Origin: Verrucomicrobiaceae bacterium | Lineage (GTDB): Bacteria > Verrucomicrobiota > Verrucomicrobiia > Verrucomicrobiales > Verrucomicrobiaceae | Length of the DNA stretch: 64,000 bases | Assembly (NCBI GenBank): GCA_015075365.1 | Contig: JABTUN010000002.1 | Span: 558,001 to 622,000, forward strand | Direction of reading: 5' to 3' | Shown here: positions 1 to 64,000 of the stretch, piece by piece | How positions within the stretch are numbered: position 1 is the first letter of the stretch | How the letters are laid out: each line of letters begins with the position of its first letter | The notes under the pieces: model-generated | The model's input: the letters and a program-made list of their open reading frames with translations, nothing else | Told to the model about the DNA's origin: nothing | The model's database searches: none | Translations under genes and position numbers: made by a program

Positions 1-1
1 A

Positions 2-754
2 CCTCGGCAGCTCAAACTCTTCCATCTGGAGAACCCGCTCACGCTGCGTTTCGGGAACGATTTCTTTCGTTCGTTGCCCGAAGGCCCGGGTGTCTATTTC
101 TTCCACGGAAGCGACGGGCGCTTGCTCTACATTGGGCAATCTTCCAACCTCCGCGCCCGGCTGGGCAGTTACCGCCATGTCGGTGAGGACAAGCACCCGC
201 GCCGCACGCTGCGGCTGGTGGCACGGATTGCCCGCATTGAGTGGCGGGAGTGTGCTTCGGCAGAAGCAGCCATCGCAGAGGAAAGCCGCCTGCTCTTGGA
301 GCATCGCCCGCCCTTCAATCGCGCCGGCGTGTGGAAAGGCGATCCCTGGTGGCTGATCGTTGAGGTGGAAACCGGCAACCTCACACTCCGGCTCCAGCAC
401 GAGGCCAGACCCGGCAGTCTCGGGCCGCTCGTGCCTGCGGCGAGACACCGCCTGAGCACGTTGATTCGTGCGCTCCTGCGTCTTGCCAATCCGGGTTGGC
501 ATCTGAGCGAGTTTCCGCACGGCCTCATGGCCTCGGCACTGCCGCGTGAGTGCCGGCTCCCGGTGTCTTCTCCCTCAAACTTCGTCGAAGGCCTCACAGT
601 GGCCGTCACGGGCGATTTGGAGGCACTTCAGGCCGGGTTGGACGCTCTGCCTCCGCCTGTGACCGTGACCGAGCAGGCGTTCTGGCAGGAAGAACAGGAA
701 CGATTGGAGAAACTCAAAGTTGTTGCCCCCCTCCGAAGCCGCTGCCTCGCCTGA
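2..754 (+). CDS. GIY-YIG nuclease-domain protein, 5' end outside the window
   Basis: The reading frame is open from base 2, so the true start lies to the left. A TTG at 74 is in frame, but the preceding residues (LENPLTLRFGNDFF) read as genuine protein leading into the domain. The GIY-YIG nuclease fold is visible: PGVYFF, then LLYIGQS with the conserved LRARL arginine, then EESRLLLEHRPPFN, where the glutamate and the terminal N match the UvrC/Cho-type core. About 130 further residues have no recognised domain. UvrC-N-like proteins cut DNA beside lesions, but this one lacks the rest of UvrC, so its role is open. It lies 100 bp upstream of the defence operon in the same direction and is probably island cargo. 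Confidence 0.75.
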   Translation, partial: PRQLKLFHLENPLTLRFGNDFFRSLPEGPGVYFFHGSDGRLLYIGQSSNLRARLGSYRHVGEDKHPRRTLRLVARIARIEWRECASAEAAIAEESRLLLEHRPPFNRAGVWKGDPWWLIVEVETGNLTLRLQHEARPGSLGPLVPAARHRLSTLIRALLRLANPGWHLSEFPHGLMASALPRECRLPVSSPSNFVEGLTVAVTGDLEALQAGLDALPPPVTVTEQAFWQEEQERLEKLKVVAPLRSRCLA

Positions 755-854
755 ATTAAAGAAGTAGCCGCGTTATCAAGTCTAAATTTCTCCCTCGCAC
801 GATCATGGTTGCTTGATGATGCGCGTTGCTCTCAAATGAGCATTCACCTCCCGA

Positions 855-3719
855 ATGTCTCCCGGCTCCATCGTCTCCTGTCGAAATCGCGACTGGGTTC
901 TGCTTCCCGCAGATTCCCCAGATGAGATCCGGCTACGCCCGCTGACCGGAGCCACGGATGAAGTCGTGGCTCTTCACCGAAAGCTGGTGGACTTGGCCGG
1001 TTACAGCTATCCATCCGAGAGGGTCAAATCCTCCCAGTTTCCTCCGCCGGCGGTCACGGACCTTTCCACTGCTTCCTCCGCGCATCTTCTCTGGCAGTCT
1101 GCTCGCCTGACGCTTCGCGAGGGAGCCGCGCCATTCCGCTCTCTGGGGCGCATTTCCATTCGCCCGCGAACCTACCAGTTTGTGCCGCTACTCATGGCAC
1201 TGCGCTTGGACACGGTGCGCCTCATGATCGCCGACGACGTGGGCGTGGGTAAGACCATCGAGGCAGGGCTCATTGCGCGTGAAATGTGGGACAGAGGCGA
1301 AATCCGCCGCCTCTGTGTTTTGTGCCCCCCCTACCTCTGCGAACAATGGCAAAAGGAACTGGCCGAGAAGTTCAACCTCGACGCTGTAATCATTCGCTCT
1401 GGCACTGTCGGCCCGCTTGAGCGCAGGAAATCCGGCCCCGACAGCATCTACCGCTACTACCCGGTGCAGGTGGTGAGCATCGACTTCGTGAAGTCAGATC
1501 GAAATCGTCACAGCTTCCTCCAAGACTGCCCCGACTTCGTCATCGTGGACGAAGCGCATGGCTCAGCTTACGCCGAGGGCACGACCTCCGGGCAGCATCA
1601 GCGCCACGACCTCGTGCGCAGGCTCGCGGACAAAGAAGATCGTCACCTCATCCTTCTAAGCGCCACTCCTCACAGCGGTGTGGACAGCGCTTTCCGCTCT
1701 CTTCTCGGTCTCTTGCAGCCTGAGTTCGCCAACTGGGACACCTCCCACCTCGACGAGGCTCAGCGCATTTCACTGGCGCGTCATTTCGTCCAACGCACCC
1801 GCAAGGACATCACCACCGACTGGGAGGGGCAGCATTGCTTTCCTGACCGTGATCCGCGCGATGAGACTTACCGATTGTCGCCTGCCTATCGCGAGCTGTT
1901 CGAGCAAAGTTATTCCTTCTGCGCGGAACTCGTTCGTGTTACCAAGGACCGCACAGAGCGCGAGCAACGCGTGCGCTACTGGGCAGCCTTGGCGCTGCTT
2001 CGCTGCGTGATGTCCAGTCCTGCGGCAGCACTGTCGGCACTGGAAAATCGTCACGATGGCCTTCCTTCCTCCGAGGACGATCCCGATTTCCGCCAGCATG
2101 TGTTCGAGTCCTCCGAAGATCGCACCGACGACAGTCAGCCCACACCGCCGCTGGAGCTCGCCCGCGAAACCATCGCCGAGTCCGAACGCCGACGCTTGAG
2201 GGAGTTGGGGAAGCTCGCCTCCGCCCTCGTCCAGTCGCCCAAGGACAGCAAACTCGCCCGCTGCATCGAGATCGTCGCCGACCTCATCGAGAAAGGCTTC
2301 CGCCCCATCCTCTGGTGCCGATACATCGCCACGGCAGACTACCTCGCTGCTGGTCTGCAAAAAGCCCTCCAGAAGCGCTTCCCTGGCCTGCGTGTCCTCG
2401 CCATCACCGGAACACTCAGCGATGACGAGCGCCGCACCAAGGTCGAGGAACTCTCCGCCGAGAAGCTCCGCGTGCTCGTTGCCACAGACTGCCTCAGCGA
2501 AGGCATCAACCTCCAGCACGCTTTCGACTCTGCCCTGCACTACGACCTCCCTTGGAATCCGAACCGCCTGGAGCAGCGCGAGGGCCGCGTGGACCGCTAC
2601 GGGCAGCGTGCTCCCACCGTGCGCACCATCCGCTACTTCAGCCCCGACAGCGCAGTGGACGGCGTGGTAATTGACGTGCTCTTGAACAAAGCCCGCGAGA
2701 TTCACAAATCCCTCGGCACCCACGTGCCCGTGCCCGAGGACAGCGAATCCGTCACCGAGGCCGTGCTGAAAGCCCTCTTCCTTCGCGGCCAGCCAAAGCA
2801 AGAATCCTCCGACATTCAGCAGCTCGAACTCGGTCTCGGCAGTTCCGATGTGGAGGACTTCCACCGCCGCTGGGATATCGACGCCAACCGCGAAAAGCTA
2901 AACCGCACCCGCTTCGCCCAGCGTGCCCTGAAGCCCGCCGAGGTCGCCCGCGAGCTGGAGGCTACCGACGCCGTTCTCGGCGATCCTGAGGCCGTGCGCA
3001 GCTTCGTCCTGGAGGCCGCCCAGCGTCTCGGCATGACACTTCAGCGGGACAAGCGCACGGACAGCTACACCATCCCCATCGCCCCCGGCACCATCGAGCA
3101 TCTGCCCGAGGCCGTTCGCTTCGCTCTGCCAAAGTCAAAGGCCGCGGCGTGGCACATCAGCTTTGCTTCCCCGACACCCGAGGGAGCCGATTATCTGGGG
3201 CGGAACCACCGCTTCGTCACCACGCTGGCCCAGTTCCTCATGGAAGAGGCAATGACCAAGGGAAGCGATGCCCGCGCCTCCCGCTGTGGCGTCATCCGCA
3301 CCCGTGCCATTTCAAAGCTCACCACCCTCCTGCTGCTTCGTGTTCGCCACCTGCTAAAGCAGCCCGGCCGCGCAGATCTCCTTGCCGAGGAAGTCCACGT
3401 CAGCGGCTACCTGGGTGATGCGCCCTCGAAAGATGGCGACTGGCTGCCCGAGGAGGCCGTTCTCCATCTCCTCGCCTCGACAGAACCCGATGCCAACATC
3501 AGCCTGGAGGAACGCCGCGAGCTTGTCTCCCGCACACTGAGTTCCTGGCCTGCGCTTCAGGACGCCCTGAAGCCCCGCATCCTCGCCCGCGCTACGGCCT
3601 TGGCAGACAGCCACCGCCGCATTCGTCAGGCCGTCTCCATGCGTGTGCGTGAACTCAAGGTCGAAGCCCAACTCCCGCCCGATCTCCTCGGCGTGCTCAT
3701 CCTCCAGCCTCACGTGTAG
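855..3719 (+). CDS. drmD: DISARM SNF2-like helicase DrmD
   Basis: A 954-aa SF2/SNF2-type ATPase matching the DrmD family of class 1 DISARM systems. Residues 1-110 carry the family N-terminus. Walker A is GVGKT at about 130-134, the DEAH box is D232-E-A-H235, motif III is LSATPHSG at about 268-275. The C-terminal helicase lobe runs at about 480-620 with LVATDCLSEGINLQ and GRVDRYGQR (near 577). In DISARM, DrmD is the class 1 helicase that accompanies the adenine methylase; it is thought to act on incoming phage DNA. The gene heads a tightly packed operon: its stop is 3 nt before the methyltransferase start. The ATG at 855 follows a 100-bp gap that probably holds the operon promoter, though I see no convincing -35/-10 pair. 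Confidence 0.9.
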   Translation: MSPGSIVSCRNRDWVLLPADSPDEIRLRPLTGATDEVVALHRKLVDLAGYSYPSERVKSSQFPPPAVTDLSTASSAHLLWQSARLTLREGAAPFRSLGRISIRPRTYQFVPLLMALRLDTVRLMIADDVGVGKTIEAGLIAREMWDRGEIRRLCVLCPPYLCEQWQKELAEKFNLDAVIIRSGTVGPLERRKSGPDSIYRYYPVQVVSIDFVKSDRNRHSFLQDCPDFVIVDEAHGSAYAEGTTSGQHQRHDLVRRLADKEDRHLILLSATPHSGVDSAFRSLLGLLQPEFANWDTSHLDEAQRISLARHFVQRTRKDITTDWEGQHCFPDRDPRDETYRLSPAYRELFEQSYSFCAELVRVTKDRTEREQRVRYWAALALLRCVMSSPAAALSALENRHDGLPSSEDDPDFRQHVFESSEDRTDDSQPTPPLELARETIAESERRRLRELGKLASALVQSPKDSKLARCIEIVADLIEKGFRPILWCRYIATADYLAAGLQKALQKRFPGLRVLAITGTLSDDERRTKVEELSAEKLRVLVATDCLSEGINLQHAFDSALHYDLPWNPNRLEQREGRVDRYGQRAPTVRTIRYFSPDSAVDGVVIDVLLNKAREIHKSLGTHVPVPEDSESVTEAVLKALFLRGQPKQESSDIQQLELGLGSSDVEDFHRRWDIDANREKLNRTRFAQRALKPAEVARELEATDAVLGDPEAVRSFVLEAAQRLGMTLQRDKRTDSYTIPIAPGTIEHLPEAVRFALPKSKAAAWHISFASPTPEGADYLGRNHRFVTTLAQFLMEEAMTKGSDARASRCGVIRTRAISKLTTLLLLRVRHLLKQPGRADLLAEEVHVSGYLGDAPSKDGDWLPEEAVLHLLASTEPDANISLEERRELVSRTLSSWPALQDALKPRILARATALADSHRRIRQAVSMRVRELKVEAQLPPDLLGVLILQPHV

Positions 3720-3722
3720 TTC

Positions 3723-6700
3723 ATGGCCGTTTTCCCCTCCATACGCATTGAAGGCGGCCTGCTGGGGCCGGACATGCTGGACCAGCTCTTCACGGGCAAT
3801 CTCTCCGGTCAAAAGCCCGCCGACTTCGGCCTCGCTGACCGTCGAAATCTCACTGACGAGATCGCCGCCACCTTTGCCGATGCTCGTTCGCTGTGGGGCG
3901 TGTTTCAAAACCGCCTCTCCCGGCTCAAGGAAGACGATCTCGCCACCACCGTCACTCGTGATGCCTGGGCCATTCCTTTTCTGGGCTTGCTGGGATTCGA
4001 GCCAAAATTGAATCAGCGGGCGCATGATGTCGATGGCCTCAGCTTCTTCATCTCCCACCGCTCAGGAGAGCAGGAGGACGGCCCGCCCATCCACATCGTC
4101 GGTGCCCGGCAGGAGTTGGGCCGTGTCGCCGCCAGTGGGAAGCCTCGCCTCGCCCCGCATTCCCTCGTTCAGGAGTATCTGAACCGCACCGAGCACGTTT
4201 GGGGCCTCGTCACCAATGGCACCACGCTGCGCCTGCTGCGGGATTCTTCCTTCGTCCGCCGCCAGTCCTATATCGAGTTCGATCTCGCAGCCATGCTGGA
4301 GGAGCAGCGGTTTCACGACTTCGCCGCGCTCTACCGCCTCATTCACCGCAGCCGCTTCCCGCGTGGCCTCAGCGACGCCGGCGACTGCCTGCTGGAGACC
4401 TACCACCTCCAGGCCGAGGAGCAGGGCGGTCGTGTCCGTGACCACCTCCGCGATGGCGTGGAGCAGTGCATCACCCTCCTCGCCAATGGCTTTCTCGACC
4501 ACCCGACCAGCGCCCCTTTGCGCGAGCGCATGGCCTCGCGGCTCATGTCCTCTGAGGACTTTTACCGCGAGCTGCTGAAGCTCGTCTATCGCTTCCTCTT
4601 CCTCCTCGTCGCTGAGGATCGCGGTCTGCTCAGTCCTGCGCCCATCTACCGCGAGCACTACGGCGTCAGCCGCCTTCGCCGCCTGCTGGAGCAAAGGGCG
4701 GCCTACACCGAGGATGACGACCTCTGGCAGGGGCTCCGGGTGCTCTGGCACCTGTTCGGGGATGACAAGCTCGCCTCCATCCTCCAACTCGCTCCGCTGA
4801 ATGGCGAACTCTTCGCCCCCACCACGCTGGACGGCGGCTCCATCACGAACCGCCAGCTCCTCACCGCCTTCTGGCACCTCGCCTGGTATCAGGAGCGTGA
4901 GTCCGCGCCCGCCACTCGGGTGAACTACGCCGCGCTCGATGTCGAGGAGCTGGGCTCCATCTACGAGAGCCTGCTGGACTTCCACCCGCACTGCGCGCCG
5001 GATCTCGCCGGGCGCTGGACCTTCCAGCTTGTCTTCGGCTCCGACCGCAAGACCACCGGCTCCTTCTACACCCCGCCGGAGTTGGTCAATGAACTCGTCC
5101 GCAGCGCGCTCGATCCCGTCGTGGACGCCCGCCTTGCGGCCCTGCCAAAAAATGCCCCCGCCGAGACGCGGGCCGAGACGCTGCTCAGCCTTCGCGTCTG
5201 CGACCCAGCGTGCGGCTCCGGGCACTTCCTGCTGGCCGCTGCCCGTCGTCTGGGCCGCGAACTCGCCCGCGCCCGCACCGGTGAGGACGAGCCTGCGCCG
5301 GAGAGAATGCGGGAGGCCACCCGCGAGGTCATCCGCCGCTGCATCTACGGCGTGGACCGCAATCCCCTCGCCGTGGACCTCTGCCGCGTGGCCCTCTGGA
5401 TCGAGAGTCATGATGCCGACAAGCCCCTGGCCTTCCTCGACCACCGCATCCGCTGTGGTGACAGCCTCATCGGCGTCTTTGACCTCGAAGTCCTGAAGGA
5501 CGGCATCCCCCAGGAAGCCTTCACCGCCCTCAGCAGCAGCGACGACAAAAAGTTCGCTCGCGAGGCAGCCAAGCAGAACAAGGAGGAGAAAGGCGGCATG
5601 GTCAGCCTCTTCCAGTGGAGCCCAGACGCCGCCCTTTCCAAGCTCACGCTCGACGGTCATGCCGTGGACGAGCTGGACGACGACACCCCGGAGCATGTGC
5701 GGCAGAAAAAAGCCCGCTACGAGTCCATCCACCACGATCCCGAGTGGCAGCGCCTTCACGCCGCCTGTGATCTATGGACGGCCGCCTTCTTCCAGCGCCT
5801 GCACCCAGATGAACCGCTCATCACCACCGCCAGCGTGGCCGAGCGCCTCGCCGACCGCAGCCCCGGTGCCCAGCTCCTAGCCCGTGCCCAGGTGCTCTCC
5901 CTTCGGCAACGCTTCTTCCACTGGCCGTTGGAGTTCCCTGAGGTCTTCGATGCTGGCGGCTTTCATGTCATCCTCTCGAATCCGCCCTGGGAGCATGTTG
6001 AACTCAAAGAACAGGAGTTCTTTGCTTCACGAGACTTGCGAATCGCAAGTGCCCCGAACAAATCTGTGCGCACGAACATGATTGCCGAGTTGAAAGAAGG
6101 CAATGCCGCCCTGCACGAAGAGTTTCTGGACGCTGTGCGGGCGTTTGATGCCCAACGGCAGTTTCTCGGCGGCAGCAGTCGCTACCCCAAATGTGGTCGA
6201 GGTCGAATCAACACTTACGCTGTCTTTGCCGAACTGGCCGCCACGCTCACGCATGAAGCCGGGCGCACAGGAATGATTCTGCCCACGGGCATCGCCACGG
6301 ATGACACCACGAAGGTCTTCTTTGGCGACCTTGTGAGGAAGCAGCGTCTCGTTTCTCTGACGGGCTACGAGAATGAGTCCTTCATCTTCCCCGCCGTGCA
6401 TCATGCCTTCAAGTTTTGCACTCTGATCGTGGCGGGAGAAGGCAAAGGCCCAGCCTCCAGCCGACTCGCTTTCTTCATCCGTCGGTTCAGTGAACTGGCT
6501 GAGGAGGCGCGCTTCTTCACCCTCACACCGGACGAGTTTGCTCTGCTAAATCCCAACACCGGCAACTGCCCCATCTTCCGCTCCGCCGCCGATGCTGAGC
6601 TGACAAAGGCCATCTACCGCCGCGTGCCCGTGCTTTGGCGAGAAGGTGGCGAAGGCACTCCCGCCTCCAACCCCTGGCAGCTCAGCTTCAAGCAGGGCTT

Positions 6701-8030
6701 GTTTAACATGGCGTCTGACTCCCATCATTTCCGCACGGCGGACCAGCTCAGCGCCGAGGGGTATCGGCTGGAGGGAAATGTCTTCGTCAGCCCCTATGAC
6801 CGGTATCTGCCGCTCTACGAGGCAAAGATGCTGCACCAGTTCGATCACCGATTCTCCACCTATGAGGGCGCGACTGAGGCGCAGCTTCGAGTGAAGACCC
6901 TGCCGCGCTGCACACCCGCGCAAAAGGCTGATCCGCGCTTCACCGCCCAGCCCACCTACTGGGTGCGGGAGGAGATTGTCGAGTCCGCCGTTCCTCATTA
7001 CCCCGAGGCCATCCACATGGCCCTCACCTTCGGTTCGAAGACCAGCCTGCAACGCTTCCTCTGCTACTGGTGCGCCGGCTGGTTCATCAATCGAGACGAG
7101 AAGAAGAAAGCGCAGGAGTTGCTGGACCTCGCCATGCCCTTCGACCTCGACGACAAGCTCAACAGCTACCTGCGCGGCATCACCGCCCCGCAGCACGCCG
7201 CCGAAATGGAGGCCCGCTTCCCCCTCACCGCCGAGGATGTCATCGCCATCCGCGACAACCTTAAAGAACCTGAAGACATCGCCCGCGAGTTGGTCGAGCG
7301 CTTCAGCCCGAAGTGGTTTTTTGGGTGGAGGGACGTCACGAATGTCACCAACCAGCGAACTTTGATTGTTAGTGCTGCTCCGAAAACTGCGGTGGGGCAC
7401 AAGCTACTTCTTGCATTCACTCTCCATAAGCCAGGGACTCGACTTGGACTGATCGGCTCTTGGAATAGCTTTGTCTGTGATTTCGTGGCTCGTCAAAAGG
7501 TCGGCGGGATGGCATTTACATACGCCATCATTCGCCAATTGGCTGTGCCTCCGCCCACAATGCTTCAAAGTCGCTGCATTGGCACCGAGCCCTTCGAGAA
7601 ATTCATTTTCTCGCGAGTTCTGGAACTAGTTTACACCTCCCAAGACCTCACCGCCCTGGCCCGCGACTGCGGCTACGAAGGGCCACCATTCGTCTGGGAT
7701 GAAGAGCGCCGCTTCGAAATCCGCTGTGAACTGGATGCAGCCTTCCTGCACCTCTACCTCCCCAGCACCGACACCGGCCACTGGCAGCCCGCCCCCGGTG
7801 AGACCGCCGCCGCCCTCACCGCCCTGCAAAGCGCCTTCGCCACGCCGCGCCACGCCGCCGAGCATATCCTCAACACCTTCCCGCTCATCCGCGAAGCCGA
7901 CGAAAAACTCCACGGCCACTACCGCACCCGTGACCGCATCCTTACCCTCTACGACGCCATGCTTGCCGCTCAGCGCACGTTCACGGCCTTTCAATCCAGC
8001 CTAAGCCCGTTGCCGGGGCAGCTGAATTAA
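3723..8030 (+). CDS. drmMI: DISARM class 1-type adenine methyltransferase DrmMI (Eco57I-like)
   Basis: A 1435-aa N6-adenine DNA methyltransferase of the Eco57I/DrmMI type. Residues 1-420 form the family's N-terminal region (IRIEGGLLGPDML start, then VQEYLN and LVTNGTTLRLLRDS). The SAM-binding motif I is DPACGSGHFL from D494, followed by YGVDRNPLAVDLC. The catalytic motif is N753-P-P-W756. The remaining 650 residues hold the likely target-recognition region. In DISARM the methylase marks host DNA as self. The stretches following NPPW (about 5990-6470) and at about 7310-7640 read visibly AT-richer than the rest, as in recombined specificity domains. There is no recognisable nuclease motif, so it need not be a stand-alone R-M enzyme. 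Confidence 0.88.
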   Translation: MAVFPSIRIEGGLLGPDMLDQLFTGNLSGQKPADFGLADRRNLTDEIAATFADARSLWGVFQNRLSRLKEDDLATTVTRDAWAIPFLGLLGFEPKLNQRAHDVDGLSFFISHRSGEQEDGPPIHIVGARQELGRVAASGKPRLAPHSLVQEYLNRTEHVWGLVTNGTTLRLLRDSSFVRRQSYIEFDLAAMLEEQRFHDFAALYRLIHRSRFPRGLSDAGDCLLETYHLQAEEQGGRVRDHLRDGVEQCITLLANGFLDHPTSAPLRERMASRLMSSEDFYRELLKLVYRFLFLLVAEDRGLLSPAPIYREHYGVSRLRRLLEQRAAYTEDDDLWQGLRVLWHLFGDDKLASILQLAPLNGELFAPTTLDGGSITNRQLLTAFWHLAWYQERESAPATRVNYAALDVEELGSIYESLLDFHPHCAPDLAGRWTFQLVFGSDRKTTGSFYTPPELVNELVRSALDPVVDARLAALPKNAPAETRAETLLSLRVCDPACGSGHFLLAAARRLGRELARARTGEDEPAPERMREATREVIRRCIYGVDRNPLAVDLCRVALWIESHDADKPLAFLDHRIRCGDSLIGVFDLEVLKDGIPQEAFTALSSSDDKKFAREAAKQNKEEKGGMVSLFQWSPDAALSKLTLDGHAVDELDDDTPEHVRQKKARYESIHHDPEWQRLHAACDLWTAAFFQRLHPDEPLITTASVAERLADRSPGAQLLARAQVLSLRQRFFHWPLEFPEVFDAGGFHVILSNPPWEHVELKEQEFFASRDLRIASAPNKSVRTNMIAELKEGNAALHEEFLDAVRAFDAQRQFLGGSSRYPKCGRGRINTYAVFAELAATLTHEAGRTGMILPTGIATDDTTKVFFGDLVRKQRLVSLTGYENESFIFPAVHHAFKFCTLIVAGEGKGPASSRLAFFIRRFSELAEEARFFTLTPDEFALLNPNTGNCPIFRSAADAELTKAIYRRVPVLWREGGEGTPASNPWQLSFKQGLFNMASDSHHFRTADQLSAEGYRLEGNVFVSPYDRYLPLYEAKMLHQFDHRFSTYEGATEAQLRVKTLPRCTPAQKADPRFTAQPTYWVREEIVESAVPHYPEAIHMALTFGSKTSLQRFLCYWCAGWFINRDEKKKAQELLDLAMPFDLDDKLNSYLRGITAPQHAAEMEARFPLTAEDVIAIRDNLKEPEDIARELVERFSPKWFFGWRDVTNVTNQRTLIVSAAPKTAVGHKLLLAFTLHKPGTRLGLIGSWNSFVCDFVARQKVGGMAFTYAIIRQLAVPPPTMLQSRCIGTEPFEKFIFSRVLELVYTSQDLTALARDCGYEGPPFVWDEERRFEIRCELDAAFLHLYLPSTDTGHWQPAPGETAAALTALQSAFATPRHAAEHILNTFPLIREADEKLHGHYRTRDRILTLYDAMLAAQRTFTAFQSSLSPLPGQLN

Positions 8031-8039
8031 GCACAAGCC

Positions 8040-9920
8040 ATGCAAAGCAACACCCAGAGCGCAGCTCGCGCATTTGTTTGGAATCTGCTTTCGGCAAACA
8101 TCGAGGGCATCGTCAAAAGGGCTCAGGAACAGAAGTATGCTCATGAGGTCGGAGAAGCCCTGTGGCTCAATCCTGCTCCAGCAGACCTCCAGCGACTGGA
8201 TGACGCGGATTCAACTTACCTTCTGAAGCCCAATGGCTTCTCCAATGATTTGAAGCCATGGATCATCAAAGCACTTTGTGATCAGGTTCACCCTGAAAGC
8301 CCTGAGGCCAAGTCGAACAGGGAGCTTCGCGGCGGAGGTTTGAAAAAGACATGTGAGTGGGTGGTGACTCGCCACTGGGATGATGTGAGAAGGTGCCTTG
8401 ATGATCTCTTTGAGAAGCGCGAGAGGGACTGCTTCGCTGATCGACTGTCTGTCAGAACACTGGTGATCCAAGAAATTAATGACCGGTGCTTTGACGAACT
8501 GGACGCCGGGACGATGAACGAGAATGATCGCAAGCTCCGCCTTAAAATGTTGGTTATTCTCGCTTGGCAACAAGAGCATCCTGACGACCGGAGAAACCGC
8601 ATCTTAAACCTGCGACATGGTTGGATTTCCGAACTCCCATTTGTGCCCAAATACATTGGAAGGGGCACGTTGCCGAAGAATGCCCAAGCGCCTTCGTTTC
8701 AACCTGTGCAACTGAATCAGGTTTTCACATCGGAGGTGCTTTCGAAGTTTCCTGAAGCGAAGCCCATCCAACTCTGTGTGGAGCGTTTTTTTAACCGGAC
8801 GGGTCTAATGTCGGTATTTTCTGATCCGAACCGACCAATAACTGAAGACAATGCCTCGGCTTACGCCGCCCTTGGGCCGGAGGTCCAGACGCGCAGCGGG
8901 ATCATTTCCAGCAAGGAAGCGGTTCTCTACAACCATCGAAGAGACTCCAGTCGAATGCCAGATGGTGTTGTTGCACTGGTCGGAATGTCTGTGCTGCTTG
9001 AGAGTCTTTTGCGGCAGATTCTGAACGCGCTTGGAAGCCCATCAAATCGCAACCATCGCGGCTATAAGTTGGCAAACGAAGTTGGTGTGGCTGTCGTTCT
9101 TTCGACACAGACCACAAACCTGTTGAAATGGGTGTTTGGTTCCAGCAATGAAGCGGGTCGCCGCGACTCGATTGCCCACGGAGTTTTTCCAGCAGCTAAT
9201 CATCTTGTCGTTGAAGACGAGCTGAAGGCATTAACCGCCACGTTCAATCTGCTTCTTAATGAATTAACCCCGGATCAGCGTCATGACGTTTTTGCCCACC
9301 CTCATTGGAACACGGCCTCTCAAATTGATGCTTCTGACTTGGCAATTTTTGACACACAGTCGGCTCAACTGAACCTCCTTCGACAGCCTGACCTTGAGGC
9401 TGCACGCAGGCACGTCTTTGCGGTGCTAACTCAAATTATTCCCGACAAGGCGCAACTTGGCAAATCGGTGATCCTCTTCTGGGTGAATTTGGAAGGTTCT
9501 GGCGCTCGGCTGGCAGGTGACGAGGGTGCCGAATTTGCAGGGATTGTGGGTGCGATGTTGGTGTTTGAAGAGCTTCTTCGCGCCATTAACGAGATTAAGT
9601 GCGAGCCGATCCTCAATGTATTCAGCCAAATGCTCAAAAGTGGTGATGGCCTGGTGAAAGGCTTCAAGTGTGAGTTTGCTTTTCTGGACGAGAGTGATGG
9701 ACAACTCCTTGAATCCTCCCGAATGGAAAGACTATTCCCTCGTCTGTGGGCCATTCCCGAGTTTCGTGATAGTCTGCGAGTGGTCCGTGAGGTTCGTGAT
9801 CGTGTCCTTCACGGTGGTTGGCATTTGTTGCCAGTTCCGAGAAACCGCTTCCTACATCTGATGATTAAGCTCATCTTTGCTTGTTGTGAAGATGTCGAAC
9901 CCACTGATCCATCGAGGTAA
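8040..9920 (+). CDS. Unrecognised operon protein with two RX4H (HEPN-like) motifs
   Basis: A 626-aa soluble protein that I do not recognise as a whole. It sits between the methyltransferase (9 nt upstream) and the CBS protein (6 nt downstream), so it is part of the operon. Two segments resemble each other: R375-DSIA-H380-G and R586-DRVL-H591-G, each near the end of a helical stretch. RX4-6H is the catalytic signature of HEPN ribonuclease/toxin domains, so tandem HEPN-like modules at about 310-410 and 510-615 are a reasonable inference. The first 300 residues are rich in charged helices with no known motif. Base composition looks clearly less GC-rich than the flanking genes, suggesting a separate origin. 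Alternative: a structural protein with chance RX4H matches. Confidence 0.8.
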   Translation: MQSNTQSAARAFVWNLLSANIEGIVKRAQEQKYAHEVGEALWLNPAPADLQRLDDADSTYLLKPNGFSNDLKPWIIKALCDQVHPESPEAKSNRELRGGGLKKTCEWVVTRHWDDVRRCLDDLFEKRERDCFADRLSVRTLVIQEINDRCFDELDAGTMNENDRKLRLKMLVILAWQQEHPDDRRNRILNLRHGWISELPFVPKYIGRGTLPKNAQAPSFQPVQLNQVFTSEVLSKFPEAKPIQLCVERFFNRTGLMSVFSDPNRPITEDNASAYAALGPEVQTRSGIISSKEAVLYNHRRDSSRMPDGVVALVGMSVLLESLLRQILNALGSPSNRNHRGYKLANEVGVAVVLSTQTTNLLKWVFGSSNEAGRRDSIAHGVFPAANHLVVEDELKALTATFNLLLNELTPDQRHDVFAHPHWNTASQIDASDLAIFDTQSAQLNLLRQPDLEAARRHVFAVLTQIIPDKAQLGKSVILFWVNLEGSGARLAGDEGAEFAGIVGAMLVFEELLRAINEIKCEPILNVFSQMLKSGDGLVKGFKCEFAFLDESDGQLLESSRMERLFPRLWAIPEFRDSLRVVREVRDRVLHGGWHLLPVPRNRFLHLMIKLIFACCEDVEPTDPSR

Positions 9921-9926
9921 CCGCAC

Positions 9927-11603
9927 ATGTCTCCCACACTCAAAGACCTTCTCCCTCCCGATCAGCAGCCTCTCACGATTCAGCCCCATGAATCCGTGAT
10001 GGAGGCCATCGAACGGCTGCGTGCGCATCAATACAACCAGCTTCCTGTCGTGGACGACCAAGGGCGCTGCCGTGGTGAGGTGGTGACGTATGAAACCATT
10101 CTTCATGCCTCTCTTGCGTTCGAGACCGAGCCACCGAAGCTCAAGGTGAAAGACGCCACCAAACGTGTGTCGACCTACGGAGCTGACGATGATTTGCTCA
10201 CAACGCTGGATGCGATCCAAAGCAGTGACTTTGCGTTGATCGTGGGAGAAGATGACAAGCTCACGGGCATCGTCACCACCGCTGACACCACGGCGTATTT
10301 TCACAAGTATGCCGGCGATCTCATGATGATTGAAGGTGTGGAGGTGAGCATCAAGGAGGCCATTGAAATCCTTTACGGCGGGCTGCAAGAACCCGCGCTG
10401 ATCGAAGCCATTGAGTCCGTGACGGATCGCGCCTCAGACACTCGGAAAAAGCTGCCGGCCGCCATTAAAGCCTACCTCGGCAAAATGAATGTGGCACCAC
10501 CACAAGGTGACGACACCCAAGCGCTGGCTGTGGCGGTAGAGAAGCTCAACCTCCCCAAGGCTGGCAAACCTTTCGACCGCCTCACCTTTGACGAATACAC
10601 TGAGATTCTACTTCGACACCCTAAAGCTCCGCGCGTTGGGGAAACCGACAGTGCCGGAACAATCCGCAAGCTCCTTCACACTGTCCGCGATGCGCGCAAC
10701 AAGCTCGCCCACTTCCGTGGTGATGTGACCATCCGTGAACGGGCGGACATCAAGTTTGCTACCGAGTGGCTGGAGCGGCATCAGCCCGTGCCAACACTCT
10801 CGTCCGCACCAACTTCAACGCCTCCACCAGAATCTGTTGAAGTGATCTTCATGAATCCGCCTTATGAGAACAAGGGAGAAGAGGATTCAGCGCCACAAGG
10901 GAAGTATGCAGCTCTGTCTAGGCACCTTGGTCAACTGGACCCGTCCGTGCAGAGTTGCATGATGACTTTTGCCGAGGTTGAGCGGTTGCTTAACGAAAAG
11001 CTCCCCCAGTCTGCCTATGAGTATCGCGCATGGTGGGCCAACGACCCCTCCAAGCCTCATGCCGCTGGCTGGCTGGCTCAAGGCTGGAAGGCCCAATCAC
11101 TCAGTATGTCCGAGAAGCGGCTCACTTTCGTGCGCACCGACGACAGACAACAGGCTTACATCGCCTTCTTCAGCCGCATTAACTCAGAGTTGCGCAAGTG
11201 TTCTGAGTTCCCCCTGAAGGATACCAATCCACAGGGACAAAATTGGCACACGCTAGCCTCCCTCTTTCCGGATACCTCATACAGGGCCGACGTGATTTGT
11301 GCTTTCGTGCGTCAGAGGCGCCTTCGAGTAGAACTTTATCTGGACGATCCACGGGAGTTTTTGACGGGCAAAGACATTTTTGACTCCCTGAAAGAGCGTC
11401 AGGCTGAATTAGAGCAACAATTCGGTGAACCGCTCGAATGGGAGCGGCTTGATGAGCGTCGAGCGAGCCGAATAGCAATTTACACTGATGCTTCCATATT
11501 AACCGATGCCGATAATGAAAATGCCATCATGTGGACCGTCAATCGAGCAAGGGATTTCCACCGCGTGTTTGCGCCAGTGTTTCCAGGCATAGGCCACGTC
11601 TAA
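9927..11603 (+). CDS. CBS-pair / HEPN-like / DUF7662-like / DUF4268-like protein
   Basis: A 558-aa protein with four recognisable parts. Residues 5-135 are a CBS-domain pair (ESVMEAIERLRAHQYNQLPVV and the matching FALIVGEDDKLTGIVTTAD), which in known families binds adenine nucleotides or SAM. Residues 150-295 are helical and end in VRDA-R257-NKLA-H262, a typical RX4H HEPN motif. Residues 325-400 resemble DUF7662 (YAALSRHLG, TFAEVERLL, YRAWWAND, WLAQGWKA). Residues 405-555 resemble DUF4268 (YLDDPREF, QFGEPLEWERLDE), a domain common in defence genes. A nucleotide-sensing ribonuclease or adaptor for the system is an inference. Translation probably starts from GAGG overlapping the previous stop. 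Confidence 0.82.
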   Translation: MSPTLKDLLPPDQQPLTIQPHESVMEAIERLRAHQYNQLPVVDDQGRCRGEVVTYETILHASLAFETEPPKLKVKDATKRVSTYGADDDLLTTLDAIQSSDFALIVGEDDKLTGIVTTADTTAYFHKYAGDLMMIEGVEVSIKEAIEILYGGLQEPALIEAIESVTDRASDTRKKLPAAIKAYLGKMNVAPPQGDDTQALAVAVEKLNLPKAGKPFDRLTFDEYTEILLRHPKAPRVGETDSAGTIRKLLHTVRDARNKLAHFRGDVTIRERADIKFATEWLERHQPVPTLSSAPTSTPPPESVEVIFMNPPYENKGEEDSAPQGKYAALSRHLGQLDPSVQSCMMTFAEVERLLNEKLPQSAYEYRAWWANDPSKPHAAGWLAQGWKAQSLSMSEKRLTFVRTDDRQQAYIAFFSRINSELRKCSEFPLKDTNPQGQNWHTLASLFPDTSYRADVICAFVRQRRLRVELYLDDPREFLTGKDIFDSLKERQAELEQQFGEPLEWERLDERRASRIAIYTDASILTDADNENAIMWTVNRARDFHRVFAPVFPGIGHV

Positions 11604-11615
11604 AGAGGTATTTCC

Positions 11616-14600
11616 ATGAGTGTATTTGCCCTTCATCAATCCGTGTTGTCCGACTATCGCGATTTCGTGCGGTCGTTCTTCTCAGTGAACGACGAACGGG
11701 CACGCCAGTATGTGGAACAGGCGCTCGATCAGGAAAGCCGCCTGTGGCCGGACTTTCTTCTCCAAGTCAGCCCCTCGTATGCCCGCGTCTCCACGGTGGA
11801 CGACCTCGCCGCCAGAGGTGTGCTGCACCCAGAGACGGCCCGCATCTTCCGCACGGCAGAGGGACATCCTTTTCACCTGTATCATCATCAGGTGGGGGCG
11901 CTGGAACGCGCCACTAGTGGCGGCAGCTATGTGGTCACCAGCGGCACGGGATCTGGCAAGAGTTTAACGTATTTCCTCCCCATCATCGACAACCTGCTGC
12001 GCCAGCCGCCGACTGGAGATCGAGTGTCTGCTTTGGTGGTGTATCCGATGAACGCGCTGGTAAACAGTCAGGTGCAGGCGCTGGAGAAACTGCGCACAGA
12101 CTACGAGCGCCGCACGGGGGCACACTTCCCCGTGACCTTTGCCAAATACACGGGCGAGACGGCAAACAACAGCCGCCAAGACATGAGACTGCAACCGCCG
12201 CAGATCATGCTCACGAACTATGTGATGGCGGAACTGCTGCTCGTGAGGCCGGAGGATCAGCGATTCCTCGACCACGCCGGCGGTGGGCTGCGCTACCTCG
12301 TCTTTGACGAACTGCACACCTACCGGGGTCGCCAGGGGGCGGACGTGGCGATGCTCATACGTCGCCTCAAGGAGCGCTGTGCTGCGCCCAACATGATCTG
12401 CGTGGGCACCAGTGCGACGATGGTCTCCAGCCGCAATGCCGCGCCGGTGGCGCGGCGACAAGCGGTGGCGGAGTTTGCCTCGAAGTTGTTTGGACTACCT
12501 CTCACAGAGGCGCAGGTGGTGGAAGAAACCCTGGAGCCCTACACACTAGGAAACGAGCCTTCTAGGCAGGAGCTGGCCCACGTCGTGAACTCGCCGCTGC
12601 CTGCACTGACATTGCAGGAGTTCCGTCAGCATCCGCTGGCACGCTGGGCGGAGTCCGAATTTGGTGTGGAATCAGAGCCAGGAGACTCCACTCGCCTGCG
12701 CCGGCGTGTGCCGCGCACTTTAGCAGAAGCCGCAACGAGGCTTAGTGAGGCCAGCGGAGTAGATGCTGACGTATGCCTACAACGCCTGCAAGAGGTGCTG
12801 ACTCGCGGTGGCGAATTGGACCGAGAAGACGGCGGGAGGGCCTTTGCCTTCAAGCTGCATCAATTCATCGGCCAGGGCCGTGCGCTCTATGCCACGCTCG
12901 AAGACACGGCCTCGCGGGAGTTCTCCATGGAGGGACAACTGCTCGCTGGCGAGGGACGCATCTTCGCTCCGATCAAGTTTTGTCGTCAGTGTGGGCAGGA
13001 CTATTACCATGTGCTGAAGCCGCGACAGGGCGACCGGCTTCAAGCACACCCTGTGGGTGCAGAGAGCGAAGACGAAGACCTGAGCAAGGGCTACCTGATG
13101 CTGGCACCGGTGGAGAATGACTGGAGTGCCGACCGTATCCCCGACGATTGGCGTGACCAGCGAGGCAGGCTCAAGCAAACGTGGCGTGATCGTGTGCCAG
13201 AAGCAGTCTGGGTCTCGCCCAACGGTAATTTCAGCACCGCGGAACGTCCGGGTGCGGTGAAGATGTGGTATCAGCCGCAGCCCTTCAGTTTGTGTCTGTG
13301 CTGTGGCGAGTACTACTCGGCGAGGGAGAAGGAATTTGGAAAACTGGCCTCCATCTCCAGTGAGGCACGCAGCAGCGCCACGACGGTGCTCGCCACATCC
13401 CTGCTTCGCCACTCGGGTGGTGAAGGAAATCCGCGAGACAAGCTACTGACCTTCACCGACAACCGGCAGGATGCTTCCCTCCAGTCGGGCCACTTCAATG
13501 ACTTCGTTCATGTGTCGCTGCTGCGCTGTGCCCTATACGGCGCCCTCCAGCAGCAGCCTACGCTGACGTTTGATCGAGTGGCGGAGGCCGTCGTGGCGTC
13601 CTCGGGTCTCGGGGTAGAGCACATTGTCCACGAGCGAAACGCTGGGCTCGATTCTACCTCACAAGCTGCTCGTGAGGTGATGCAGGCATTCACCGAACTC
13701 ACCGAATACAGGCTCTACGAAGACCTTCGTCGGGGCTGGCGAGTCGTGCAGCCGAATCTGGAGCACGTGGGACTGCTCAGGGTGGGCTATCGGGGACTGG
13801 AGGAAGTCTGTGCCAACGCCAGCGGATGGGCTTTTCACCCTGCTGCAGCCGCCCTGCCGCAGGAGGAGCGCAGGATCATCGTGAAGGCGATCCTAGATCA
13901 CTTCCGCCGCAAGCTCGCCATCGCCAGCCGATGCCTGCAAGAAACGCCCCAGCAGCAGCTCCGCCGACGCTGTGAGCAAAGACTGAATGAGTTCTGGGGC
14001 CTGGATGAATCCGGCATGGAGCTTCGACAAGCGACGAGGTTCGTGCTGCTTGGACAGTCTTCCCGAGCCGTAGAAGGATTCAGTCTCAATCAACGAAGCA
14101 AGCTCGGGCGCTTCATTTGCCAGCGTTTGCATTTGGATGCAACGGAGTATGACGCCGTCGCCGGCCGTCTGCTGGATTTGCTGGGGGCGCAAGGTCTGCT
14201 TGCCCGCCTCGATCCGGTGGACGACCACCGCTTTTTCCAGCTCGATGCTTCCTGTCTGCTCTGGCAACTGGGCGACGGCTCGCCACCTATTCCTGACCCT
14301 CTGCATTCTCGACGTGCCACGGCGGACGGCTATCAAGAGGCCCCTGCACCGGTGAATGCTTTCTTCGTGAGGTTTTACCAGGAAACGGCAACCAGGTTGG
14401 CTGCCCTGGAGGCCAGAGAGCACACGGCACAGGTGGTCAAGCAGGGTGAACGCGAGCGCCGGGAAAGACGTTTCCGCTGGGAAGAGCGAGACACCACCAA
14501 GGAGCGCGATGGGCTGCGCCGCCTGCCCTACCTCGTCTGCTCGCCCACGATGGAGCTTGGCGTGGACATCGCCGACCTCGACCTCGTCCACATGCGCAAT

Positions 14601-16715
14601 GTACCCCCCACGCCGGCGAACTACGCGCAGCGAAGTGGTCGTGCCGGACGACAAGGACAGCCGGGATTGATTTTCACCTACTGCGGGGCGTTGAATAGCC
14701 ACGATCAGTATTTCTTCCGCAATCGCACCGAGATGGTGGCTGGAAGCGTGAAACCGCCCCAAATCGAACTGGCAAACGAAGCGCTGCTCGCGGCGCATTT
14801 GCACGCCGTATGGCTTGGGCAGGTGCGATTGCCGCTCGGCACCTCAATTGAAGACACGGTCGAAACCGAGATCGAAGGAATGCCACTGAAGGAACATGTT
14901 CGGAACTCAATCGTGCTTTCAGAGTCAGACCGCGAACAAGTGCTGACGAGGGTGCGACAGCTTTTCCAAGCCGATGCGGGAATCCTCGATACTTGCGGAT
15001 GGTTTTCTGAAGCTTGGATTGATCAAGTTCTGCGAGATGCGCCGACGGCGTTCGACGCCGCGTTCAATCGCTGGAGAGAACTCTATCGTGCTGCCATGAG
15101 GCAAATGACAGAGGCTCAAAGCGCTGTCCTGCGAGCGAGGCAGAGAGACGACCAGGAGCAGGCACGCCGGAGGGCAGATGAAGCCCTGCGCCAGCTCAAC
15201 CTGCTGCGCCAGATCAGTGTCTCACGCGAGGAGTCCGATTTTTATCCTTATCGCTACCTCGCAAGCGAGGGATTTCTTCCCGGCTACAACTTCCCAGCTC
15301 TGCCCGTTCGCGCTTGGATTCCCCGTGAGGATGGAGAGTTCATTCCACGTCCCCGCTTCCTGGCATTGCGGGAGTTTGCCCCAGGCAACTTTGTTTACCA
15401 CGAAGGCCGGCGTTGGGAGGTCAGTAGTTTTCAAGCGCCTCCGGGCGGACTCGATGAGCGCCGCAGACAGGTCAGGCTTTGCCGCACTTGTGGGGCATTC
15501 TGTGATCCCTCCTTGGATCGTTGCCCAACCTGCGACAGCCGATTCACCCCCGACAACTCCCAGTCCACCACGCTGCTGGACATGCCCAACGTCCGCTGCC
15601 GTCCCCGCGAGAGAATCACCTGCGATGAGGAGGAGCGCCTGCGCCGTGGCTATGACTCTGAGACAGTCTATCAATTTGCCCGAACAGCAGGTGGTGTGCC
15701 TCGAACTCAGGAGGCAGATGTCGTCGTCAACGGCACGCCCGTGATGCGATTGATCTACGGTCCTGCGGCGACTGTGTTGCGCATCAATCACGGCTGGCGC
15801 GCGGCACCTCAGCCCGGCTTCTTGATGGACTTCGAGAGCGGTGAAGTCTTCCACGCAGCATCTCCAAATGCAGGAGCAGCACCGCCGAGGCCGCGCCGCT
15901 TGGAGAGAATCAGGCTGGCCGTCCAGGGCACCCAGAACGTGCTCGTGATACGCTTGCTGCGCCAAGAGCTGGCGAATGTTGAAACCAGCCTCCAGTATGC
16001 CCTGCTAAGGGGCTGCGAACAGCTCTTCCAACTTGAGGAAGCCGAGCTTTCTGCCGAGCGAGTTGGGGCCGGCGACAATCGCGCCATCCTACTCTACGAG
16101 GCGGCCGAGGGGGGCGCTGGGGCCCTACAACGTCTTGTTGCCCCTGGAATCCTCAATCGAGTGGCGCGGGAGGCGCTCATGCGTTGTCACTTTGATGAAC
16201 ACGGAAATGACCTGCGTGCTCAATGTGTGGCTGCCTGTTACGAGTGTTTGATGAGCTTCGGCAATCAGCACGAGGCAGCGTCTTTGGATCGCAGGCAAAT
16301 CCGCCGGCACCTCATGGATCTGGCTGCATGTCAAGTTCTTCCTCGGATCGGGGGACGCGACTGGCACGCACATCTTGCCTGGCTCCGCTCCCTCACGGAC
16401 TCCCGCTCCGAAATTGAGCGGCGGTTTCTCGACGCCTTGGCTGCCGGTCAGCACCGACTTCCGGACGAAGCCCAGCGAGGCATCGAGCACCCCCGCTGCA
16501 TTCCCGACTTCTTTTATCAGCCGAACATCTGCGTGTTTTGTGATGGTTCCGTACATGACACACCCGCTCAAGCTCAGCGCGACCAGGAAATCCGAACCGA
16601 ACTACTCAACCGTGGATACCGTGTCGTCGTAATTCGTTACGACGATGATTTGCCCGGACAGATCACGGCTTACCCGGAACTGTTCGGCCTGTCGGGCACA
16701 GACTGGAGGCCATAA
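11616..16715 (+). CDS. Large DUF1998 SF2 helicase (DruE/DrmA-DrmB-like) with C-terminal nuclease-like domain
   Basis: A 1699-aa DEAD/DEAH-type helicase. Walker A is SGTGSGKS at 109-116, motif II is D231-E-L-H234, motif III is GTSATM, and motif VI is [11 protein letters not shown] near 1005. Cysteine pairs C456/C459 with C560/C563, and C1289/C1292 with C1303/C1306, look like zinc sites. The DUF1998 region has EAAEGGAG and the cysteine cluster C1537, C1541, C1544. The last 100 residues (E1599/E1601, PD1631, FCD1643GSVHD) resemble the Vsr/DUF559 branch of PD-(D/E)XK nucleases. DISARM normally has separate DrmA helicase and DrmB DUF1998 proteins; Druantia has a single DruE of this size. This gene therefore probably replaces drmA and drmB. 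An AGAGG ribosome site precedes the ATG. Confidence 0.85.
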
Positions 16716-16734
16716 TGATAAGACCACTTTCCCC

Positions 16735-16986
16735 ATGAATTCATCACCTTCAGCGCCGTCTCCGTCTGCATCACCTTTGACCGCTGAGGAAACGCTGGAT
16801 CTCATGTCCAAAGTGCCGCCGGAACTCTTCGACACCTTGAGCGAGGAGGAAATGCGCGTGATGGCTCATCAGTCAGAACCGGCGAAATGGCCGGCAGACC
16901 TACAGGTGAAGGTGTCCGAATACATGAGCCTGGACGAGCCGGAAGCCCCTGAACCGCCGAACGGGCGGGAGACGATTGATCTTTAG
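16735..16986 (+). CDS. Small acidic protein at the end of the defence operon
   Basis: An 83-aa protein of unknown function starting at ATG 16735, 19 nt after the helicase stop and in the same direction. The N-terminus is a Ser/Pro-rich low-complexity stretch, followed by an acidic helical segment (TAEETLDLMSKVPPELFDTL) and a proline-rich tail. The frame stays open further upstream, but that part overlaps the helicase gene and has no protein-like character. Position suggests that it is co-transcribed with the defence genes, perhaps as an accessory or regulator; nothing in the sequence shows a function. Confidence 0.55.
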   Translation: MNSSPSAPSPSASPLTAEETLDLMSKVPPELFDTLSEEEMRVMAHQSEPAKWPADLQVKVSEYMSLDEPEAPEPPNGRETIDL

Positions 16987-16998
16987 CGAACTGCCAAA

Positions 16999-17145
16999 AT
17001 GGCGAAACGCCCGCGAAAGAAACAACCCCAGACATCGAGGCCGCCCCGCTCTGCCGCGACGGGATTGCGCTATCGCGTGGAAGCCGAACAAATGGGCACA
17101 GCCCCTCACTCCAAGAAAAGACTCAGTGGACCTGACGAAGGCTGA
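16999..17145 (+). CDS. Possible 48-aa basic protein
   Basis: A short open frame beginning MAKRPRKKQPQT, 12 nt after the previous stop and before the integrase. It is strongly basic and compatible with a small nucleic-acid-binding protein or with the start of a gene cut off when the island rearranged. No motif is recognisable and no clear ribosome site precedes it, so this call is tentative. Confidence 0.25.
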   Translation: MAKRPRKKQPQTSRPPRSAATGLRYRVEAEQMGTAPHSKKRLSGPDEG

Positions 17146-17190
17146 TGCCGTGCCATCCGCCGCAGACGCGGCACCATGTTGGTTATCCCT

Positions 17191-18669
17191 TCACCCGGCA
17201 CGACGGAATTTCTTCCTGCCTGACGGTGCGTCCTTTTCAGCGAATTCGCCGGCGATTACATTCACAGCGGACGGCGCGAGCAGGGAGCCGAGCCCGGCGG
17301 TGATGCGGCGCTTTTTATCCGTGTAGTAGGCGGCGGTGGTGGAGATTTGAGCGTGCCGCAAGACGCTCTGTGCGGCAAAGATGCCCTGCGTGCTGGCAAG
17401 CAGCGCCCCCAGCTCTTTGCGCAGTTCGTGGAGCGGCTTCCGGGCAGTGACACCCTGCTTGCGCAGCCAAGCGTAGAGGGTCTCAAAGTGCGGCTCGCAG
17501 CGATAGTTCACCCGACTGGTTTCATGGCGGGGTGGGCGGCTGGATTGGATGACAAAAGCCCCCTTCCCTTGGCCCTTCCAGCCACGCAGGAGCGCGAGCA
17601 ACTCGGAATCAATATCGACCTCGCCCACACTATCCTCAGACTTCGGCGTAAAGAACTCCGTGCGCTCGATGCGGATGAGGGATTTGTCGAAGTCAACTTG
17701 CGCCCAAGTGAGGAGATCAATCTCCCGCTTTCGAAGGCCACACAGGAGGCCCAGAGCGAAGATTTTGAATGGCTCGCCCTCCAGCTCGGCACGGGCGGCA
17801 TTGATGAGCTTCCCAGCGTCCACCTTGCTCTGGTAGGCCGTGCTCCCTCTCTGGGGTAGTTCGATTCCAGCAAACGGCAACGGGTCGGGCAGCAGGAGTT
17901 CTTTAGATGCGAACTTGCGCGTTTTGGGAGCGAAGAGGGACCGAGCACAACGGAGTAGGGTCGCTGCGCTGTTTTCAGCCCTTCTACGTGCTTCTGGAGA
18001 GCCCCCTGCCCTGGCGATGTATTGGAGCTTCCAACGCTGCACAGCGGAGTCGGTTAGCACAGTCAGGGGTAATGCATCCACCTTGGCGATCCAGGCGTCT
18101 CGGCCACCGCTGCGGTAATCGAAACGGCTTTGAAGCACGGGGCGACCTTTCCTATCCTTTTTGGGCTTGCCCAGTTCATCAAGGACGGGCTGGTCGCCGA
18201 TGCCCTCGATCTCGGCGGCGATCTGACGGAGGGATTGCAGGTAAGTCGTAAATGTTGAGAGCCGGAGACCAGCGGTCTCCTTCACGCATTGAGCCCATGC
18301 GCCAATCGTTGCCGCCTTTGCCGCTATGACGGCTTTGGGTTTGTAGCATTCCAACGCCCCCTGCCATCCCTGCGCGACCAGCGAGAGGTAGATGCCGCGA
18401 GCCTTCTCAGCGGCGGCTTCGCGGTTTGCCGTTTCAAGAGGGAACCGGTGCCTGCGCCCCTTGTAGGAAATCTGGACACCGTAAAGCGCACTGCCTGCCG
18501 GTTTGCGCACTTTGGCCAACCAATGAGCCGCGGCTGTCTTCGGGTGCCGCACTTTCAACCTGTGCACTTTCTGTGCACTTTTTCGGTTCGCCAGGGAATC
18601 CTGATGTTCGTCCCCGTCCTCATCGGATGACGCTGGAAGGCTTGATTTTACTTGGATAGAAGCGATCAC
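17191..18669 (-). CDS. Tyrosine recombinase / integrase of the island
   Basis: A 492-aa phage-type integrase. The catalytic set is visible: R313 (LLCGLRKREIDLLTW), a lysine in the FFTPKSE beta-hairpin, H414 with R417 (LHELRKEL), H439 (LRHAQIS) and the nucleophile Y448 or Y449 (TAAYYTD), the H-to-Y spacing being standard for the family. Residues 60-100 carry an AP2/SAM-like arm-binding segment and 120-245 the core-binding helices. It would catalyse integration and excision at the tRNA-Arg site, whose 3' fragment lies 40 bp from its start. It points away from the attachment site into the island and converges on the defence operon. Confidence 0.9.
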   Translation of the reverse strand: MIASIQVKSSLPASSDEDGDEHQDSLANRKSAQKVHRLKVRHPKTAAAHWLAKVRKPAGSALYGVQISYKGRRHRFPLETANREAAAEKARGIYLSLVAQGWQGALECYKPKAVIAAKAATIGAWAQCVKETAGLRLSTFTTYLQSLRQIAAEIEGIGDQPVLDELGKPKKDRKGRPVLQSRFDYRSGGRDAWIAKVDALPLTVLTDSAVQRWKLQYIARAGGSPEARRRAENSAATLLRCARSLFAPKTRKFASKELLLPDPLPFAGIELPQRGSTAYQSKVDAGKLINAARAELEGEPFKIFALGLLCGLRKREIDLLTWAQVDFDKSLIRIERTEFFTPKSEDSVGEVDIDSELLALLRGWKGQGKGAFVIQSSRPPRHETSRVNYRCEPHFETLYAWLRKQGVTARKPLHELRKELGALLASTQGIFAAQSVLRHAQISTTAAYYTDKKRRITAGLGSLLAPSAVNVIAGEFAEKDAPSGRKKFRRAG

Positions 18670-18708
18670 GTCGAAACATACGCGAACATGAGCAAACCCA
18701 CAAGTTAA

Positions 18709-18756
18709 TGACTACGGATCAGAAGGTTTCAGGTTCGAATCCTGACGGGTGCGCCA
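18709..18756 (+). other. Attachment site: 3' fragment of a tRNA-Arg(ACG) gene
   Basis: The 48 nt start in the anticodon stem and contain the loop CTACGGA (anticodon ACG), the 3' half of the stem, a five-base variable loop, a perfect T-arm (TCAGG, TTCGAAT, CCTGA), the seven acceptor bases, the discriminator and CCA. The D-arm, the 5' acceptor strand and the first two bases of the anticodon stem are absent, so it is not a tRNA gene. Integrases of this family recombine at such tRNA 3' ends and leave one intact tRNA and one 3' copy. The copy here marks the island's right end; the intact tRNA-Arg should lie left of the window on the plus strand. Confidence 0.85.
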
Positions 18757-18864
18757 CTCTCCACGCAAGCACAATCAAGGCTTCCCGCGTCACGAGGCAA
18801 AACACAGGCGCCTCCCACTTTTTTCATTCGGACATGTTTCGGACACATGGAACGCGCGCCTTCG

Positions 18865-20118
18865 TCACAGCCGCTGGGTCTGGAGCCGGCCTCTGTTCCA
18901 TGCCTCGCCGCCTTTCAAAGACATGAGGGTGAACTGGTAACGCCGCGGCCACAGGACGCAAACCGCCGCCACCAGGGAAAGGTGGAAGTGGGGCATCTCG
19001 ATACGGCCCTGGCCAAAAGGGGTGTATGCGATGAGCGCAAAGACGAGGTAGCCGGCCTTCCCGCCCGTGAGCAAGCTCTTCCCCGCGAGCCACAGCCATG
19101 TCAGGACAAACAGCGCCAGTCCGGGAATGCCCATCTCCATCCAGATGGAGACATATTCATTGTGCGGCGCATAGATCGTTCCGGAGATGCCGGTGCCGTG
19201 ACCAAAAACAGGCTTCTTCATCGTAGCCTCCCATGCGTCGGCCACATCCTTCACGCGCTCGGGGGATTTGAGCTTCTCGAAGTCGAGATTGTAGATGGCC
19301 TCCAGGCGGTCGGCGGTGTTTTTGTCCTTCATGCCGCCCTGCTCCGCGCGGCTTTGCAGCACCGCCATGCCAATGCCGGCCAAAGGTATGGCCACCGCCG
19401 ACACGACAGCCAGGAAACCAAGGTTTCGACGCGCATTGAGCAGGATGTAGGCCGCACACATGAGGCCCAGGATCAGCATGCCGCTGCGGCCGTAGGTCAG
19501 CCCCACGCCGGGGATGGCGACCCCGATCATGAGGCAGTTGAAGCGGAAGTTGGCCGAGAGGGCAAAAACGATGCCCAGCATCTCGCACAGCAGCACGGGA
19601 GGGAAATTGGGATGGCCGTTGAAGCCGGAAAAGCGGCCGGGAATGCTGGTGAAGGTGGCAAGCCCCATCGCCTCATAAATCTCGGAGCCGGTGGTGAGGC
19701 AGATGGCGAGCACGGCGGCCCACAGCAGGGTCTTCTGCCACTTCTCGGTCGAGAGCACGGCGATGATGGCGAGCAGCACGAGCATCATGCGGGCAAGGTC
19801 CATGATGACTTGGTCTTGGAACGACGAATCGAAGCGCCGCAGCACTGCCGCGTCCAGGAAGCGCAGCGCGGGCAGCAGGGCCACCCCCAGCACGGCGAGG
19901 CAGAGCCGCGGACGATTAAAAAGCGACACCACGATGCAGAACAGCACCGAGCCAAAGGTGAAGAGCGCCGGTTTGACGGGCGAAAGGCCCGCGTTGTAGC
20001 TCCCGATCACCGCATCCGACGCCAGCACGCCCAGCATGCTGCCGCACACCCACACCAGCACCCACTCACGAAAGCGGGTCCAGCCGGTGGCCTGGGGCAT
20101 GGGTGCGTACGAATTCAT
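18865..20118 (-). CDS. O-antigen ligase / polymerase family membrane protein (Wzy/WaaL-like)
   Basis: A 417-aa protein with about ten hydrophobic segments. The family signature region is present: LTYGRSGMLILG in the middle, then a long periplasmic loop ending in GHGTGISG and PHNEYVSIWMEMGIPGL. Proteins of this family either polymerise lipid-linked repeat units or ligate them to an acceptor at the periplasmic face; which one cannot be decided here. It is the last gene of a minus-strand run (flippase, double glycosyltransferase, asparagine synthase, this gene), 4 nt after asnB. It is also the first chromosomal gene beyond the island attachment site. Confidence 0.82.
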   Translation of the reverse strand: MNSYAPMPQATGWTRFREWVLVWVCGSMLGVLASDAVIGSYNAGLSPVKPALFTFGSVLFCIVVSLFNRPRLCLAVLGVALLPALRFLDAAVLRRFDSSFQDQVIMDLARMMLVLLAIIAVLSTEKWQKTLLWAAVLAICLTTGSEIYEAMGLATFTSIPGRFSGFNGHPNFPPVLLCEMLGIVFALSANFRFNCLMIGVAIPGVGLTYGRSGMLILGLMCAAYILLNARRNLGFLAVVSAVAIPLAGIGMAVLQSRAEQGGMKDKNTADRLEAIYNLDFEKLKSPERVKDVADAWEATMKKPVFGHGTGISGTIYAPHNEYVSIWMEMGIPGLALFVLTWLWLAGKSLLTGGKAGYLVFALIAYTPFGQGRIEMPHFHLSLVAAVCVLWPRRYQFTLMSLKGGEAWNRGRLQTQRL

Positions 20119-20122
20119 GAAT

Positions 20123-22186
20123 TCAGACGGCGGGCTCCGCGATCAAGCGGGCGGCTTGCGGGAGCTCTTGCTCATGGCTCACCATGCGATGCGAGGAAGC
20201 GTTTGTTCGCCAAGTGGATGCAGCGCGGGGCGTTTCGGAAACACGCTGCGTCTGCTCCGCATGCCAGGCTTGGAACATGAGCACGTCCCAGAGGTAGAAA
20301 TGCCAGTTCCGCGTGCCGCTGAGATGCTCGGCCCATTTTTGACGGATGGGAGCGGCGTGGAAGAAGCCTTCGCGCTTCAGGCGGCTCTCGCTGAGCAGAT
20401 CCTCAGCCCATTCACGCAGCGGACCGCGGAGCCAGACATCAAGCGGGATGCCGAAGCCGCGCTTTGGACGGTCGATGAGCTGCTTCGGCACATGTTTGTA
20501 AAGCGTTTCACGCATGAGCCACTTCCCGCGGCCATCACGGACTTTCATGTGGAAGGGAATGCGCCAGGCGAACTCGACGATGTCGGTATCGAGCAGCGGG
20601 ATGCGGCCTTCGAGGCTCACGCCCATCGCGGCACGGTCCACCTTCGTCAAAATATCGCCCGGCAGGTAGGTCTCCATGTCGAGATGCATCATGCGATGCG
20701 TGAAATCACTCACCCGAGGCCACGATGCGGTGTCGGTGATGGCGGTGACGGGATCTCGACCGTCGATGACAATGTCCTGCGGCTTCTTCCAATGGGACAT
20801 GAGGTTCAAATAGAGCGTCTCCATGCCCGGCGCGGCCACGACCTCGGCCAGTTTGTGCAATTTATCGCCCACCGGGATGTGGCGGAGGCGTTTCGGCAGC
20901 AGTTTGGAGCCAAGACCATTCAACACCTGCGGTGGCAACGCGGTGAGCATGCCAGCAGTCATCTTCTTCATCACCGGCGGCATCCAGGAGAACTTGCTCC
21001 ACAGCTTGCGGCCCACCGAATAGCGTTCGTAGCCGCCGAACAGCTCGTCGCCCGCATCGCCGCTCAGCGCGACGGTGACGTGCTCGCGGGCCATCTTGCA
21101 CACGAGGTAGGTCGGGATCTGCGAGTAGTCGGAAAACGGCTCGTCGTAGAGCGAGGGCAGCAGCGGGATGACATTGAGCGCGTCGCCGCCGCTGACATAC
21201 ATCTCGGTGTGATCGGTGCCGAGATGCTTGGCCACGTCTTTGGCGAACTCGGCCTCGTTGTGCTCCTTTTCGTGAAAACCGATCGTGAACGTGCGCACCG
21301 GCCGCGTGCTCTGCTTCTGCATCATCGCCACGATGAGCGAGGAATCGACGCCGCCACTCAAAAACGCGCCGAGAGGCACATCCGCGATCATGCGCATGCC
21401 GACGGCCTTTTTGAGCAAGGCCTCAAACTCGTCGATGGCCTCCGCATCGGTGCCCGTGAAGGGTTTGTCGAGGCCGCGCTCAACGACTTGAGGCAAACTC
21501 CAATACCCGCCGGGCTGCGGGCGCTCCGCCGGTGAGCGCAGCGAGATCATCGCAGCGGGCGGGAGCTTCTTGAAGCCCTGGTAGATGCACAGCGGGTCGG
21601 GAATGTAGTTGTAGCGCAGCAGCGAGGTCAGCGCCTCGCGATCCACGGAAGCGTTGAAGCCGGGAAAGGGCTTCATGCTCTTCAATTCGGACGCGAAGAC
21701 GAAGGTGTCGCCCACCCAGCCATAGTAGAGCGGCTTTTCGCCGAGGCGGTCGCGCCCGAGATGCAGCACGCGATCCTGCTTGTCCCACACGGCGAAGGCG
21801 AACATGCCGTTGAAGCGCTTCGTGGCCTCGACCACGCCCCATTGGCAAAAGGCGGCGAGCATGATCTCCGTGTCGGAATGGCCGCGCCAGGAGTGCCCGT
21901 GTTTTTCGAGTTCGGCGCGAAGGTCCTGGAAGTTGTAGATCTCGCCATTGAAGACGATGACGAAGCGTCCATCGACACTCGCCATCGGCTGATGACCGAG
22001 CGGCGAGAGATCTAGAATCGAGAGACGACGATGACCGAGTGCGAGACCGACATCCGCATCCACCCACGCGCCCGCATCATCCGGTCCGCGCAGCACGATG
22101 GCATCCGTCATGGCGCTGACGATGCTTTGCATCTCGTGGGCCGCACGAGACTTGGCGGGGGAGAAGAAGCCGGCGATGCCGCACAT
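20123..22186 (-). CDS. asnB: Asparagine synthase, glutamine-hydrolysing
   Basis: A 687-aa class II asparagine synthetase. The mature N-terminal nucleophile Cys2 is present (MCGIAGFF), as are RGPDD and NGEIYNFQ of the glutaminase half and the PPi loop SGGVDSSLI of the synthetase half. It converts aspartate, ATP and glutamine to asparagine, or in polysaccharide clusters may amidate a sugar acid or a related substrate. Its place between glycosyltransferase (2 nt upstream) and O-antigen ligase favours the second role, as often seen in EPS loci. The last 60 residues are longer than usual and unconserved in appearance. Confidence 0.9.
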   Translation of the reverse strand: MCGIAGFFSPAKSRAAHEMQSIVSAMTDAIVLRGPDDAGAWVDADVGLALGHRRLSILDLSPLGHQPMASVDGRFVIVFNGEIYNFQDLRAELEKHGHSWRGHSDTEIMLAAFCQWGVVEATKRFNGMFAFAVWDKQDRVLHLGRDRLGEKPLYYGWVGDTFVFASELKSMKPFPGFNASVDREALTSLLRYNYIPDPLCIYQGFKKLPPAAMISLRSPAERPQPGGYWSLPQVVERGLDKPFTGTDAEAIDEFEALLKKAVGMRMIADVPLGAFLSGGVDSSLIVAMMQKQSTRPVRTFTIGFHEKEHNEAEFAKDVAKHLGTDHTEMYVSGGDALNVIPLLPSLYDEPFSDYSQIPTYLVCKMAREHVTVALSGDAGDELFGGYERYSVGRKLWSKFSWMPPVMKKMTAGMLTALPPQVLNGLGSKLLPKRLRHIPVGDKLHKLAEVVAAPGMETLYLNLMSHWKKPQDIVIDGRDPVTAITDTASWPRVSDFTHRMMHLDMETYLPGDILTKVDRAAMGVSLEGRIPLLDTDIVEFAWRIPFHMKVRDGRGKWLMRETLYKHVPKQLIDRPKRGFGIPLDVWLRGPLREWAEDLLSESRLKREGFFHAAPIRQKWAEHLSGTRNWHFYLWDVLMFQAWHAEQTQRVSETPRAASTWRTNASSHRMVSHEQELPQAARLIAEPAV

Positions 22187-22188
22187 GG

Positions 22189-24426
22189 TCAGTGAGAGGT
22201 AAGAGGTGAGATGTGAGACGTGAGAGGTGTCACTTCAGTCGCTTGTGTCCTTTGAGTCCCTTCTTCGGTGATGAGGCTCTCGAACTGGCTGAGCACGCTC
22301 GTCAGCGAAAAATGCCGCTCAATGCGCTCACGGGCGGCGAGATCCTGAGTGAGACCGTTTTCGAGAATTTCGAGGCAGGCAGTCGCGAGGGCCTGCGGAT
22401 CACGCGGTGGCACGAGGCGACCGGTTTCGCCCATGACCCAGCGGGTGTCGCCGATGTCAGTCGCGACAACGGGCACCGCGCAGGCCATCGCCTCGCCGAC
22501 GACATTCGGAAAGCCTTCGCCAAAAGCCGAGGAGGACACGGCGATGTTCAACGAGGCGGTGAGTCCTGGGAGATCGTGACGTTCACCGAGGACGGTGATG
22601 TAGGGTGGGACATTGAGTTGATCGGTTTCGGCGCCGACGATGATGAAGCGCGTCTCAGGTCGCTTGGCGTGGATGATCTTCGCGGCTTCGATGAAGGTCG
22701 GATAGTCCTTCATCGGCGCGTTGCGGCCGAAACGGCCGATCAGGCCACGCGTGGGCGTGCGCGGCTGCCATTTGGTGACATCAAAGCCATTCGCGATGAG
22801 CTGCGTCTTCACTTTGGCGTAGCCGATGGCCTCGTGCTGCTGCGAGCTGAGCTGGGAGTTGTAGGTGATGCGTTTTGGCAGCCAGGAAAGCCACGCGAGA
22901 GCGCGAATGACCATCGCGGAACCGCGTTTTTCGAGTTTCAGGTCGTAGAGGCTCTGGCGGATGTTCCAGATCATCGGCACCTGCTTGAGGCGCATGAACT
23001 TGGCAATGCTGGCGACGAAACAGCCATGGTACATCCAGCCCATGAGCACGTCCGGCTTCTCGCGACGCACGAGGAGGAAGAGCTTCCACAACGCGGACAG
23101 CGTCGGTTTGCCTGCGGGCATGTCGAGGCTGTGGACGTTCGGAAGACTGGCGGCGTGCTTGCCACCGGCGGTGAGGCTCACGACGACATGCTGGAGCTTC
23201 GTCAACCCGTTCACGAGCTGCGCCAGCATCATCTCCGCGCCGCCGCTGCCAAGGCCGGTGGTGATCCACATCACCTTTTTGCCAAGAAGTCGGCTCGTGC
23301 GTTCGATGAGGCGTTCGATGCTGAATTCGGCGACAATGCGGGAGCGTGTACTGTAGCCATCTCGCTCCGCGAGATGAGCAAAGCGTGGCCGCGCGGGCGA
23401 CACGTTGTCGAATTCGGTAAATTTGTCCGTGGTCGAAGCGCTCAGCTCCTCTCGCGGAGCGAGAGGGCTACTTTGCTTCGCGAATTCGAGCATGCACTTG
23501 GCTAGAGCCTCGTGGTCGCCGGCGGGGAAGATTTGAGCGGGATTGCCGATGATCCACGCGCTGTCGCCGACATCGCTGGCGATGCAGGGCACGCCGCAGG
23601 CCATGGCCTCGCCGATGACGTTGGAGAAGCCTTCTCCGAAGGCGCTGGAGTTCACAAGACAGTCGAAGGTGGCATAGACCGACGGCATGTCGCTCTGCGC
23701 GGGAAGCCAGGTGGCATTTACGCCGAGGGAGGTGGCGAGGTCACGCATTTGCTGCGCGTAGGCTTCATCGCCACTGCCGACGATGACGAAACGGGCGTTT
23801 GGAACAAGCGCAGCGGCTTTGAGGAAGGTCGCGTGGTCCTTCATCGGGCTGAGACGGCCGACGAGGCCGAAGGTGAGCGGATGCTCATGCGGCGAAGGCT
23901 TGAAGCGCTCGGTGTCGATGCCGTTGGGAACGACATGCGTCTTGTGCGCCGGGTAGCCGCGGGCGAGGTAGTAGTCGCGACCGGCCTTGGAGTTGCAGAT
24001 GATGACATCGGCGAAGCGGGCGAGGAGGCAGTTGAGGCGGAAGCTGAGTTTGCCGAGCGTGCCCCAGAGATGCGCGTCGGTCTGCGAGTCGCGCACGCCC
24101 CACACGACACGCGGGAAGCCGCAGAAGGGCTTCAGGAAGAGCGCCATGAGGTTCGATTCGGCGAGGTAGCCGTGGAGAACCTCCGGCTGGACGCTTCGGG
24201 CGGCCTTCACGAGGCGGAAGAAGAAGCCGAGCAGGTCCCAGCGGCTCTTTTTGCCGATGCAGATCGTTTTCACGCCGGCTTCGCGGAGGTTTGATTCAAA
24301 GGGTCCGCCGTAGAAATGCAGCACGGAGACTTCGTGGCCTTCGCGCACGAGTCCGGCGGCGAGGATCGAGAGCTGGCGCTGGGCACCGCCGTGGCCGAGA
24401 TCGCGGATGATGAAGGCGAGCCTCAT
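22189..24426 (-). CDS. Tandem GT4-GT4 glycosyltransferase (two enzymes in one chain)
   Basis: A 745-aa protein with two complete GT4 (GT-B fold) modules. Module 1 begins MRLAFIIRDLGHGGAQRQL and has the EX7E-type site FGEGFSNVIGEAMACGVP. Module 2 begins KVMWITTGLGSGGAEMML and has FGEGFPNVVGEAMACAVP. Each would transfer a sugar from a nucleotide donor to the growing glycan at the inner membrane. I chose ATG 24426 because it overlaps the flippase stop (ATGA); the frame extends 15 codons further without support. An inverted-repeat element encodes about 40 residues between the last helices of module 1. The C-terminus ends in a repeat-derived tail (PLTSHISPLTSH). Confidence 0.88.
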   Translation of the reverse strand: MRLAFIIRDLGHGGAQRQLSILAAGLVREGHEVSVLHFYGGPFESNLREAGVKTICIGKKSRWDLLGFFFRLVKAARSVQPEVLHGYLAESNLMALFLKPFCGFPRVVWGVRDSQTDAHLWGTLGKLSFRLNCLLARFADVIICNSKAGRDYYLARGYPAHKTHVVPNGIDTERFKPSPHEHPLTFGLVGRLSPMKDHATFLKAAALVPNARFVIVGSGDEAYAQQMRDLATSLGVNATWLPAQSDMPSVYATFDCLVNSSAFGEGFSNVIGEAMACGVPCIASDVGDSAWIIGNPAQIFPAGDHEALAKCMLEFAKQSSPLAPREELSASTTDKFTEFDNVSPARPRFAHLAERDGYSTRSRIVAEFSIERLIERTSRLLGKKVMWITTGLGSGGAEMMLAQLVNGLTKLQHVVVSLTAGGKHAASLPNVHSLDMPAGKPTLSALWKLFLLVRREKPDVLMGWMYHGCFVASIAKFMRLKQVPMIWNIRQSLYDLKLEKRGSAMVIRALAWLSWLPKRITYNSQLSSQQHEAIGYAKVKTQLIANGFDVTKWQPRTPTRGLIGRFGRNAPMKDYPTFIEAAKIIHAKRPETRFIIVGAETDQLNVPPYITVLGERHDLPGLTASLNIAVSSSAFGEGFPNVVGEAMACAVPVVATDIGDTRWVMGETGRLVPPRDPQALATACLEILENGLTQDLAARERIERHFSLTSVLSQFESLITEEGTQRTQATEVTPLTSHISPLTSH
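23353..23471. mobile_element. Miniature inverted-repeat element inside the glycosyltransferase gene
   Basis: The ends at 23353-23379 and 23445-23471 are inverted copies of each other, matching at 25 of 27 positions, and each end is itself palindromic around CTCGCTCCGCGAG. The 65-bp centre has no recognisable gene. A direct repeat ACT (23350-23352 and 23470-23472) may be the target duplication; with it, the net insertion is 120 bp, exactly 40 codons, which explains why the host gene stays open. This is the structure of a MITE or a protein-coding palindromic repeat. I did not find a second copy in the window by eye. Confidence 0.7.
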
Positions 24427-25805
24427 TTCGCGGCCTCCTTGCGACGGATGAGCGTGAGGCACCACAGGCACGCGACGATGGAGCTGATGCCATGCACGAG
24501 CGCGGTGGACAGGGCGATGCCGGCCACGCCCATGTTTTGCATGAGCAGCCAGTTGAGGCCCGCATTGCCGAAGAGCGCGGCGAACGAAAAGATCAGCATG
24601 AAGCGCGAGGCCTGCATGGAGACGATGACGCGAGCGGTGACGATGCCGAGGATGTAGAAGGGAATCTGCAGCGCTCCGAAGCGCAGTACATGCGCCACCC
24701 GCAACGTGTCCTCATGGTGGAAGGCACCGCGCTCGAACAGCAGGCCAACGATGGTCGGCGCGAAGACCTCCAGCAGCAAGGCCAGCGGCAGAGCGGCGCT
24801 GGCAATCGCGCTCACGCTGATAAGCAGCCGACGACGCAGCCCCTTCCAGTCGTTGCGCGCCACCTGGTCGGCGAAATACGGGAAGAGAACGTCCGCCAGC
24901 GGCCCGGCACAGACACCCAGAATGATCATGCAAAGCTTTTCCGAGTAGCTGAGCACCGTGACACTGCCCGCGGGCAGCCAGGAGGCCATCGTCTGGTCCA
25001 CCACGGCCGCGCTGGAGAAGGCAAAGCCGCCCACCAAAAAGGGCAGCGCGTTTTGCAACACCTGGCGCACGGACGGTTCCCACTTTCGCAGGCACACGCG
25101 CCACCAGCGGCGCTCGCGGGGAAACTGGCGCGCGATGGTCCAAAGCAGCGCGCAGCATTGCAGCCCGGCCCCCAGGTTGGTTCCAAACAGCAGCGCGTCC
25201 ACCGAAGGGGACTGACGATAAACCAAGATGCAGGCGATGATGGTCAGCGGCACCAGCAGCGGCGCGGCGGCGACCACGAGGAAGCGCTTGTCCGCGCGCA
25301 GCCAGGATCCAAGATGGTAGCTCAGTCCGAAACACAGCAGGAAAGGCAGCAATCGCGGCAGCATCTGCTGCGCGCGCTGGCGGTTGGCCTCTGAAAAGCC
25401 GTGCGCCAGGTGGTCCAGCAGCAAGTGCCCGGCCAGGATGATACCGATACCGATGACCAGCAGCGTGCCGAGGTGGGTCACGGCCACCTGCACACCGAGA
25501 CGATCCGCCCGGCGCACGCCACGCCGGTGCTTCAGTTCGACATACACAGGCAGAAAGGACTCCGGCAGGCCGCCGGCGAGCAGGGTGGCGGCAAAAGACA
25601 TGAAGCCAAAGACCAGCATGAAGGCGTCGATCTCATCCGCCACGCCGAAGGTGGAGGCCACAACTGCGTCCTTCACAAAGGAGACCACCTTGCTGGTAAG
25701 CGTCAGCACAAACACCATCGCCAGCCCTGAGATGAGGGCAGAACCTAGGCCCCGGGCCACAAGAGCGCGGACCGGGGCGGGCAGATGGGCTGAAACTGGA
25801 ATCAT
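24423..25805 (-). CDS. MurJ/MVIN-family lipid-linked oligosaccharide flippase
   Basis: A 460-aa polytopic membrane protein with about 12-14 hydrophobic segments and the MVIN/MurJ start (SKVVSFVKDAVVASTFGVADEIDAFMLVF), together with GLPESFLPVYVEL. MurJ proteins flip lipid II; relatives in EPS clusters carry other lipid-linked sugars, as Wzx does. Since it starts an exopolysaccharide gene run and overlaps the glycosyltransferase start by ATGA, a role in exporting the cluster's repeat unit is more likely than general cell-wall synthesis. Confidence 0.8.
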   Translation of the reverse strand: MIPVSAHLPAPVRALVARGLGSALISGLAMVFVLTLTSKVVSFVKDAVVASTFGVADEIDAFMLVFGFMSFAATLLAGGLPESFLPVYVELKHRRGVRRADRLGVQVAVTHLGTLLVIGIGIILAGHLLLDHLAHGFSEANRQRAQQMLPRLLPFLLCFGLSYHLGSWLRADKRFLVVAAAPLLVPLTIIACILVYRQSPSVDALLFGTNLGAGLQCCALLWTIARQFPRERRWWRVCLRKWEPSVRQVLQNALPFLVGGFAFSSAAVVDQTMASWLPAGSVTVLSYSEKLCMIILGVCAGPLADVLFPYFADQVARNDWKGLRRRLLISVSAIASAALPLALLLEVFAPTIVGLLFERGAFHHEDTLRVAHVLRFGALQIPFYILGIVTARVIVSMQASRFMLIFSFAALFGNAGLNWLLMQNMGVAGIALSTALVHGISSIVACLWCLTLIRRKEAAK

Positions 25806-26074
25806 TCACATAAATTATAAACTCTAGAATATGATTCGGCAAACTTGAGAGCGAACTATTTCCAACTCCCGCCCCTCCAGCTCCCGCCCCCCTGCCCCGC
25901 CCAATCCCTCCACCCGCTTTTCTCACGCTTCCGGGGCAAAACCCATCCCCTGCTTTTGTGGCTGCGTGTGTGGCGCTCCGTGTCTCTCGCAATCACCACG
26001 AAGCACTTCACTGCCACGATGGCGCGAGAAATGGACGCTCACATGGGTTTCCAGCCCCCGCCAGGAGTCCGCGC
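25806..26074. other. Intergenic region, pyrimidine-rich
   Basis: About 270 bp separate the flippase start from the end of the GpgS-like gene. It should hold the EPS operon promoter (minus strand). The plus strand is conspicuously C-rich near 25865-25915 and AT-rich at 25805-25835. I see no gene and no clear promoter. Confidence 0.4.
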
Positions 26075-27298
26075 TCAAACGCGCGTGATGCCAGCGGCGG
26101 CCAGGTCCGCCAGTTCAGGGATTCGCTGCAGCACGCTGCGCACCGGAGGCCGCAGCGCCGGCACCCGCAGGCCCTCCGTCGCGGTGGATTCCAGCAGCCG
26201 ATCCAACGCCTCGCCAAAGGCGTTCACGGCTGCCATCTCCTCCTCCGGATCGTGCTCCAGGCCGTTCATCAGTGCCACATGCTCGTAGCGCGCCAGCCAT
26301 TCTGTCGCACGGATGCGGTAGCGCGCGATGATCAGGCGCAGCATCTCCTCCGCGCTGCGCGGCTCCGACTCCCGCAGCACCTGGAAGGCGAGGCAGCGCG
26401 CCACATCCGCCGCGGCGGTGATCAGGCCGGGTTCCTTCACCCCGGCATGCGCTGCCTTCAGGCTGCGGTGGCGGTGCTCAAAGTGAAAACCCAGGTCCAC
26501 CTGGCACACCTCGGACACCGACAGCCGGTGGAACGACTCCGCCAGCATCGCGATCTCCAGCCCCCAGCCGCCCGGCAGGGAAAAACTCCGTAGCGCCTGC
26601 ATGTCCGCCGCGAACTCCCCGCTCAGCGGATAGCGGAAGCTCTCCATGTGTTCGATCAGCGGCTTCGCCCCCAGCACATCGCGGCAGGCCTGGATCATCG
26701 GAAAGATCAACAGCCGCGTCACCCGTCCGTAGAGCCGTTCGGACACGCGACTGTAATAGCCCTTGGCGTAGCGGTAGCCCATGCGCGGATGCAACAGCGG
26801 ATAAGCCAGCCTCCACAACATGTCCCGGCTGTAATTCAGGATGTCCGTGTCATGGCTGATCACGATGCCGTCAAACCCCTGTGCCTGTAGCGCCAGCACG
26901 CCCATCCAGATGTTCGTCCCCTTCCCTGCCAGGTAGCCCGGCAGCGTGGACTGCTCCAGCCGGTCAAACAGCGGTTTCATCTCCGGGCTGTCATTCCAGA
27001 TGATGCGCGCCGGCTTCCCCCGCAGCGTGCGCCGGCACAACTTCAGCGCCTGCTCGTGCTCCGCCGCGTCCATCGCGTTCATGCTCAGGATCACTTCGCT
27101 GATGTAGCCCACATCCGCCGCGCGCTCCAAAATGCGCGGCAGCGCCGGACGCTCGCACTCCGCGTAGAGCGCCGGCAGCAGCAACGCCACCGGCTTCTCC
27201 GCCGACCATGCACGCAGTTCCTCCTCACGCTCCACCGCGTCCGCGTGGGAGAGATGATGCAGGGTCGGGACACGCCCGTGCTGGTAAAAATCGGCCAT
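26075..27298 (-). CDS. GpgS-like glycosyltransferase (glucosyl-3-phosphoglycerate synthase family)
   Basis: A 407-aa GT-A-fold transferase resembling the GT81/GpgS group. The N-terminus MADFYQHGRVPTLHHL is the family's usual opening, followed by VALLLPALYAECERPALPRIL and the GTNIWMG and ISHDTDILNY segments, the latter holding the metal-binding DxD. GpgS enzymes join glucose from NDP-glucose to 3-phosphoglycerate for glucosylglycerate, a compatible solute; other members use mannose. Acceptor specificity cannot be read from the sequence. It is transcribed in the same direction as the EPS operon, but 270 bp ahead, so it is probably separate. Confidence 0.72.
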   Translation of the reverse strand: MADFYQHGRVPTLHHLSHADAVEREEELRAWSAEKPVALLLPALYAECERPALPRILERAADVGYISEVILSMNAMDAAEHEQALKLCRRTLRGKPARIIWNDSPEMKPLFDRLEQSTLPGYLAGKGTNIWMGVLALQAQGFDGIVISHDTDILNYSRDMLWRLAYPLLHPRMGYRYAKGYYSRVSERLYGRVTRLLIFPMIQACRDVLGAKPLIEHMESFRYPLSGEFAADMQALRSFSLPGGWGLEIAMLAESFHRLSVSEVCQVDLGFHFEHRHRSLKAAHAGVKEPGLITAAADVARCLAFQVLRESEPRSAEEMLRLIIARYRIRATEWLARYEHVALMNGLEHDPEEEMAAVNAFGEALDRLLESTATEGLRVPALRPPVRSVLQRIPELADLAAAGITRV

Positions 27299-27381
27299 TC
27301 GACGCCCTGTTTACCCACAGCATCGCGCCTGCGAAACGATTTTGTCGAAATCTTGGCGCAACTTGGGAAGACTCCAGCAAA

Positions 27382-29727
27382 TCACCTCACCACCTGAAAC
27401 TCCGGCAGCATGCAAACCGACCACAGAAGGTCTTCGATGCTTTGCTGGGTCGGTTTGGGGCCGAGGATCTCGCTGGCGAGGGCTTTTTCGGCTTCGCTTG
27501 GGTTTCGGCTGAGGGCGTGGCGGTAGAGGTCGGTGACCAAATCGGGGCGTTGGGCGTCGAGGAGGCGTTTGGCACCTTTTTCGAGGTTTTGCGCCAAAAG
27601 GCTGCCATTGGCCAAATCGATGGCTTCGAGGGTGGAGAGTTCGTTGGGGCGTTCGGTGACGATTTGATCGCGATTGGGCCTGCCGAGCGTGCGCATGAGG
27701 AAATCGGACTTCATGAGTGAGGCGCGGACCATCATGCCATTCGATGTGGCTCCTTGGGCGAGGAGCATGGGGGCTTGTTGATTGAGCGCAGTGGTCCACG
27801 CGGCGATGGGCGGGACGATGCGGGCTTTTTTCCAGTCCTTCGGCTGAAACTGCGCGAGGCGGCCTTCTTTGCCGCCGGGCACGGCAGAGGTCCATTCCCA
27901 GGTGTCGTCGCTGGCGATGATCGTCTCCTGGCCTTTGTCATCGCGCACGCGGGCGTCGAAGAAGAATCCGGCGAGGTTCGGGCCTTTGCCGGCATTCTTG
28001 GCGACGGCGATGATGACGTTCGGGCCCTTCTTGAGCGCGGTTTGCAGCGGCACGGCGGCGAATTTCGTCCAGTCGGTGCTTTCGCTGATCTTGCGGTTGT
28101 TCACGTAAAGGATGTACTCGTTGTCGCAGGTCATCACGGCGCTGGAGCTGGCGGGATCGGAGTCGAGCTGGATCGTTTTGCGCAGCGTGATGGTCTCGCC
28201 CGCGTCGGGTTTGAGGTTGTCGCTCCAGATCCACTGGCCTTTGACGGTGATCGTCTTGGCCAAAGCGGGATCGACTTTTCCGCGCAGCACATTCGCGTCC
28301 ATCTTCGTCGGCGCGGCACCGGTGAGCTGCCACACGGCGTCCACGAATTGCTCGGCGGTGAACCGTTTGGCACGCGGTCCGGCATAGACGTAGCCGTGAT
28401 CGTCCGCGCCTTTTTGCACGACCTGCGCCTGCGACGAGTAGGCCTGCGAGGTGGCGATGTGAGCGATGGTCTTCTTCAAATCCCAGCCGCTTTCCACGAG
28501 ATACACGGCGAGGTAGTCGAGCAGGTCGGCATTCCACGGCTCGGTCTGCATCGCATCGACCGGATGCACGATGCCGCGGCCCATGAGGCGCTGCCAGAGG
28601 CGGTTCACGATCGTGCGCGGCACGCGGCCGTTCTTTTCATGTGTCATGAGCGCGGCGAGCTGCTTCAGGCGCTCGGCGGGCGGTGCCTTCGCATCGATTT
28701 GACCGATCTCCGGGAAAAGCCACGCCGCCGTCGCGGTCTGGCCGATGGGTTTGTCACAGCGATGTATTTGAAGCGGCTTCTGCGCGTAGATCGCGGCCAG
28801 TCCGTAGGCCTCGCTGAGCTTCCAGCGGTCGATGAAGCTGTCGTGGCAGGACGCGCACTTCATGTTGATGCCGAGGAAGGACTGCGAAACGCTCTGCGCG
28901 AACTGGATTTCCACCGTCTGCCCCGCGCTGACATCGCCACGCCACTTGATGCCGTCGATGAAGCCGCGGCTCTCGTCATTCGGCGGCGCGATGAGCTCAC
29001 GCACGAACTGGTCGAAGGGCTTGTTTTCGATCAGCGCACGGTAGAGCCAGTTGCTGATCTGCTTGCGACCGCCGGTGATGAAGCCGGTGCCGCCGTAGTC
29101 GTTGCGCAGCAGGTCGTTCCAAAACGTGAGCCAGTGCTCCGTGTAGTCCATGTCGCGCTTGAGCAGCGATTCGACGAGCTTCACGCGATCCGGATTCTTC
29201 TCAAACGCCGCCAGCTCCTCCGCCGTCGGCAGCAGTCCGATGAGATCGAGATGCGCCCGGCGCAGGAACGCCGCGTCGGAGACCTTTGGCAGCTCCTTGT
29301 TCAAAAGGCGATCAATCGGGTGCGCGTGCTTCGATTCCGGCAGCGCGACCTTCCTCGGCAAAAACGGCGGCTCATACGCGGGCTTCTTGAACGCGAATCC
29401 CTCCTCCCAAGGCACCCCTGCCGCCACCCACGCCTTCAGCAGCGCGATCTTCTCCGGCGGCACGCGTTTTCCCTTCGGCGGCATCTGCTCATCGCTGTCC
29501 GTGGACAGCATCACCTCGATGAAGCGCCCGCTTTTGATCACCTCGCCATTCTCACTGCCTTCGAGCAGCGCCTTCCGGTCATTGAAGCTGAACCCGCCCT
29601 TCTTTTTGTCCCCCGCATGGCATTCCGCGCAATGCTCGCGCAGAACCGGCACGATCTCGTGCGAGAAATCGACGGCGTGGGCGAGTGAGAAGTGAGACGT
29701 GAGAAGGAGGACGGACAGGAGGCGCAT
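27382..29727 (-). CDS. Secreted DUF1549/DUF1553 protein with haem-motif domain and inserted beta-sandwich
   Basis: A 781-aa exported protein typical of planctomycetes and verrucomicrobia. After a signal peptide (MRLLSVLLLTSHFSLAHA; start taken at 29727) comes a planctomycete-type cytochrome C domain with CAECH, then DUF1549 with a second CASCH motif near 290, then DUF1553 (VNRLWQRLMGRGIV onwards). Unusually, residues of about 500-640 form a galactose-binding-like sandwich (GQWIWSDN, YILYVNN, NVIIAVAKNAG) set inside the C-terminal part. These proteins are often paired with DUF1501 or sulfatase genes and are thought to work in polysaccharide breakdown; no activity is established. The frame opens 8 codons earlier, but that start lacks the signal-peptide fit. 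Confidence 0.85.
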   Translation of the reverse strand: MRLLSVLLLTSHFSLAHAVDFSHEIVPVLREHCAECHAGDKKKGGFSFNDRKALLEGSENGEVIKSGRFIEVMLSTDSDEQMPPKGKRVPPEKIALLKAWVAAGVPWEEGFAFKKPAYEPPFLPRKVALPESKHAHPIDRLLNKELPKVSDAAFLRRAHLDLIGLLPTAEELAAFEKNPDRVKLVESLLKRDMDYTEHWLTFWNDLLRNDYGGTGFITGGRKQISNWLYRALIENKPFDQFVRELIAPPNDESRGFIDGIKWRGDVSAGQTVEIQFAQSVSQSFLGINMKCASCHDSFIDRWKLSEAYGLAAIYAQKPLQIHRCDKPIGQTATAAWLFPEIGQIDAKAPPAERLKQLAALMTHEKNGRVPRTIVNRLWQRLMGRGIVHPVDAMQTEPWNADLLDYLAVYLVESGWDLKKTIAHIATSQAYSSQAQVVQKGADDHGYVYAGPRAKRFTAEQFVDAVWQLTGAAPTKMDANVLRGKVDPALAKTITVKGQWIWSDNLKPDAGETITLRKTIQLDSDPASSSAVMTCDNEYILYVNNRKISESTDWTKFAAVPLQTALKKGPNVIIAVAKNAGKGPNLAGFFFDARVRDDKGQETIIASDDTWEWTSAVPGGKEGRLAQFQPKDWKKARIVPPIAAWTTALNQQAPMLLAQGATSNGMMVRASLMKSDFLMRTLGRPNRDQIVTERPNELSTLEAIDLANGSLLAQNLEKGAKRLLDAQRPDLVTDLYRHALSRNPSEAEKALASEILGPKPTQQSIEDLLWSVCMLPEFQVVR

Positions 29728-29885
29728 GCAGGCAAACGAACGCCATACCATAACGCGTTCTCACGACCGTGTTCTAGAATCTCCACGGCCAATGAGTAGC
29801 GGAGATGTTTGGAACGCTAAGATCAAGCGCCCGGCGGGCGTTTGGGGTCACAGCGCGCATCACGCCGCCCTTTCCCACCCCACCC

Positions 29886-31304
29886 ATGAAACGATCCCTT
29901 CTTCTCCTCTCCCTCCTCGCCGCCGCCGGTTTCGCACAGGCGGAAATCCGCACTTGGAAAGACGCCACCGGAACGCATTCCGTCCAAGCCGAGCTGGTCA
30001 GCATCGCCAATGGCAAGGTCACGCTGAAACGCGAAAACGGCAGCACGCTGACGATGCAGGTCTCGCAGCTCAGCAAGGAGGACCAGGCCTTTCTGGGAGC
30101 TGGTGGCGCGGCATCCGGGGGTGGGGCTTCCACGGCCGGCGACTGGCCGCAGTGGCGCGGGCCGAACCGCGATGACATCTCGACCGAGACAGGGCTGTTG
30201 AAGGAGTGGCCGTCCGGAGGCCCCAAACGCCTGTGGGTGAACGAGGACGGCGGCCTGGGATACGCAGGCTTCTCCGTGGCGGGCGGGAAACTCTACACGA
30301 TGGGCCTTTACGATGCGGAGGAGAAGCTGATCTGCCTGGACGCGGCCAGCGGCAAGAAGCTGTGGGATCTCACGGTGGGGGCAATTTACCGCAATGGCTG
30401 GGGCGACGGCCCGCGCAGCACACCGACCGTGGCCGGTGGCAAGGTGTACGCCATGGGCGGCAATGGTGACCTGGTGTGTGTGAACGCGGAGTCAGGCAAG
30501 CAGGAGTGGACCGTGAGCATGACGAAAGACCTGGGAGGCAAGCTGCAGAGCTGGGGTTACACAGAATCTCCGGTGGTGGACGGGGACGTGGTGCTGGTGA
30601 CGCCGGGCGGCAGCAAGGGCGCGATCGCCGCGCTGGACGCCAAGACGGGCAAAGTGAAGTGGCAGACGGAGGAGGTGACAGAAAACGCGCAGTATTCCTC
30701 GATCATCCCCATCGATCTGGGCGGGAAGCGCCAGTATGTGCAACTCCTGATGAACAGCATCCTGGGCGTGTCCACGGAAGGCAAGGTGCTGTGGAAGTCG
30801 GACTTCCCCGGCAAAACGGCGGTCATCCCGACACCGATCCACAACAATGGTCAGATTTATGTGGCTGCTGGCTATGGCGTGGGCTGCAAGGCTGTGAAAA
30901 TCGACGGCGGCACGGCCACGGAGGTCTATTCCAACACGAACATGGTGAACCACCATGGCGGCGTCATTCTCATCGACGGCAAGCTCTACGGTCACAGCGA
31001 CAGGGGCGGCTGGACCTGCCAGGATTTCAAAACTGGCGAAGTGGTGTGGCAGGACAAAGGCATCGGCAAGGGCGCGGTGACCTGCGCGGACGGCATGCTC
31101 ATCTGCCTGGCCGAAAACGACGGAACTGTGGCGCTGGTGAAAGTGTCGGACAAAGGTTGGGAGCAAAAGGGCAGCTTCAAATTGGAGGCACAGTCGTCCC
31201 AGCGTAATCCGAAGGGCAGGATCTGGGTCCACCCCGTCGTGGCCGGAGGAAAGCTCTACCTGCGCGACCAGGAGTTCATTTCCTGCTACGACATCAAGGG
31301 ATGA
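29886..31304 (+). CDS. PQQ-like beta-propeller protein with N-terminal SHD1 domain
   Basis: A 472-aa exported protein. The signal peptide is MKRSLLLLSLLAAAGFAQA. Residues 20-75 form an SLA1-homology (SHD1) domain (RTWKDATGTHSVQAELV, LSKEDQAFL), which is common in planctomycetes and verrucomicrobia. A Gly/Ala linker leads to a PQQ-like propeller (WPQWRGPNRDDIS, then repeats such as LICLDAASGKKLWDL and IAALDAKTGKVKW). No PQQ-dehydrogenase catalytic residues are evident, so a binding or scaffolding role like BamB's is more likely than an enzyme. The frame extends 27 codons upstream but those do not form a signal. Its stop overlaps the next start (ATGA). Confidence 0.85.
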   Translation: MKRSLLLLSLLAAAGFAQAEIRTWKDATGTHSVQAELVSIANGKVTLKRENGSTLTMQVSQLSKEDQAFLGAGGAASGGGASTAGDWPQWRGPNRDDISTETGLLKEWPSGGPKRLWVNEDGGLGYAGFSVAGGKLYTMGLYDAEEKLICLDAASGKKLWDLTVGAIYRNGWGDGPRSTPTVAGGKVYAMGGNGDLVCVNAESGKQEWTVSMTKDLGGKLQSWGYTESPVVDGDVVLVTPGGSKGAIAALDAKTGKVKWQTEEVTENAQYSSIIPIDLGGKRQYVQLLMNSILGVSTEGKVLWKSDFPGKTAVIPTPIHNNGQIYVAAGYGVGCKAVKIDGGTATEVYSNTNMVNHHGGVILIDGKLYGHSDRGGWTCQDFKTGEVVWQDKGIGKGAVTCADGMLICLAENDGTVALVKVSDKGWEQKGSFKLEAQSSQRNPKGRIWVHPVVAGGKLYLRDQEFISCYDIKG

Positions 31305-31960
31305 CGCGCCTTGCCATGCAGCACCACCGGAGGGCGGGATTTCACTCCCGCCCTTTTTTCGCCCTGCTGGCGCTGCTGGCCGGATGCGGCGAGCCCGCCA
31401 AACCAGTGAACATGCTGGATGCATCGTGGGCGGCCACCTGGGAGGCGGCAGGCATCGCTGGCGAGGGAAAAGTCGAGATTCAGAATGGTGAGATCACCCT
31501 GCACGCTGGAGCGCCCATGACGGGAGCGCGCTTCCCCGGCTGGTGGCAGCCCACCTTTCCCCTCACGCGCTATGTGGTCGAGTACGAGGCCATGCGGGTC
31601 GAGGGCGGCGACTTTTTCGGCACCCTGACCTTTCCAGTTGGCGAGGCCCACCTTTCCTTCGTCATGGGCGGCTGGGGAGGGAGCCTCGTGGGCATCTCCA
31701 GCATCGATCATCGTGATGCGAGTGAGAACGAAACGCGCGGCGACCTGGCATTCCAAAACGGGCGTTGGTATCGCGTCCGGATCGAGGTGCGCGAGGATGA
31801 CATCCGCGCGTGGATCAACCAAAAACCCTTTGTGAACGTGAGCATCCGCGGCAGGCGGCTGGAACTGCGCGCCGGAGGTATTGAAAAGTGCGCGCCCTTC
31901 GGCTTTGCGTCGTATCTGAGCACAGCGCGGATCCGAAACGTGAAAATCACGCGACTTTAG
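31301..31960 (+). CDS. Lipoprotein with DUF1080/LamG-like fold
   Basis: A 219-aa protein whose N-terminus ends in the lipobox LLAGC, so it is probably a lipoprotein. The rest is a beta-rich, concanavalin-like domain similar to DUF1080 proteins (FPLTRYVVEYEAMRVEGGDFFGTLTF, NGRWYRVRIEVREDDIRAWIN). DUF1080 relatives bind or cleave glycans, but none of their catalytic residues can be named here. It overlaps the propeller gene by ATGA, and a terminator hairpin lies inside its signal-peptide codons (31332-31359), so its expression probably depends on translation from the upstream gene. Confidence 0.75.
   Translation: MTRLAMQHHRRAGFHSRPFFALLALLAGCGEPAKPVNMLDASWAATWEAAGIAGEGKVEIQNGEITLHAGAPMTGARFPGWWQPTFPLTRYVVEYEAMRVEGGDFFGTLTFPVGEAHLSFVMGGWGGSLVGISSIDHRDASENETRGDLAFQNGRWYRVRIEVREDDIRAWINQKPFVNVSIRGRRLELRAGGIEKCAPFGFASYLSTARIRNVKITRL
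31332..31359 (+). terminator. Intrinsic terminator within the start of the lipoprotein gene
   Basis: Stem GGGCGGGA (31332-31339), loop TTTCAC, stem TCCCGCCC (31346-31353), then six T (31354-31359). It is a textbook rho-independent terminator 27 bp after the propeller stop, but it falls inside the coding frame of the next gene. Confidence 0.75.
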
Positions 31961-32019
31961 CCGTGCCGACCAGGCGGCTCTTGACCGTCGGACGCGTTTC
32001 CGGCTAGATTCACGCCCTC

Positions 32020-32802
32020 ATGCCCTCCGCCCATTTCAATCCCGGCCAGATCATTTTCTCAGAAGGCGACAAATCAAACGAGGCCTATTACCTCGTCTCC
32101 GGATTGGTCGAGATCAGCATTGCCACGCCTCATGGCGCGCAATCGCTGGCCAAGTTGGGGCCGGGCGAGGTTTTTGGGGAGATGGGCATGATCATGGACC
32201 GCCCGCGCACCGCCACGGCCACGGCGCTGGAGCCCACGCTGGTGGAAATCATCCACGAGCAGGAGTTCGAGTCCTACTTCATCCAGAACCCGCAGCGCCT
32301 GCACGCGTATCTGGCCACGCTCTTTGAACGCATCCGCAAGACCGACCTGCTGCTGCGTGTGGCCACCCAAAACCAGCCCGTCCCGCCGTCCCAAAAAACG
32401 GAGGGAAAACGTGAGCCGGCCTACCGCGTGCGTCTGCGCTCCTGCTACGAGCGGACCGGTTCCCCCCACAAAGCCCTCGATCTCACCATCACCAAGCTGC
32501 CCTTCCGCGTCGGCCGCGCGTATTTCGACACTGCCGTGGCCTCGCTCGCACGCAATGACGTCTCCATCGAGGACCACGCGCCCTACCAGCTCTCCCGCAA
32601 CCACTGCGAGATCGACTTCGAGCACGGGCACTTCGTGCTGCGAGACCGCGGCAGCAAGCTGGGCTCCATCGTCAATGGCGAAGTCATCTCGATGGACTCC
32701 GGCAAGATCACCGCGAGGCTGAAAAAGGGGGACAACGAGATCGTGTTTGGAACCCACGGCAGCCCGCATGTCTTCACGCTGAACATTGAGGAACTTTCCT
32801 GA
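32020..32802 (+). CDS. Cyclic-nucleotide-binding domain / FHA domain protein
   Basis: A 260-aa cytoplasmic protein with a cNMP-binding domain at about 8-115 (IIFSEGDKSNEAYYLVSGLVEIS, GPGEVFGEMGMIMDRPRTATATAL), a short linker, and an FHA domain at about 165-250 (FRVGRAYF, LSRNHCEIDF, DRGSKLGSIVNG). There is no DNA-binding helix-turn-helix, so it is not a CRP-type regulator. FHA domains bind phosphothreonine peptides; together the architecture suggests a switch linking a second messenger to Ser/Thr kinase signalling. The phosphate-loop residues GEMGMIMDRPRTAT fit cNMP binding, although the usual Arg-Ser/Thr-Ala triad reads RTA. It is a single gene between convergent neighbours. Confidence 0.85.
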   Translation: MPSAHFNPGQIIFSEGDKSNEAYYLVSGLVEISIATPHGAQSLAKLGPGEVFGEMGMIMDRPRTATATALEPTLVEIIHEQEFESYFIQNPQRLHAYLATLFERIRKTDLLLRVATQNQPVPPSQKTEGKREPAYRVRLRSCYERTGSPHKALDLTITKLPFRVGRAYFDTAVASLARNDVSIEDHAPYQLSRNHCEIDFEHGHFVLRDRGSKLGSIVNGEVISMDSGKITARLKKGDNEIVFGTHGSPHVFTLNIEELS

Positions 32803-32829
32803 CGCAAACGCCCCTCGTCACGACGCGAG

Positions 32830-34209
32830 TCAGGCGGCCTCTGCGAGGCGCCAGCGCCGTGCCTTGAACTCATGGCGCGGCAGCGTGCCCCCGTCCACCA
32901 GCCGCACGGGAATGCGCAGGCTGAAGGTGTCACGAAGCCGGGACTCCAACTTTTTGAGGAGAGATTTGGCGATATTGGGGTCGGTCTCCACCAGCAACTC
33001 GATCTCATCCATGTCATCGATCTTCTTCTGCTCCACCATGAACTCGATGACTTCCGGAAACTCGCGCACGACCGCCTCAACCGCGCTGGGATACACATTG
33101 ACACCGCGCAGCACAACCATGTCATCGATGCGGCTCAGGATGCCGCCTTCCAGCGCCAGGCGTCCACGATGCAGGCGCTTCCGCACATAGTCTCCCGTGC
33201 GATAGCGCAGCAGCGGGCACGCCGTGCGATCGAGCGTGCTGAGGACGAGTTCGCCATGCTCCCCGTCCTCCACCTCGATGCCAGTGACAGGGTCCACCAC
33301 CTCCGCAAAATAAGCCTCCTCGATCACCGTGAGATGGCGGGGGAGATCCGGCGTCTCAAAGCTGACCGGTCCCACCTCCGTCATGCCGTGGTGATCAAAA
33401 ATCTGCGCGTCCCACAGCTTTTCCAGGCGCTGGCGCAGCGCGGGCACGCTGCCGCCGCTCTCCCCGGCAACGATCAATTTTTGAATCCGCAGGCTCATGC
33501 GCTCAACGCCCGATGCCTCGCCGATCAGTTCGCCCAGACGCAGCGCGTAGGTGGGCGTGCAGCACAAAACGGTGGCACCGTAGCGTGCCATCACCTCCAG
33601 GCGCGCCTGGCTGGAAAGCCCGCCACAGGGAATCACCAGGAAATCCTTCGAAGCGGCCTCAAACGCCGTCCAGAAGCCTAAAAACGGCCCGAAAGAGAAG
33701 GCGAAACAAATGCGGTCCCGTCCTTTCACGAGACCGGCCGCCTCATAGACACGGCGCCAGCAGGCCAGCATGGCCTCCCAGCTCTCCGGTGTGTCAATCC
33801 AAGCCATGGGCCGGCCCGTGGTTGTCCCGCTGGTCTGGCAGAAACGAGTGTACTGGGAGATGGCGCGCGTGAGGTTCGTGCCAAAGGGCGGATGCGCATC
33901 CCGGTCCTCCTGGATCTGGGCCTTGGTCGTAAATGGCACCTGCTTCACGAAATCCTCCAGGCGGTTCATGCCGCTCACCCGCACCCCCGTCTCCCGAAAA
34001 CGCCGGCCGTAGAAGCAGTCCAGCGTGGCCAGATTGAGAACGATGGACCGAAGCTTGCGCCATTGATTGGATCGCAAGCGCACCCGGTCGATCAAAGGCG
34101 CGTGGTGGTCGGACACGGGCCAATGAGTGGCGAGCGGGTCCTCAGGAGCAAGAGGCAAAGCCGCCTCATTGAAAATTCCATGGAACGGACGCCACAAACA
34201 AAAAAACAA
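32830..34209 (-). CDS. Phenylacetate-CoA ligase-like adenylate-forming enzyme
   Basis: An acyl-adenylate/CoA-ligase family protein of up to 459 aa, resembling PaaK. The AMP-binding P-loop-like motif is QTSGTTTGRPM, followed by DHHGMTEVGPVSFET (adenine binding) and LRYRTGDYVRK. It would activate a carboxylic acid with ATP for transfer to CoA or a carrier; the substrate is unknown. The longest frame begins with TTG at 34209, but that codon is in the terminator stem of the pilin gene. A TTG at 34158 (reading LPLAPEDPL), preceded by GAGG, is a better start and gives 442 aa. Confidence 0.8.
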   Translation of the reverse strand: MFFCLWRPFHGIFNEAALPLAPEDPLATHWPVSDHHAPLIDRVRLRSNQWRKLRSIVLNLATLDCFYGRRFRETGVRVSGMNRLEDFVKQVPFTTKAQIQEDRDAHPPFGTNLTRAISQYTRFCQTSGTTTGRPMAWIDTPESWEAMLACWRRVYEAAGLVKGRDRICFAFSFGPFLGFWTAFEAASKDFLVIPCGGLSSQARLEVMARYGATVLCCTPTYALRLGELIGEASGVERMSLRIQKLIVAGESGGSVPALRQRLEKLWDAQIFDHHGMTEVGPVSFETPDLPRHLTVIEEAYFAEVVDPVTGIEVEDGEHGELVLSTLDRTACPLLRYRTGDYVRKRLHRGRLALEGGILSRIDDMVVLRGVNVYPSAVEAVVREFPEVIEFMVEQKKIDDMDEIELLVETDPNIAKSLLKKLESRLRDTFSLRIPVRLVDGGTLPRHEFKARRWRLAEAA

Positions 34210-34234
34210 CCGCCGGGGGGAAGCCCGGCGGTTG
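34200..34234 (-). terminator. Intrinsic terminator of the pilin-like gene
   Basis: On the minus strand, an 11-bp stem CAACCGCCGGG / CCCGGCGGTTG (34234-34224 with 34217-34207) with a six-base loop is followed by seven T (34206-34200). It lies 47 bp after the pilin stop. Confidence 0.88.
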
Positions 34235-34280
34235 AGGATGAACGAGGGGGTGTCGTTCCGGGCTTCAAGCCCGTTTCAGA

Positions 34281-34685
34281 TTACGAACCTGGATCGTACT
34301 TGACCTGGCCGTTGGTGTTGTCCCAGCTCAGGTAGTTCTTCGTGTCGATGTAGGAGGCCTCATCGTCGTCGATCGGGCCGGAGGTGAACGTCTTGCCCTG
34401 GAAGGCACCGTCGGTGGGGCTCACGCCGGCTTCCGCCTTGGCGATGATGTCCGTGTCGGTGGTGGCTCCGGAGAAGCCAAGGTCGGCACCAGCGGCGACC
34501 GCGGCGTTGAGCACGGAGGCGATGGTCTGGGCGTTGCGCTTGGCGGCGGCGTCACGAGCGGAGTCGTTGAGGTTGCCGATGTTGGGGATGGCGATGGCGG
34601 CGATGATGCCGATGATCGCGATGACGACGAGCATTTCCACGAGGGAGAAGCCGGCCTTGAGGCTGTTGAGTTTAACGTTTTTCAT
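34281..34685 (-). CDS. Type IV pilin-like protein (prepilin N-terminus)
   Basis: A 134-aa protein with a class III signal: MKNVKLNSLKAG followed by FSLVEMLVVIAIIGIIAAIAIP, i.e. prepilin peptidase cleavage after Gly12, Phe+1, Glu+5 and one hydrophobic helix. The rest is a short, Ala- and Asp-rich globular part. Such proteins form type IV pili or type II secretion pseudopili, or are among the many orphan pseudopilins of this phylum. I take ATG 34685; the open frame extends 39 codons further through the promoter region. It has its own promoter and terminator and so is a single-gene transcript. Confidence 0.85.
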   Translation of the reverse strand: MKNVKLNSLKAGFSLVEMLVVIAIIGIIAAIAIPNIGNLNDSARDAAAKRNAQTIASVLNAAVAAGADLGFSGATTDTDIIAKAEAGVSPTDGAFQGKTFTSGPIDDDEASYIDTKNYLSWDNTNGQVKYDPGS

Positions 34686-34761
34686 TGTGGTGTGTGTATG
34701 GGCTGTTGGTGTTTGGGTTCGATCCTGGGCGGAGAGTGGTGCCCGATCTCGAATTATTGTA

Positions 34762-34790
34762 ATTGTAATAAATTTGAAATCATAACGCAA
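34762..34790 (-). promoter_or_regulatory. Sigma70-type promoter of the pilin-like gene
   Basis: Reading the minus strand: -35 TTGCGT (34790-34785), 17-bp spacer, -10 TACAAT (34767-34762), in an AT-rich stretch that contrasts with the GC-rich surroundings. A second TACAAT follows immediately. Transcription from here would give a leader of about 70 nt. Confidence 0.6.
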
Positions 34791-34894
34791 GGATAATTTC
34801 ATAATTATTGTAATCCTGAGGCTAATTGTTCAGTCCTCCTAACTGCTGTGGCCTTCCCAACACCCTCGTCTGCCCCCTCCCACCCCCAATGATA

Positions 34895-35158
34895 TTATCT
34901 GGGAAGCCTCTCCATAGCCTCGTCTGGCAGATCGACCGTTTTCTGCCTGTTCCCCATTCCACGAACGAGCGATATCTGTGCTTTCGACAAGCCCAGTGAC
35001 TTTGCCAGGAAACGGATGAGCTCCTCATTGGCACGGCCATCCACAGGAGGCGCGGCCAGCCTCACCAACAGAACCGGACGGCCCTTTTCATCCGCCGTCC
35101 ATCCAGCAAACGCCGACTGGCGGGCGTTTGGACTGACGCGGAGGGCAAGCTGGGCCAT
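34895..35158 (-). CDS. yggU: DUF167 / YggU family protein
   Basis: An 87-aa member of the UPF0235/DUF167 family, with the conserved core RLAAPPVDGRANEELIRFLAKSLGLSK followed by VRGMGNRQKTVDL. The family is widespread, small and of unknown function. It lies 9 nt after dxs on the same strand and is probably co-transcribed with xseB and dxs. Confidence 0.9.
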   Translation of the reverse strand: MAQLALRVSPNARQSAFAGWTADEKGRPVLLVRLAAPPVDGRANEELIRFLAKSLGLSKAQISLVRGMGNRQKTVDLPDEAMERLPR

Positions 35159-35167
35159 GATCGCGAA

Positions 35168-37054
35168 TCAGCCCAGCGCGGCCATCACCCTGGCCACGCA
35201 ATTGTCCGCAGTGAGACCATGTTTCTGGCGCAGGATCGGAATGGTGCCGTGTTCGATGAACTCATCCGGCCAGCCAATGCGGACCACGGGCGTTTTGATG
35301 CCGGCATCGTTGAGATGCTCGATCACGCCGCAGCCGAAGCCGTTGTGCAACACATGGTCTTCGAGCGTGCAGACCACTTTGACTTTTTTGGCGTAGGATT
35401 CGATGCACACGCCATCCAGGGGCTTGATCCATCGCGGATTGATCAAGGCGACGTTGAGTCCCTTCTCCTCCAGCAGTTTTTTCGCCGCCTCCGCCACCGG
35501 GAACATGTCCCCCAATGCGATGAGCGCGATATCGCTTCCATCAGCAACGACTTCTGCCTTGCCAATGTCGAGCAGGATGGGTTTGTCCTTCGGCGTGACG
35601 CCCGGACCGTTGCCACGAGGGTAGCGGATGGCGATCGGGCCTTTATCGTAGTTCGCCATGGTCCAGAGCATGTCCACAAACTCATCTTCGTTGCGCGGCT
35701 GCATGTGAACGATGCCGGGCACGCCACGCAAATAGGCGATGTCGAACAAGCCGTGGTGCGTCGGGCCATCGTCGCCGCTGAGGCCGCCGCGGTCCATGCA
35801 CAGCCGCACCGGCAGGTTTTGCAGCGCCATGTCATGCACGATCATGTCGAAGGCACGCTGCATGAAGGTGGAGTAGATGGTGAGGAAGGGCTTCAGGCCG
35901 CTGGTGCTCATCCCGCAGGCAAAGAGCGCCGCGTGCTCCTCCGCGATGCCCACGTCGAAGTAGCGCTCCGGGATTTCTTTCTTGAAGACGCTCAACCCGG
36001 TGCCGCCGGGCATCGCGCCGGTGATGGCGACGATTTTCGTGTCCTCCTTGGCAAAATCCGTGACCGTGCGGGCGAAAACCTGGCTGTAGGTGGGCTTGTT
36101 CGCCAATGGTGTCTCGCCCGTCTCGATGTTGTACTTCCCCAACCCGTGGAATTTGCCGGGATCTTCGAGCGCGGGTTTGTATCCCCTGCCCTTCTCCGTG
36201 ATGATGTGCAGAATGACGGGCTCGTCCTGGGTTTTGAGAAACTCGAAGGTCTGGATCAGCAGCGCCACGTCGTGGCCGTCGATCGGGCCGTAGTAGCGGA
36301 TGCCAAATTCATCGAAGAGCAGGCTGCGATTGGCCGGCGTGGCGCTTTGGGGCAAAATCATGCCTTTGGCGTGGTCCTCGGCCTTTTTGGCTAGCTTCCG
36401 TGCGTCATGCCCGAGCACGAACTCGACAAACTTGGCGGCTTTTTGATGCAGGCTGGCAAATCCCGGGTGCGTGGCGATGCTGGTGAAGTATTTCGCGATC
36501 GCGCCCACGTTGCGGTCGATGGACCACTCGTTGTCGTTGAGCACAATGATGAGCTTCTTCGTGTGCGCGGCGACGTTGTTGAGCGCCTCAAAAACCGGAC
36601 CGCAGGTAAAGGCAGCGTCTCCTGCCACGCAGACGACATGCTCGTCCGTGCCGTTCAGATCACGTGCGGTGGCCATGCCCAGGGCCGCTCCGAGCGCGGT
36701 CCCGGCGTGGCCGGCACCGTAGCAGTCGTGCTCGCTCTCCGTGCGCAGACAGAAGCCGTTCAGGCCCTGGTACTGCCGGATGGTGCCGATCTTGTCCCAG
36801 CGACCGGTGAGCATCTTGTGGACATACGCTTGGTGCGCCACGTCGAACACAAAGCGGTCCTTCGGCGTGTCAAAGACGCGATGCATCGCGATCGAGAGCT
36901 CGACCACACCGAGGTTCGGTCCCAGGTGGCCGCCGGTCTGGCTGAGGGTCTCGATGAGTGTCTGGCGGATTTTTTCGGCCAGCGCGGGCAGTTGCTCCGC
37001 AGGCAGGGCTTTGAGATCGGCGGGTGAGTTGATGGCGGGCAGTTCGGTATCCAC
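35168..37054 (-). CDS. dxs: 1-deoxy-D-xylulose-5-phosphate synthase
   Basis: A transketolase-fold, thiamine-diphosphate enzyme that joins pyruvate and glyceraldehyde 3-phosphate, the first step of the MEP isoprenoid pathway. Diagnostic segments are INSPADLKALP, HLGPNLGVVELSIAMH, the ThDP site GDAAFTCGPVFEALNNVA...NDNEWSID, and in the pyrimidine domain FDVGIAEEHAALFACGM and DRGGLSGDDGPTHHG. I prefer the GTG at 37054 (V-DTELPAINSP), giving 628 aa as in other Dxs proteins. An ATG at 37114 is in frame and would overlap xseB by 20 nt. The upstream extension looks like noncoding repeat. Confidence 0.93.
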   Translation of the reverse strand: MDTELPAINSPADLKALPAEQLPALAEKIRQTLIETLSQTGGHLGPNLGVVELSIAMHRVFDTPKDRFVFDVAHQAYVHKMLTGRWDKIGTIRQYQGLNGFCLRTESEHDCYGAGHAGTALGAALGMATARDLNGTDEHVVCVAGDAAFTCGPVFEALNNVAAHTKKLIIVLNDNEWSIDRNVGAIAKYFTSIATHPGFASLHQKAAKFVEFVLGHDARKLAKKAEDHAKGMILPQSATPANRSLLFDEFGIRYYGPIDGHDVALLIQTFEFLKTQDEPVILHIITEKGRGYKPALEDPGKFHGLGKYNIETGETPLANKPTYSQVFARTVTDFAKEDTKIVAITGAMPGGTGLSVFKKEIPERYFDVGIAEEHAALFACGMSTSGLKPFLTIYSTFMQRAFDMIVHDMALQNLPVRLCMDRGGLSGDDGPTHHGLFDIAYLRGVPGIVHMQPRNEDEFVDMLWTMANYDKGPIAIRYPRGNGPGVTPKDKPILLDIGKAEVVADGSDIALIALGDMFPVAEAAKKLLEEKGLNVALINPRWIKPLDGVCIESYAKKVKVVCTLEDHVLHNGFGCGVIEHLNDAGIKTPVVRIGWPDEFIEHGTIPILRQKHGLTADNCVARVMAALG

Positions 37055-37094
37055 GGAGCAGGGAGAAAAAAGGTCAGATGTAAACAGGGAGAGG

Positions 37095-37442
37095 TCAGAA
37101 GAGCCGGATGTCATCACTTTCAGCCGCCTTGCGGCGCTTGGGCGGAGACTGGCGCACACGGGTGGGGTCGGCGGTTTCGTCGCCCGCTTCACCGCTTGAT
37201 TCGTCAAAGGGCACAGTAGTTGCCTTTCCGCTGTCGAGGTCGGCGGAGATGAGTTCGACGCGCCGGCGCGCGTTTTCGAGGCGCGCACGACACTGCTTCA
37301 GCAGGGAGATGCCCTCCTCGTAGCTGTGGATCATCTCCTCCAGCGGCATGCGGTCCGTCTCCATGTCCTGAACGATCTCGTCGAGACGCTGCATGGCGTC
37401 TTCAAAGGAGACTTCGTCGGGTTGGCGCTTGGGCTGGCTCAT
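37095..37442 (-). CDS. xseB: Exodeoxyribonuclease VII small subunit, extended
   Basis: A 115-aa protein. Residues 10-70 match XseB (SFEDAMQRLDEIVQDMETDRMPLEEMIHSYEEGISLLKQCRARLENAR, two antiparallel helices), which binds XseA to make the ExoVII single-strand nuclease. Usual length is about 80 aa; here a further 40-residue, charged and Pro-rich tail is present (GEAGDETADPTRV...SDDIRLF). The frame is open far upstream, antisense to the sulfatase gene, and I reject that part. It is the first gene of the xseB-dxs-yggU run; xseA is not in the window. Confidence 0.88.
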   Translation of the reverse strand: MSQPKRQPDEVSFEDAMQRLDEIVQDMETDRMPLEEMIHSYEEGISLLKQCRARLENARRRVELISADLDSGKATTVPFDESSGEAGDETADPTRVRQSPPKRRKAAESDDIRLF

Positions 37443-37565
37443 CGGGGAAAGAGGGCCGCCAGTATCAAAACATCGGCCCCTGCCGCAAGCACGAAAACCA
37501 CCTCGATGCACACGAATCCACTGCGGGTAGTGAAATCTCCTCCCTCGCGGCGTTTCCTGCCCTGC

Positions 37566-39116
37566 ATGAGAACACTTCCCGCCTTTTGCCTGGCGCTTGC
37601 CCTGGCTGTTTCCGCCGCGAGCCTGACGGCCGCGCCGGACCGCCCAAACGTGATCCTCATCCTGGCTGATGACATGGGTTTCTCCGATCTGGGATGCTAC
37701 GGCGGGGAGATTCAAACGCCGCACCTCGACAGGCTGGCCTCCGAGGGAATGCGTTTTTCCCATTTTTACAACTGCGCCCTCTGCGGTCCCTCCCGTGCCG
37801 CGCTCATGACAGGCCTGCATCCGCACCAGGCCGGCATCACCCAATGGACCGGCCTGCTCCAAAACAATGCGGTCACGCTGTTTGAGCTGCTGAAGCGCGG
37901 CGGCTATACCACCTGCGCCGTGGGTCGCCTGGACATGATCACCGCGGAAAACTGGCATGAGCCCGGCAGCCTCGCACGCCACGCTGACCGCTTCTTTGGC
38001 AGCACCGGGCACAGCGGACCGGGCAATTACTTTGCCAGCACCCGCAACACCGCCTTCTACCGTGATGGCCAGCCCTACACGATCCCGGAAGGCGGCTACA
38101 AAACCGACCTGATCACCGACTACGTGGTCGAGTTCCTCCAGCAGCGCGATGCATCCAGGCCATTCTTCCTCTACATGGCCCACTATGCGCCGCACTGGCC
38201 GCTGCACGCCAAGGAAGGGGATATCGCCAAGTACCGCGCCCTCTACCGCCGCCTCGGCTGGGACCGTGCACGGCAGGAACGGTTGAAGCGCCTCATCGAA
38301 CTAGGACTGGTGCCCGCCGGCACGCGTCTCCCTCCGCGAGATCCACGCGCCAAGGCCTGGGAAGATGCACCGCACCAAGAGTGGGAGGCGGAGCGCATGG
38401 CCGTGTTCGCGGCCCAGATCGACTGCCTGGACCAGAGCGTGGGCCGCGTGATGGAGACGCTGCGCAGCACAGGCGCGGACCAAAACACGCTGATTTTTTT
38501 CCTCAGTGACAATGGTGCCTCGGACATGGCTGTCGGCCCGCTGGACAAACCTGGCCAGACATGGCGCGCGGACGGCAGAAAGACCCGCGTGGGAAACAAA
38601 CCGGACATCCAGCCCGGCCCGGGCGAGAACTTCGTCACCGCCGGTCCGGCATGGTCCTGCCTTTCCAACACCCCCTTTCGCCATCACAAGCAGAGCAACC
38701 ATGAAGGCGGCATCGCGTCGCCGCTCATCGTCTGGTCCCCCGCCCTCGTGCCCCAGCAGGGCCGCATTAGTCGTGAAGTGAGCCACATTACCGACATCAG
38801 CGCCACTGTCCTGGACGTGGCTGGCATCCCCTACCCCGCAACCTTTGACAAGCGGCAGGTCACGCCCATCGCTGGAAAATCTCTTCTACCCGTGCTTCGC
38901 GGTGAGTCGCGCGCAGCCCCTGATTTCCTCGCGTGGGCCACCTCCGGCAGCAAGGCGCTGCGCCAGGGGGACTGGAAGCTCGTCTCATTTAAAAACGGCC
39001 CTTGGGAGCTCTATCACCTGGCACGGGACCGCACGGAACTGCTCGACCTCGCAGCCCAGGAGCCGGATCGCATCGCCACCATGACACGTCTCTTTGAAGC
39101 ATGGCATAGGCGCTAA
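37566..39116 (+). CDS. Secreted sulfatase (arylsulfatase family)
   Basis: A 516-aa alkaline-phosphatase-superfamily sulfatase. The signal peptide is MRTLPAFCLALALAVSAASLTAAP (start at ATG 37566; the frame opens 80 codons earlier opposite xseB). Metal-binding NVILILADDMGFSDLGCYGG and the formylglycine site C-G-P-S-R (NCALCGPSRAALMTG) are intact, with LSDNGAS and FRHHKQSNHEGGIASP downstream. It would remove sulfate esters from sulfated polysaccharides in the periplasm or outside. Formylglycine formation would require a maturase, which is not in the window. It is divergent from xseB across 123 bp. Confidence 0.92.
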   Translation: MRTLPAFCLALALAVSAASLTAAPDRPNVILILADDMGFSDLGCYGGEIQTPHLDRLASEGMRFSHFYNCALCGPSRAALMTGLHPHQAGITQWTGLLQNNAVTLFELLKRGGYTTCAVGRLDMITAENWHEPGSLARHADRFFGSTGHSGPGNYFASTRNTAFYRDGQPYTIPEGGYKTDLITDYVVEFLQQRDASRPFFLYMAHYAPHWPLHAKEGDIAKYRALYRRLGWDRARQERLKRLIELGLVPAGTRLPPRDPRAKAWEDAPHQEWEAERMAVFAAQIDCLDQSVGRVMETLRSTGADQNTLIFFLSDNGASDMAVGPLDKPGQTWRADGRKTRVGNKPDIQPGPGENFVTAGPAWSCLSNTPFRHHKQSNHEGGIASPLIVWSPALVPQQGRISREVSHITDISATVLDVAGIPYPATFDKRQVTPIAGKSLLPVLRGESRAAPDFLAWATSGSKALRQGDWKLVSFKNGPWELYHLARDRTELLDLAAQEPDRIATMTRLFEAWHRR

Positions 39117-39238
39117 GCCACTCCAGCCCTGGCCGGGCAACCCGCCAGCTTCAATGCCCGCTTGATGCCGCCTCAGCATCAGAGCCATAGCGAAAGTCTA
39201 TTTTCGTTACCTGCACCGCAGGGCCAAAAGATGGGCTC

Positions 39239-40510
39239 ATGAATCCCGCCAAGATCGAAGACACGCTCAAACTCGTCCTTGTCGGCTGGATCGTCATCAT
39301 CGCCGCCGCGTGGCTGATGGGACGGCTATGCCGCAGAATCGGCCAGCCACCCGCCGTGGGCGAGATCGCGGCCGGCCTGCTGCTCGGCCCCTCCTTCGTC
39401 GGATTGTTCGCGCCGGAGTTTGTCAGCTTCATTTTTCCGGATGAAATCAAGGGGCCGCTGGCCTTGCTGGCAAAGATCGGCCTGCTGCTGATGCTCTTCC
39501 AGGTGGGCATGGAGTTCGACTTCTCGCATCTGCGTGACAAATCGAGGGTGGTCATTGCCTCGTCACTGATGGGCATCCTGGCACCATTGGCTGGCGGCCT
39601 GGCCATCTCACCATGGCTGCACCGCACTTTTGCGCCGGATCTGCCGGAGTTTGGGTTCAAGCTCTTCGTCTGCATCGCGCTGGCGATCTCCGCCCTGCCG
39701 ATCATGGGCCGCATTTTGCTGGAGATGAGGCTCGAACGCACCGCGCTCGGTGCCACGGCCATCAGCGCCGCCGCGATCGACGACGCGGTGGGCTGGGTCT
39801 TTCTCGGGGTCGCCACCGCCATCATCAAGCAGGGAGACAACTTCTCCTGGCTGCCATTTCTCGGCCAGGTGGCGCTGATCGTTCTCTATTTCGCGGTCCT
39901 GATGAAAGTCGTCGGCCCGCTGATCATCAAGGCATGGCGGAAACAGTGCCGGGAACACAACACGGAGACTTTCACGCCGGGCTTCCTGGCGCTGCTGTTT
40001 TGCACGCTGTTTGTGTCATCGCTGATCACCAACAAGCTCGGCATCTTCGCCATCTTCGGTGCCTTTGCCCTCGGTGTGGCGCTTCATTCCGAGCCTTCCC
40101 TCGTGAAAGCCTGGCGGGAGCGCTTCGCCGACTTTGTCATTGTCACGCTGGTGCCCATTTTCTTCACCAACACCGGTCTGAACACCAGGATCGGCTCCTT
40201 TGACAACGCCACCGCGTGGTTCGCCTGCGCCTTGGTGTCATTGGTGGCCATCCTGGGCAAACTCGGCGGCTGCACGCTCGGCGCGCGCTGGGCCGGGTCC
40301 ACCTGGCGTGAGGGGCTGTCCATCGGCGCGCTGATGAATACCCGCGCGCTCATGGGACTTATCGCCATCAATGTGGGCAAGGACCTTGGCCTGCTCAATG
40401 ACAAGCTCTTCACCATGTTCATCATCATGTGCCTGCTCACCACCGCCACCACAGGCCCCATGCTGCGCGCCTGGCTCCCGGCGGACCTGAAGAAACTCGT
40501 GCCGCGTTGA
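39239..40510 (+). CDS. CPA2-family cation:proton antiporter
   Basis: A 423-aa membrane protein with about 12 hydrophobic segments. The Na+/H+ exchanger fold is indicated by GQPPAVGEIAAGLLLGPS in the first helices and AAAIDDAVGWVFLGV, which holds the tandem Asp residues used for ion exchange; FFTNTGLNTRIG and GALMNTRALMGLI are typical of the second half. It lacks the C-terminal TrkA-N/KefC regulatory domain. It would exchange Na+ or K+ for protons. It is a single gene. Confidence 0.88.
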   Translation: MNPAKIEDTLKLVLVGWIVIIAAAWLMGRLCRRIGQPPAVGEIAAGLLLGPSFVGLFAPEFVSFIFPDEIKGPLALLAKIGLLLMLFQVGMEFDFSHLRDKSRVVIASSLMGILAPLAGGLAISPWLHRTFAPDLPEFGFKLFVCIALAISALPIMGRILLEMRLERTALGATAISAAAIDDAVGWVFLGVATAIIKQGDNFSWLPFLGQVALIVLYFAVLMKVVGPLIIKAWRKQCREHNTETFTPGFLALLFCTLFVSSLITNKLGIFAIFGAFALGVALHSEPSLVKAWRERFADFVIVTLVPIFFTNTGLNTRIGSFDNATAWFACALVSLVAILGKLGGCTLGARWAGSTWREGLSIGALMNTRALMGLIAINVGKDLGLLNDKLFTMFIIMCLLTTATTGPMLRAWLPADLKKLVPR

Positions 40511-40580
40511 CCCAATAGAGGCCGGCAGGGCAAAATCCGGCGTTTCAACCCGTTGTGATGCGCATAGGATCACCGCGCCC

Positions 40581-42884
40581 ATGAAATTGTCCCTCCTCTT
40601 CTCCTCCGGCCTCGTTTTGAGCTCCCTCCACGCCTCCGCGGCGGGGAAGATCGAGTTCAACCGCGATGTGCGCCCGATCCTCTCAGAGAACTGCTTTGCC
40701 TGCCACGGTTTCGATCCCAAGCACCGCGAGGCAGACCTGCGGCTCGACACGTTTGAAGGGGCGACTGAGGACCGCGACGGCTCGCGTGGCATTGTGCCGG
40801 GTGATCTCAGCAAATCCGATGTCTGGCAGCGCATCATCAGCGAAGACAAGGACGAGGTCATGCCGCCGCCGAAGTCCCACAAGCCGCCGCTCAGCCCCAA
40901 ACAGCGCGAAATCCTCAAGACCTGGATTGAGCAAGGCGCGAAATACGAGCGCCACTGGGCCTTTGAGCCCCCCAAGCGCGCCACCGGCATCCAGGGCCAT
41001 CCGATTGACCATTTCATCCAGGCGCGTCTGGCGGAGGAAGGTCTCAAGCCCTCCCCCGAGGCCGATCCCGCCACGCTGATCCGCCGCGTCTCGCTTGATC
41101 TCACCGGTCTCCCTCCATCACAGTCCGACTTGTCGGACCTGTCCGGCTGGTCCGACAAAAAATACCGCGCGTTGGTGGATCGCCTTCTGAAGAGCAAGCA
41201 TCACGGCGAGCGCTGGGCACGCTGGTGGCTCGATCAGGCGCGCTATGCGGACTCCAACGGCTATTCCATCGACGCGCCGCGCCAGATCTGGAAATTCCGC
41301 GACTGGGTGATCGACGCGCTCAACAAGGACATGCCGTTTGACCAGTTCACCATTGAGCAGCTCGCCGGCGACCTGCTGCCCAAGGCCACGGAGAGCCAGA
41401 TCATCGCCACCGGCTTCCACCGCAACACGCAGATCAATCAGGAAGGCGGCATCGACAAGGAGCAGTTCCGCATCGACAGCGTCTTTGATCGCGTGGCCAC
41501 CACCGGCACCGTCTGGCTCGGCCTCACCATCGGCTGCGCGCAGTGCCATGACCACAAGTTCGATCCCATCGAGCAAAAAGAGTACTACCGCCTCTTCGCC
41601 TTCCTGAACAACCAGGACGAGCCCACCATGAAGGTCTTTGACCCCACCGTGGACGTGAAGGCTCTCACCGCCGAGTTCAAGGACGTGGACGCCAGGCTCA
41701 AGGCGCTCGTCAAAGAGCGGTACAACGAGATCGCAGAGTGGGAGAAGGACATGTCTCCCGAGTTCCGGAGCAAACTCATGCCAGGCATCCGCAGGGCCGC
41801 TGACAAGCCGGCCAACAAGCGGACGCTGGCGGACAACATCACTTTGTTCACCAATATCGTGAACCCCAGCGACCCGATCCGCGTGCTGAGCGACAGGCAC
41901 AAGGAACTCGACACCCAGCTCAACCAAGGCACGACCACGCTGGTCATGAAAGAGCTGCCAAAACCGCGCAAAACGACTGTTTTCATCAAGGGCGACTTCA
42001 CACGTCCTGATGAGGAGGTCACGCCCGGCACACCGAAAGTGCTCCATGCGTTTCAAACAACAAATCCCCAGCCAAACCGCCTCGATCTCGCGAAGTGGAT
42101 CGTCAGCCCGCAAAACCCGCTCACGGCGCGTGTGATCGTGAACCGCGTGTGGCAGCAGTACTTCGGCCGCGGCCTTGTCGAGACGGAAAATGACTTCGGC
42201 ATGCAGGGAACGCCGCCTTCGCACCCGGAGTTGCTTGACTGGCTCGCCACCGAGTTCATGGCCAGGAAATGGAGCCTCAAGGAGTTGCACCGCCTCATCG
42301 TCACCTCGCACACTTACCGCCAAAGCTCCTCCAACAGGCCTGATTTGGCCGAAAAGGACCCGCAGAACTACCTCCTCGCCCGCCAGACACGTCTGCGCCT
42401 CGACGCGGAAGTGGTGCGTGATGTCTGCCTCGCGGCCAGCGGCCTGCTTTCGACGAAAATCGGCGGTCCGCCCGTCTATCCGCCCATTCCAGACGGTGTG
42501 ATGGGCCAGGGCCAGGTGAAACGCGTGTGGACCGTCAGCAAGGGCGCTGACAAATACCGTCGTGGCCTTTACACCTTCATTTACCGGGCCTCACCACCAC
42601 CAGCTCTCACCGTCTTCGACGCACCGGAGGGTTTCAGTTCCTGCACACGCCGCATCCGCAGCAACACGCCGCTCCAGGCGCTCACGCTGATGAATGACGC
42701 GGCCTTCTTCGAGTTCGCCACCGCCCTGGAGAAAATCATCCGGAAGGACGGCCTCGAAACCGCCTTCAAACGCTGCACCTCCCGCGTTCCAAAGCCCGAT
42801 GAACTCGCCGTGCTCAAGAAGCTCGACACGCTGAACGCGGCGCGCGCGCTGCTAAACCTCGACGAAACCGTGACCCGGGAATGA
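40581..42884 (+). CDS. Secreted DUF1549/DUF1553 protein with planctomycete cytochrome C domain
   Basis: A 767-aa exported protein in the standard family order: signal peptide ([21 protein letters not shown]), haem-type domain with CFACH (about 35-110), DUF1549 (about 140-350, with a second motif [12 protein letters not shown]), a linker, and DUF1553 ([21 protein letters not shown] onwards). It is a closer match to the usual family layout than the other copy at 27382-29727, with no inserted domain. Its activity is not known; such proteins occur next to DUF1501 proteins and sulfatases, and both occur near here. Confidence 0.9.
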
Positions 42885-43051
42885 CGCCAAGTGGCGGCTG
42901 GCGGTCGCCGCCACAGCCCATCACCTGCGCAGCCCTCATCCTGTCGCGGTGATCCGCACAACGGCTGCGTCCGCACATGTGGCGGCGTGGTAGGTCCGGC
43001 CACAATGACTGTTCTTTGCGCCGCCGCCCGTCTCCATGCGATTCTGCGGCC

Positions 43052-44983
43052 ATGGCAAAGAGAAAACATTCCTGCAAATCCCAGGCTCTTGCGCAGCGCC
43101 AGCCTCATGCAACAGGGGACGCCATCGGCGCCCCGCCGCAAACTACCGCCGAGCCAGCACGGCAATCCCATTGGCGCATGCGTCTCCTGACCGTCGGCAT
43201 CGCGGCGCTGATCGTGACTTTGACCACCTGTCTCTATGCCGGCACGCTGCGGCACGACAAGATCCTCGACGACACCAGCTATGTCTTTGACAATCCCCTG
43301 CTCGCCACAGGAAAGTCCTTTCTTTACCCGATCTCCCTGACCGGATTCATCACCGACGCGCATCACCGCGGCCTGCCCACCGATCTGTCGGTGAATTTTG
43401 TCCTCCGGCCGGTTTCCTATGCCTCGTTTTTTTGGAACCGCGTTCTCAACGGGTCAGACACGGCAGGCTATCGCGTGGTGAACACCGCCATCCACGTGGC
43501 AAACGCCCTGCTGCTCTGGCTGCTTGCCGCGCGCCTGCTTGCCGGACGCGGCGCTGCCGGCTATTGGGGCGGCGCGGCTGCCGCGCTGCTTTTCGCCGTA
43601 CATCCGGTGATGACAGAATCCGTCACTTACATCACGCAGCGCTTTGAGTCTCTCGCCACCTTGTTTGTGCTCGCTGCCGCCTGCGTCTGGACCTGGCAGC
43701 GGCGCACCGCCGCCGCGGGAGGGCGCCCCCTGCTCCTCGCCGCCCAGGGCATCATTGCCGTGCTCATCACACTGCTGGCCATGCTGTCAAAAGAAACCGG
43801 AGTGGTCACCCCCGTGCTCCTCGTGCTCGCCGCCTGGCTCGCTCTGGGAGAAAAATGCATGGACGCCATCGTGGCCGCACGCGGTCATCTGCTCTGCCTT
43901 CCGTTGCTTCCGTTGTTGCTCGCCGCCGCTGTGTTCATCTGCAACAGCGAACTCTCGCTCACCACCTACTTCAACATCACCAACCACCCCTCCGCTCCAC
44001 TGTCTCCCCTGCACTATGCGGTGTCTGAACTGCCTGTGTGGGCCGCCTATCTCGGTGTGCTTCTGTGGCCGGCGCATCTCCGCTTTGACCCGCTGATCCC
44101 CCCGCTCGGCTCCGCATGGGAGCCGCGTCTGTGGATCGCGCTGCTTGTCTGTGTAGCGCTGGTGGCGGCCGGTTGGATCGCCTGGCGGCGTGCTCGTGCC
44201 TCCGGCGGAGGCGTCATCTTCTTTGGGATTTTGTGGTTCTTCATCGCCCTGCTGCCCTCCTCCAGTATCTTTCCTTTGCCGGACCTCTATGCGGAGCATC
44301 GCTCCTATCTTCCCTCGGCAGGCCTTTTTCTTGCGCTGTCGGCTGCTTTTGCATGGAGCTGGGAACGACTCACGCAGCCCCGCGCCCGCCGTCTCATGAT
44401 GGCAGGAGCCGTGGCCTGCGTCACCTTGCTCTCCGTCGCCACGCTGCGCCGAAATGACGATCTTCGGGATGCGGTGAGCCTTTACCGGACGGTCGTGGCT
44501 GAGAATCCCGGCCACGCGCGCGCCTGGCTCATCCTCGGCACCGAACTCGTGCGCCGAAACGACCTCCAGGCCGCCTCCGAGTGCCTGGAGAAGGCGCTCG
44601 AATGTCCGAATCCCTCCCCGCATGTCTTCATCAACCTGGGCACCGTGCTGCTCAGGCAGGGACATGTCGCACGCGCCTTTGAGGTCACCATGCGCGGCTT
44701 GGAACAGTTCCCGGACCAGCCCAAGCTGCTGCACAATGCCGGCCTCGCTCACTTCCTCTCCAATCGCGCGTTGGAAGCGGAAAAGTGTCTGGTCCGCGCC
44801 CTGCAGTTGGCGCCCGCGCATTGGGAGAGCGCCCTTCCCCTGTCCCATGTGTACCACAGCACCAAGCGCCCGGCGGAGGCGCTCAACCTGCTCGAACAAG
44901 CGGACCGCATGCGGCCCCTGCCAGAGGCCGAGGCAAAACTGCTCGACGAACTGCGCCAGCGGGCCTCCACAGCCACGCTGTGA
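43052..44983 (+). CDS. TMTC-like membrane protein with C-terminal TPR repeats
   Basis: A 643-aa protein. After a 40-residue hydrophilic start there are about 10 membrane segments, with LLFAVHPVMTESVTYITQRFESLATLF, the segment usual in TMTC/DUF1736-type proteins, near 150-180. Three to four tetratricopeptide repeats follow (AWLILGTELVRRNDLQAASECLEKALE, FINLGTVLLRQGHVARAFEV, HNAGLAHFLSNRALEAEKCL). The family is related to protein O-mannosyltransferases, but donor and acceptor are unknown in bacteria. I take ATG 43052; the frame is open to 42977 and another possible start is the M before RLLTVGIAA. Confidence 0.8.
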   Translation: MAKRKHSCKSQALAQRQPHATGDAIGAPPQTTAEPARQSHWRMRLLTVGIAALIVTLTTCLYAGTLRHDKILDDTSYVFDNPLLATGKSFLYPISLTGFITDAHHRGLPTDLSVNFVLRPVSYASFFWNRVLNGSDTAGYRVVNTAIHVANALLLWLLAARLLAGRGAAGYWGGAAAALLFAVHPVMTESVTYITQRFESLATLFVLAAACVWTWQRRTAAAGGRPLLLAAQGIIAVLITLLAMLSKETGVVTPVLLVLAAWLALGEKCMDAIVAARGHLLCLPLLPLLLAAAVFICNSELSLTTYFNITNHPSAPLSPLHYAVSELPVWAAYLGVLLWPAHLRFDPLIPPLGSAWEPRLWIALLVCVALVAAGWIAWRRARASGGGVIFFGILWFFIALLPSSSIFPLPDLYAEHRSYLPSAGLFLALSAAFAWSWERLTQPRARRLMMAGAVACVTLLSVATLRRNDDLRDAVSLYRTVVAENPGHARAWLILGTELVRRNDLQAASECLEKALECPNPSPHVFINLGTVLLRQGHVARAFEVTMRGLEQFPDQPKLLHNAGLAHFLSNRALEAEKCLVRALQLAPAHWESALPLSHVYHSTKRPAEALNLLEQADRMRPLPEAEAKLLDELRQRASTATL

Positions 44984-45096
44984 CACCCCGTGGAAAGGAC
45001 TGCCGGGCCGGGAGGAAGAACACACGCAAAGACGGCTTGGAAGCCGCGTTTTATCCGTGCGCCCGCATCGCCATGCGGGCAGCTTTCTCCATCCTC

Positions 45097-45801
45097 ATGA
45101 AAATCCTGTCCATCACGTTTGTTTTTCTCATCAGCGCCAGTTTGCGGTCCGCTGAACCCGTGCGCGCCGTTATCGACGACACGCAGCCCGGCTTTCGTGA
45201 CTTGAAGGCGGAGGATTTCACCAAGGTGAACAGCGCCGACGACACCTGGAGCTGGAAAGACGGCGTGCTGCACTGCACCGGACAGCCCGTGAGCGTGATG
45301 CGCACGGTGAAGGAGTTCAAAAACTTCGAGCTGGTCGTGGAGTGGAGCCATCAGAAACCTGCCGGGAACTCCGGCGTCTTTGTCTGGGCCACGCCGGGCT
45401 CCATCGGACGCCTCACCGCAGCTGGAAAACCCGGCCTGCCCCAAGGTATCGAGGTGCAGGTGCTCGATCATGGCTACACGGATAAGGTAAAAGCCGCGGG
45501 CGGGAAAACGGACTGGTTTGGCACGAACGGTGATGTGTTTCCCGTGGGCGTGAAGATGACGCCTTTCCCACCGCTTTCGCCCGATGGCAGCCGCAGCTTT
45601 CCGCGCAAGCACCTCGCCAAAGGCCACGGCGAATGGAACCACTACTACATCCGCGCCATCAACGGAGAGGTACGCCTCTGGGTGAATGGCGAGGAAGTCA
45701 GCGGCGGCACCGCCTGCGAGCCCGCGCAGGGCTTCCTCTGCCTCGAAAGCGAGGGCTCCCCCATCCTCTTCCGCAAGCTGCGCATCCGCGAACTGCCTTG
45801 A
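45097..45801 (+). CDS. DUF1080 (3-keto-disaccharide hydrolase family) secreted protein
   Basis: A 234-aa exported protein with signal peptide MKILSITFVFLISASLRS. The DUF1080 concanavalin-like fold is seen in WSWKDGVLHCTG, FKNFELVVEWSHQKPAGNSGVFVW, GIEVQVLDHGY and the terminal GFLCLESEGSPILFRKLRIREL. The family includes 3-keto-glycoside hydrolases and many proteins of unknown role in verrucomicrobia and planctomycetes. It is followed 34 bp later by a DUF1501 gene. An ATG at 45073 would add eight residues. The frame opens further upstream within the preceding gene, which I disregard. Confidence 0.88.
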   Translation: MKILSITFVFLISASLRSAEPVRAVIDDTQPGFRDLKAEDFTKVNSADDTWSWKDGVLHCTGQPVSVMRTVKEFKNFELVVEWSHQKPAGNSGVFVWATPGSIGRLTAAGKPGLPQGIEVQVLDHGYTDKVKAAGGKTDWFGTNGDVFPVGVKMTPFPPLSPDGSRSFPRKHLAKGHGEWNHYYIRAINGEVRLWVNGEEVSGGTACEPAQGFLCLESEGSPILFRKLRIRELP

Positions 45802-45835
45802 GCAGCCCGCTTTTCGTCCCAACTTTCCCTGCTTC

Positions 45836-47254
45836 ATGAATCCTGAAACTCATCTCCGCGACATTACCCGCCGCCATTTCTTCAGCCGTTGTGGTGTCGG
45901 CGTTGGCTCCATGGCGCTCGGATCGCTCATGGCACGCGACGCGGCGCTCGCCCCGAAAAGGACGCATTTCCCCGCCAAGGCAAAGAGCGTCATTTTTCTC
46001 TTCATGGCCGGCGGGCCGTCGCAGCTCGACATGTTCACGCGCAAGCGGGAACTGCAGAAGCGCAACGGGCAGCCGATCCCCGAGAGCTTCACCAAAGGCA
46101 AACGCTTTGCCTTCATGGACAGCAGCCATCGCAACAACCTGCTCGCGTCAAAATTTTCCTTCCGCCAGCACGGCCAGTCGGGCGCGTGGGTGAACGACCT
46201 CCTGCCGCACACTGCGTCCATCGTCGATGATCTGGCCTTCATCCACACCTGCAAGACAGACCTCTTCAACCACGCGCCAGCCAAATTCTATATGAACACC
46301 GGCAGCGGCCTCTTCGGCCGCCCCAGCATGGGCGCGTGGGTCACCTACGGTCTCGGCAGCCTTTGCGATGACCTTCCCGGCTTTGTCGTGCTGCAAAGCG
46401 GCCCGCGCGGCCCGCGCGGTGGCGCGGTGCTCTGGGGCAGCGGCGTTTTGCCCACCACCTATCAAGGCGTGCCGCTGCGCAACACAGGTGATCCCATCGT
46501 GAACCTCTCCACTCCCAAGGAAATCAGCCCGGCACAGCAGCGCCAGGTTGTTGATGCCGTGCGCGAGCTGAATCTGAAGCGCCTCGTCGAAACCGGTGAC
46601 CAGGAGATCACCACACGCATCAACGCCTATGAAATGGCCTACCGCATGCAGACCAGCGCGCCGGAGCTGATGGACATCCAGGGCGAAAGCCAGGCCACTC
46701 TCGACCTTTACGGCATCAAGGACATAAAGGAGACCACCTTCGCGCGGAATTGCCTGCTCGCACGCCGCCTCGTTGAACGCGGTGTGCGTTTCGTCCAGCT
46801 TTACGACACCAACTGGGACCACCACGGCGGCCCCACTGAGAACCTGGAGAAGCACATGCCGGAAAAGTGCCGCGACATCGACCAGTCCTGTGCCGCGCTC
46901 GTCAAAGACCTCAAGCAACGCGGCCTGCTCGATGACACCATTGTCATCTGGGGAGGCGAATTCGGCCGCACGCCGATGGGCGAGGTGCGCGAGTCCACCG
47001 GGCGCAACCACCATATCGACGCCTTCACCATGTGGTTTGCCGGCGGTGGCTTCAAACCCGGCGTGCAATACGGTGAGACGGATGAATTCGGCTTCGGTGC
47101 GGTCGAAAACCCCGTCCACGTCCACGACATCCACGCCACCATCCTGCATCAACTCGGGCTCAATCACGAAAGGCTCACCTTCCGCTCCCAGGGTCTCGAT
47201 TTCCGCCTCACCGGCGTCGATCCGGCCAGGGTGGTGAAGGACGTGCTGGCGTGA
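45836..47254 (+). CDS. DUF1501 protein with Tat signal
   Basis: A 472-aa protein of the DUF1501 family, distantly related to sulfatases and phosphatases but without the formylglycine site. The N-terminus has a twin-arginine motif (TRRHFFSRCGVGVGSMALGSLMA). Family segments are KSVIFLFMAGGPSQLDMF, YDTNWDHHGGP, TIVIWGGEFGRTPMGE and GRNHHIDAFTMWFAGGGFKPG. It is normally found next to DUF1549/DUF1553 proteins, as here with the gene at 40581-42884 nearby. The enzymatic role is unknown. Confidence 0.9.
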   Translation: MNPETHLRDITRRHFFSRCGVGVGSMALGSLMARDAALAPKRTHFPAKAKSVIFLFMAGGPSQLDMFTRKRELQKRNGQPIPESFTKGKRFAFMDSSHRNNLLASKFSFRQHGQSGAWVNDLLPHTASIVDDLAFIHTCKTDLFNHAPAKFYMNTGSGLFGRPSMGAWVTYGLGSLCDDLPGFVVLQSGPRGPRGGAVLWGSGVLPTTYQGVPLRNTGDPIVNLSTPKEISPAQQRQVVDAVRELNLKRLVETGDQEITTRINAYEMAYRMQTSAPELMDIQGESQATLDLYGIKDIKETTFARNCLLARRLVERGVRFVQLYDTNWDHHGGPTENLEKHMPEKCRDIDQSCAALVKDLKQRGLLDDTIVIWGGEFGRTPMGEVRESTGRNHHIDAFTMWFAGGGFKPGVQYGETDEFGFGAVENPVHVHDIHATILHQLGLNHERLTFRSQGLDFRLTGVDPARVVKDVLA

Positions 47255-47257
47255 TCG

Positions 47258-48292
47258 TCACTTCCCGCTCGCGCTGCGCCCGGCGTCAATCGGGATGAAG
47301 CCCCTCACCTCCCAAACAGCAGGCTGGCCTTTCCGCTGCCGTGCCAGCCAGTTCAGCGCGGCTTGATGCACGATCTCGTGACCGCCTTCAAAGATGGTCA
47401 CGCGCGTGTTGCCGCTCTTCGCGCGGAAGAGGGGTTTGTTGAGGCCATAGCTCGCGTCTGGCGCGGCAGGAGACCAGCCGGGCGGCGACTTTTGCGTCTC
47501 GTAGAAGGACTTGATGCCTGCGGGATCGAGTCGCGCTTCCGGTTTGACGACGGCGTTGTAGCAGCGCAGCGAGTGCTCGAAGGGCACGCTGCCTTTGCGC
47601 CCGTCGTGAACGCCATGTGCAATGTCCAGCGGCACCGAGGCTGCATGCACGAGACAGCTTTCCGGCGAGCGCTTCCATGCGTCAGCGTCATCCTTTGCGG
47701 GCACCTTGCCGAGCGCTGCGACGATATTTTCGGCGTAGCGATCACTCTTGCCGTTCTTGGTGTGTTCCGCATGCCAGCGCCCCACATCACCGATGCCGCA
47801 CCAGGCGCTCACGCCGGCCCAGATTTCAGGATGCCGGCCCGCCATCTGCATCGCCATGTGTCCGCCGCCGCTCACACCGACGAGATAAATGCGCGTCTCA
47901 TCCACTGCCGTCTGCTTTTTCGCCCATTCCACAGCCTCCACCACATCCTGCACCGCGCGATCACTGCCCAGCGCCTGCGGCGTCCAGTTGGGCCCGCGAA
48001 AATCCGGATGCACAAAGGCCCAGCCCTGCGCGATTGCCCACTCCGCATACACCACGTCACCGCCCGCCGACGCGAAGTTGCTGCTCCAGGTGTGCAGCCC
48101 AACGAGCAGGGGCTTTTTCTCCTTGGAAGCGGGCGTAAACCACATCGCCTTCTGCGTCACGCCATCGCTGGCCGGAATTTCGACCTTCACGACCTGTGCT
48201 GGCCAGGTCACTTTGGGATTCAAGACAGGAACAGTTTGGGCAGGAGAGGTCAATGACACAGCAAGTATGAATATAGGAAGAAGACGAATCAT
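47258..48292 (-). CDS. Secreted alpha/beta hydrolase (prolyl oligopeptidase-like esterase)
   Basis: A 344-aa hydrolase with signal peptide MIRLLPIFILAVSLTSPAQT. The nucleophile elbow G-V-S-G-G (YLVGVSGGGHMAMQMAG) is at about residue 145, with an HTWSSNF oxyanion-hole region before it and FEGGHE supplying the likely catalytic histidine. Family members cleave peptides, or acetyl, feruloyl or other esters; carbohydrate-esterase activity fits the neighbourhood but is inference. It faces the ceramidase operon across 46 bp (divergent promoters). The open frame upstream of 48292 runs antisense to the next gene and is not part of it. Confidence 0.82.
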   Translation of the reverse strand: MIRLLPIFILAVSLTSPAQTVPVLNPKVTWPAQVVKVEIPASDGVTQKAMWFTPASKEKKPLLVGLHTWSSNFASAGGDVVYAEWAIAQGWAFVHPDFRGPNWTPQALGSDRAVQDVVEAVEWAKKQTAVDETRIYLVGVSGGGHMAMQMAGRHPEIWAGVSAWCGIGDVGRWHAEHTKNGKSDRYAENIVAALGKVPAKDDADAWKRSPESCLVHAASVPLDIAHGVHDGRKGSVPFEHSLRCYNAVVKPEARLDPAGIKSFYETQKSPPGWSPAAPDASYGLNKPLFRAKSGNTRVTIFEGGHEIVHQAALNWLARQRKGQPAVWEVRGFIPIDAGRSASGK

Positions 48293-48338
48293 CGCGGAGC
48301 AAAAACGTCGCGTCACCGCGTTTGTTCTCGTCGATGTC

Positions 48339-49703
48339 ATGAAGCTGCTGCCCGCCATCTGCCTCCTGCTCGCCTGTGTCGTTGAAGCGGCAGACGGGCC
48401 TCTGCGCGTCGCCGCCTTCAAAGCGGACGCCACACCGCCTGTCGGATCACCGTTGTGCAATGGCGCGGTGAAGCCGGTGAAGGAGATTGTCACACCGCTG
48501 ACCGCACGCGGCGTGGTGCTGCTCGGAGCGGGCGATCCCATCGTGCTGTGCGCGTTCGACTGGGTCGGCATCGCGAATGAAAGCCATGATGCCTTCCGCG
48601 AGGCGCTCGCGAAGTCTGTGGGCACCTCGCGCGACCGCGTGACCGTCCACACACTGCACCAGCATGACGCGCCGGGCAGTGATTTCGCCACCGAGCGCCT
48701 GTTGACCGAGCACGGGCTGCCCGGCTTGTATTCCAACGCCGCATTTGATCGCGAGGTGATGCTGCGCGTCGCCCATGCCGCGAAAGGTTCGCTTTCCACC
48801 GCGCAAACGGTCACGCACATCGGCCTCGGCAGCGGCAAGGTGGCGCAGGTGGCATCAAATCGCCGCATCCTCGGTCCGCTCGGCAAGGTCATCCTTCAGC
48901 GCCAAAGCGCCGGTGGAAAAAACCCAGCCGCACGCGAGGCCCCCGAGGGCACGATCGATCCTCTCGTGCGCTTGATCGCCTTTTGGAACGAGGACAAGCC
49001 CGTCGCCGCGCTCACCTACTACGCCACGCATCCGCAGAGCTACTACGGCCAGGGCCTCGTGAATTGGGACTTCGTCGGCATGGCGCGCGAGATGCGTGCT
49101 GAGGCTCTACCCGGTGTCGCCTTTGTGCATTTCGATGGCGCGGGCGGCAATGTCGCCGCCGGCAAATACAACGATGGCGCGAAGGAAAACCGACCAGAGC
49201 TCGCCCAGCGCCTCGCCGATGGCATGAAGCTCGCCTGGCACACTCAAGAGAAGCATCCCCTCCGCGCTGCGGACATCACTTGGCGTGTCGAGCCTGTCGC
49301 CATGCCCGTGCGCGACACGTTGATCGAAGAACAGCTTCTCGCGAAACTCACCGACACCTCGCTCAAGCAACCCGACCGCGTCCGCGCCGCGCGTGATCTC
49401 ACTTTTCTCCGACGCACGAGCGGCGGGCATCAGATTCCGCTTTCCTGCCTTCGCCTCGGCCCCGCGCGCGTGTTGCACATGCCCGGCGAGCTGTTCGTCG
49501 AGTATCAGCTCGCCGCGCAGCAGATGCGCCCGGAAGATTTCATCGCCATGGCCGCGTATGGCGACTACGGCACCGGCTATATTGGCACCGCGATCGCCTA
49601 CACGCAGGGCGGCTACGAAACCGGCATCGTCTCCCGTGTCGCCCCGCAGGTGGAAAAGGTGCTGATGGATGCGATGCGGAAACTGCTCTCCGAAGCACCA
49701 TGA
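48339..49703 (+). CDS. Neutral/alkaline ceramidase-like protein, copy 1
   Basis: A 454-aa exported protein (signal MKLLPAICLLLACVVEAA) similar to the N-terminal catalytic domain of neutral ceramidases. Zinc-site-like segments are HTLHQHDAPGSD, YYATHPQSYYG and DGAGGNVAAGKYNDG. Copy 2 at 50668-51981 matches it throughout, so the two arose by duplication. True ceramidases are longer and carry a C-terminal Ig-like domain that is missing here, so the substrate may not be ceramide; an amide bond in a lipid or an amino sugar is possible. It is the first gene of an operon with ATGA overlaps. Confidence 0.82.
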   Translation: MKLLPAICLLLACVVEAADGPLRVAAFKADATPPVGSPLCNGAVKPVKEIVTPLTARGVVLLGAGDPIVLCAFDWVGIANESHDAFREALAKSVGTSRDRVTVHTLHQHDAPGSDFATERLLTEHGLPGLYSNAAFDREVMLRVAHAAKGSLSTAQTVTHIGLGSGKVAQVASNRRILGPLGKVILQRQSAGGKNPAAREAPEGTIDPLVRLIAFWNEDKPVAALTYYATHPQSYYGQGLVNWDFVGMAREMRAEALPGVAFVHFDGAGGNVAAGKYNDGAKENRPELAQRLADGMKLAWHTQEKHPLRAADITWRVEPVAMPVRDTLIEEQLLAKLTDTSLKQPDRVRAARDLTFLRRTSGGHQIPLSCLRLGPARVLHMPGELFVEYQLAAQQMRPEDFIAMAAYGDYGTGYIGTAIAYTQGGYETGIVSRVAPQVEKVLMDAMRKLLSEAP

Positions 49704-50671
49704 ACCGCCGCTCCATGCTTCACGGACTCGCATTAGGCGCCGCCTTGCCTGCGCTGAAAGCCGCGTCACCACCCAGGAAGCAGGCATTGATCGCGATCAC
49801 GTTTGATCTGGAGATGTCGCGGAACTTTCCACGACCGGAGGACACGCACTGGGATTATGAAAAAGGAAACCTCAACCCGGAGACAAAACGCTACGCCATC
49901 GAGGCCGCGCGGCGGGTGAAGGCCCATGGCGGCGTGATGCATTTCTTCGCCGTCGGGCAGGTCTTTGAGCAAGAAAACGTGGACTGGCTGCGCGAGCTGC
50001 ATGAGGCCGGCCACCGCATCGGCAACCACACCTACGACCACATCAACATCACCGCCGCGTCCCCTGGCGATCTCCAGCATCGCTTCCGCCGCGCTCCGTG
50101 GCTCATCGGGGGCAAGGAGACGGCCAAAGTCGTGCGTGAAAACATCGTGCTTTGCTCGCAGGCCATGCAGCAGCGCCTTGGTTTCGCGCCCTTGGGTTTC
50201 CGCACGCCGGGTGGGTTTCGCGATGGCTTGCAGGATCGCGCCGATCTCCGCGCGATGCTGCGCGAGCTTGGCTTCGACTGGATCAGCTCGAAATACCCAG
50301 GTCATGCCATCAACAAGCCTGGAGAGCCACCGACGTCCGCTGTCCTTGAGAGCATCGTTGCGGCACAGGCCGCCGCACAGCCGTTTCGCTACCCGGACGG
50401 TCTTTTGGAGATTCCCATGAGCCCGATCAGCGACGTCGGCGCCTTTCGCACCTGCCGCTGGTCGCTGGATGATTTTCTCAAAGCAATCCATCTCGCTGCG
50501 ACGTGGTGCATCGAGAACGGAGCGGTGTTTGACCTGCTCTGCCATCCCTCGGCCATGTATCCCAGCGATCCCGAGCACCGCACGATCGAACTCATCTGTG
50601 ATCTTGTGCATCAGGCCGGTGACCGCGCCCGCATCGCCACGCTGGATCAAATCGCCGCGCAAATCCCATGA
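49700..50671 (+). CDS. Polysaccharide deacetylase
   Basis: A 323-aa NodB-fold deacetylase. The N-terminus is a Tat-like signal (MNRRSMLHGLALGAALPAL). The metal-binding pattern is ITFDLEMS (motif 1) and GNHTYDHINIT (motif 2, H-x3-H type), and GFRTPGG (motif 3). It removes acetyl groups from N-acetylated sugars, or may act on peptidoglycan. It is set between the two ceramidase-like genes and overlaps both by ATGA, so all three are translated together and probably work on the same substrate. Confidence 0.88.
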   Translation: MNRRSMLHGLALGAALPALKAASPPRKQALIAITFDLEMSRNFPRPEDTHWDYEKGNLNPETKRYAIEAARRVKAHGGVMHFFAVGQVFEQENVDWLRELHEAGHRIGNHTYDHINITAASPGDLQHRFRRAPWLIGGKETAKVVRENIVLCSQAMQQRLGFAPLGFRTPGGFRDGLQDRADLRAMLRELGFDWISSKYPGHAINKPGEPPTSAVLESIVAAQAAAQPFRYPDGLLEIPMSPISDVGAFRTCRWSLDDFLKAIHLAATWCIENGAVFDLLCHPSAMYPSDPEHRTIELICDLVHQAGDRARIATLDQIAAQIP

Positions 50672-51981
50672 AACACCTGCTCCTTGCCCTCTCGCTCCTC
50701 ACTTGCCCGGCGCTCGCCGTGCAGATCGTCACCTTCCGCGCCGATGTCACACCGCCCATCGGGGCACCCTTGTGCGGCGGTTTGGTGAAACCCGCCGTTG
50801 GCGTCAGCGAGCCGCTGCTGGCGCTCGGCGTGGTGCTCTTGAGCGATGAAAAGCCCGTCGTCCTCTGCGCGATCGACTTCTGCGAGATCCGCGGCGCGGA
50901 TCACATTCACTGGCGTGAGGTTTTGGCGAAAGCGGCGGGTACATCAGCGGAGCGCGTCGCCCTGCACTCGCTGCATCAGCACAACGCGCCGCTCGTGGAC
51001 AATGCCGTGCAAAAGATGTTGCCCGAAATCGGCATCCTCGATGCCGCTGCGACCGAAAAAGCCATCCAAGACGTCGCCGCGGCCATCAAAGCTGCTTTGA
51101 AGTCTCCTCAGCCCGTCACGCACATCTCCACCGGCGAGGCCAAAGTGCTCGAAGTGGCCGGAAATCGACGCGTGCAGGTCATCGACGGCAAAGTCGGCAA
51201 AATGCGCGGCAGCGGCAGCAAGGACCCGGAACTGCGTGCGCTGCCCGAAGGCCTCATCGACCCGTTTTTGAAGACCGTGAGCTTTTGGGACGGCGAAAAG
51301 AAGCTCGCCGCGCTCCACTACTACGCCACACACCCGATGAGCTACTACGGCGACGGCATTGTGAGCCATGACTTCGCCGGCATCGCTCGTGAAAAGCGCA
51401 CGCAGGAAGATGGCGTGCCGCACATCTACTTCACCGGCTGCGGTGGAAACATCGGCGCGGGCAAATACAACGATGGCACGCCGCCCATGCGCCCCCTGCT
51501 CGCTGGTCGCATCCACGCCGCGATGGTCGAATCGGAGCAAAACGCGAAACGCGTGCCTCTCACCAAGCTCGCGTGGAAGCATGCGCCGGTCGTTTTGCAG
51601 CCCGATCCAGAATTCCCCGAGGAGCGCATGCTCAAAGTGCTCCAAAACACCGAAACGCGGCCCACCACACGCATCACCGCCGCGCTGCGTCTCGGCTTCA
51701 TCCGCCATCGCGAGCCGATTCCCTTCACCAGCCTCCATCTCGGCGATGACGTCTGCCTCATTCACTTGCCCGGTGAGAGCTTCGTCGAGTATCAACTCTT
51801 CGCCCAGCAGCAGCGCCCCGGCGGTTTCGTCTGCACCGCCAGCTACGGCGATGGCGTCACCGGCTACATTCCACTCGAGCAGTCCTTCGCCGAAGGCGGC
51901 TACGAGCCCTCGCAGGCCTACGCGGCTCCAAACTCCGAAAAAGTGATCAAACAGACCCTCTCGGACCTTTTGAAGAAATGA
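50668..51981 (+). CDS. Neutral/alkaline ceramidase-like protein, copy 2
   Basis: A 437-aa paralog of the protein at 48339-49703, with signal MKHLLLALSLLTCPALA. The same putative zinc motifs occur: HSLHQHNAPLVD, YYATHPMSYYG and GCGGNIGAGKYNDG. The two differ across most other positions, so the duplication is old and specificities may differ. It overlaps the deacetylase and the next gene (ATGA at both ends). Confidence 0.82.
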   Translation: MKHLLLALSLLTCPALAVQIVTFRADVTPPIGAPLCGGLVKPAVGVSEPLLALGVVLLSDEKPVVLCAIDFCEIRGADHIHWREVLAKAAGTSAERVALHSLHQHNAPLVDNAVQKMLPEIGILDAAATEKAIQDVAAAIKAALKSPQPVTHISTGEAKVLEVAGNRRVQVIDGKVGKMRGSGSKDPELRALPEGLIDPFLKTVSFWDGEKKLAALHYYATHPMSYYGDGIVSHDFAGIAREKRTQEDGVPHIYFTGCGGNIGAGKYNDGTPPMRPLLAGRIHAAMVESEQNAKRVPLTKLAWKHAPVVLQPDPEFPEERMLKVLQNTETRPTTRITAALRLGFIRHREPIPFTSLHLGDDVCLIHLPGESFVEYQLFAQQQRPGGFVCTASYGDGVTGYIPLEQSFAEGGYEPSQAYAAPNSEKVIKQTLSDLLKK

Positions 51982-52976
51982 CCATGAAACGCATCCTCCT
52001 TTCCTTCCTCGTCGCAAGCACGGCTCTCGCTCAAAACGACCTCAAACCGCTCCGTGCGGGCATCGTGGGCCTCGACACGTCGCATGTGCCGGCGTTTACG
52101 AAGCTCTTCAACAAAGGCGAGACAGAGGGCGAGCTGGCAGGCATCAAAGTGACCACCGGCTACACCGGCGGCACGGACATGCCGGCCAGCGCCACGCGGA
52201 AAGAGAAATTCACGCAACAACTGCGCGACATGGGGGTGGAGATCGTGCCGACGATCCCTGAACTGCTCGCCAAAGTCGATGTGGTGCTGTTGGAGAGCGT
52301 GGATGGCCGCATCCACCTCCAGGAGGCGCGGGAGATTTTCAAAGCGGGCAAGCCGGTCTTCATCGACAAGCCGCTCGCTGGCACGCTGGCGGAGGCCATT
52401 GCCATCGTGGAGCTGGCAAAGAAGCACAACGTGCCGTTTCTCAGCAGCTCCTCCTCGCGTTTCGGCGCGGAGATGGTTGCGCTGAAGGCCAATGCGGATC
52501 TCGGCGACATCCTCGGTGCGCAGACTTGGGGCCCGTGTTCTTACCAGGAGGGCACGCCGGACTTTTTCTTCTACGGCATCCACGGCGTCGAGGCGCTCTA
52601 CACGCTCATGGGCACGGGCTGCGAGACTGTTTCGCGTGTGAAAGCGGGCAATCATGACGTCGCCACTGGCGTGTGGAAGGATGGTCGCGTCGGCGCGTAT
52701 CGCGGCATCGTGAAGGGCAAAGCCGACTTCGGCGCGGTGGCCTACGGCAGTAAATCCATCGGACAGGCCGCGAAGGCGGTGAGCTATGAGGGACTCTGCC
52801 GCCAGATCGGCAAATTCTTCCGCACCGGTCAGCCGCCCGTCAGCGCCGAGGAGACCATCGAGATCTTCACCTTCATGGAAGCCGCTGACGAGAGCCTCCG
52901 CCAGGGCGGCAAGCCTGTCGCGCTGGCCGATGTGCTCGCCAAAGCGAAGGCGGAGGCGGCGAAACTCATCAAGTAA
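51978..52976 (+). CDS. Gfo/Idh/MocA-type oxidoreductase, secreted form
   Basis: A 332-aa NAD(P)-dependent oxidoreductase-like protein. A signal peptide (MKRILLSFLVASTALAQ) precedes the Rossmann region, where the usual GxGxxG is replaced by RAGIVGLDTSH, an unusual form. The conserved E-K-P motif appears as FIDKPLAG, so the catalytic-type lysine is kept while Glu is replaced by Asp. Family members act on sugars. Export with a modified nucleotide site suggests a specialised or non-redox role. The ATG at 51978 overlaps the previous stop; ATG 51984 is equally possible. Confidence 0.8.
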   Translation: MTMKRILLSFLVASTALAQNDLKPLRAGIVGLDTSHVPAFTKLFNKGETEGELAGIKVTTGYTGGTDMPASATRKEKFTQQLRDMGVEIVPTIPELLAKVDVVLLESVDGRIHLQEAREIFKAGKPVFIDKPLAGTLAEAIAIVELAKKHNVPFLSSSSSRFGAEMVALKANADLGDILGAQTWGPCSYQEGTPDFFFYGIHGVEALYTLMGTGCETVSRVKAGNHDVATGVWKDGRVGAYRGIVKGKADFGAVAYGSKSIGQAAKAVSYEGLCRQIGKFFRTGQPPVSAEETIEIFTFMEAADESLRQGGKPVALADVLAKAKAEAAKLIK

Positions 52977-52980
52977 GCTC

Positions 52981-54021
52981 ATGCGCACGCTGCTGTTCTT
53001 TTTCATCGGGCTGTTGGCCGTTCCAGGTGCCGAACCGCCTCAAGTGAGCGTTTCAAACATCCGCCGCGTCTTCTACAACGGCGAGCACAACGCCTTCACG
53101 GACCTCGTGCGCTTCAAAGGCGCGTTTTACCTGTGCTTCCGCAGTTGTCCGGACGGCCACATGGTCTTCAACACCGCCTCGGTGATCGTTTTGCGCAGCA
53201 CAGATGAAGGCGCGACATGGCAGCCGGTGCATCGCTTCAGCGTGAAGGATCGCGACACGCGCGATCCGCACTTCCTTGTCTTCAAAGAACGGCTCTTCGT
53301 CTATTCAGGCACTTGGTGGACCGGCCCTGGCCTGCTTGATCGCAAGGACTACGACATGAATAAGCAGCTCGGCTACGCCGTGTCCTCCGCAGATGGCACC
53401 CAATGGACTGAGCCGACACTGTTGGAGGGCACTTTCGGCTACTACATCTGGCGTGCAGCCTCGCACGACGGAAAAGTGTATCTCTGCGGCCGACGGAAGG
53501 CCAACTTCGCCGTCGAAGTCATGGGCGAGCGCGGCCACAACCAGTCCATCATGCTCGAAAGCGACGACGGCATCATCTTCCGCCATCGCGCCTACTTCCA
53601 GGAAACCGGCGGCAACGAAACCGCCTTCTTCTTTGAGAAGGACGGCAGTGTCCTGGCCTTGGATCGCAATGGAGGAGGCAACTCGATGCTGTGCAGTTCC
53701 AAACCGCCCTACACCGAGTGGAATCGCCGTCCGCTCGATCGTTTTGTTGGAGGACCGCTGCTGGTGAAATGGGGCGAGCACGTTCTCGTCGGTGGACGCA
53801 ATCAAACCAAGGATCGCGGCCCCAAAACCTCCCTCGGCTGGCTCATCAACGACAAGTTCCACGAGTTCGCCGAACTCCCCAGCGGCGGCGACAACTCGTA
53901 TCCTGGCTTCATCGAGCTCTCGCCGACCAAGGGCCTCATCTCGTGGTATTCGAGCCACGAAAAGGACGATACGGGCAAGACGATCACGGCGATTTACATG
54001 GCCGAGCTGAGACACCGCTGA
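52981..54021 (+). CDS. Secreted BNR-repeat / sialidase-fold protein
   Basis: A 346-aa exported protein (signal MRTLLFFFIGLLAVPGAE) with a six-bladed propeller-type sequence. Asp-box-like turns are visible (VLRSTDEGATWQPV, SSADGTQWTEP, LESDDGIIFRH). The N-terminal FYNGEHNAFTDLVRFKG and the pattern RDTRDPHFL are as in sialidase-like glycoside hydrolases, but I cannot place the arginine triad with certainty. It is 4 bp after the oxidoreductase and is the last gene of the operon that starts at 48339. Confidence 0.72.
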   Translation: MRTLLFFFIGLLAVPGAEPPQVSVSNIRRVFYNGEHNAFTDLVRFKGAFYLCFRSCPDGHMVFNTASVIVLRSTDEGATWQPVHRFSVKDRDTRDPHFLVFKERLFVYSGTWWTGPGLLDRKDYDMNKQLGYAVSSADGTQWTEPTLLEGTFGYYIWRAASHDGKVYLCGRRKANFAVEVMGERGHNQSIMLESDDGIIFRHRAYFQETGGNETAFFFEKDGSVLALDRNGGGNSMLCSSKPPYTEWNRRPLDRFVGGPLLVKWGEHVLVGGRNQTKDRGPKTSLGWLINDKFHEFAELPSGGDNSYPGFIELSPTKGLISWYSSHEKDDTGKTITAIYMAELRHR

Positions 54022-54052
54022 GCGCCTGGAAAGAAGCGGCTTGCTCGCATTG

Positions 54053-54086
54053 TTTCTAAATCTGCAATGGATTGCAGATTTAGAAA
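54053..54086. promoter_or_regulatory. Perfect 34-bp palindrome at the IclR gene start (likely operator)
   Basis: The arms TTTCTAAATCTGCAAT (54053-54068) and ATTGCAGATTTAGAAA (54071-54086) are exact inverted copies around GG. The last base is the A of the regulator's ATG. IclR proteins bind palindromes of similar form in their own promoter regions, so autoregulation is likely. It lacks a T-run, so it is not a normal terminator. Confidence 0.7.
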
Positions 54087-54904
54087 TGACTCGCCGTGCT
54101 GCCACATCACGAAAAAAGCCCTCCTCCGTCCACGACTCCGGTTTCAGCACACCGAGCCTGGATCGTGCTCTCGCGGTGCTTCGCTGCCTGGGCGGTGCTT
54201 CGGGCGGGTTGACGCTTTCTGAGATTGCAGTGCGGCTGGGTCTTTCTTTGAACTTTGTCTATCGGGTCACGCAGTCGCTCGTGGCGCATGGCTACATCGT
54301 GCGGGATGCGGAGAGGCGCTTCAGCATCGGGGCGCAGATGCTCTCCCTCTGCCAGCCGGTGGTGGATGATGTGCCGCTGGCGGAGGCGGCCCTGCCTGCA
54401 ATGCGCTGGCTGAGCGAGCAGACGGGCGAGGCGGCGCATCTCGGCATCGTCAGCGGCCATGAGGGCATCGTGCTGGAGCGCGTGATCGGGAAGGCGTTGA
54501 TCAAGTTTTACGTCGAGCGTGGCACGCGTTTCCCGCTGCACACGAGCGGTCCGGGCAAGGCCATGCTGGCCTTCATGCCGGAGGCGGAGCGGGATGAAAT
54601 CATCGCCGGCATGAAGTTCGAGCGCTTCCAGCCGTGGACGATCTCGAACCGCATGGACTTCCTCAAATGCCTCGAAGACGTGCGGAAAAAGGGCTGGGCG
54701 GTGGATGCAGGCGAGCACTTGGAGGGGCACCACTGCCTCGGCGCTCCCATTCTTGACGCGGAAGGAAACGCCATCGCCAGCCTGTGGATCACCGGCCCCG
54801 GACAGCGCCTCGCGGAGGAACGCATGGTGAAACTGGCCCCCATGGTGAAAAAGGCCGCGCGCATGACCGAGGCCATGCTGAGAAGGGAGGCGGTTCTGAC
54901 ATGA
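54086..54904 (+). CDS. IclR family transcriptional regulator
   Basis: A 272-aa regulator. The winged helix-turn-helix lies at about 25-85 (SLDRALAVLRCLGGASGGLTLSEIAVRLGLSLNFVYRVTQSLVAHGYI) and the effector-binding domain at about 110-260 (GEAAHLGIVSGHEGIVLERV, FPLHTSGPGKAMLAF, GWAVDAGEHLEGHHCLGAPI). Typical ligands are aromatic or sugar acids. I choose ATG 54086; the frame extends 15 codons through the palindrome, which would put the operator inside the gene. Its stop overlaps the start of the DUF1592 gene (ATGA), which it probably controls along with the downstream genes. Confidence 0.9.
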   Translation: MTRRAATSRKKPSSVHDSGFSTPSLDRALAVLRCLGGASGGLTLSEIAVRLGLSLNFVYRVTQSLVAHGYIVRDAERRFSIGAQMLSLCQPVVDDVPLAEAALPAMRWLSEQTGEAAHLGIVSGHEGIVLERVIGKALIKFYVERGTRFPLHTSGPGKAMLAFMPEAERDEIIAGMKFERFQPWTISNRMDFLKCLEDVRKKGWAVDAGEHLEGHHCLGAPILDAEGNAIASLWITGPGQRLAEERMVKLAPMVKKAARMTEAMLRREAVLT

Positions 54905-57417
54905 AGGCATGCTTTTCCGCCCTTCTCGCGGCCTGCACCACGGCAGGGCCTGATCTGCGCTCTGAGCCGGCCTCGGTCGGCGCCTTCATCCACAAACATT
55001 GCATTGACTGTCATGACGACAGCGTTTCCAAAGGTGACTTCGACATCACCGCGCTGCCTTTTGAACTCAGTCATGCAGACACACGCGGCCGATGGACACG
55101 CGTATTCGATCAGATCGAAAAAGGCGAGATGCCGCCGCCGGAGAAATCCAAAGTTACCACCGAGGAACGCGAGGCCGTCGTCTCGCAACTAAGCGCGGCC
55201 CTGCTCGCTGCCTCCCAGGCAGAGACAGCGAAAAATGGCCGCGGACCCGTTCGGCGGCTCACGCGGGTGGAGTTTGAAAACAACCTCCGCGTGCTGCTGA
55301 AGCTGCCGCATCTCGACATCCGCGACAAACTGCCGGAGGACCGCGATTCACACGGCTTTACCAAAGTCTCCGCGTTGCTCGACATGTCGCATGTGCAGCT
55401 TGATGCCTATCTCGACGCCACGGAGACCGCGCTGCGCACGGCGATGGCCGGCTCAAAACCACCCGCAGCGCCGGTGACACAGCGTTTTACCGGCACCGAC
55501 CTCTTTCCCACGCTGGAAACGTTCGGCGAGCGCGAGGCGATGTTCTTCGCGCGGGACAACCGCATGGTCCCCATCACCAACGCGCAGTTCAAAGACATGA
55601 CACCGGAGCAGCGCTGCGATTCCACTCTCGAAATGGCGCTGTTTCGCTCCGCGACGTGGCCCTACTTCGGTTATCCGCGTGGTTTTCGCGCCAGGGAGAG
55701 CGGCGCGTATCGCGTGCGCTTTGCCGGTCGTGCCGTGCGCCAAGTGCGGGACTTCCGCCTCGTGCCCGCGCATGAGCCCATCGCGATGAGCTTCCGCGCC
55801 CGTCAGCCTTCCGGCCCGGATGTCTCCGGTGATGTGCGCGAGACCGGCGGCTGGATGGACTTGCAACCCGAGACGCGTGAGTTTGAGACAACGATTCATC
55901 TCAAAGCAGGCGAGACTTTCGAATACAGCCCGCTCGGCCTGCCGGTGCCCTTCATCCGCACGGATGGCGGCTTCTTCTATGATTACCCACCGATGCCGCC
56001 GGAGGGGCATCGCGGCGTGGCGATTCAATGGCTCGAAGTCACCGGCCCGATTCGCGAGAAAACATGGCCGCCGCCTTCCCATCACGTTTTGTTCGATGAA
56101 GTGGATGTCGCGAAAGCCACCGCAGCCGATGCGGAAAGGCTTTATCGCCGTTTTGCCGCGAGGGCCGCTTTGCGCCCGATGAGCGAGGAAGCGCATCAAC
56201 CGTTCTTGAAGCTGATTCAGGCGAAAATGACCGCTGGAGCCACTTTTAGCGATGCGCTGCTCGCAGGCTATCAGGCGCTGCTTTGCTCCTCGCACTGCCT
56301 TTACCTCACCGAGCCGCGAAAAGACGCCCCAGACGCCCATTTCGCCATCGCGAACCGTCTCTCGCACTTTCTTTGGAACTCACGGCCCGATGACGAACTG
56401 GCCCGGCTCGCGAGAAATGGTCGTTTGCATGACAAAGCCACGCTGAAAGCGCAAACCGAGCGCCTCATTGCCGATGCACGCTTCGAGCAGTTCGTGCGCA
56501 CGTTTGCCGATGAATGGCTCGACCTGCGCAAACTGCGTCGCGACATCCCGGACGAGCGTTTGTATCCCGAGTATCGCAAGGACGACTACCTCGTGGACTC
56601 CATGGAGCACGAGACGCGCGCCTTTCTCCGCGCCATGGTGCGCGAGAACCTGCCCGCGAGCACCGTCATCGCCGCCGGCTTCACGTTCGTGAACGACCGC
56701 CTCGCCGCGCACTACGATCTGCCACGCGTCAGCGGCTCCGCAATGCAGCGCTTGACGTTGCCGAAAGGCAGCCCCTTTGGCGGGCTCATCACGCAGGCCG
56801 CGCTCATGAAGCACACGGCCAACGGCACCACCACCTCACCCGTGCTGCGCGGCGTGTGGATCATGGAAAAGCTCCTCGGCCAGCCGCCGCCACCGCCGCC
56901 GAAAAGCGTGCCCGCTGTGGAACCCGACATTCGTGGTGCCACCACGATCCGCGCCTTGCTCGCGAAACACACCGAATCGAAGACCTGCGCCTCCTGCCAC
57001 GCGAAGTTTGATCCCGTCGGCTTCGCGCTGGAGAACTTCGATGTCATGGGCGCGTGGCGGGATCGCTACCGTGGCATGGAGCGCGGTGAAAAAATCACCG
57101 GCATTGATCCCGCCGGGCATCCCTACACCTACTTCGTCGGCCAGCCCGTCGATGCCTCCGGCAAGCTCCCCACCGGCCAAACCTTCCGCGACATCCACGA
57201 GCTGAAACGCCTCCTCGCCTCCAACCCGCGCCAGCTCGCACGCAACCTTCTCCACCACCTCATCCTCCACGCCACCGGCACGCCCGTGGGATTCGCAGAT
57301 CGTGCAGAGATCGAGTCGATGCTCGATGCGTGCGAGTCCGGCGGTTTCGGCGTGCAGGATTTGATCCACGCGCTTGTGCAAAGCCGCATCTTCCTTGGTT
57401 CAGAACTTCAACCATGA
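54901..57417 (+). CDS. DUF1587/DUF1592/DUF1588/DUF1585-type haem-motif protein
   Basis: An 838-aa exported protein of the planctomycete-verrucomicrobial type. A short lipoprotein-like signal (MKACFSALLAAC) precedes HCIDCHDD (haem CxxCH), then DUF1587 (RRLTRVEFENNLRVLL), a sandwich region, DUF1592 (SHFLWNSRPDDELARLA), DUF1588 (GGLITQAALMKHTANGTTTSPVLRG, with CASCHAKFDPVGFALENFD) and DUF1585 near the C-terminus (NLLHHLILHATGTPV). It is regularly paired with a DUF1552 protein, as here. Function is unestablished. The IclR gene before it and ATGA overlaps at both ends suggest a regulated operon. Confidence 0.88.
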   Translation: MKACFSALLAACTTAGPDLRSEPASVGAFIHKHCIDCHDDSVSKGDFDITALPFELSHADTRGRWTRVFDQIEKGEMPPPEKSKVTTEEREAVVSQLSAALLAASQAETAKNGRGPVRRLTRVEFENNLRVLLKLPHLDIRDKLPEDRDSHGFTKVSALLDMSHVQLDAYLDATETALRTAMAGSKPPAAPVTQRFTGTDLFPTLETFGEREAMFFARDNRMVPITNAQFKDMTPEQRCDSTLEMALFRSATWPYFGYPRGFRARESGAYRVRFAGRAVRQVRDFRLVPAHEPIAMSFRARQPSGPDVSGDVRETGGWMDLQPETREFETTIHLKAGETFEYSPLGLPVPFIRTDGGFFYDYPPMPPEGHRGVAIQWLEVTGPIREKTWPPPSHHVLFDEVDVAKATAADAERLYRRFAARAALRPMSEEAHQPFLKLIQAKMTAGATFSDALLAGYQALLCSSHCLYLTEPRKDAPDAHFAIANRLSHFLWNSRPDDELARLARNGRLHDKATLKAQTERLIADARFEQFVRTFADEWLDLRKLRRDIPDERLYPEYRKDDYLVDSMEHETRAFLRAMVRENLPASTVIAAGFTFVNDRLAAHYDLPRVSGSAMQRLTLPKGSPFGGLITQAALMKHTANGTTTSPVLRGVWIMEKLLGQPPPPPPKSVPAVEPDIRGATTIRALLAKHTESKTCASCHAKFDPVGFALENFDVMGAWRDRYRGMERGEKITGIDPAGHPYTYFVGQPVDASGKLPTGQTFRDIHELKRLLASNPRQLARNLLHHLILHATGTPVGFADRAEIESMLDACESGGFGVQDLIHALVQSRIFLGSELQP

Positions 57418-58712
57418 ACACACCTCACATCACCACTGCCATTCCGCGCCGCCGCTTTCTGCGCGGACTCGGTGTCACGCTAGGACTTCCGCTTCTGGAG
57501 CAGAACATCATCCATGCCGCATCGCAGGCGTCTCCGAAGCGCATGCTGCTCATCTCCAACAATCTCGGCGTGCTGCCGCAGCATTTCTTTCCGAAGGACA
57601 AAGGCGCGGGCTACACGCTCTCGCCCTATCTGAAGAAGCTGGCTGCTTTCAAAAACGACTTCACCATCTTCAGCGGACTCTCACACCCCGCGGTCACCGG
57701 CGGTCACAGCACGGAAAACTGCTTCCTCACCGCCGCACGCGATCCCACACGCAGCGGCTTCCGCAACAGCATCTCGCTCGACCAGTTCGCGGCGGAAAAG
57801 CTCGGCCAGCAGACGCGTTTCCCAACGCTGAACCTAGGCGTGAACATCGACAAAGCGAACCGAAGCCTGTCGTGGACACGCGATGGCGTGCTGCTGCCGG
57901 CCGAGGACAGCCCGGCGGCCTTGTTTCGCAAAATGTTCCTCCAAGGCGATGCCAGACAGACCGCCGCCTCGCTCAAACGGCTCCAGGATCGCGGCAGCAT
58001 CCTCGACGCCGTGCGGGACGACATCAGCCGCTTCCAGCGCAACCTCGGCGGCACGGACAAAAGCCGTCTCGATCAGTATCTCACCTCCGTGCGCGAGCTG
58101 GAGCAGCGTCTCGCCATCTCAGGAGAGTGGGAGCAAAAACCCAAGCCGCAAGCCCAGACCACCGAGCCGAAAGACATCCCCGACAAGGCCAAGTTCTTCC
58201 CGAAGATCCAGCTCATGCTCGACATGGCCCGCCTGGCCTTCGAGTCCGACTCCACGCGCATCATCACCCTCATGGTGGATGGCTTTGCCACGCCTGTTTT
58301 TGAAATCAACGAGCAGCAGCGAACCCGCGATGGCTACCACAACCTCAGCCACCACGGCCAGTCGAAGGAAAAGCTCGCCGAGCTCGAAAAAGTGGACCTC
58401 CAGCAGATGCGCCACCTGCGTGAACTCCTCACCGCGCTCGCCGCCACACCCGCCGCCGATGGCAGCCGCCTGCTCGATCAAACGATGGTCCTCTACGGCA
58501 GCAACCTTGGCGATGCGAACGTTCACAACTGCACCAACCTGCCCATCCTCCTCGCCGGTGGCGGCCTGGAACACGGCCAGCACCTCGCCTTTGACAGCGT
58601 GCAGAACAAACCGCTCTGCAATCTCTTCGTCACGATGCTCCAGCATCTCGGCGTGGAGACCGATGTCTTTGGAAGCGCCACCGGGAGCCTCGGCGGGATC
58701 CAAGGCGGATAA
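57414..58712 (+). CDS. DUF1552 protein with Tat signal
   Basis: A 432-aa protein, DUF1552 family, with a twin-arginine start (PRRRFLRGLGVTLGLPLLE). Family features are MLLISNNLGVLPQHFFPKDKG, SGLSHPAVTGGHSTENCFLT, and TMVLYGSNLGDANVHNCTNLPILLAGGG; the last resembles the metal site of the alkaline phosphatase superfamily. The partner of the preceding DUF1592-type gene, with which it overlaps by ATGA. Role unknown, probably glycan processing in the periplasm. Confidence 0.9.
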   Translation: MNTPHITTAIPRRRFLRGLGVTLGLPLLEQNIIHAASQASPKRMLLISNNLGVLPQHFFPKDKGAGYTLSPYLKKLAAFKNDFTIFSGLSHPAVTGGHSTENCFLTAARDPTRSGFRNSISLDQFAAEKLGQQTRFPTLNLGVNIDKANRSLSWTRDGVLLPAEDSPAALFRKMFLQGDARQTAASLKRLQDRGSILDAVRDDISRFQRNLGGTDKSRLDQYLTSVRELEQRLAISGEWEQKPKPQAQTTEPKDIPDKAKFFPKIQLMLDMARLAFESDSTRIITLMVDGFATPVFEINEQQRTRDGYHNLSHHGQSKEKLAELEKVDLQQMRHLRELLTALAATPAADGSRLLDQTMVLYGSNLGDANVHNCTNLPILLAGGGLEHGQHLAFDSVQNKPLCNLFVTMLQHLGVETDVFGSATGSLGGIQGG

Positions 58713-58773
58713 AACCTCCTTTTCGAGCGGTTGGGCGGCGAAACGCCAAGGAAAAACGCGTATTCCCCTCACC

Positions 58774-60213
58774 ATGCTCACACCCACACGCCGGCGCTTT
58801 TTTGAAGACTCACTAATGGCCGCTGCGGCGGTCGCTTTGCCGAAAACCTTGCTGGGGGCCGAGACGACGGCGGTTTCGGCAAATGAGAAGATCACAGCGG
58901 CGATCATTGGCTGCGGGATTCGTGGGAAGGCGCATGCGCGGGAGCTGGCGAGGCTCGCGGATTGCGATGTGGCGTATGTTTGCGATCCCGATCTCGATCG
59001 CGCGGATGAGGTGGGTGCGTTGCTGGTCGAACTGAAGCGGCCGATGCCGAAGAAGGCGCAGGACTTGCGGAAGGTGCTCGAAGACAAGGCGGTGGATGTC
59101 GTTTTCATCGCCACGCCGAACCACTGGCATGCGCTGGCGGCGATCTGGGCGATGCAGGCGGGCAAGGACGTGTATGTCGAGAAGCCTGTGAGCCAGAATG
59201 TCGAGGAAGGCCGCCGCATCGTGCAGGTGGCGCGGAAACTGGGTCGCATCGCGCAGACGGGCACGCAGAATCGCTCGCGTGGTGCTTTGGCCGAGGCGGT
59301 AAAGTTCATGCGCGAGGGCAAATTGGGCCAGGTGAAGCTGGCGAAGAGCATCATCTACAGCGGACGCGGCAGCATCGGCGGCCCGGCGGAGTGTGTGATG
59401 CCGCAGAGGTGTGATTACGACCTGTGGGCCGGCCCCGCGCCGATGACAAAGCTCACGCGACCGAAGTTCCACTACGACTGGCATTGGTTCTGGGACACCG
59501 GCAACGGCGAGATCGGCAACAACAACGTCCACTCGCTCGACATCTGCCGCTGGGGCCTCGGCGTGACCGGATTGGGTCGCAGCGTGCTCAGCTACGGTGG
59601 CCGACTCGGCTATACGGACGTCGCCGAGACGCCGAACTCGCAGGTCGGCGTTTTCGACTTTGGCGACAAGACCATCGTCTCTGAAACCCGCGGCCTCAAA
59701 ACCGCGCCGTTTCATCCCACGATCAAGTCCATGTGGTTCTTCTACGGCAGCGAAGGCATCATCGCCGACACCAGCCTCTTTGATCCGAAAGGCAACCTCG
59801 TCCGCGCCTTCGAAGGGGGCAAATCCGAGAACCATTTCGCCAATTTCCTCCGCGCCGTGCGCAGTCGCAAACACACCGACCTCACCGCCGACATCGAGGA
59901 AGGCCATCAAAGCACAGCGCTCTGCCACATCGCGAACATTTCGTATCGCCTCGGCTCCAAGACGTCCGTGAACGCCATCTCAAAGGCGCTCGGCACGCTC
60001 CAAGTCCACGAAGACGTGCAGGACACGCTGGAGCGCACAAAGCACTACCTCGGCGAAGCTGGCGTCGATCTCGACAAGAACCAGCTCACGCTCGGCCACC
60101 ATCTCCGCGTCGATGGCAACAGGGAATCCTTCCTCGACAACGCCGCCGCGAACGCGCTGCTCACCCGCGAGTATCGCGCGCCGTTTGTGGTGCCGAAGCT
60201 GAGCGAGATTTGA
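58774..60213 (+). CDS. Gfo/Idh/MocA family oxidoreductase with Tat-like signal
   Basis: A 479-aa protein. The signal is Tat-like (TRRRFFEDSLMAAAAVALP), then the NAD(P) fold (AAIIGCGIRGKAHARELARLADCDVAYVCDPD), the catalytic-lysine motif YVEKPVSQN, and the GFO_IDH_MocA C-terminal domain (NNVHSLDICRWGLGV). It is much closer to the family consensus than the copy at 51978-52976. Exported members are common in this phylum and probably oxidise sugars or cyclitols with a tightly bound cofactor. It lies 61 bp after the DUF1552 gene on the same strand. Confidence 0.9.
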   Translation: MLTPTRRRFFEDSLMAAAAVALPKTLLGAETTAVSANEKITAAIIGCGIRGKAHARELARLADCDVAYVCDPDLDRADEVGALLVELKRPMPKKAQDLRKVLEDKAVDVVFIATPNHWHALAAIWAMQAGKDVYVEKPVSQNVEEGRRIVQVARKLGRIAQTGTQNRSRGALAEAVKFMREGKLGQVKLAKSIIYSGRGSIGGPAECVMPQRCDYDLWAGPAPMTKLTRPKFHYDWHWFWDTGNGEIGNNNVHSLDICRWGLGVTGLGRSVLSYGGRLGYTDVAETPNSQVGVFDFGDKTIVSETRGLKTAPFHPTIKSMWFFYGSEGIIADTSLFDPKGNLVRAFEGGKSENHFANFLRAVRSRKHTDLTADIEEGHQSTALCHIANISYRLGSKTSVNAISKALGTLQVHEDVQDTLERTKHYLGEAGVDLDKNQLTLGHHLRVDGNRESFLDNAAANALLTREYRAPFVVPKLSEI

Positions 60214-60251
60214 AGCGGGGCGTCCTTCCAGAGACAAAGCCACGCCGCCAA

Positions 60252-62423
60252 TTACGATTTGGTGGCACCCGGGGCCGCGGCAGCAGGCTGTGGTGAAGTC
60301 TTCACCGGAGCGTAGTAGTAGCTGGCGTAGTTGTAATAGGTGTACTCTTTCAAATTCGAACTGGAGCGGTTGAGAATGACGCCACCGATGTTCACCTGGC
60401 GCTCGTAGAGGAGATCCAGGGCCTTGCCAGTAAGGCGGGCCATGGTGGACGACATTCGGACAATAAACAGGACGGTGTCGAGTTTCGGGGCAAAAGACGC
60501 CGTGTCATCCGCCACGAGAACGGGCGCGCTGTCGAAGATAACATAGTCATACTCATCAGCCATCTCCTTGAGCATCTCCTCAGCCGTTTTGGAGAGGAGC
60601 ATCTCGGATGTCTGGTCAAACACATCGCCACGAGCCAGCAGGTCGAGATTGCGTGTGCTTGTCTCCTGCACAGCATCGCGCCAATGAAGCTTGCCGCGAA
60701 GAGCCTCGCTGAGCCCAGGTGTTGACGGCAGCTTGAACAACTCGCTGACACCTCCGCGGCGAAGGTCGCAGTCCGCCAGGAGAACCCGGGCACCCGCAAG
60801 CGCCATGGTAACGGCAAGGTTCGAGGTCACCGTGGTCTTGCCCTCATTGGGGACCGCACTGGTGCAAAGGATGGTCTTCGGCGGCTTGCCCTGCCAGTTT
60901 TTGAACAGGATTGAGGACCGGATGTTGCGGAATGCCTCCGCGTATAGGTGGCGGTCGTCGTTGGGGCGCAGGAGCGCCACGTCGCCACGCTGCCGCTGTT
61001 CCGGAATCTGGCCGAGCACCGACTCTCCGGGGAAAAGGGCCTGAAACTCGCTGTAAGAGTTCATGCGATCGTCGAGGCGGTCGAAAAGAAGCAGGATGAT
61101 CACGCCCGCGCCAAGGCCTACCACCAAGCCGATCACAATGGGCATTTTCCAGTCGTCAGTGTGCTCCGTGGCCGTGGAAGCACGCTCCTGTACCGCGACG
61201 TAGTCACTCTGGGTGTTGAACATGGCCTGGAAGGTCTCGGCCTTTTCAAACATTTTCTGGTAGGCTTCACGGGCTGTCTCCATCTCATCCTTCAAGCGGG
61301 CATGCTCGGCCAGTTTGGCACCCAGCTCCAGCGCCTCCTTTTCCCGCTCCACAATCTGCTTGTCGAGGACCTCCACCTTGCGGCGGATGGCGCTGAGCTG
61401 CGCACTCATCTCGTCCTGGATCTGCACCTCATACTCCTTGAGAAGCGACTCCTGCCCGGCAACTTCCTGGGAAATGTCCACCACCTGTGGATGGTTCTCC
61501 TTGAAGGTGCCCAGCAAGGTCTGGCGCTTGGTCTTGAGCATGGTGATCTGGCCCTTGGTGCGCAGGTAGTCCATTTCAGCCACGGTGAGGCCGTTACCCG
61601 TGGATTCGGTGGTCTTGCCGGCATCCGAAGCAGACTGCTGCTGGACACCGGGCGTGGCCGAGTTTGCGAGGCGCTCACGCTGCTGCATGGCGGCCTTCAC
61701 ATTCAGCACAGCGCTCTCGATCTCCGCCAAAGAGGTGCGCTGGGCCTCCCGCTGGGCCTTGAGCTGGGAAAGGAAGGTGGCCGACTCGTTGTTGCCGTTG
61801 GTGATCGTCAGGATGTTGTTGGCTGCGCAGAACTTCGTGAACGCCTCGTTCTTCTCCTCCATGATCTTTTGTTTGCTAACCACCTCCTGGAGGAAGGTAT
61901 TGAGCACCTTGCCTTGGGCTTGCTCGCGAATGCTCTGCCTGAAGGCGATAAACTCATCAAGCAGGCTGTTGAGAAAGATCTGGGTGTATTTGGGCTCTGA
62001 TCCAGTGGCCAGGATGTTGAAAATGGCGGATCCTTTGGTTTGGACCACCTTGATGTCCACGTCGGAGTCCTTCAAATCCGGATGCAGCGCGTGAACACGC
62101 TCGCGTGCCTTGCGGACCATCTCGGCGCTCTCGATCGTTTCAATGATGGTTCCGTAGAAGTCCGTGAGCTGCTCGTGCCATGTGACCTGATTATCCAAAA
62201 CCATCTTTCCGCCTGCAACGAGCTTGGCCAGGGAACGGAACACCTGGGGTTTTCCGGTGATGGTCAGCGCCTGCACGCATACCCCGATGCTGGCCGTCAA
62301 AAGCAGGAACCACCAGCGCCGGCGCAGCAGGATTTTATACCGTTGAAACTTGGCGGACGCCTCGTGGATGCGGCTCAGCGTGCTGGACTGGGCCTGACCG
62401 GGCAGGGTGAGTGACTGTTCCAT
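60252..62423 (-). CDS. Polysaccharide co-polymerase / tyrosine autokinase (Wzc-like)
   Basis: A 723-aa inner-membrane protein. A Wzz-type chain-length domain begins near residue 28 with a membrane helix at about 37-57, a long coiled coil occupies 150-400, and a second membrane helix lies at about 425-447. The cytoplasmic BY-kinase follows: Walker A SAVPNEGKTTV near 545, A' VLLADCDLRRGG, Walker B VIFDSAPVL. A tyrosine-rich tail (EYTYYNYASYYYAP) is the expected autophosphorylation cluster. It controls export and length of the exopolysaccharide. It follows the Wza-like gene by 65 bp on the same strand. Confidence 0.92.
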   Translation of the reverse strand: MEQSLTLPGQAQSSTLSRIHEASAKFQRYKILLRRRWWFLLLTASIGVCVQALTITGKPQVFRSLAKLVAGGKMVLDNQVTWHEQLTDFYGTIIETIESAEMVRKARERVHALHPDLKDSDVDIKVVQTKGSAIFNILATGSEPKYTQIFLNSLLDEFIAFRQSIREQAQGKVLNTFLQEVVSKQKIMEEKNEAFTKFCAANNILTITNGNNESATFLSQLKAQREAQRTSLAEIESAVLNVKAAMQQRERLANSATPGVQQQSASDAGKTTESTGNGLTVAEMDYLRTKGQITMLKTKRQTLLGTFKENHPQVVDISQEVAGQESLLKEYEVQIQDEMSAQLSAIRRKVEVLDKQIVEREKEALELGAKLAEHARLKDEMETAREAYQKMFEKAETFQAMFNTQSDYVAVQERASTATEHTDDWKMPIVIGLVVGLGAGVIILLLFDRLDDRMNSYSEFQALFPGESVLGQIPEQRQRGDVALLRPNDDRHLYAEAFRNIRSSILFKNWQGKPPKTILCTSAVPNEGKTTVTSNLAVTMALAGARVLLADCDLRRGGVSELFKLPSTPGLSEALRGKLHWRDAVQETSTRNLDLLARGDVFDQTSEMLLSKTAEEMLKEMADEYDYVIFDSAPVLVADDTASFAPKLDTVLFIVRMSSTMARLTGKALDLLYERQVNIGGVILNRSSSNLKEYTYYNYASYYYAPVKTSPQPAAAAPGATKS

Positions 62424-62488
62424 GGTGATGAAATGGGGGGAAGGAAGGCAATGGAGGAGCCGAAACGCCCTGCCGGACAGTCGGCAGG

Positions 62489-63199
62489 TTAGAAATTGAT
62501 CTTCTTCTCGGGCACGATGATCACGTCATTCTGGCGGATGAAGATGTCGTTTTGGAGCAGCCCCTTGCGCATGATGTCATCGACATTAACCATGATGCGC
62601 TTCTCTCCCTGCGGAGTGGTCCGGACGATCTTCACATGTTTGACATCCGCAAACTGGGCGAAACCTCCTGCACGGAGAATGGCCTGGCTGATCGTGAGGT
62701 CCTCATACTTGGGGAGGTCATACTTGCCCTGTTTCATCACGAAACCGAACATCACATAGGTGTCCTGCTCCACCATGCGAATGTTCTCCTCCACCGGAAT
62801 CTGGTCGATTGCGATCACCACGGTGGCAGTGATAAAGTAGCTCTTCTCAAGGTCGCGTTTGATCGAATATGCCAATGCGCGGCAGGACTTGCCGGCCGCC
62901 CGGACAAGGCCGATGTAGGGCACTTGAACCTCGCCCGTGACTGCGACCTTCTGCTGAACGGCATCTTTGCGATCCTCAAGAATGCGGATGCTGATCACAT
63001 ATCCAGGCTGGATCGGGCGCGAGTCGTCAAGCACGTCCATGGATGTCAGCACCGCAGCTCCGGTGATCGTACCGGCACCGGCATTGGACTGGGCCGCAGG
63101 AGCGCGCGGAGGCACCTCAGGAGCACGGAATCCAGGGTCCTGGCTGAAAGCGAGGGAGGCAGAGGCAAACAAGGAGGCAAGGAGGATTCGGCGAATCAT
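62489..63199 (-). CDS. Polysaccharide export protein, Wza-type with SLBB domain
   Basis: A 236-aa exported protein, start at ATG 63199 giving signal MIRRILLASLFASASLAFSQ. After a Pro/Ala-rich stretch comes the poly-export domain (PGYVISIRILEDRKDAVQQKVAVTGEVQVPYIG) and then SLBB-like repeats (EDTYVMFGFVMKQGKYDLPKYEDLTISQAILRAGGF). There is no lipobox, unlike E. coli Wza, as often in verrucomicrobia. It would form or gate the outer-membrane channel of the export system together with the neighbouring kinase. Confidence 0.88.
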   Translation of the reverse strand: MIRRILLASLFASASLAFSQDPGFRAPEVPPRAPAAQSNAGAGTITGAAVLTSMDVLDDSRPIQPGYVISIRILEDRKDAVQQKVAVTGEVQVPYIGLVRAAGKSCRALAYSIKRDLEKSYFITATVVIAIDQIPVEENIRMVEQDTYVMFGFVMKQGKYDLPKYEDLTISQAILRAGGFAQFADVKHVKIVRTTPQGEKRIMVNVDDIMRKGLLQNDIFIRQNDVIIVPEKKINF

Positions 63200-63298
63200 G
63201 GAGTGAAGAATACGAGAGGTGGGGAAGAGACGCGAACGGGGCACGAGGGAAGCCCACATGCCCCGACCGGGATTTGAGACAGCGTGCTTTCAGCCGCG

Positions 63299-64000
63299 TT
63301 AGAAATTGTAGTTCAAGCCCAAAATAAAGCGGTGCTGGTCAAAGTCCTGATTGTTGTTGTAGGTGTTGGTCAGGAAATAGCGGTAGCCAAGGTTGATGCT
63401 GGCTTTCTGGGTGAGCATGGCGGTGAAGTCGAGGTTGAACGCATGCTGGTCAAAGTCGCCATTGGCCGCCTCGGAGTCCGTGATACCAAAGTGGTAACCC
63501 GCCCCCATGCGGATCTTCGAGGTGAGTTGGTGATTGTAATACAGGTCAAAGCCATACTGGATGAGGTCCTGCTGGGCACCGGGGAACAAAGGATTGAAGG
63601 AGGAAGGTTCCGCTCTCTCAAAGTAGCCGGTCAAAGACAACCGCCCCCCTTTGGACGTGATGACCGAAATACCATAGTTAATAAAGTCCGCCGTGATGAA
63701 GTTGGACGCCAGATTCAGGGCGGATTCATGCCCCAAAGTGAGCGAGTGGCTGACACGATTGTTGATCTGGTTGCTGATGCTGAAATTGAAGTAGAAGTCG
63801 TTCAAGTCCGTGTTGTCTCCGGGGCCCAGAGGCGGTCCCACGGTGGAAGTGTCGAAATTGAAGAGTTGCGCGCCGGCGGCGATGCGCAGGAAAGTTGTCC
63901 TCCCGAGAGGAGTGCGGAAAAACAGACCCACATTCGCGAGAGTGCCGTCGTTGAGGATGGGCTGATCGTATTTCAGCAGGCTGACACCACCCTCAATACC
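63299..64000 (-). CDS. Outer-membrane beta-barrel protein, 5' end outside the window
   Basis: The minus-strand frame is open to the window edge, so only the C-terminal 233 residues are seen. The sequence is an alternation of aromatic and polar beta-strands (YFNFSISNQINNRVSHSLTLG, DLYYNHQLTSKIRMGAGYHFG, INLGYRYFLT) and ends in the terminal Phe pattern HRFILGLNYNF, typical of outer-membrane barrels inserted by BamA. It precedes the Wza-like gene on the same strand and may be the barrel of the export system. A GTG at 63931 exists but continues an already open frame. Confidence 0.8.
   Translation of the reverse strand, partial: GIEGGVSLLKYDQPILNDGTLANVGLFFRTPLGRTTFLRIAAGAQLFNFDTSTVGPPLGPGDNTDLNDFYFNFSISNQINNRVSHSLTLGHESALNLASNFITADFINYGISVITSKGGRLSLTGYFERAEPSSFNPLFPGAQQDLIQYGFDLYYNHQLTSKIRMGAGYHFGITDSEAANGDFDQHAFNLDFTAMLTQKASINLGYRYFLTNTYNNNQDFDQHRFILGLNYNF

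Follow-up and report, generated by a model that had tools for sequence, protein, structure and literature searches.

A REPIN in frame within a glycosyltransferase gene of a Prosthecobacter-like bacterium

Intragenic REPs and the present locus

Head-to-head dimers of GTAG REPs lying in frame within genes were reported in 2013, including in Opitutus terrae, a member of the Verrucomicrobia (Di Nocera, De Gregorio, and Rocco 2013, PMC3733652), and the kind of insertion described here is therefore already known. The same study noted that recB of X. campestris and of X. oryzae carries different REPs at nearly the same position, and assigned the intragenic repeats RPE-4 and RPE-6 of R. conorii to CGTC-type REPs, which have no dedicated transposase. 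The REPINs of Pseudomonas fluorescens SBW25 (Bertels and Rainey 2011, PMC3116915) are inverted doublets that form a hairpin with their spacer, occur alongside singlets, and are accompanied by a RAYT flanked by the same REP. The TnpA-REP proteins of E. coli, Stenotrophomonas, and Marinomonas are Y1 transposases that recognize single-stranded GTAG hairpins (PMC8266576).

The element that we analyzed lies in a 64-kb stretch of DNA (the window) from a Prosthecobacter-like genus of the Verrucomicrobiaceae. It shares with the GTAG REPs of Di Nocera et al. (2013) the head-to-head hairpin dimers in frame inside known genes and the association with RAYTs, although those inserts mostly span 20–30 amino acids versus 44 here. 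The O. terrae dimers (PMC3733652), which are likened by description, come from the same phylum but a different host genus. The proposal in that study that linkers and loops tolerate such inserts fits the present case. What is new here is the placement of empty and filled orthologs on a gene tree, the presence of several REP families at a single site, RAYT genes with the family on both sides, a second copy inside one gene, and a bias in reading frame. The element is also like the SBW25 REPINs in all the respects listed above, but the replicative units of SBW25 were described in extragenic space (PMC3116915), whereas about one-sixth of the sites here are coding-through. The first-pass annotation had compared the locus with the palindromic elements of Rickettsia (RPEs). 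These are a functional analogue, in that a palindrome is translated in frame within unrelated proteins whose orthologs lack it, but they belong to a different sequence superfamily, the likeness is one of mode of action, and the intragenic GTAG REPs (PMC3733652) are the nearer precedent.

Anatomy of the element and its family

The element is a 119-bp head-to-head dimer (23353..23471, unstranded) of two GTAG-headed 27-bp palindromes around a 65-bp spacer (23380..23444, minus strand). One arm (variant CATCTCG, GTAGCCATCTCGCTCCGCGAGATGAGC) occupies 23353..23379 on the plus strand, and the other (variant CCTCTCG, GTAGCCCTCTCGCTCCGCGAGAGGAGC) occupies 23445..23471 on the minus strand, where it forms the upstream REP of the mRNA and reads SSPLAPREE; both match the family consensus palindrome, GYAGYCMTCTCGCTCCGCGAGAKGARC, exactly. 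As the first-pass annotation had noticed, the inverted arms agree at 25 of their 27 positions, and both are palindromes in their own right; each folds into a hairpin with an 8-bp stem and a 3-nt loop. A repeat search of the window extends the inverted pairing to 33 nt at 88%, and no other head-to-head pair of GTAG hairpins occurs in the 64 kb. The 119 nt fold as RNA at −67.4 kcal/mol (z = −8.3 versus shuffles). The spacer varies between copies; its best in-genome score is with copy L002, at 61% identity.

Beyond the arms, monomer statistics and the listed copies define an outer flank on either side. On the minus strand, GCGAAGCAAA precedes GTAG at 23472..23481, and its last six bases, AGCAAA, are the family-conserved end; on the plus strand, GTGTACT precedes GTAG at 23346..23352. 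This is a variant form of AGTACA, which ranks second in frequency among the flanks, and it includes the ACT of the first-pass annotation. In a tabulation of 146 family monomers, AGCAAA lies outside GTAG in 54, with A at −3 in 97% and A at −1 in 93%. Because this flank is conserved across the family, the element probably extends beyond GTAG at 23472..23481. The two ends of the REPIN are not exactly definable, since comparison with the empty site shows an exchanged linker and not a clean join.

The expectation of many dispersed copies, some of them intergenic, was borne out: the genome that contains the window has 35 monomers, most of them intergenic, with GTAG or a close variant at the head, against 0 for a reversed-pattern control. 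The copies are head-to-head dimers of about 119 bp, many of 118–121 bp, together with single units. The palindrome was found in 12 of 15 genomes of the same genus (27 copies in G011 and 44 in G012) and in 0 of 7 genomes of other genera. Thus, short GTAG-headed palindromes are dispersed through the genome, pairs of them are inverted around a spacer to give a long hairpin, 90 of 108 surveyed sites are not coding-through, and two sites, the glycosyltransferase gene and a second DUF7133 copy in genome G009, are filled where relatives are empty. By published definitions (PMC3733652, PMC3116915) the element is a member of a GTAG REP family, and a REPIN when dimeric.

Two orthologous RAYT genes in sister species, on contig C157 of G011 and contig C42 of G012, encode proteins of 218–219 aa that are 72.6% identical and score above the cut-off for Y1_Tnp, and both genes have the window's REP family on each flank, as expected of a cognate RAYT. 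Judged from these sequences, a RAYT of this type is likely the mobilizer of the window's REPIN. A search of the window's own genome, a 95%-complete assembly, for a RAYT gene adjoining the same REP family found none, so recent movement in that genome is unsupported. Its nearest RAYT-like genes are 44–46% identical and have different REPs at their flanks, which makes the copies in this genome look like orphans; the closest (L066:1360-2167, contig C1 at ~1.2447 Mb) is flanked by GTAGTCCGGTTGCGCCGCAACCGGA and variants of it. The mechanism of TnpA-REP (PMC8266576) is assumed by analogy for the RAYT of the Prosthecobacter group.

The host gene and other in-frame copies

The host gene (22189..24471, minus strand) encodes a fused double GT4 glycosyltransferase of 760 aa with a conserved protein start near residue 16. 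Pfam finds Glyco_transf_4 and Glyco_trans_1_4 in two stretches each, and orthologs throughout the genus have the same double-domain architecture. The reading frame is open across the whole REPIN. An uninterrupted ortholog, which the first-pass annotation had named as a check, was found many times over: the closest orthologs (L082, L083, L084, and L087; 83–78% aa identity) and at least 10 more are free of the REPIN, and outgroup orthologs also lack the insert. At the site, the closest orthologs read EFKPSETRSRI or nearly so and distant ones AFQPHNPRQRI, whereas the window has EF, 44 residues, and TRSRI. In the ortholog alignment, the codons of residues 331–374 (AKQSSPLAPREELSASTTDKFTEFDNVSPARPRFAHLAERDGYS; 23350..23481, minus strand) replace KPSE of the closest orthologs. 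The earlier figure of a 120-bp, 40-codon net insertion therefore holds against real empty orthologs, with 44 residues in place of four, but the gain was not a clean addition, as a linker of about 12–15 bp was replaced.

That the element had become coding sequence without breaking the protein is upheld by the open frame, by the empty orthologs, and by dN/dS versus L082, whose values of 0.113 on the upstream side of the insert and 0.115 on the downstream side indicate equal purifying selection on both glycosyltransferase domains. An AlphaFold2 model of 759 residues (mean pLDDT 84) contains two confident GT4 domains, and Foldseek returns GT4 fold matches. Residues 336–371 are predicted to be disordered, with pLDDT below 50 that is partly due to the few aligned rows there, and lie between helices 319–333 and 374–381. 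From this model we infer that the insert forms a disordered loop, hydrophilic and exposed at the surface, with both domains left intact.

The site has been occupied more than once. L113 has a REPIN of the window's family there, in identical orientation and register, and L085 (genome G015) has a different GTAG REPIN, whose family is dispersed in G015 (26 matches). Because two unrelated element families occupy the site, at least two insertions are needed. In the gene tree, L113 and L085 fall outside the clade of the window and the empty orthologs. A clade of window and L113 is rejected (AU p 2e-7), which rules out a shared insert through such a clade, whereas the test does not reject a clade that unites the empty orthologs without the window (AU p 0.21), so that one ancient insertion followed by one loss, or else recombination, may account for the pattern. 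The spacers of the window and L113 are 64% identical, with a top score of 17.8 that lies little above the 14.7 of the best other copy. As far as these sequences go, the window and L113 inserts may reflect ancestry with loss, local recombination, or independent insertion.

Two other orthologs deserve mention. In the glycosyltransferase of Prosthecobacter sp. VE4 (L095), the second half clusters with L082 (99/99) and shares ~90% identity with the window, versus ~75% for the first half; its sequence suggests that recombination inside the gene is likely. In G017, the inter-domain linker of the ortholog carries an in-frame, REPIN-like inverted pair of GTAGGGACCCGCTGCG (L033:2578-2696). We did not count this insert as a third REPIN family, given just one weak further match in G017.

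To place the locus among others, coding status at 108 sites in about 12 genomes of the genus was called by a codon-usage through-frame test, calls based on ORFs only being dropped as too noisy; 17 sites are coding-through and 1 is borderline. Their hosts include a FAD oxidoreductase, sulfatases, an MFS transporter (in its central loop), Ser/Thr kinases, a TIR-NACHT-like gene, and a macroglobulin. Further in-frame copies in the genome that contains the window lie in a kinase, a DUF7133-cytochrome, and a FAD oxidoreductase. The upstream REP has two open frames, the third carrying TAG. In 13 of 14 separate cases it reads SS[PH]LAPR[DE]E or a close variant, and in 1 it reads KVAISLREMS, a bias (binomial p 0.002; 11 of 12, p 0.006, with paralogous cases merged) that comes from a post hoc test devised once the data had been seen. 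Elements of the same kind thus appear to have entered protein loops of the genus many times, almost always in one frame.

The DUF7133-cytochrome gene has one insert common to G000, G009, and G011 and nearly unchanged across these three species. In G009, the gene bears a further copy ~105 codons upstream of the first, and the spacers of the two are nearly identical; the upstream position lacks an insert in G000 and G001 and contains a different GTAG-type insert in G011. This pair provides good evidence that the element has moved inside coding sequence. L153 (G005) and L158 (G011) also carry short inverted repeats of other families, inserted between DDGVTFKA and DFLASEDRW in the loop that bears the second REPIN of G009.

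In-frame REPs or REPINs also lie in the activation loop (DFG to APE) of Ser/Thr kinases at L264:1497-1617 in G011 and at L270:1509-1535 and L273:1525-1551 in G009, where their position suggests a possible regulatory consequence. An in-frame REPIN lies within a TIR-NACHT-TPR gene of G001, possibly a defence gene (L288:1470-1588), and a frame in the window's own genome (L018:837-1950) has ~25 copies of a SLRSRR-type tandem repeat adjoining a REPIN.

Origin of the insert and its significance

We consider it very probable that the window's element is a REPIN moved by a RAYT and retained in frame in the GT4 gene as a tolerated, disordered loop. As a non-autonomous miniature element, the REPIN would probably travel in the form of single-stranded hairpin DNA, mobilized by a RAYT, a Y1/HUH transposase; the candidate substrate of the G011 or G012 enzyme is the single-stranded GTAGCCMTCTCGC hairpin. 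It would have entered a polysaccharide glycosyltransferase gene between the two helical elements that end the first glycosyltransferase domain, swapping out the linker for a net gain of 40 codons in frame, and would be translated into a hydrophilic, disordered surface loop with both domains still working. REPINs would mostly be purged from genes and kept when in frame in a tolerant loop, such loops would be hit repeatedly, and the survivors would be the frames that yield a soluble peptide. We infer the insertion by a RAYT, the translation in the cell, the neutrality of the loop, and the role of the enzyme.

The first-pass annotation described a MITE-like element flanked by ACT as a target duplication. 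A miniature mobile palindrome it is, but a classical DDE-type MITE with terminal inverted repeats and a 3-bp duplication is the least probable of the readings weighed here, its chances being negligible. The inverted repeats and the ACT adjoining both ends in the window are what such an element would show; its ends, however, are GTAG-headed and sub-palindromic, single arms occur as well as dimers, and the family is linked to Y1/RAYT genes. One ACT overlaps the element itself, taking in the final two bases of its CTAC, and the bases just outside GTAG belong to the family sequence, as the 146 monomers show, so the duplication is unsupported and the classical MITE was rejected. Only marginally less improbable is that the 40 residues are an ordinary ancestral linker with chance inverted repeats, deleted in relatives. 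The same insert in L113, and the permitted clade of empties without the window, could be read in that way, but the identical palindrome recurs at about 30 other places with unrelated surroundings, most of them intergenic, outgroup orthologs are without the residues, and L085 has an unrelated dispersed REP family there. The dispersed copies rule out this account in its simple form, and the outcome that the first-pass annotation had set against itself, a single copy with all orthologs carrying the 40 residues, was looked for and did not occur. An ancient REPIN insertion into the gene, with later losses, is possible.

It is also conceivable, although improbable, that the REPIN-derived loop or its mRNA hairpin was selected for a function such as spacing the glycosyltransferase domains or slowing translation between them. 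The strong RNA hairpin sits exactly at the border of structural units of the protein, three orthologs are filled at this site by two REP families, the DUF7133 insert has hardly changed in three species, and the peptide frame is biased. Nevertheless, most orthologs, the closest included, are equally constrained without the insert, the spacer shows poor conservation when the window and L113 are compared, and the recurrence is explained by tolerance and purging alone.

A broader proposal, which we offer tentatively and consider rather unlikely to hold, is that REPINs are a recurrent source of new protein loops in this genus. The palindrome would be "protein-compatible": its SS[PH]LAPR[DE]E frame would give a soluble loop, rich in proline and charge, so that the element could live inside genes, and the same loops would be recolonized, sometimes with altered regulation. 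If this is true, the loops colonized include the glycosyltransferase linker, the kinase activation loop, a C-terminal loop of sulfatases, and a propeller loop of DUF7133. The insertions that lie in frame in the activation loops of kinases provide specific candidates for a regulatory change brought about by such a small element. REPs are extragenic by name, and here one genus offers empty and filled sites, different REP families in the same loop, RAYT genes bordered by the family, and a strong frame preference. This makes the genus a workable system in which to ask when mobile DNA becomes protein and whether translatability shapes the sequence of the element.
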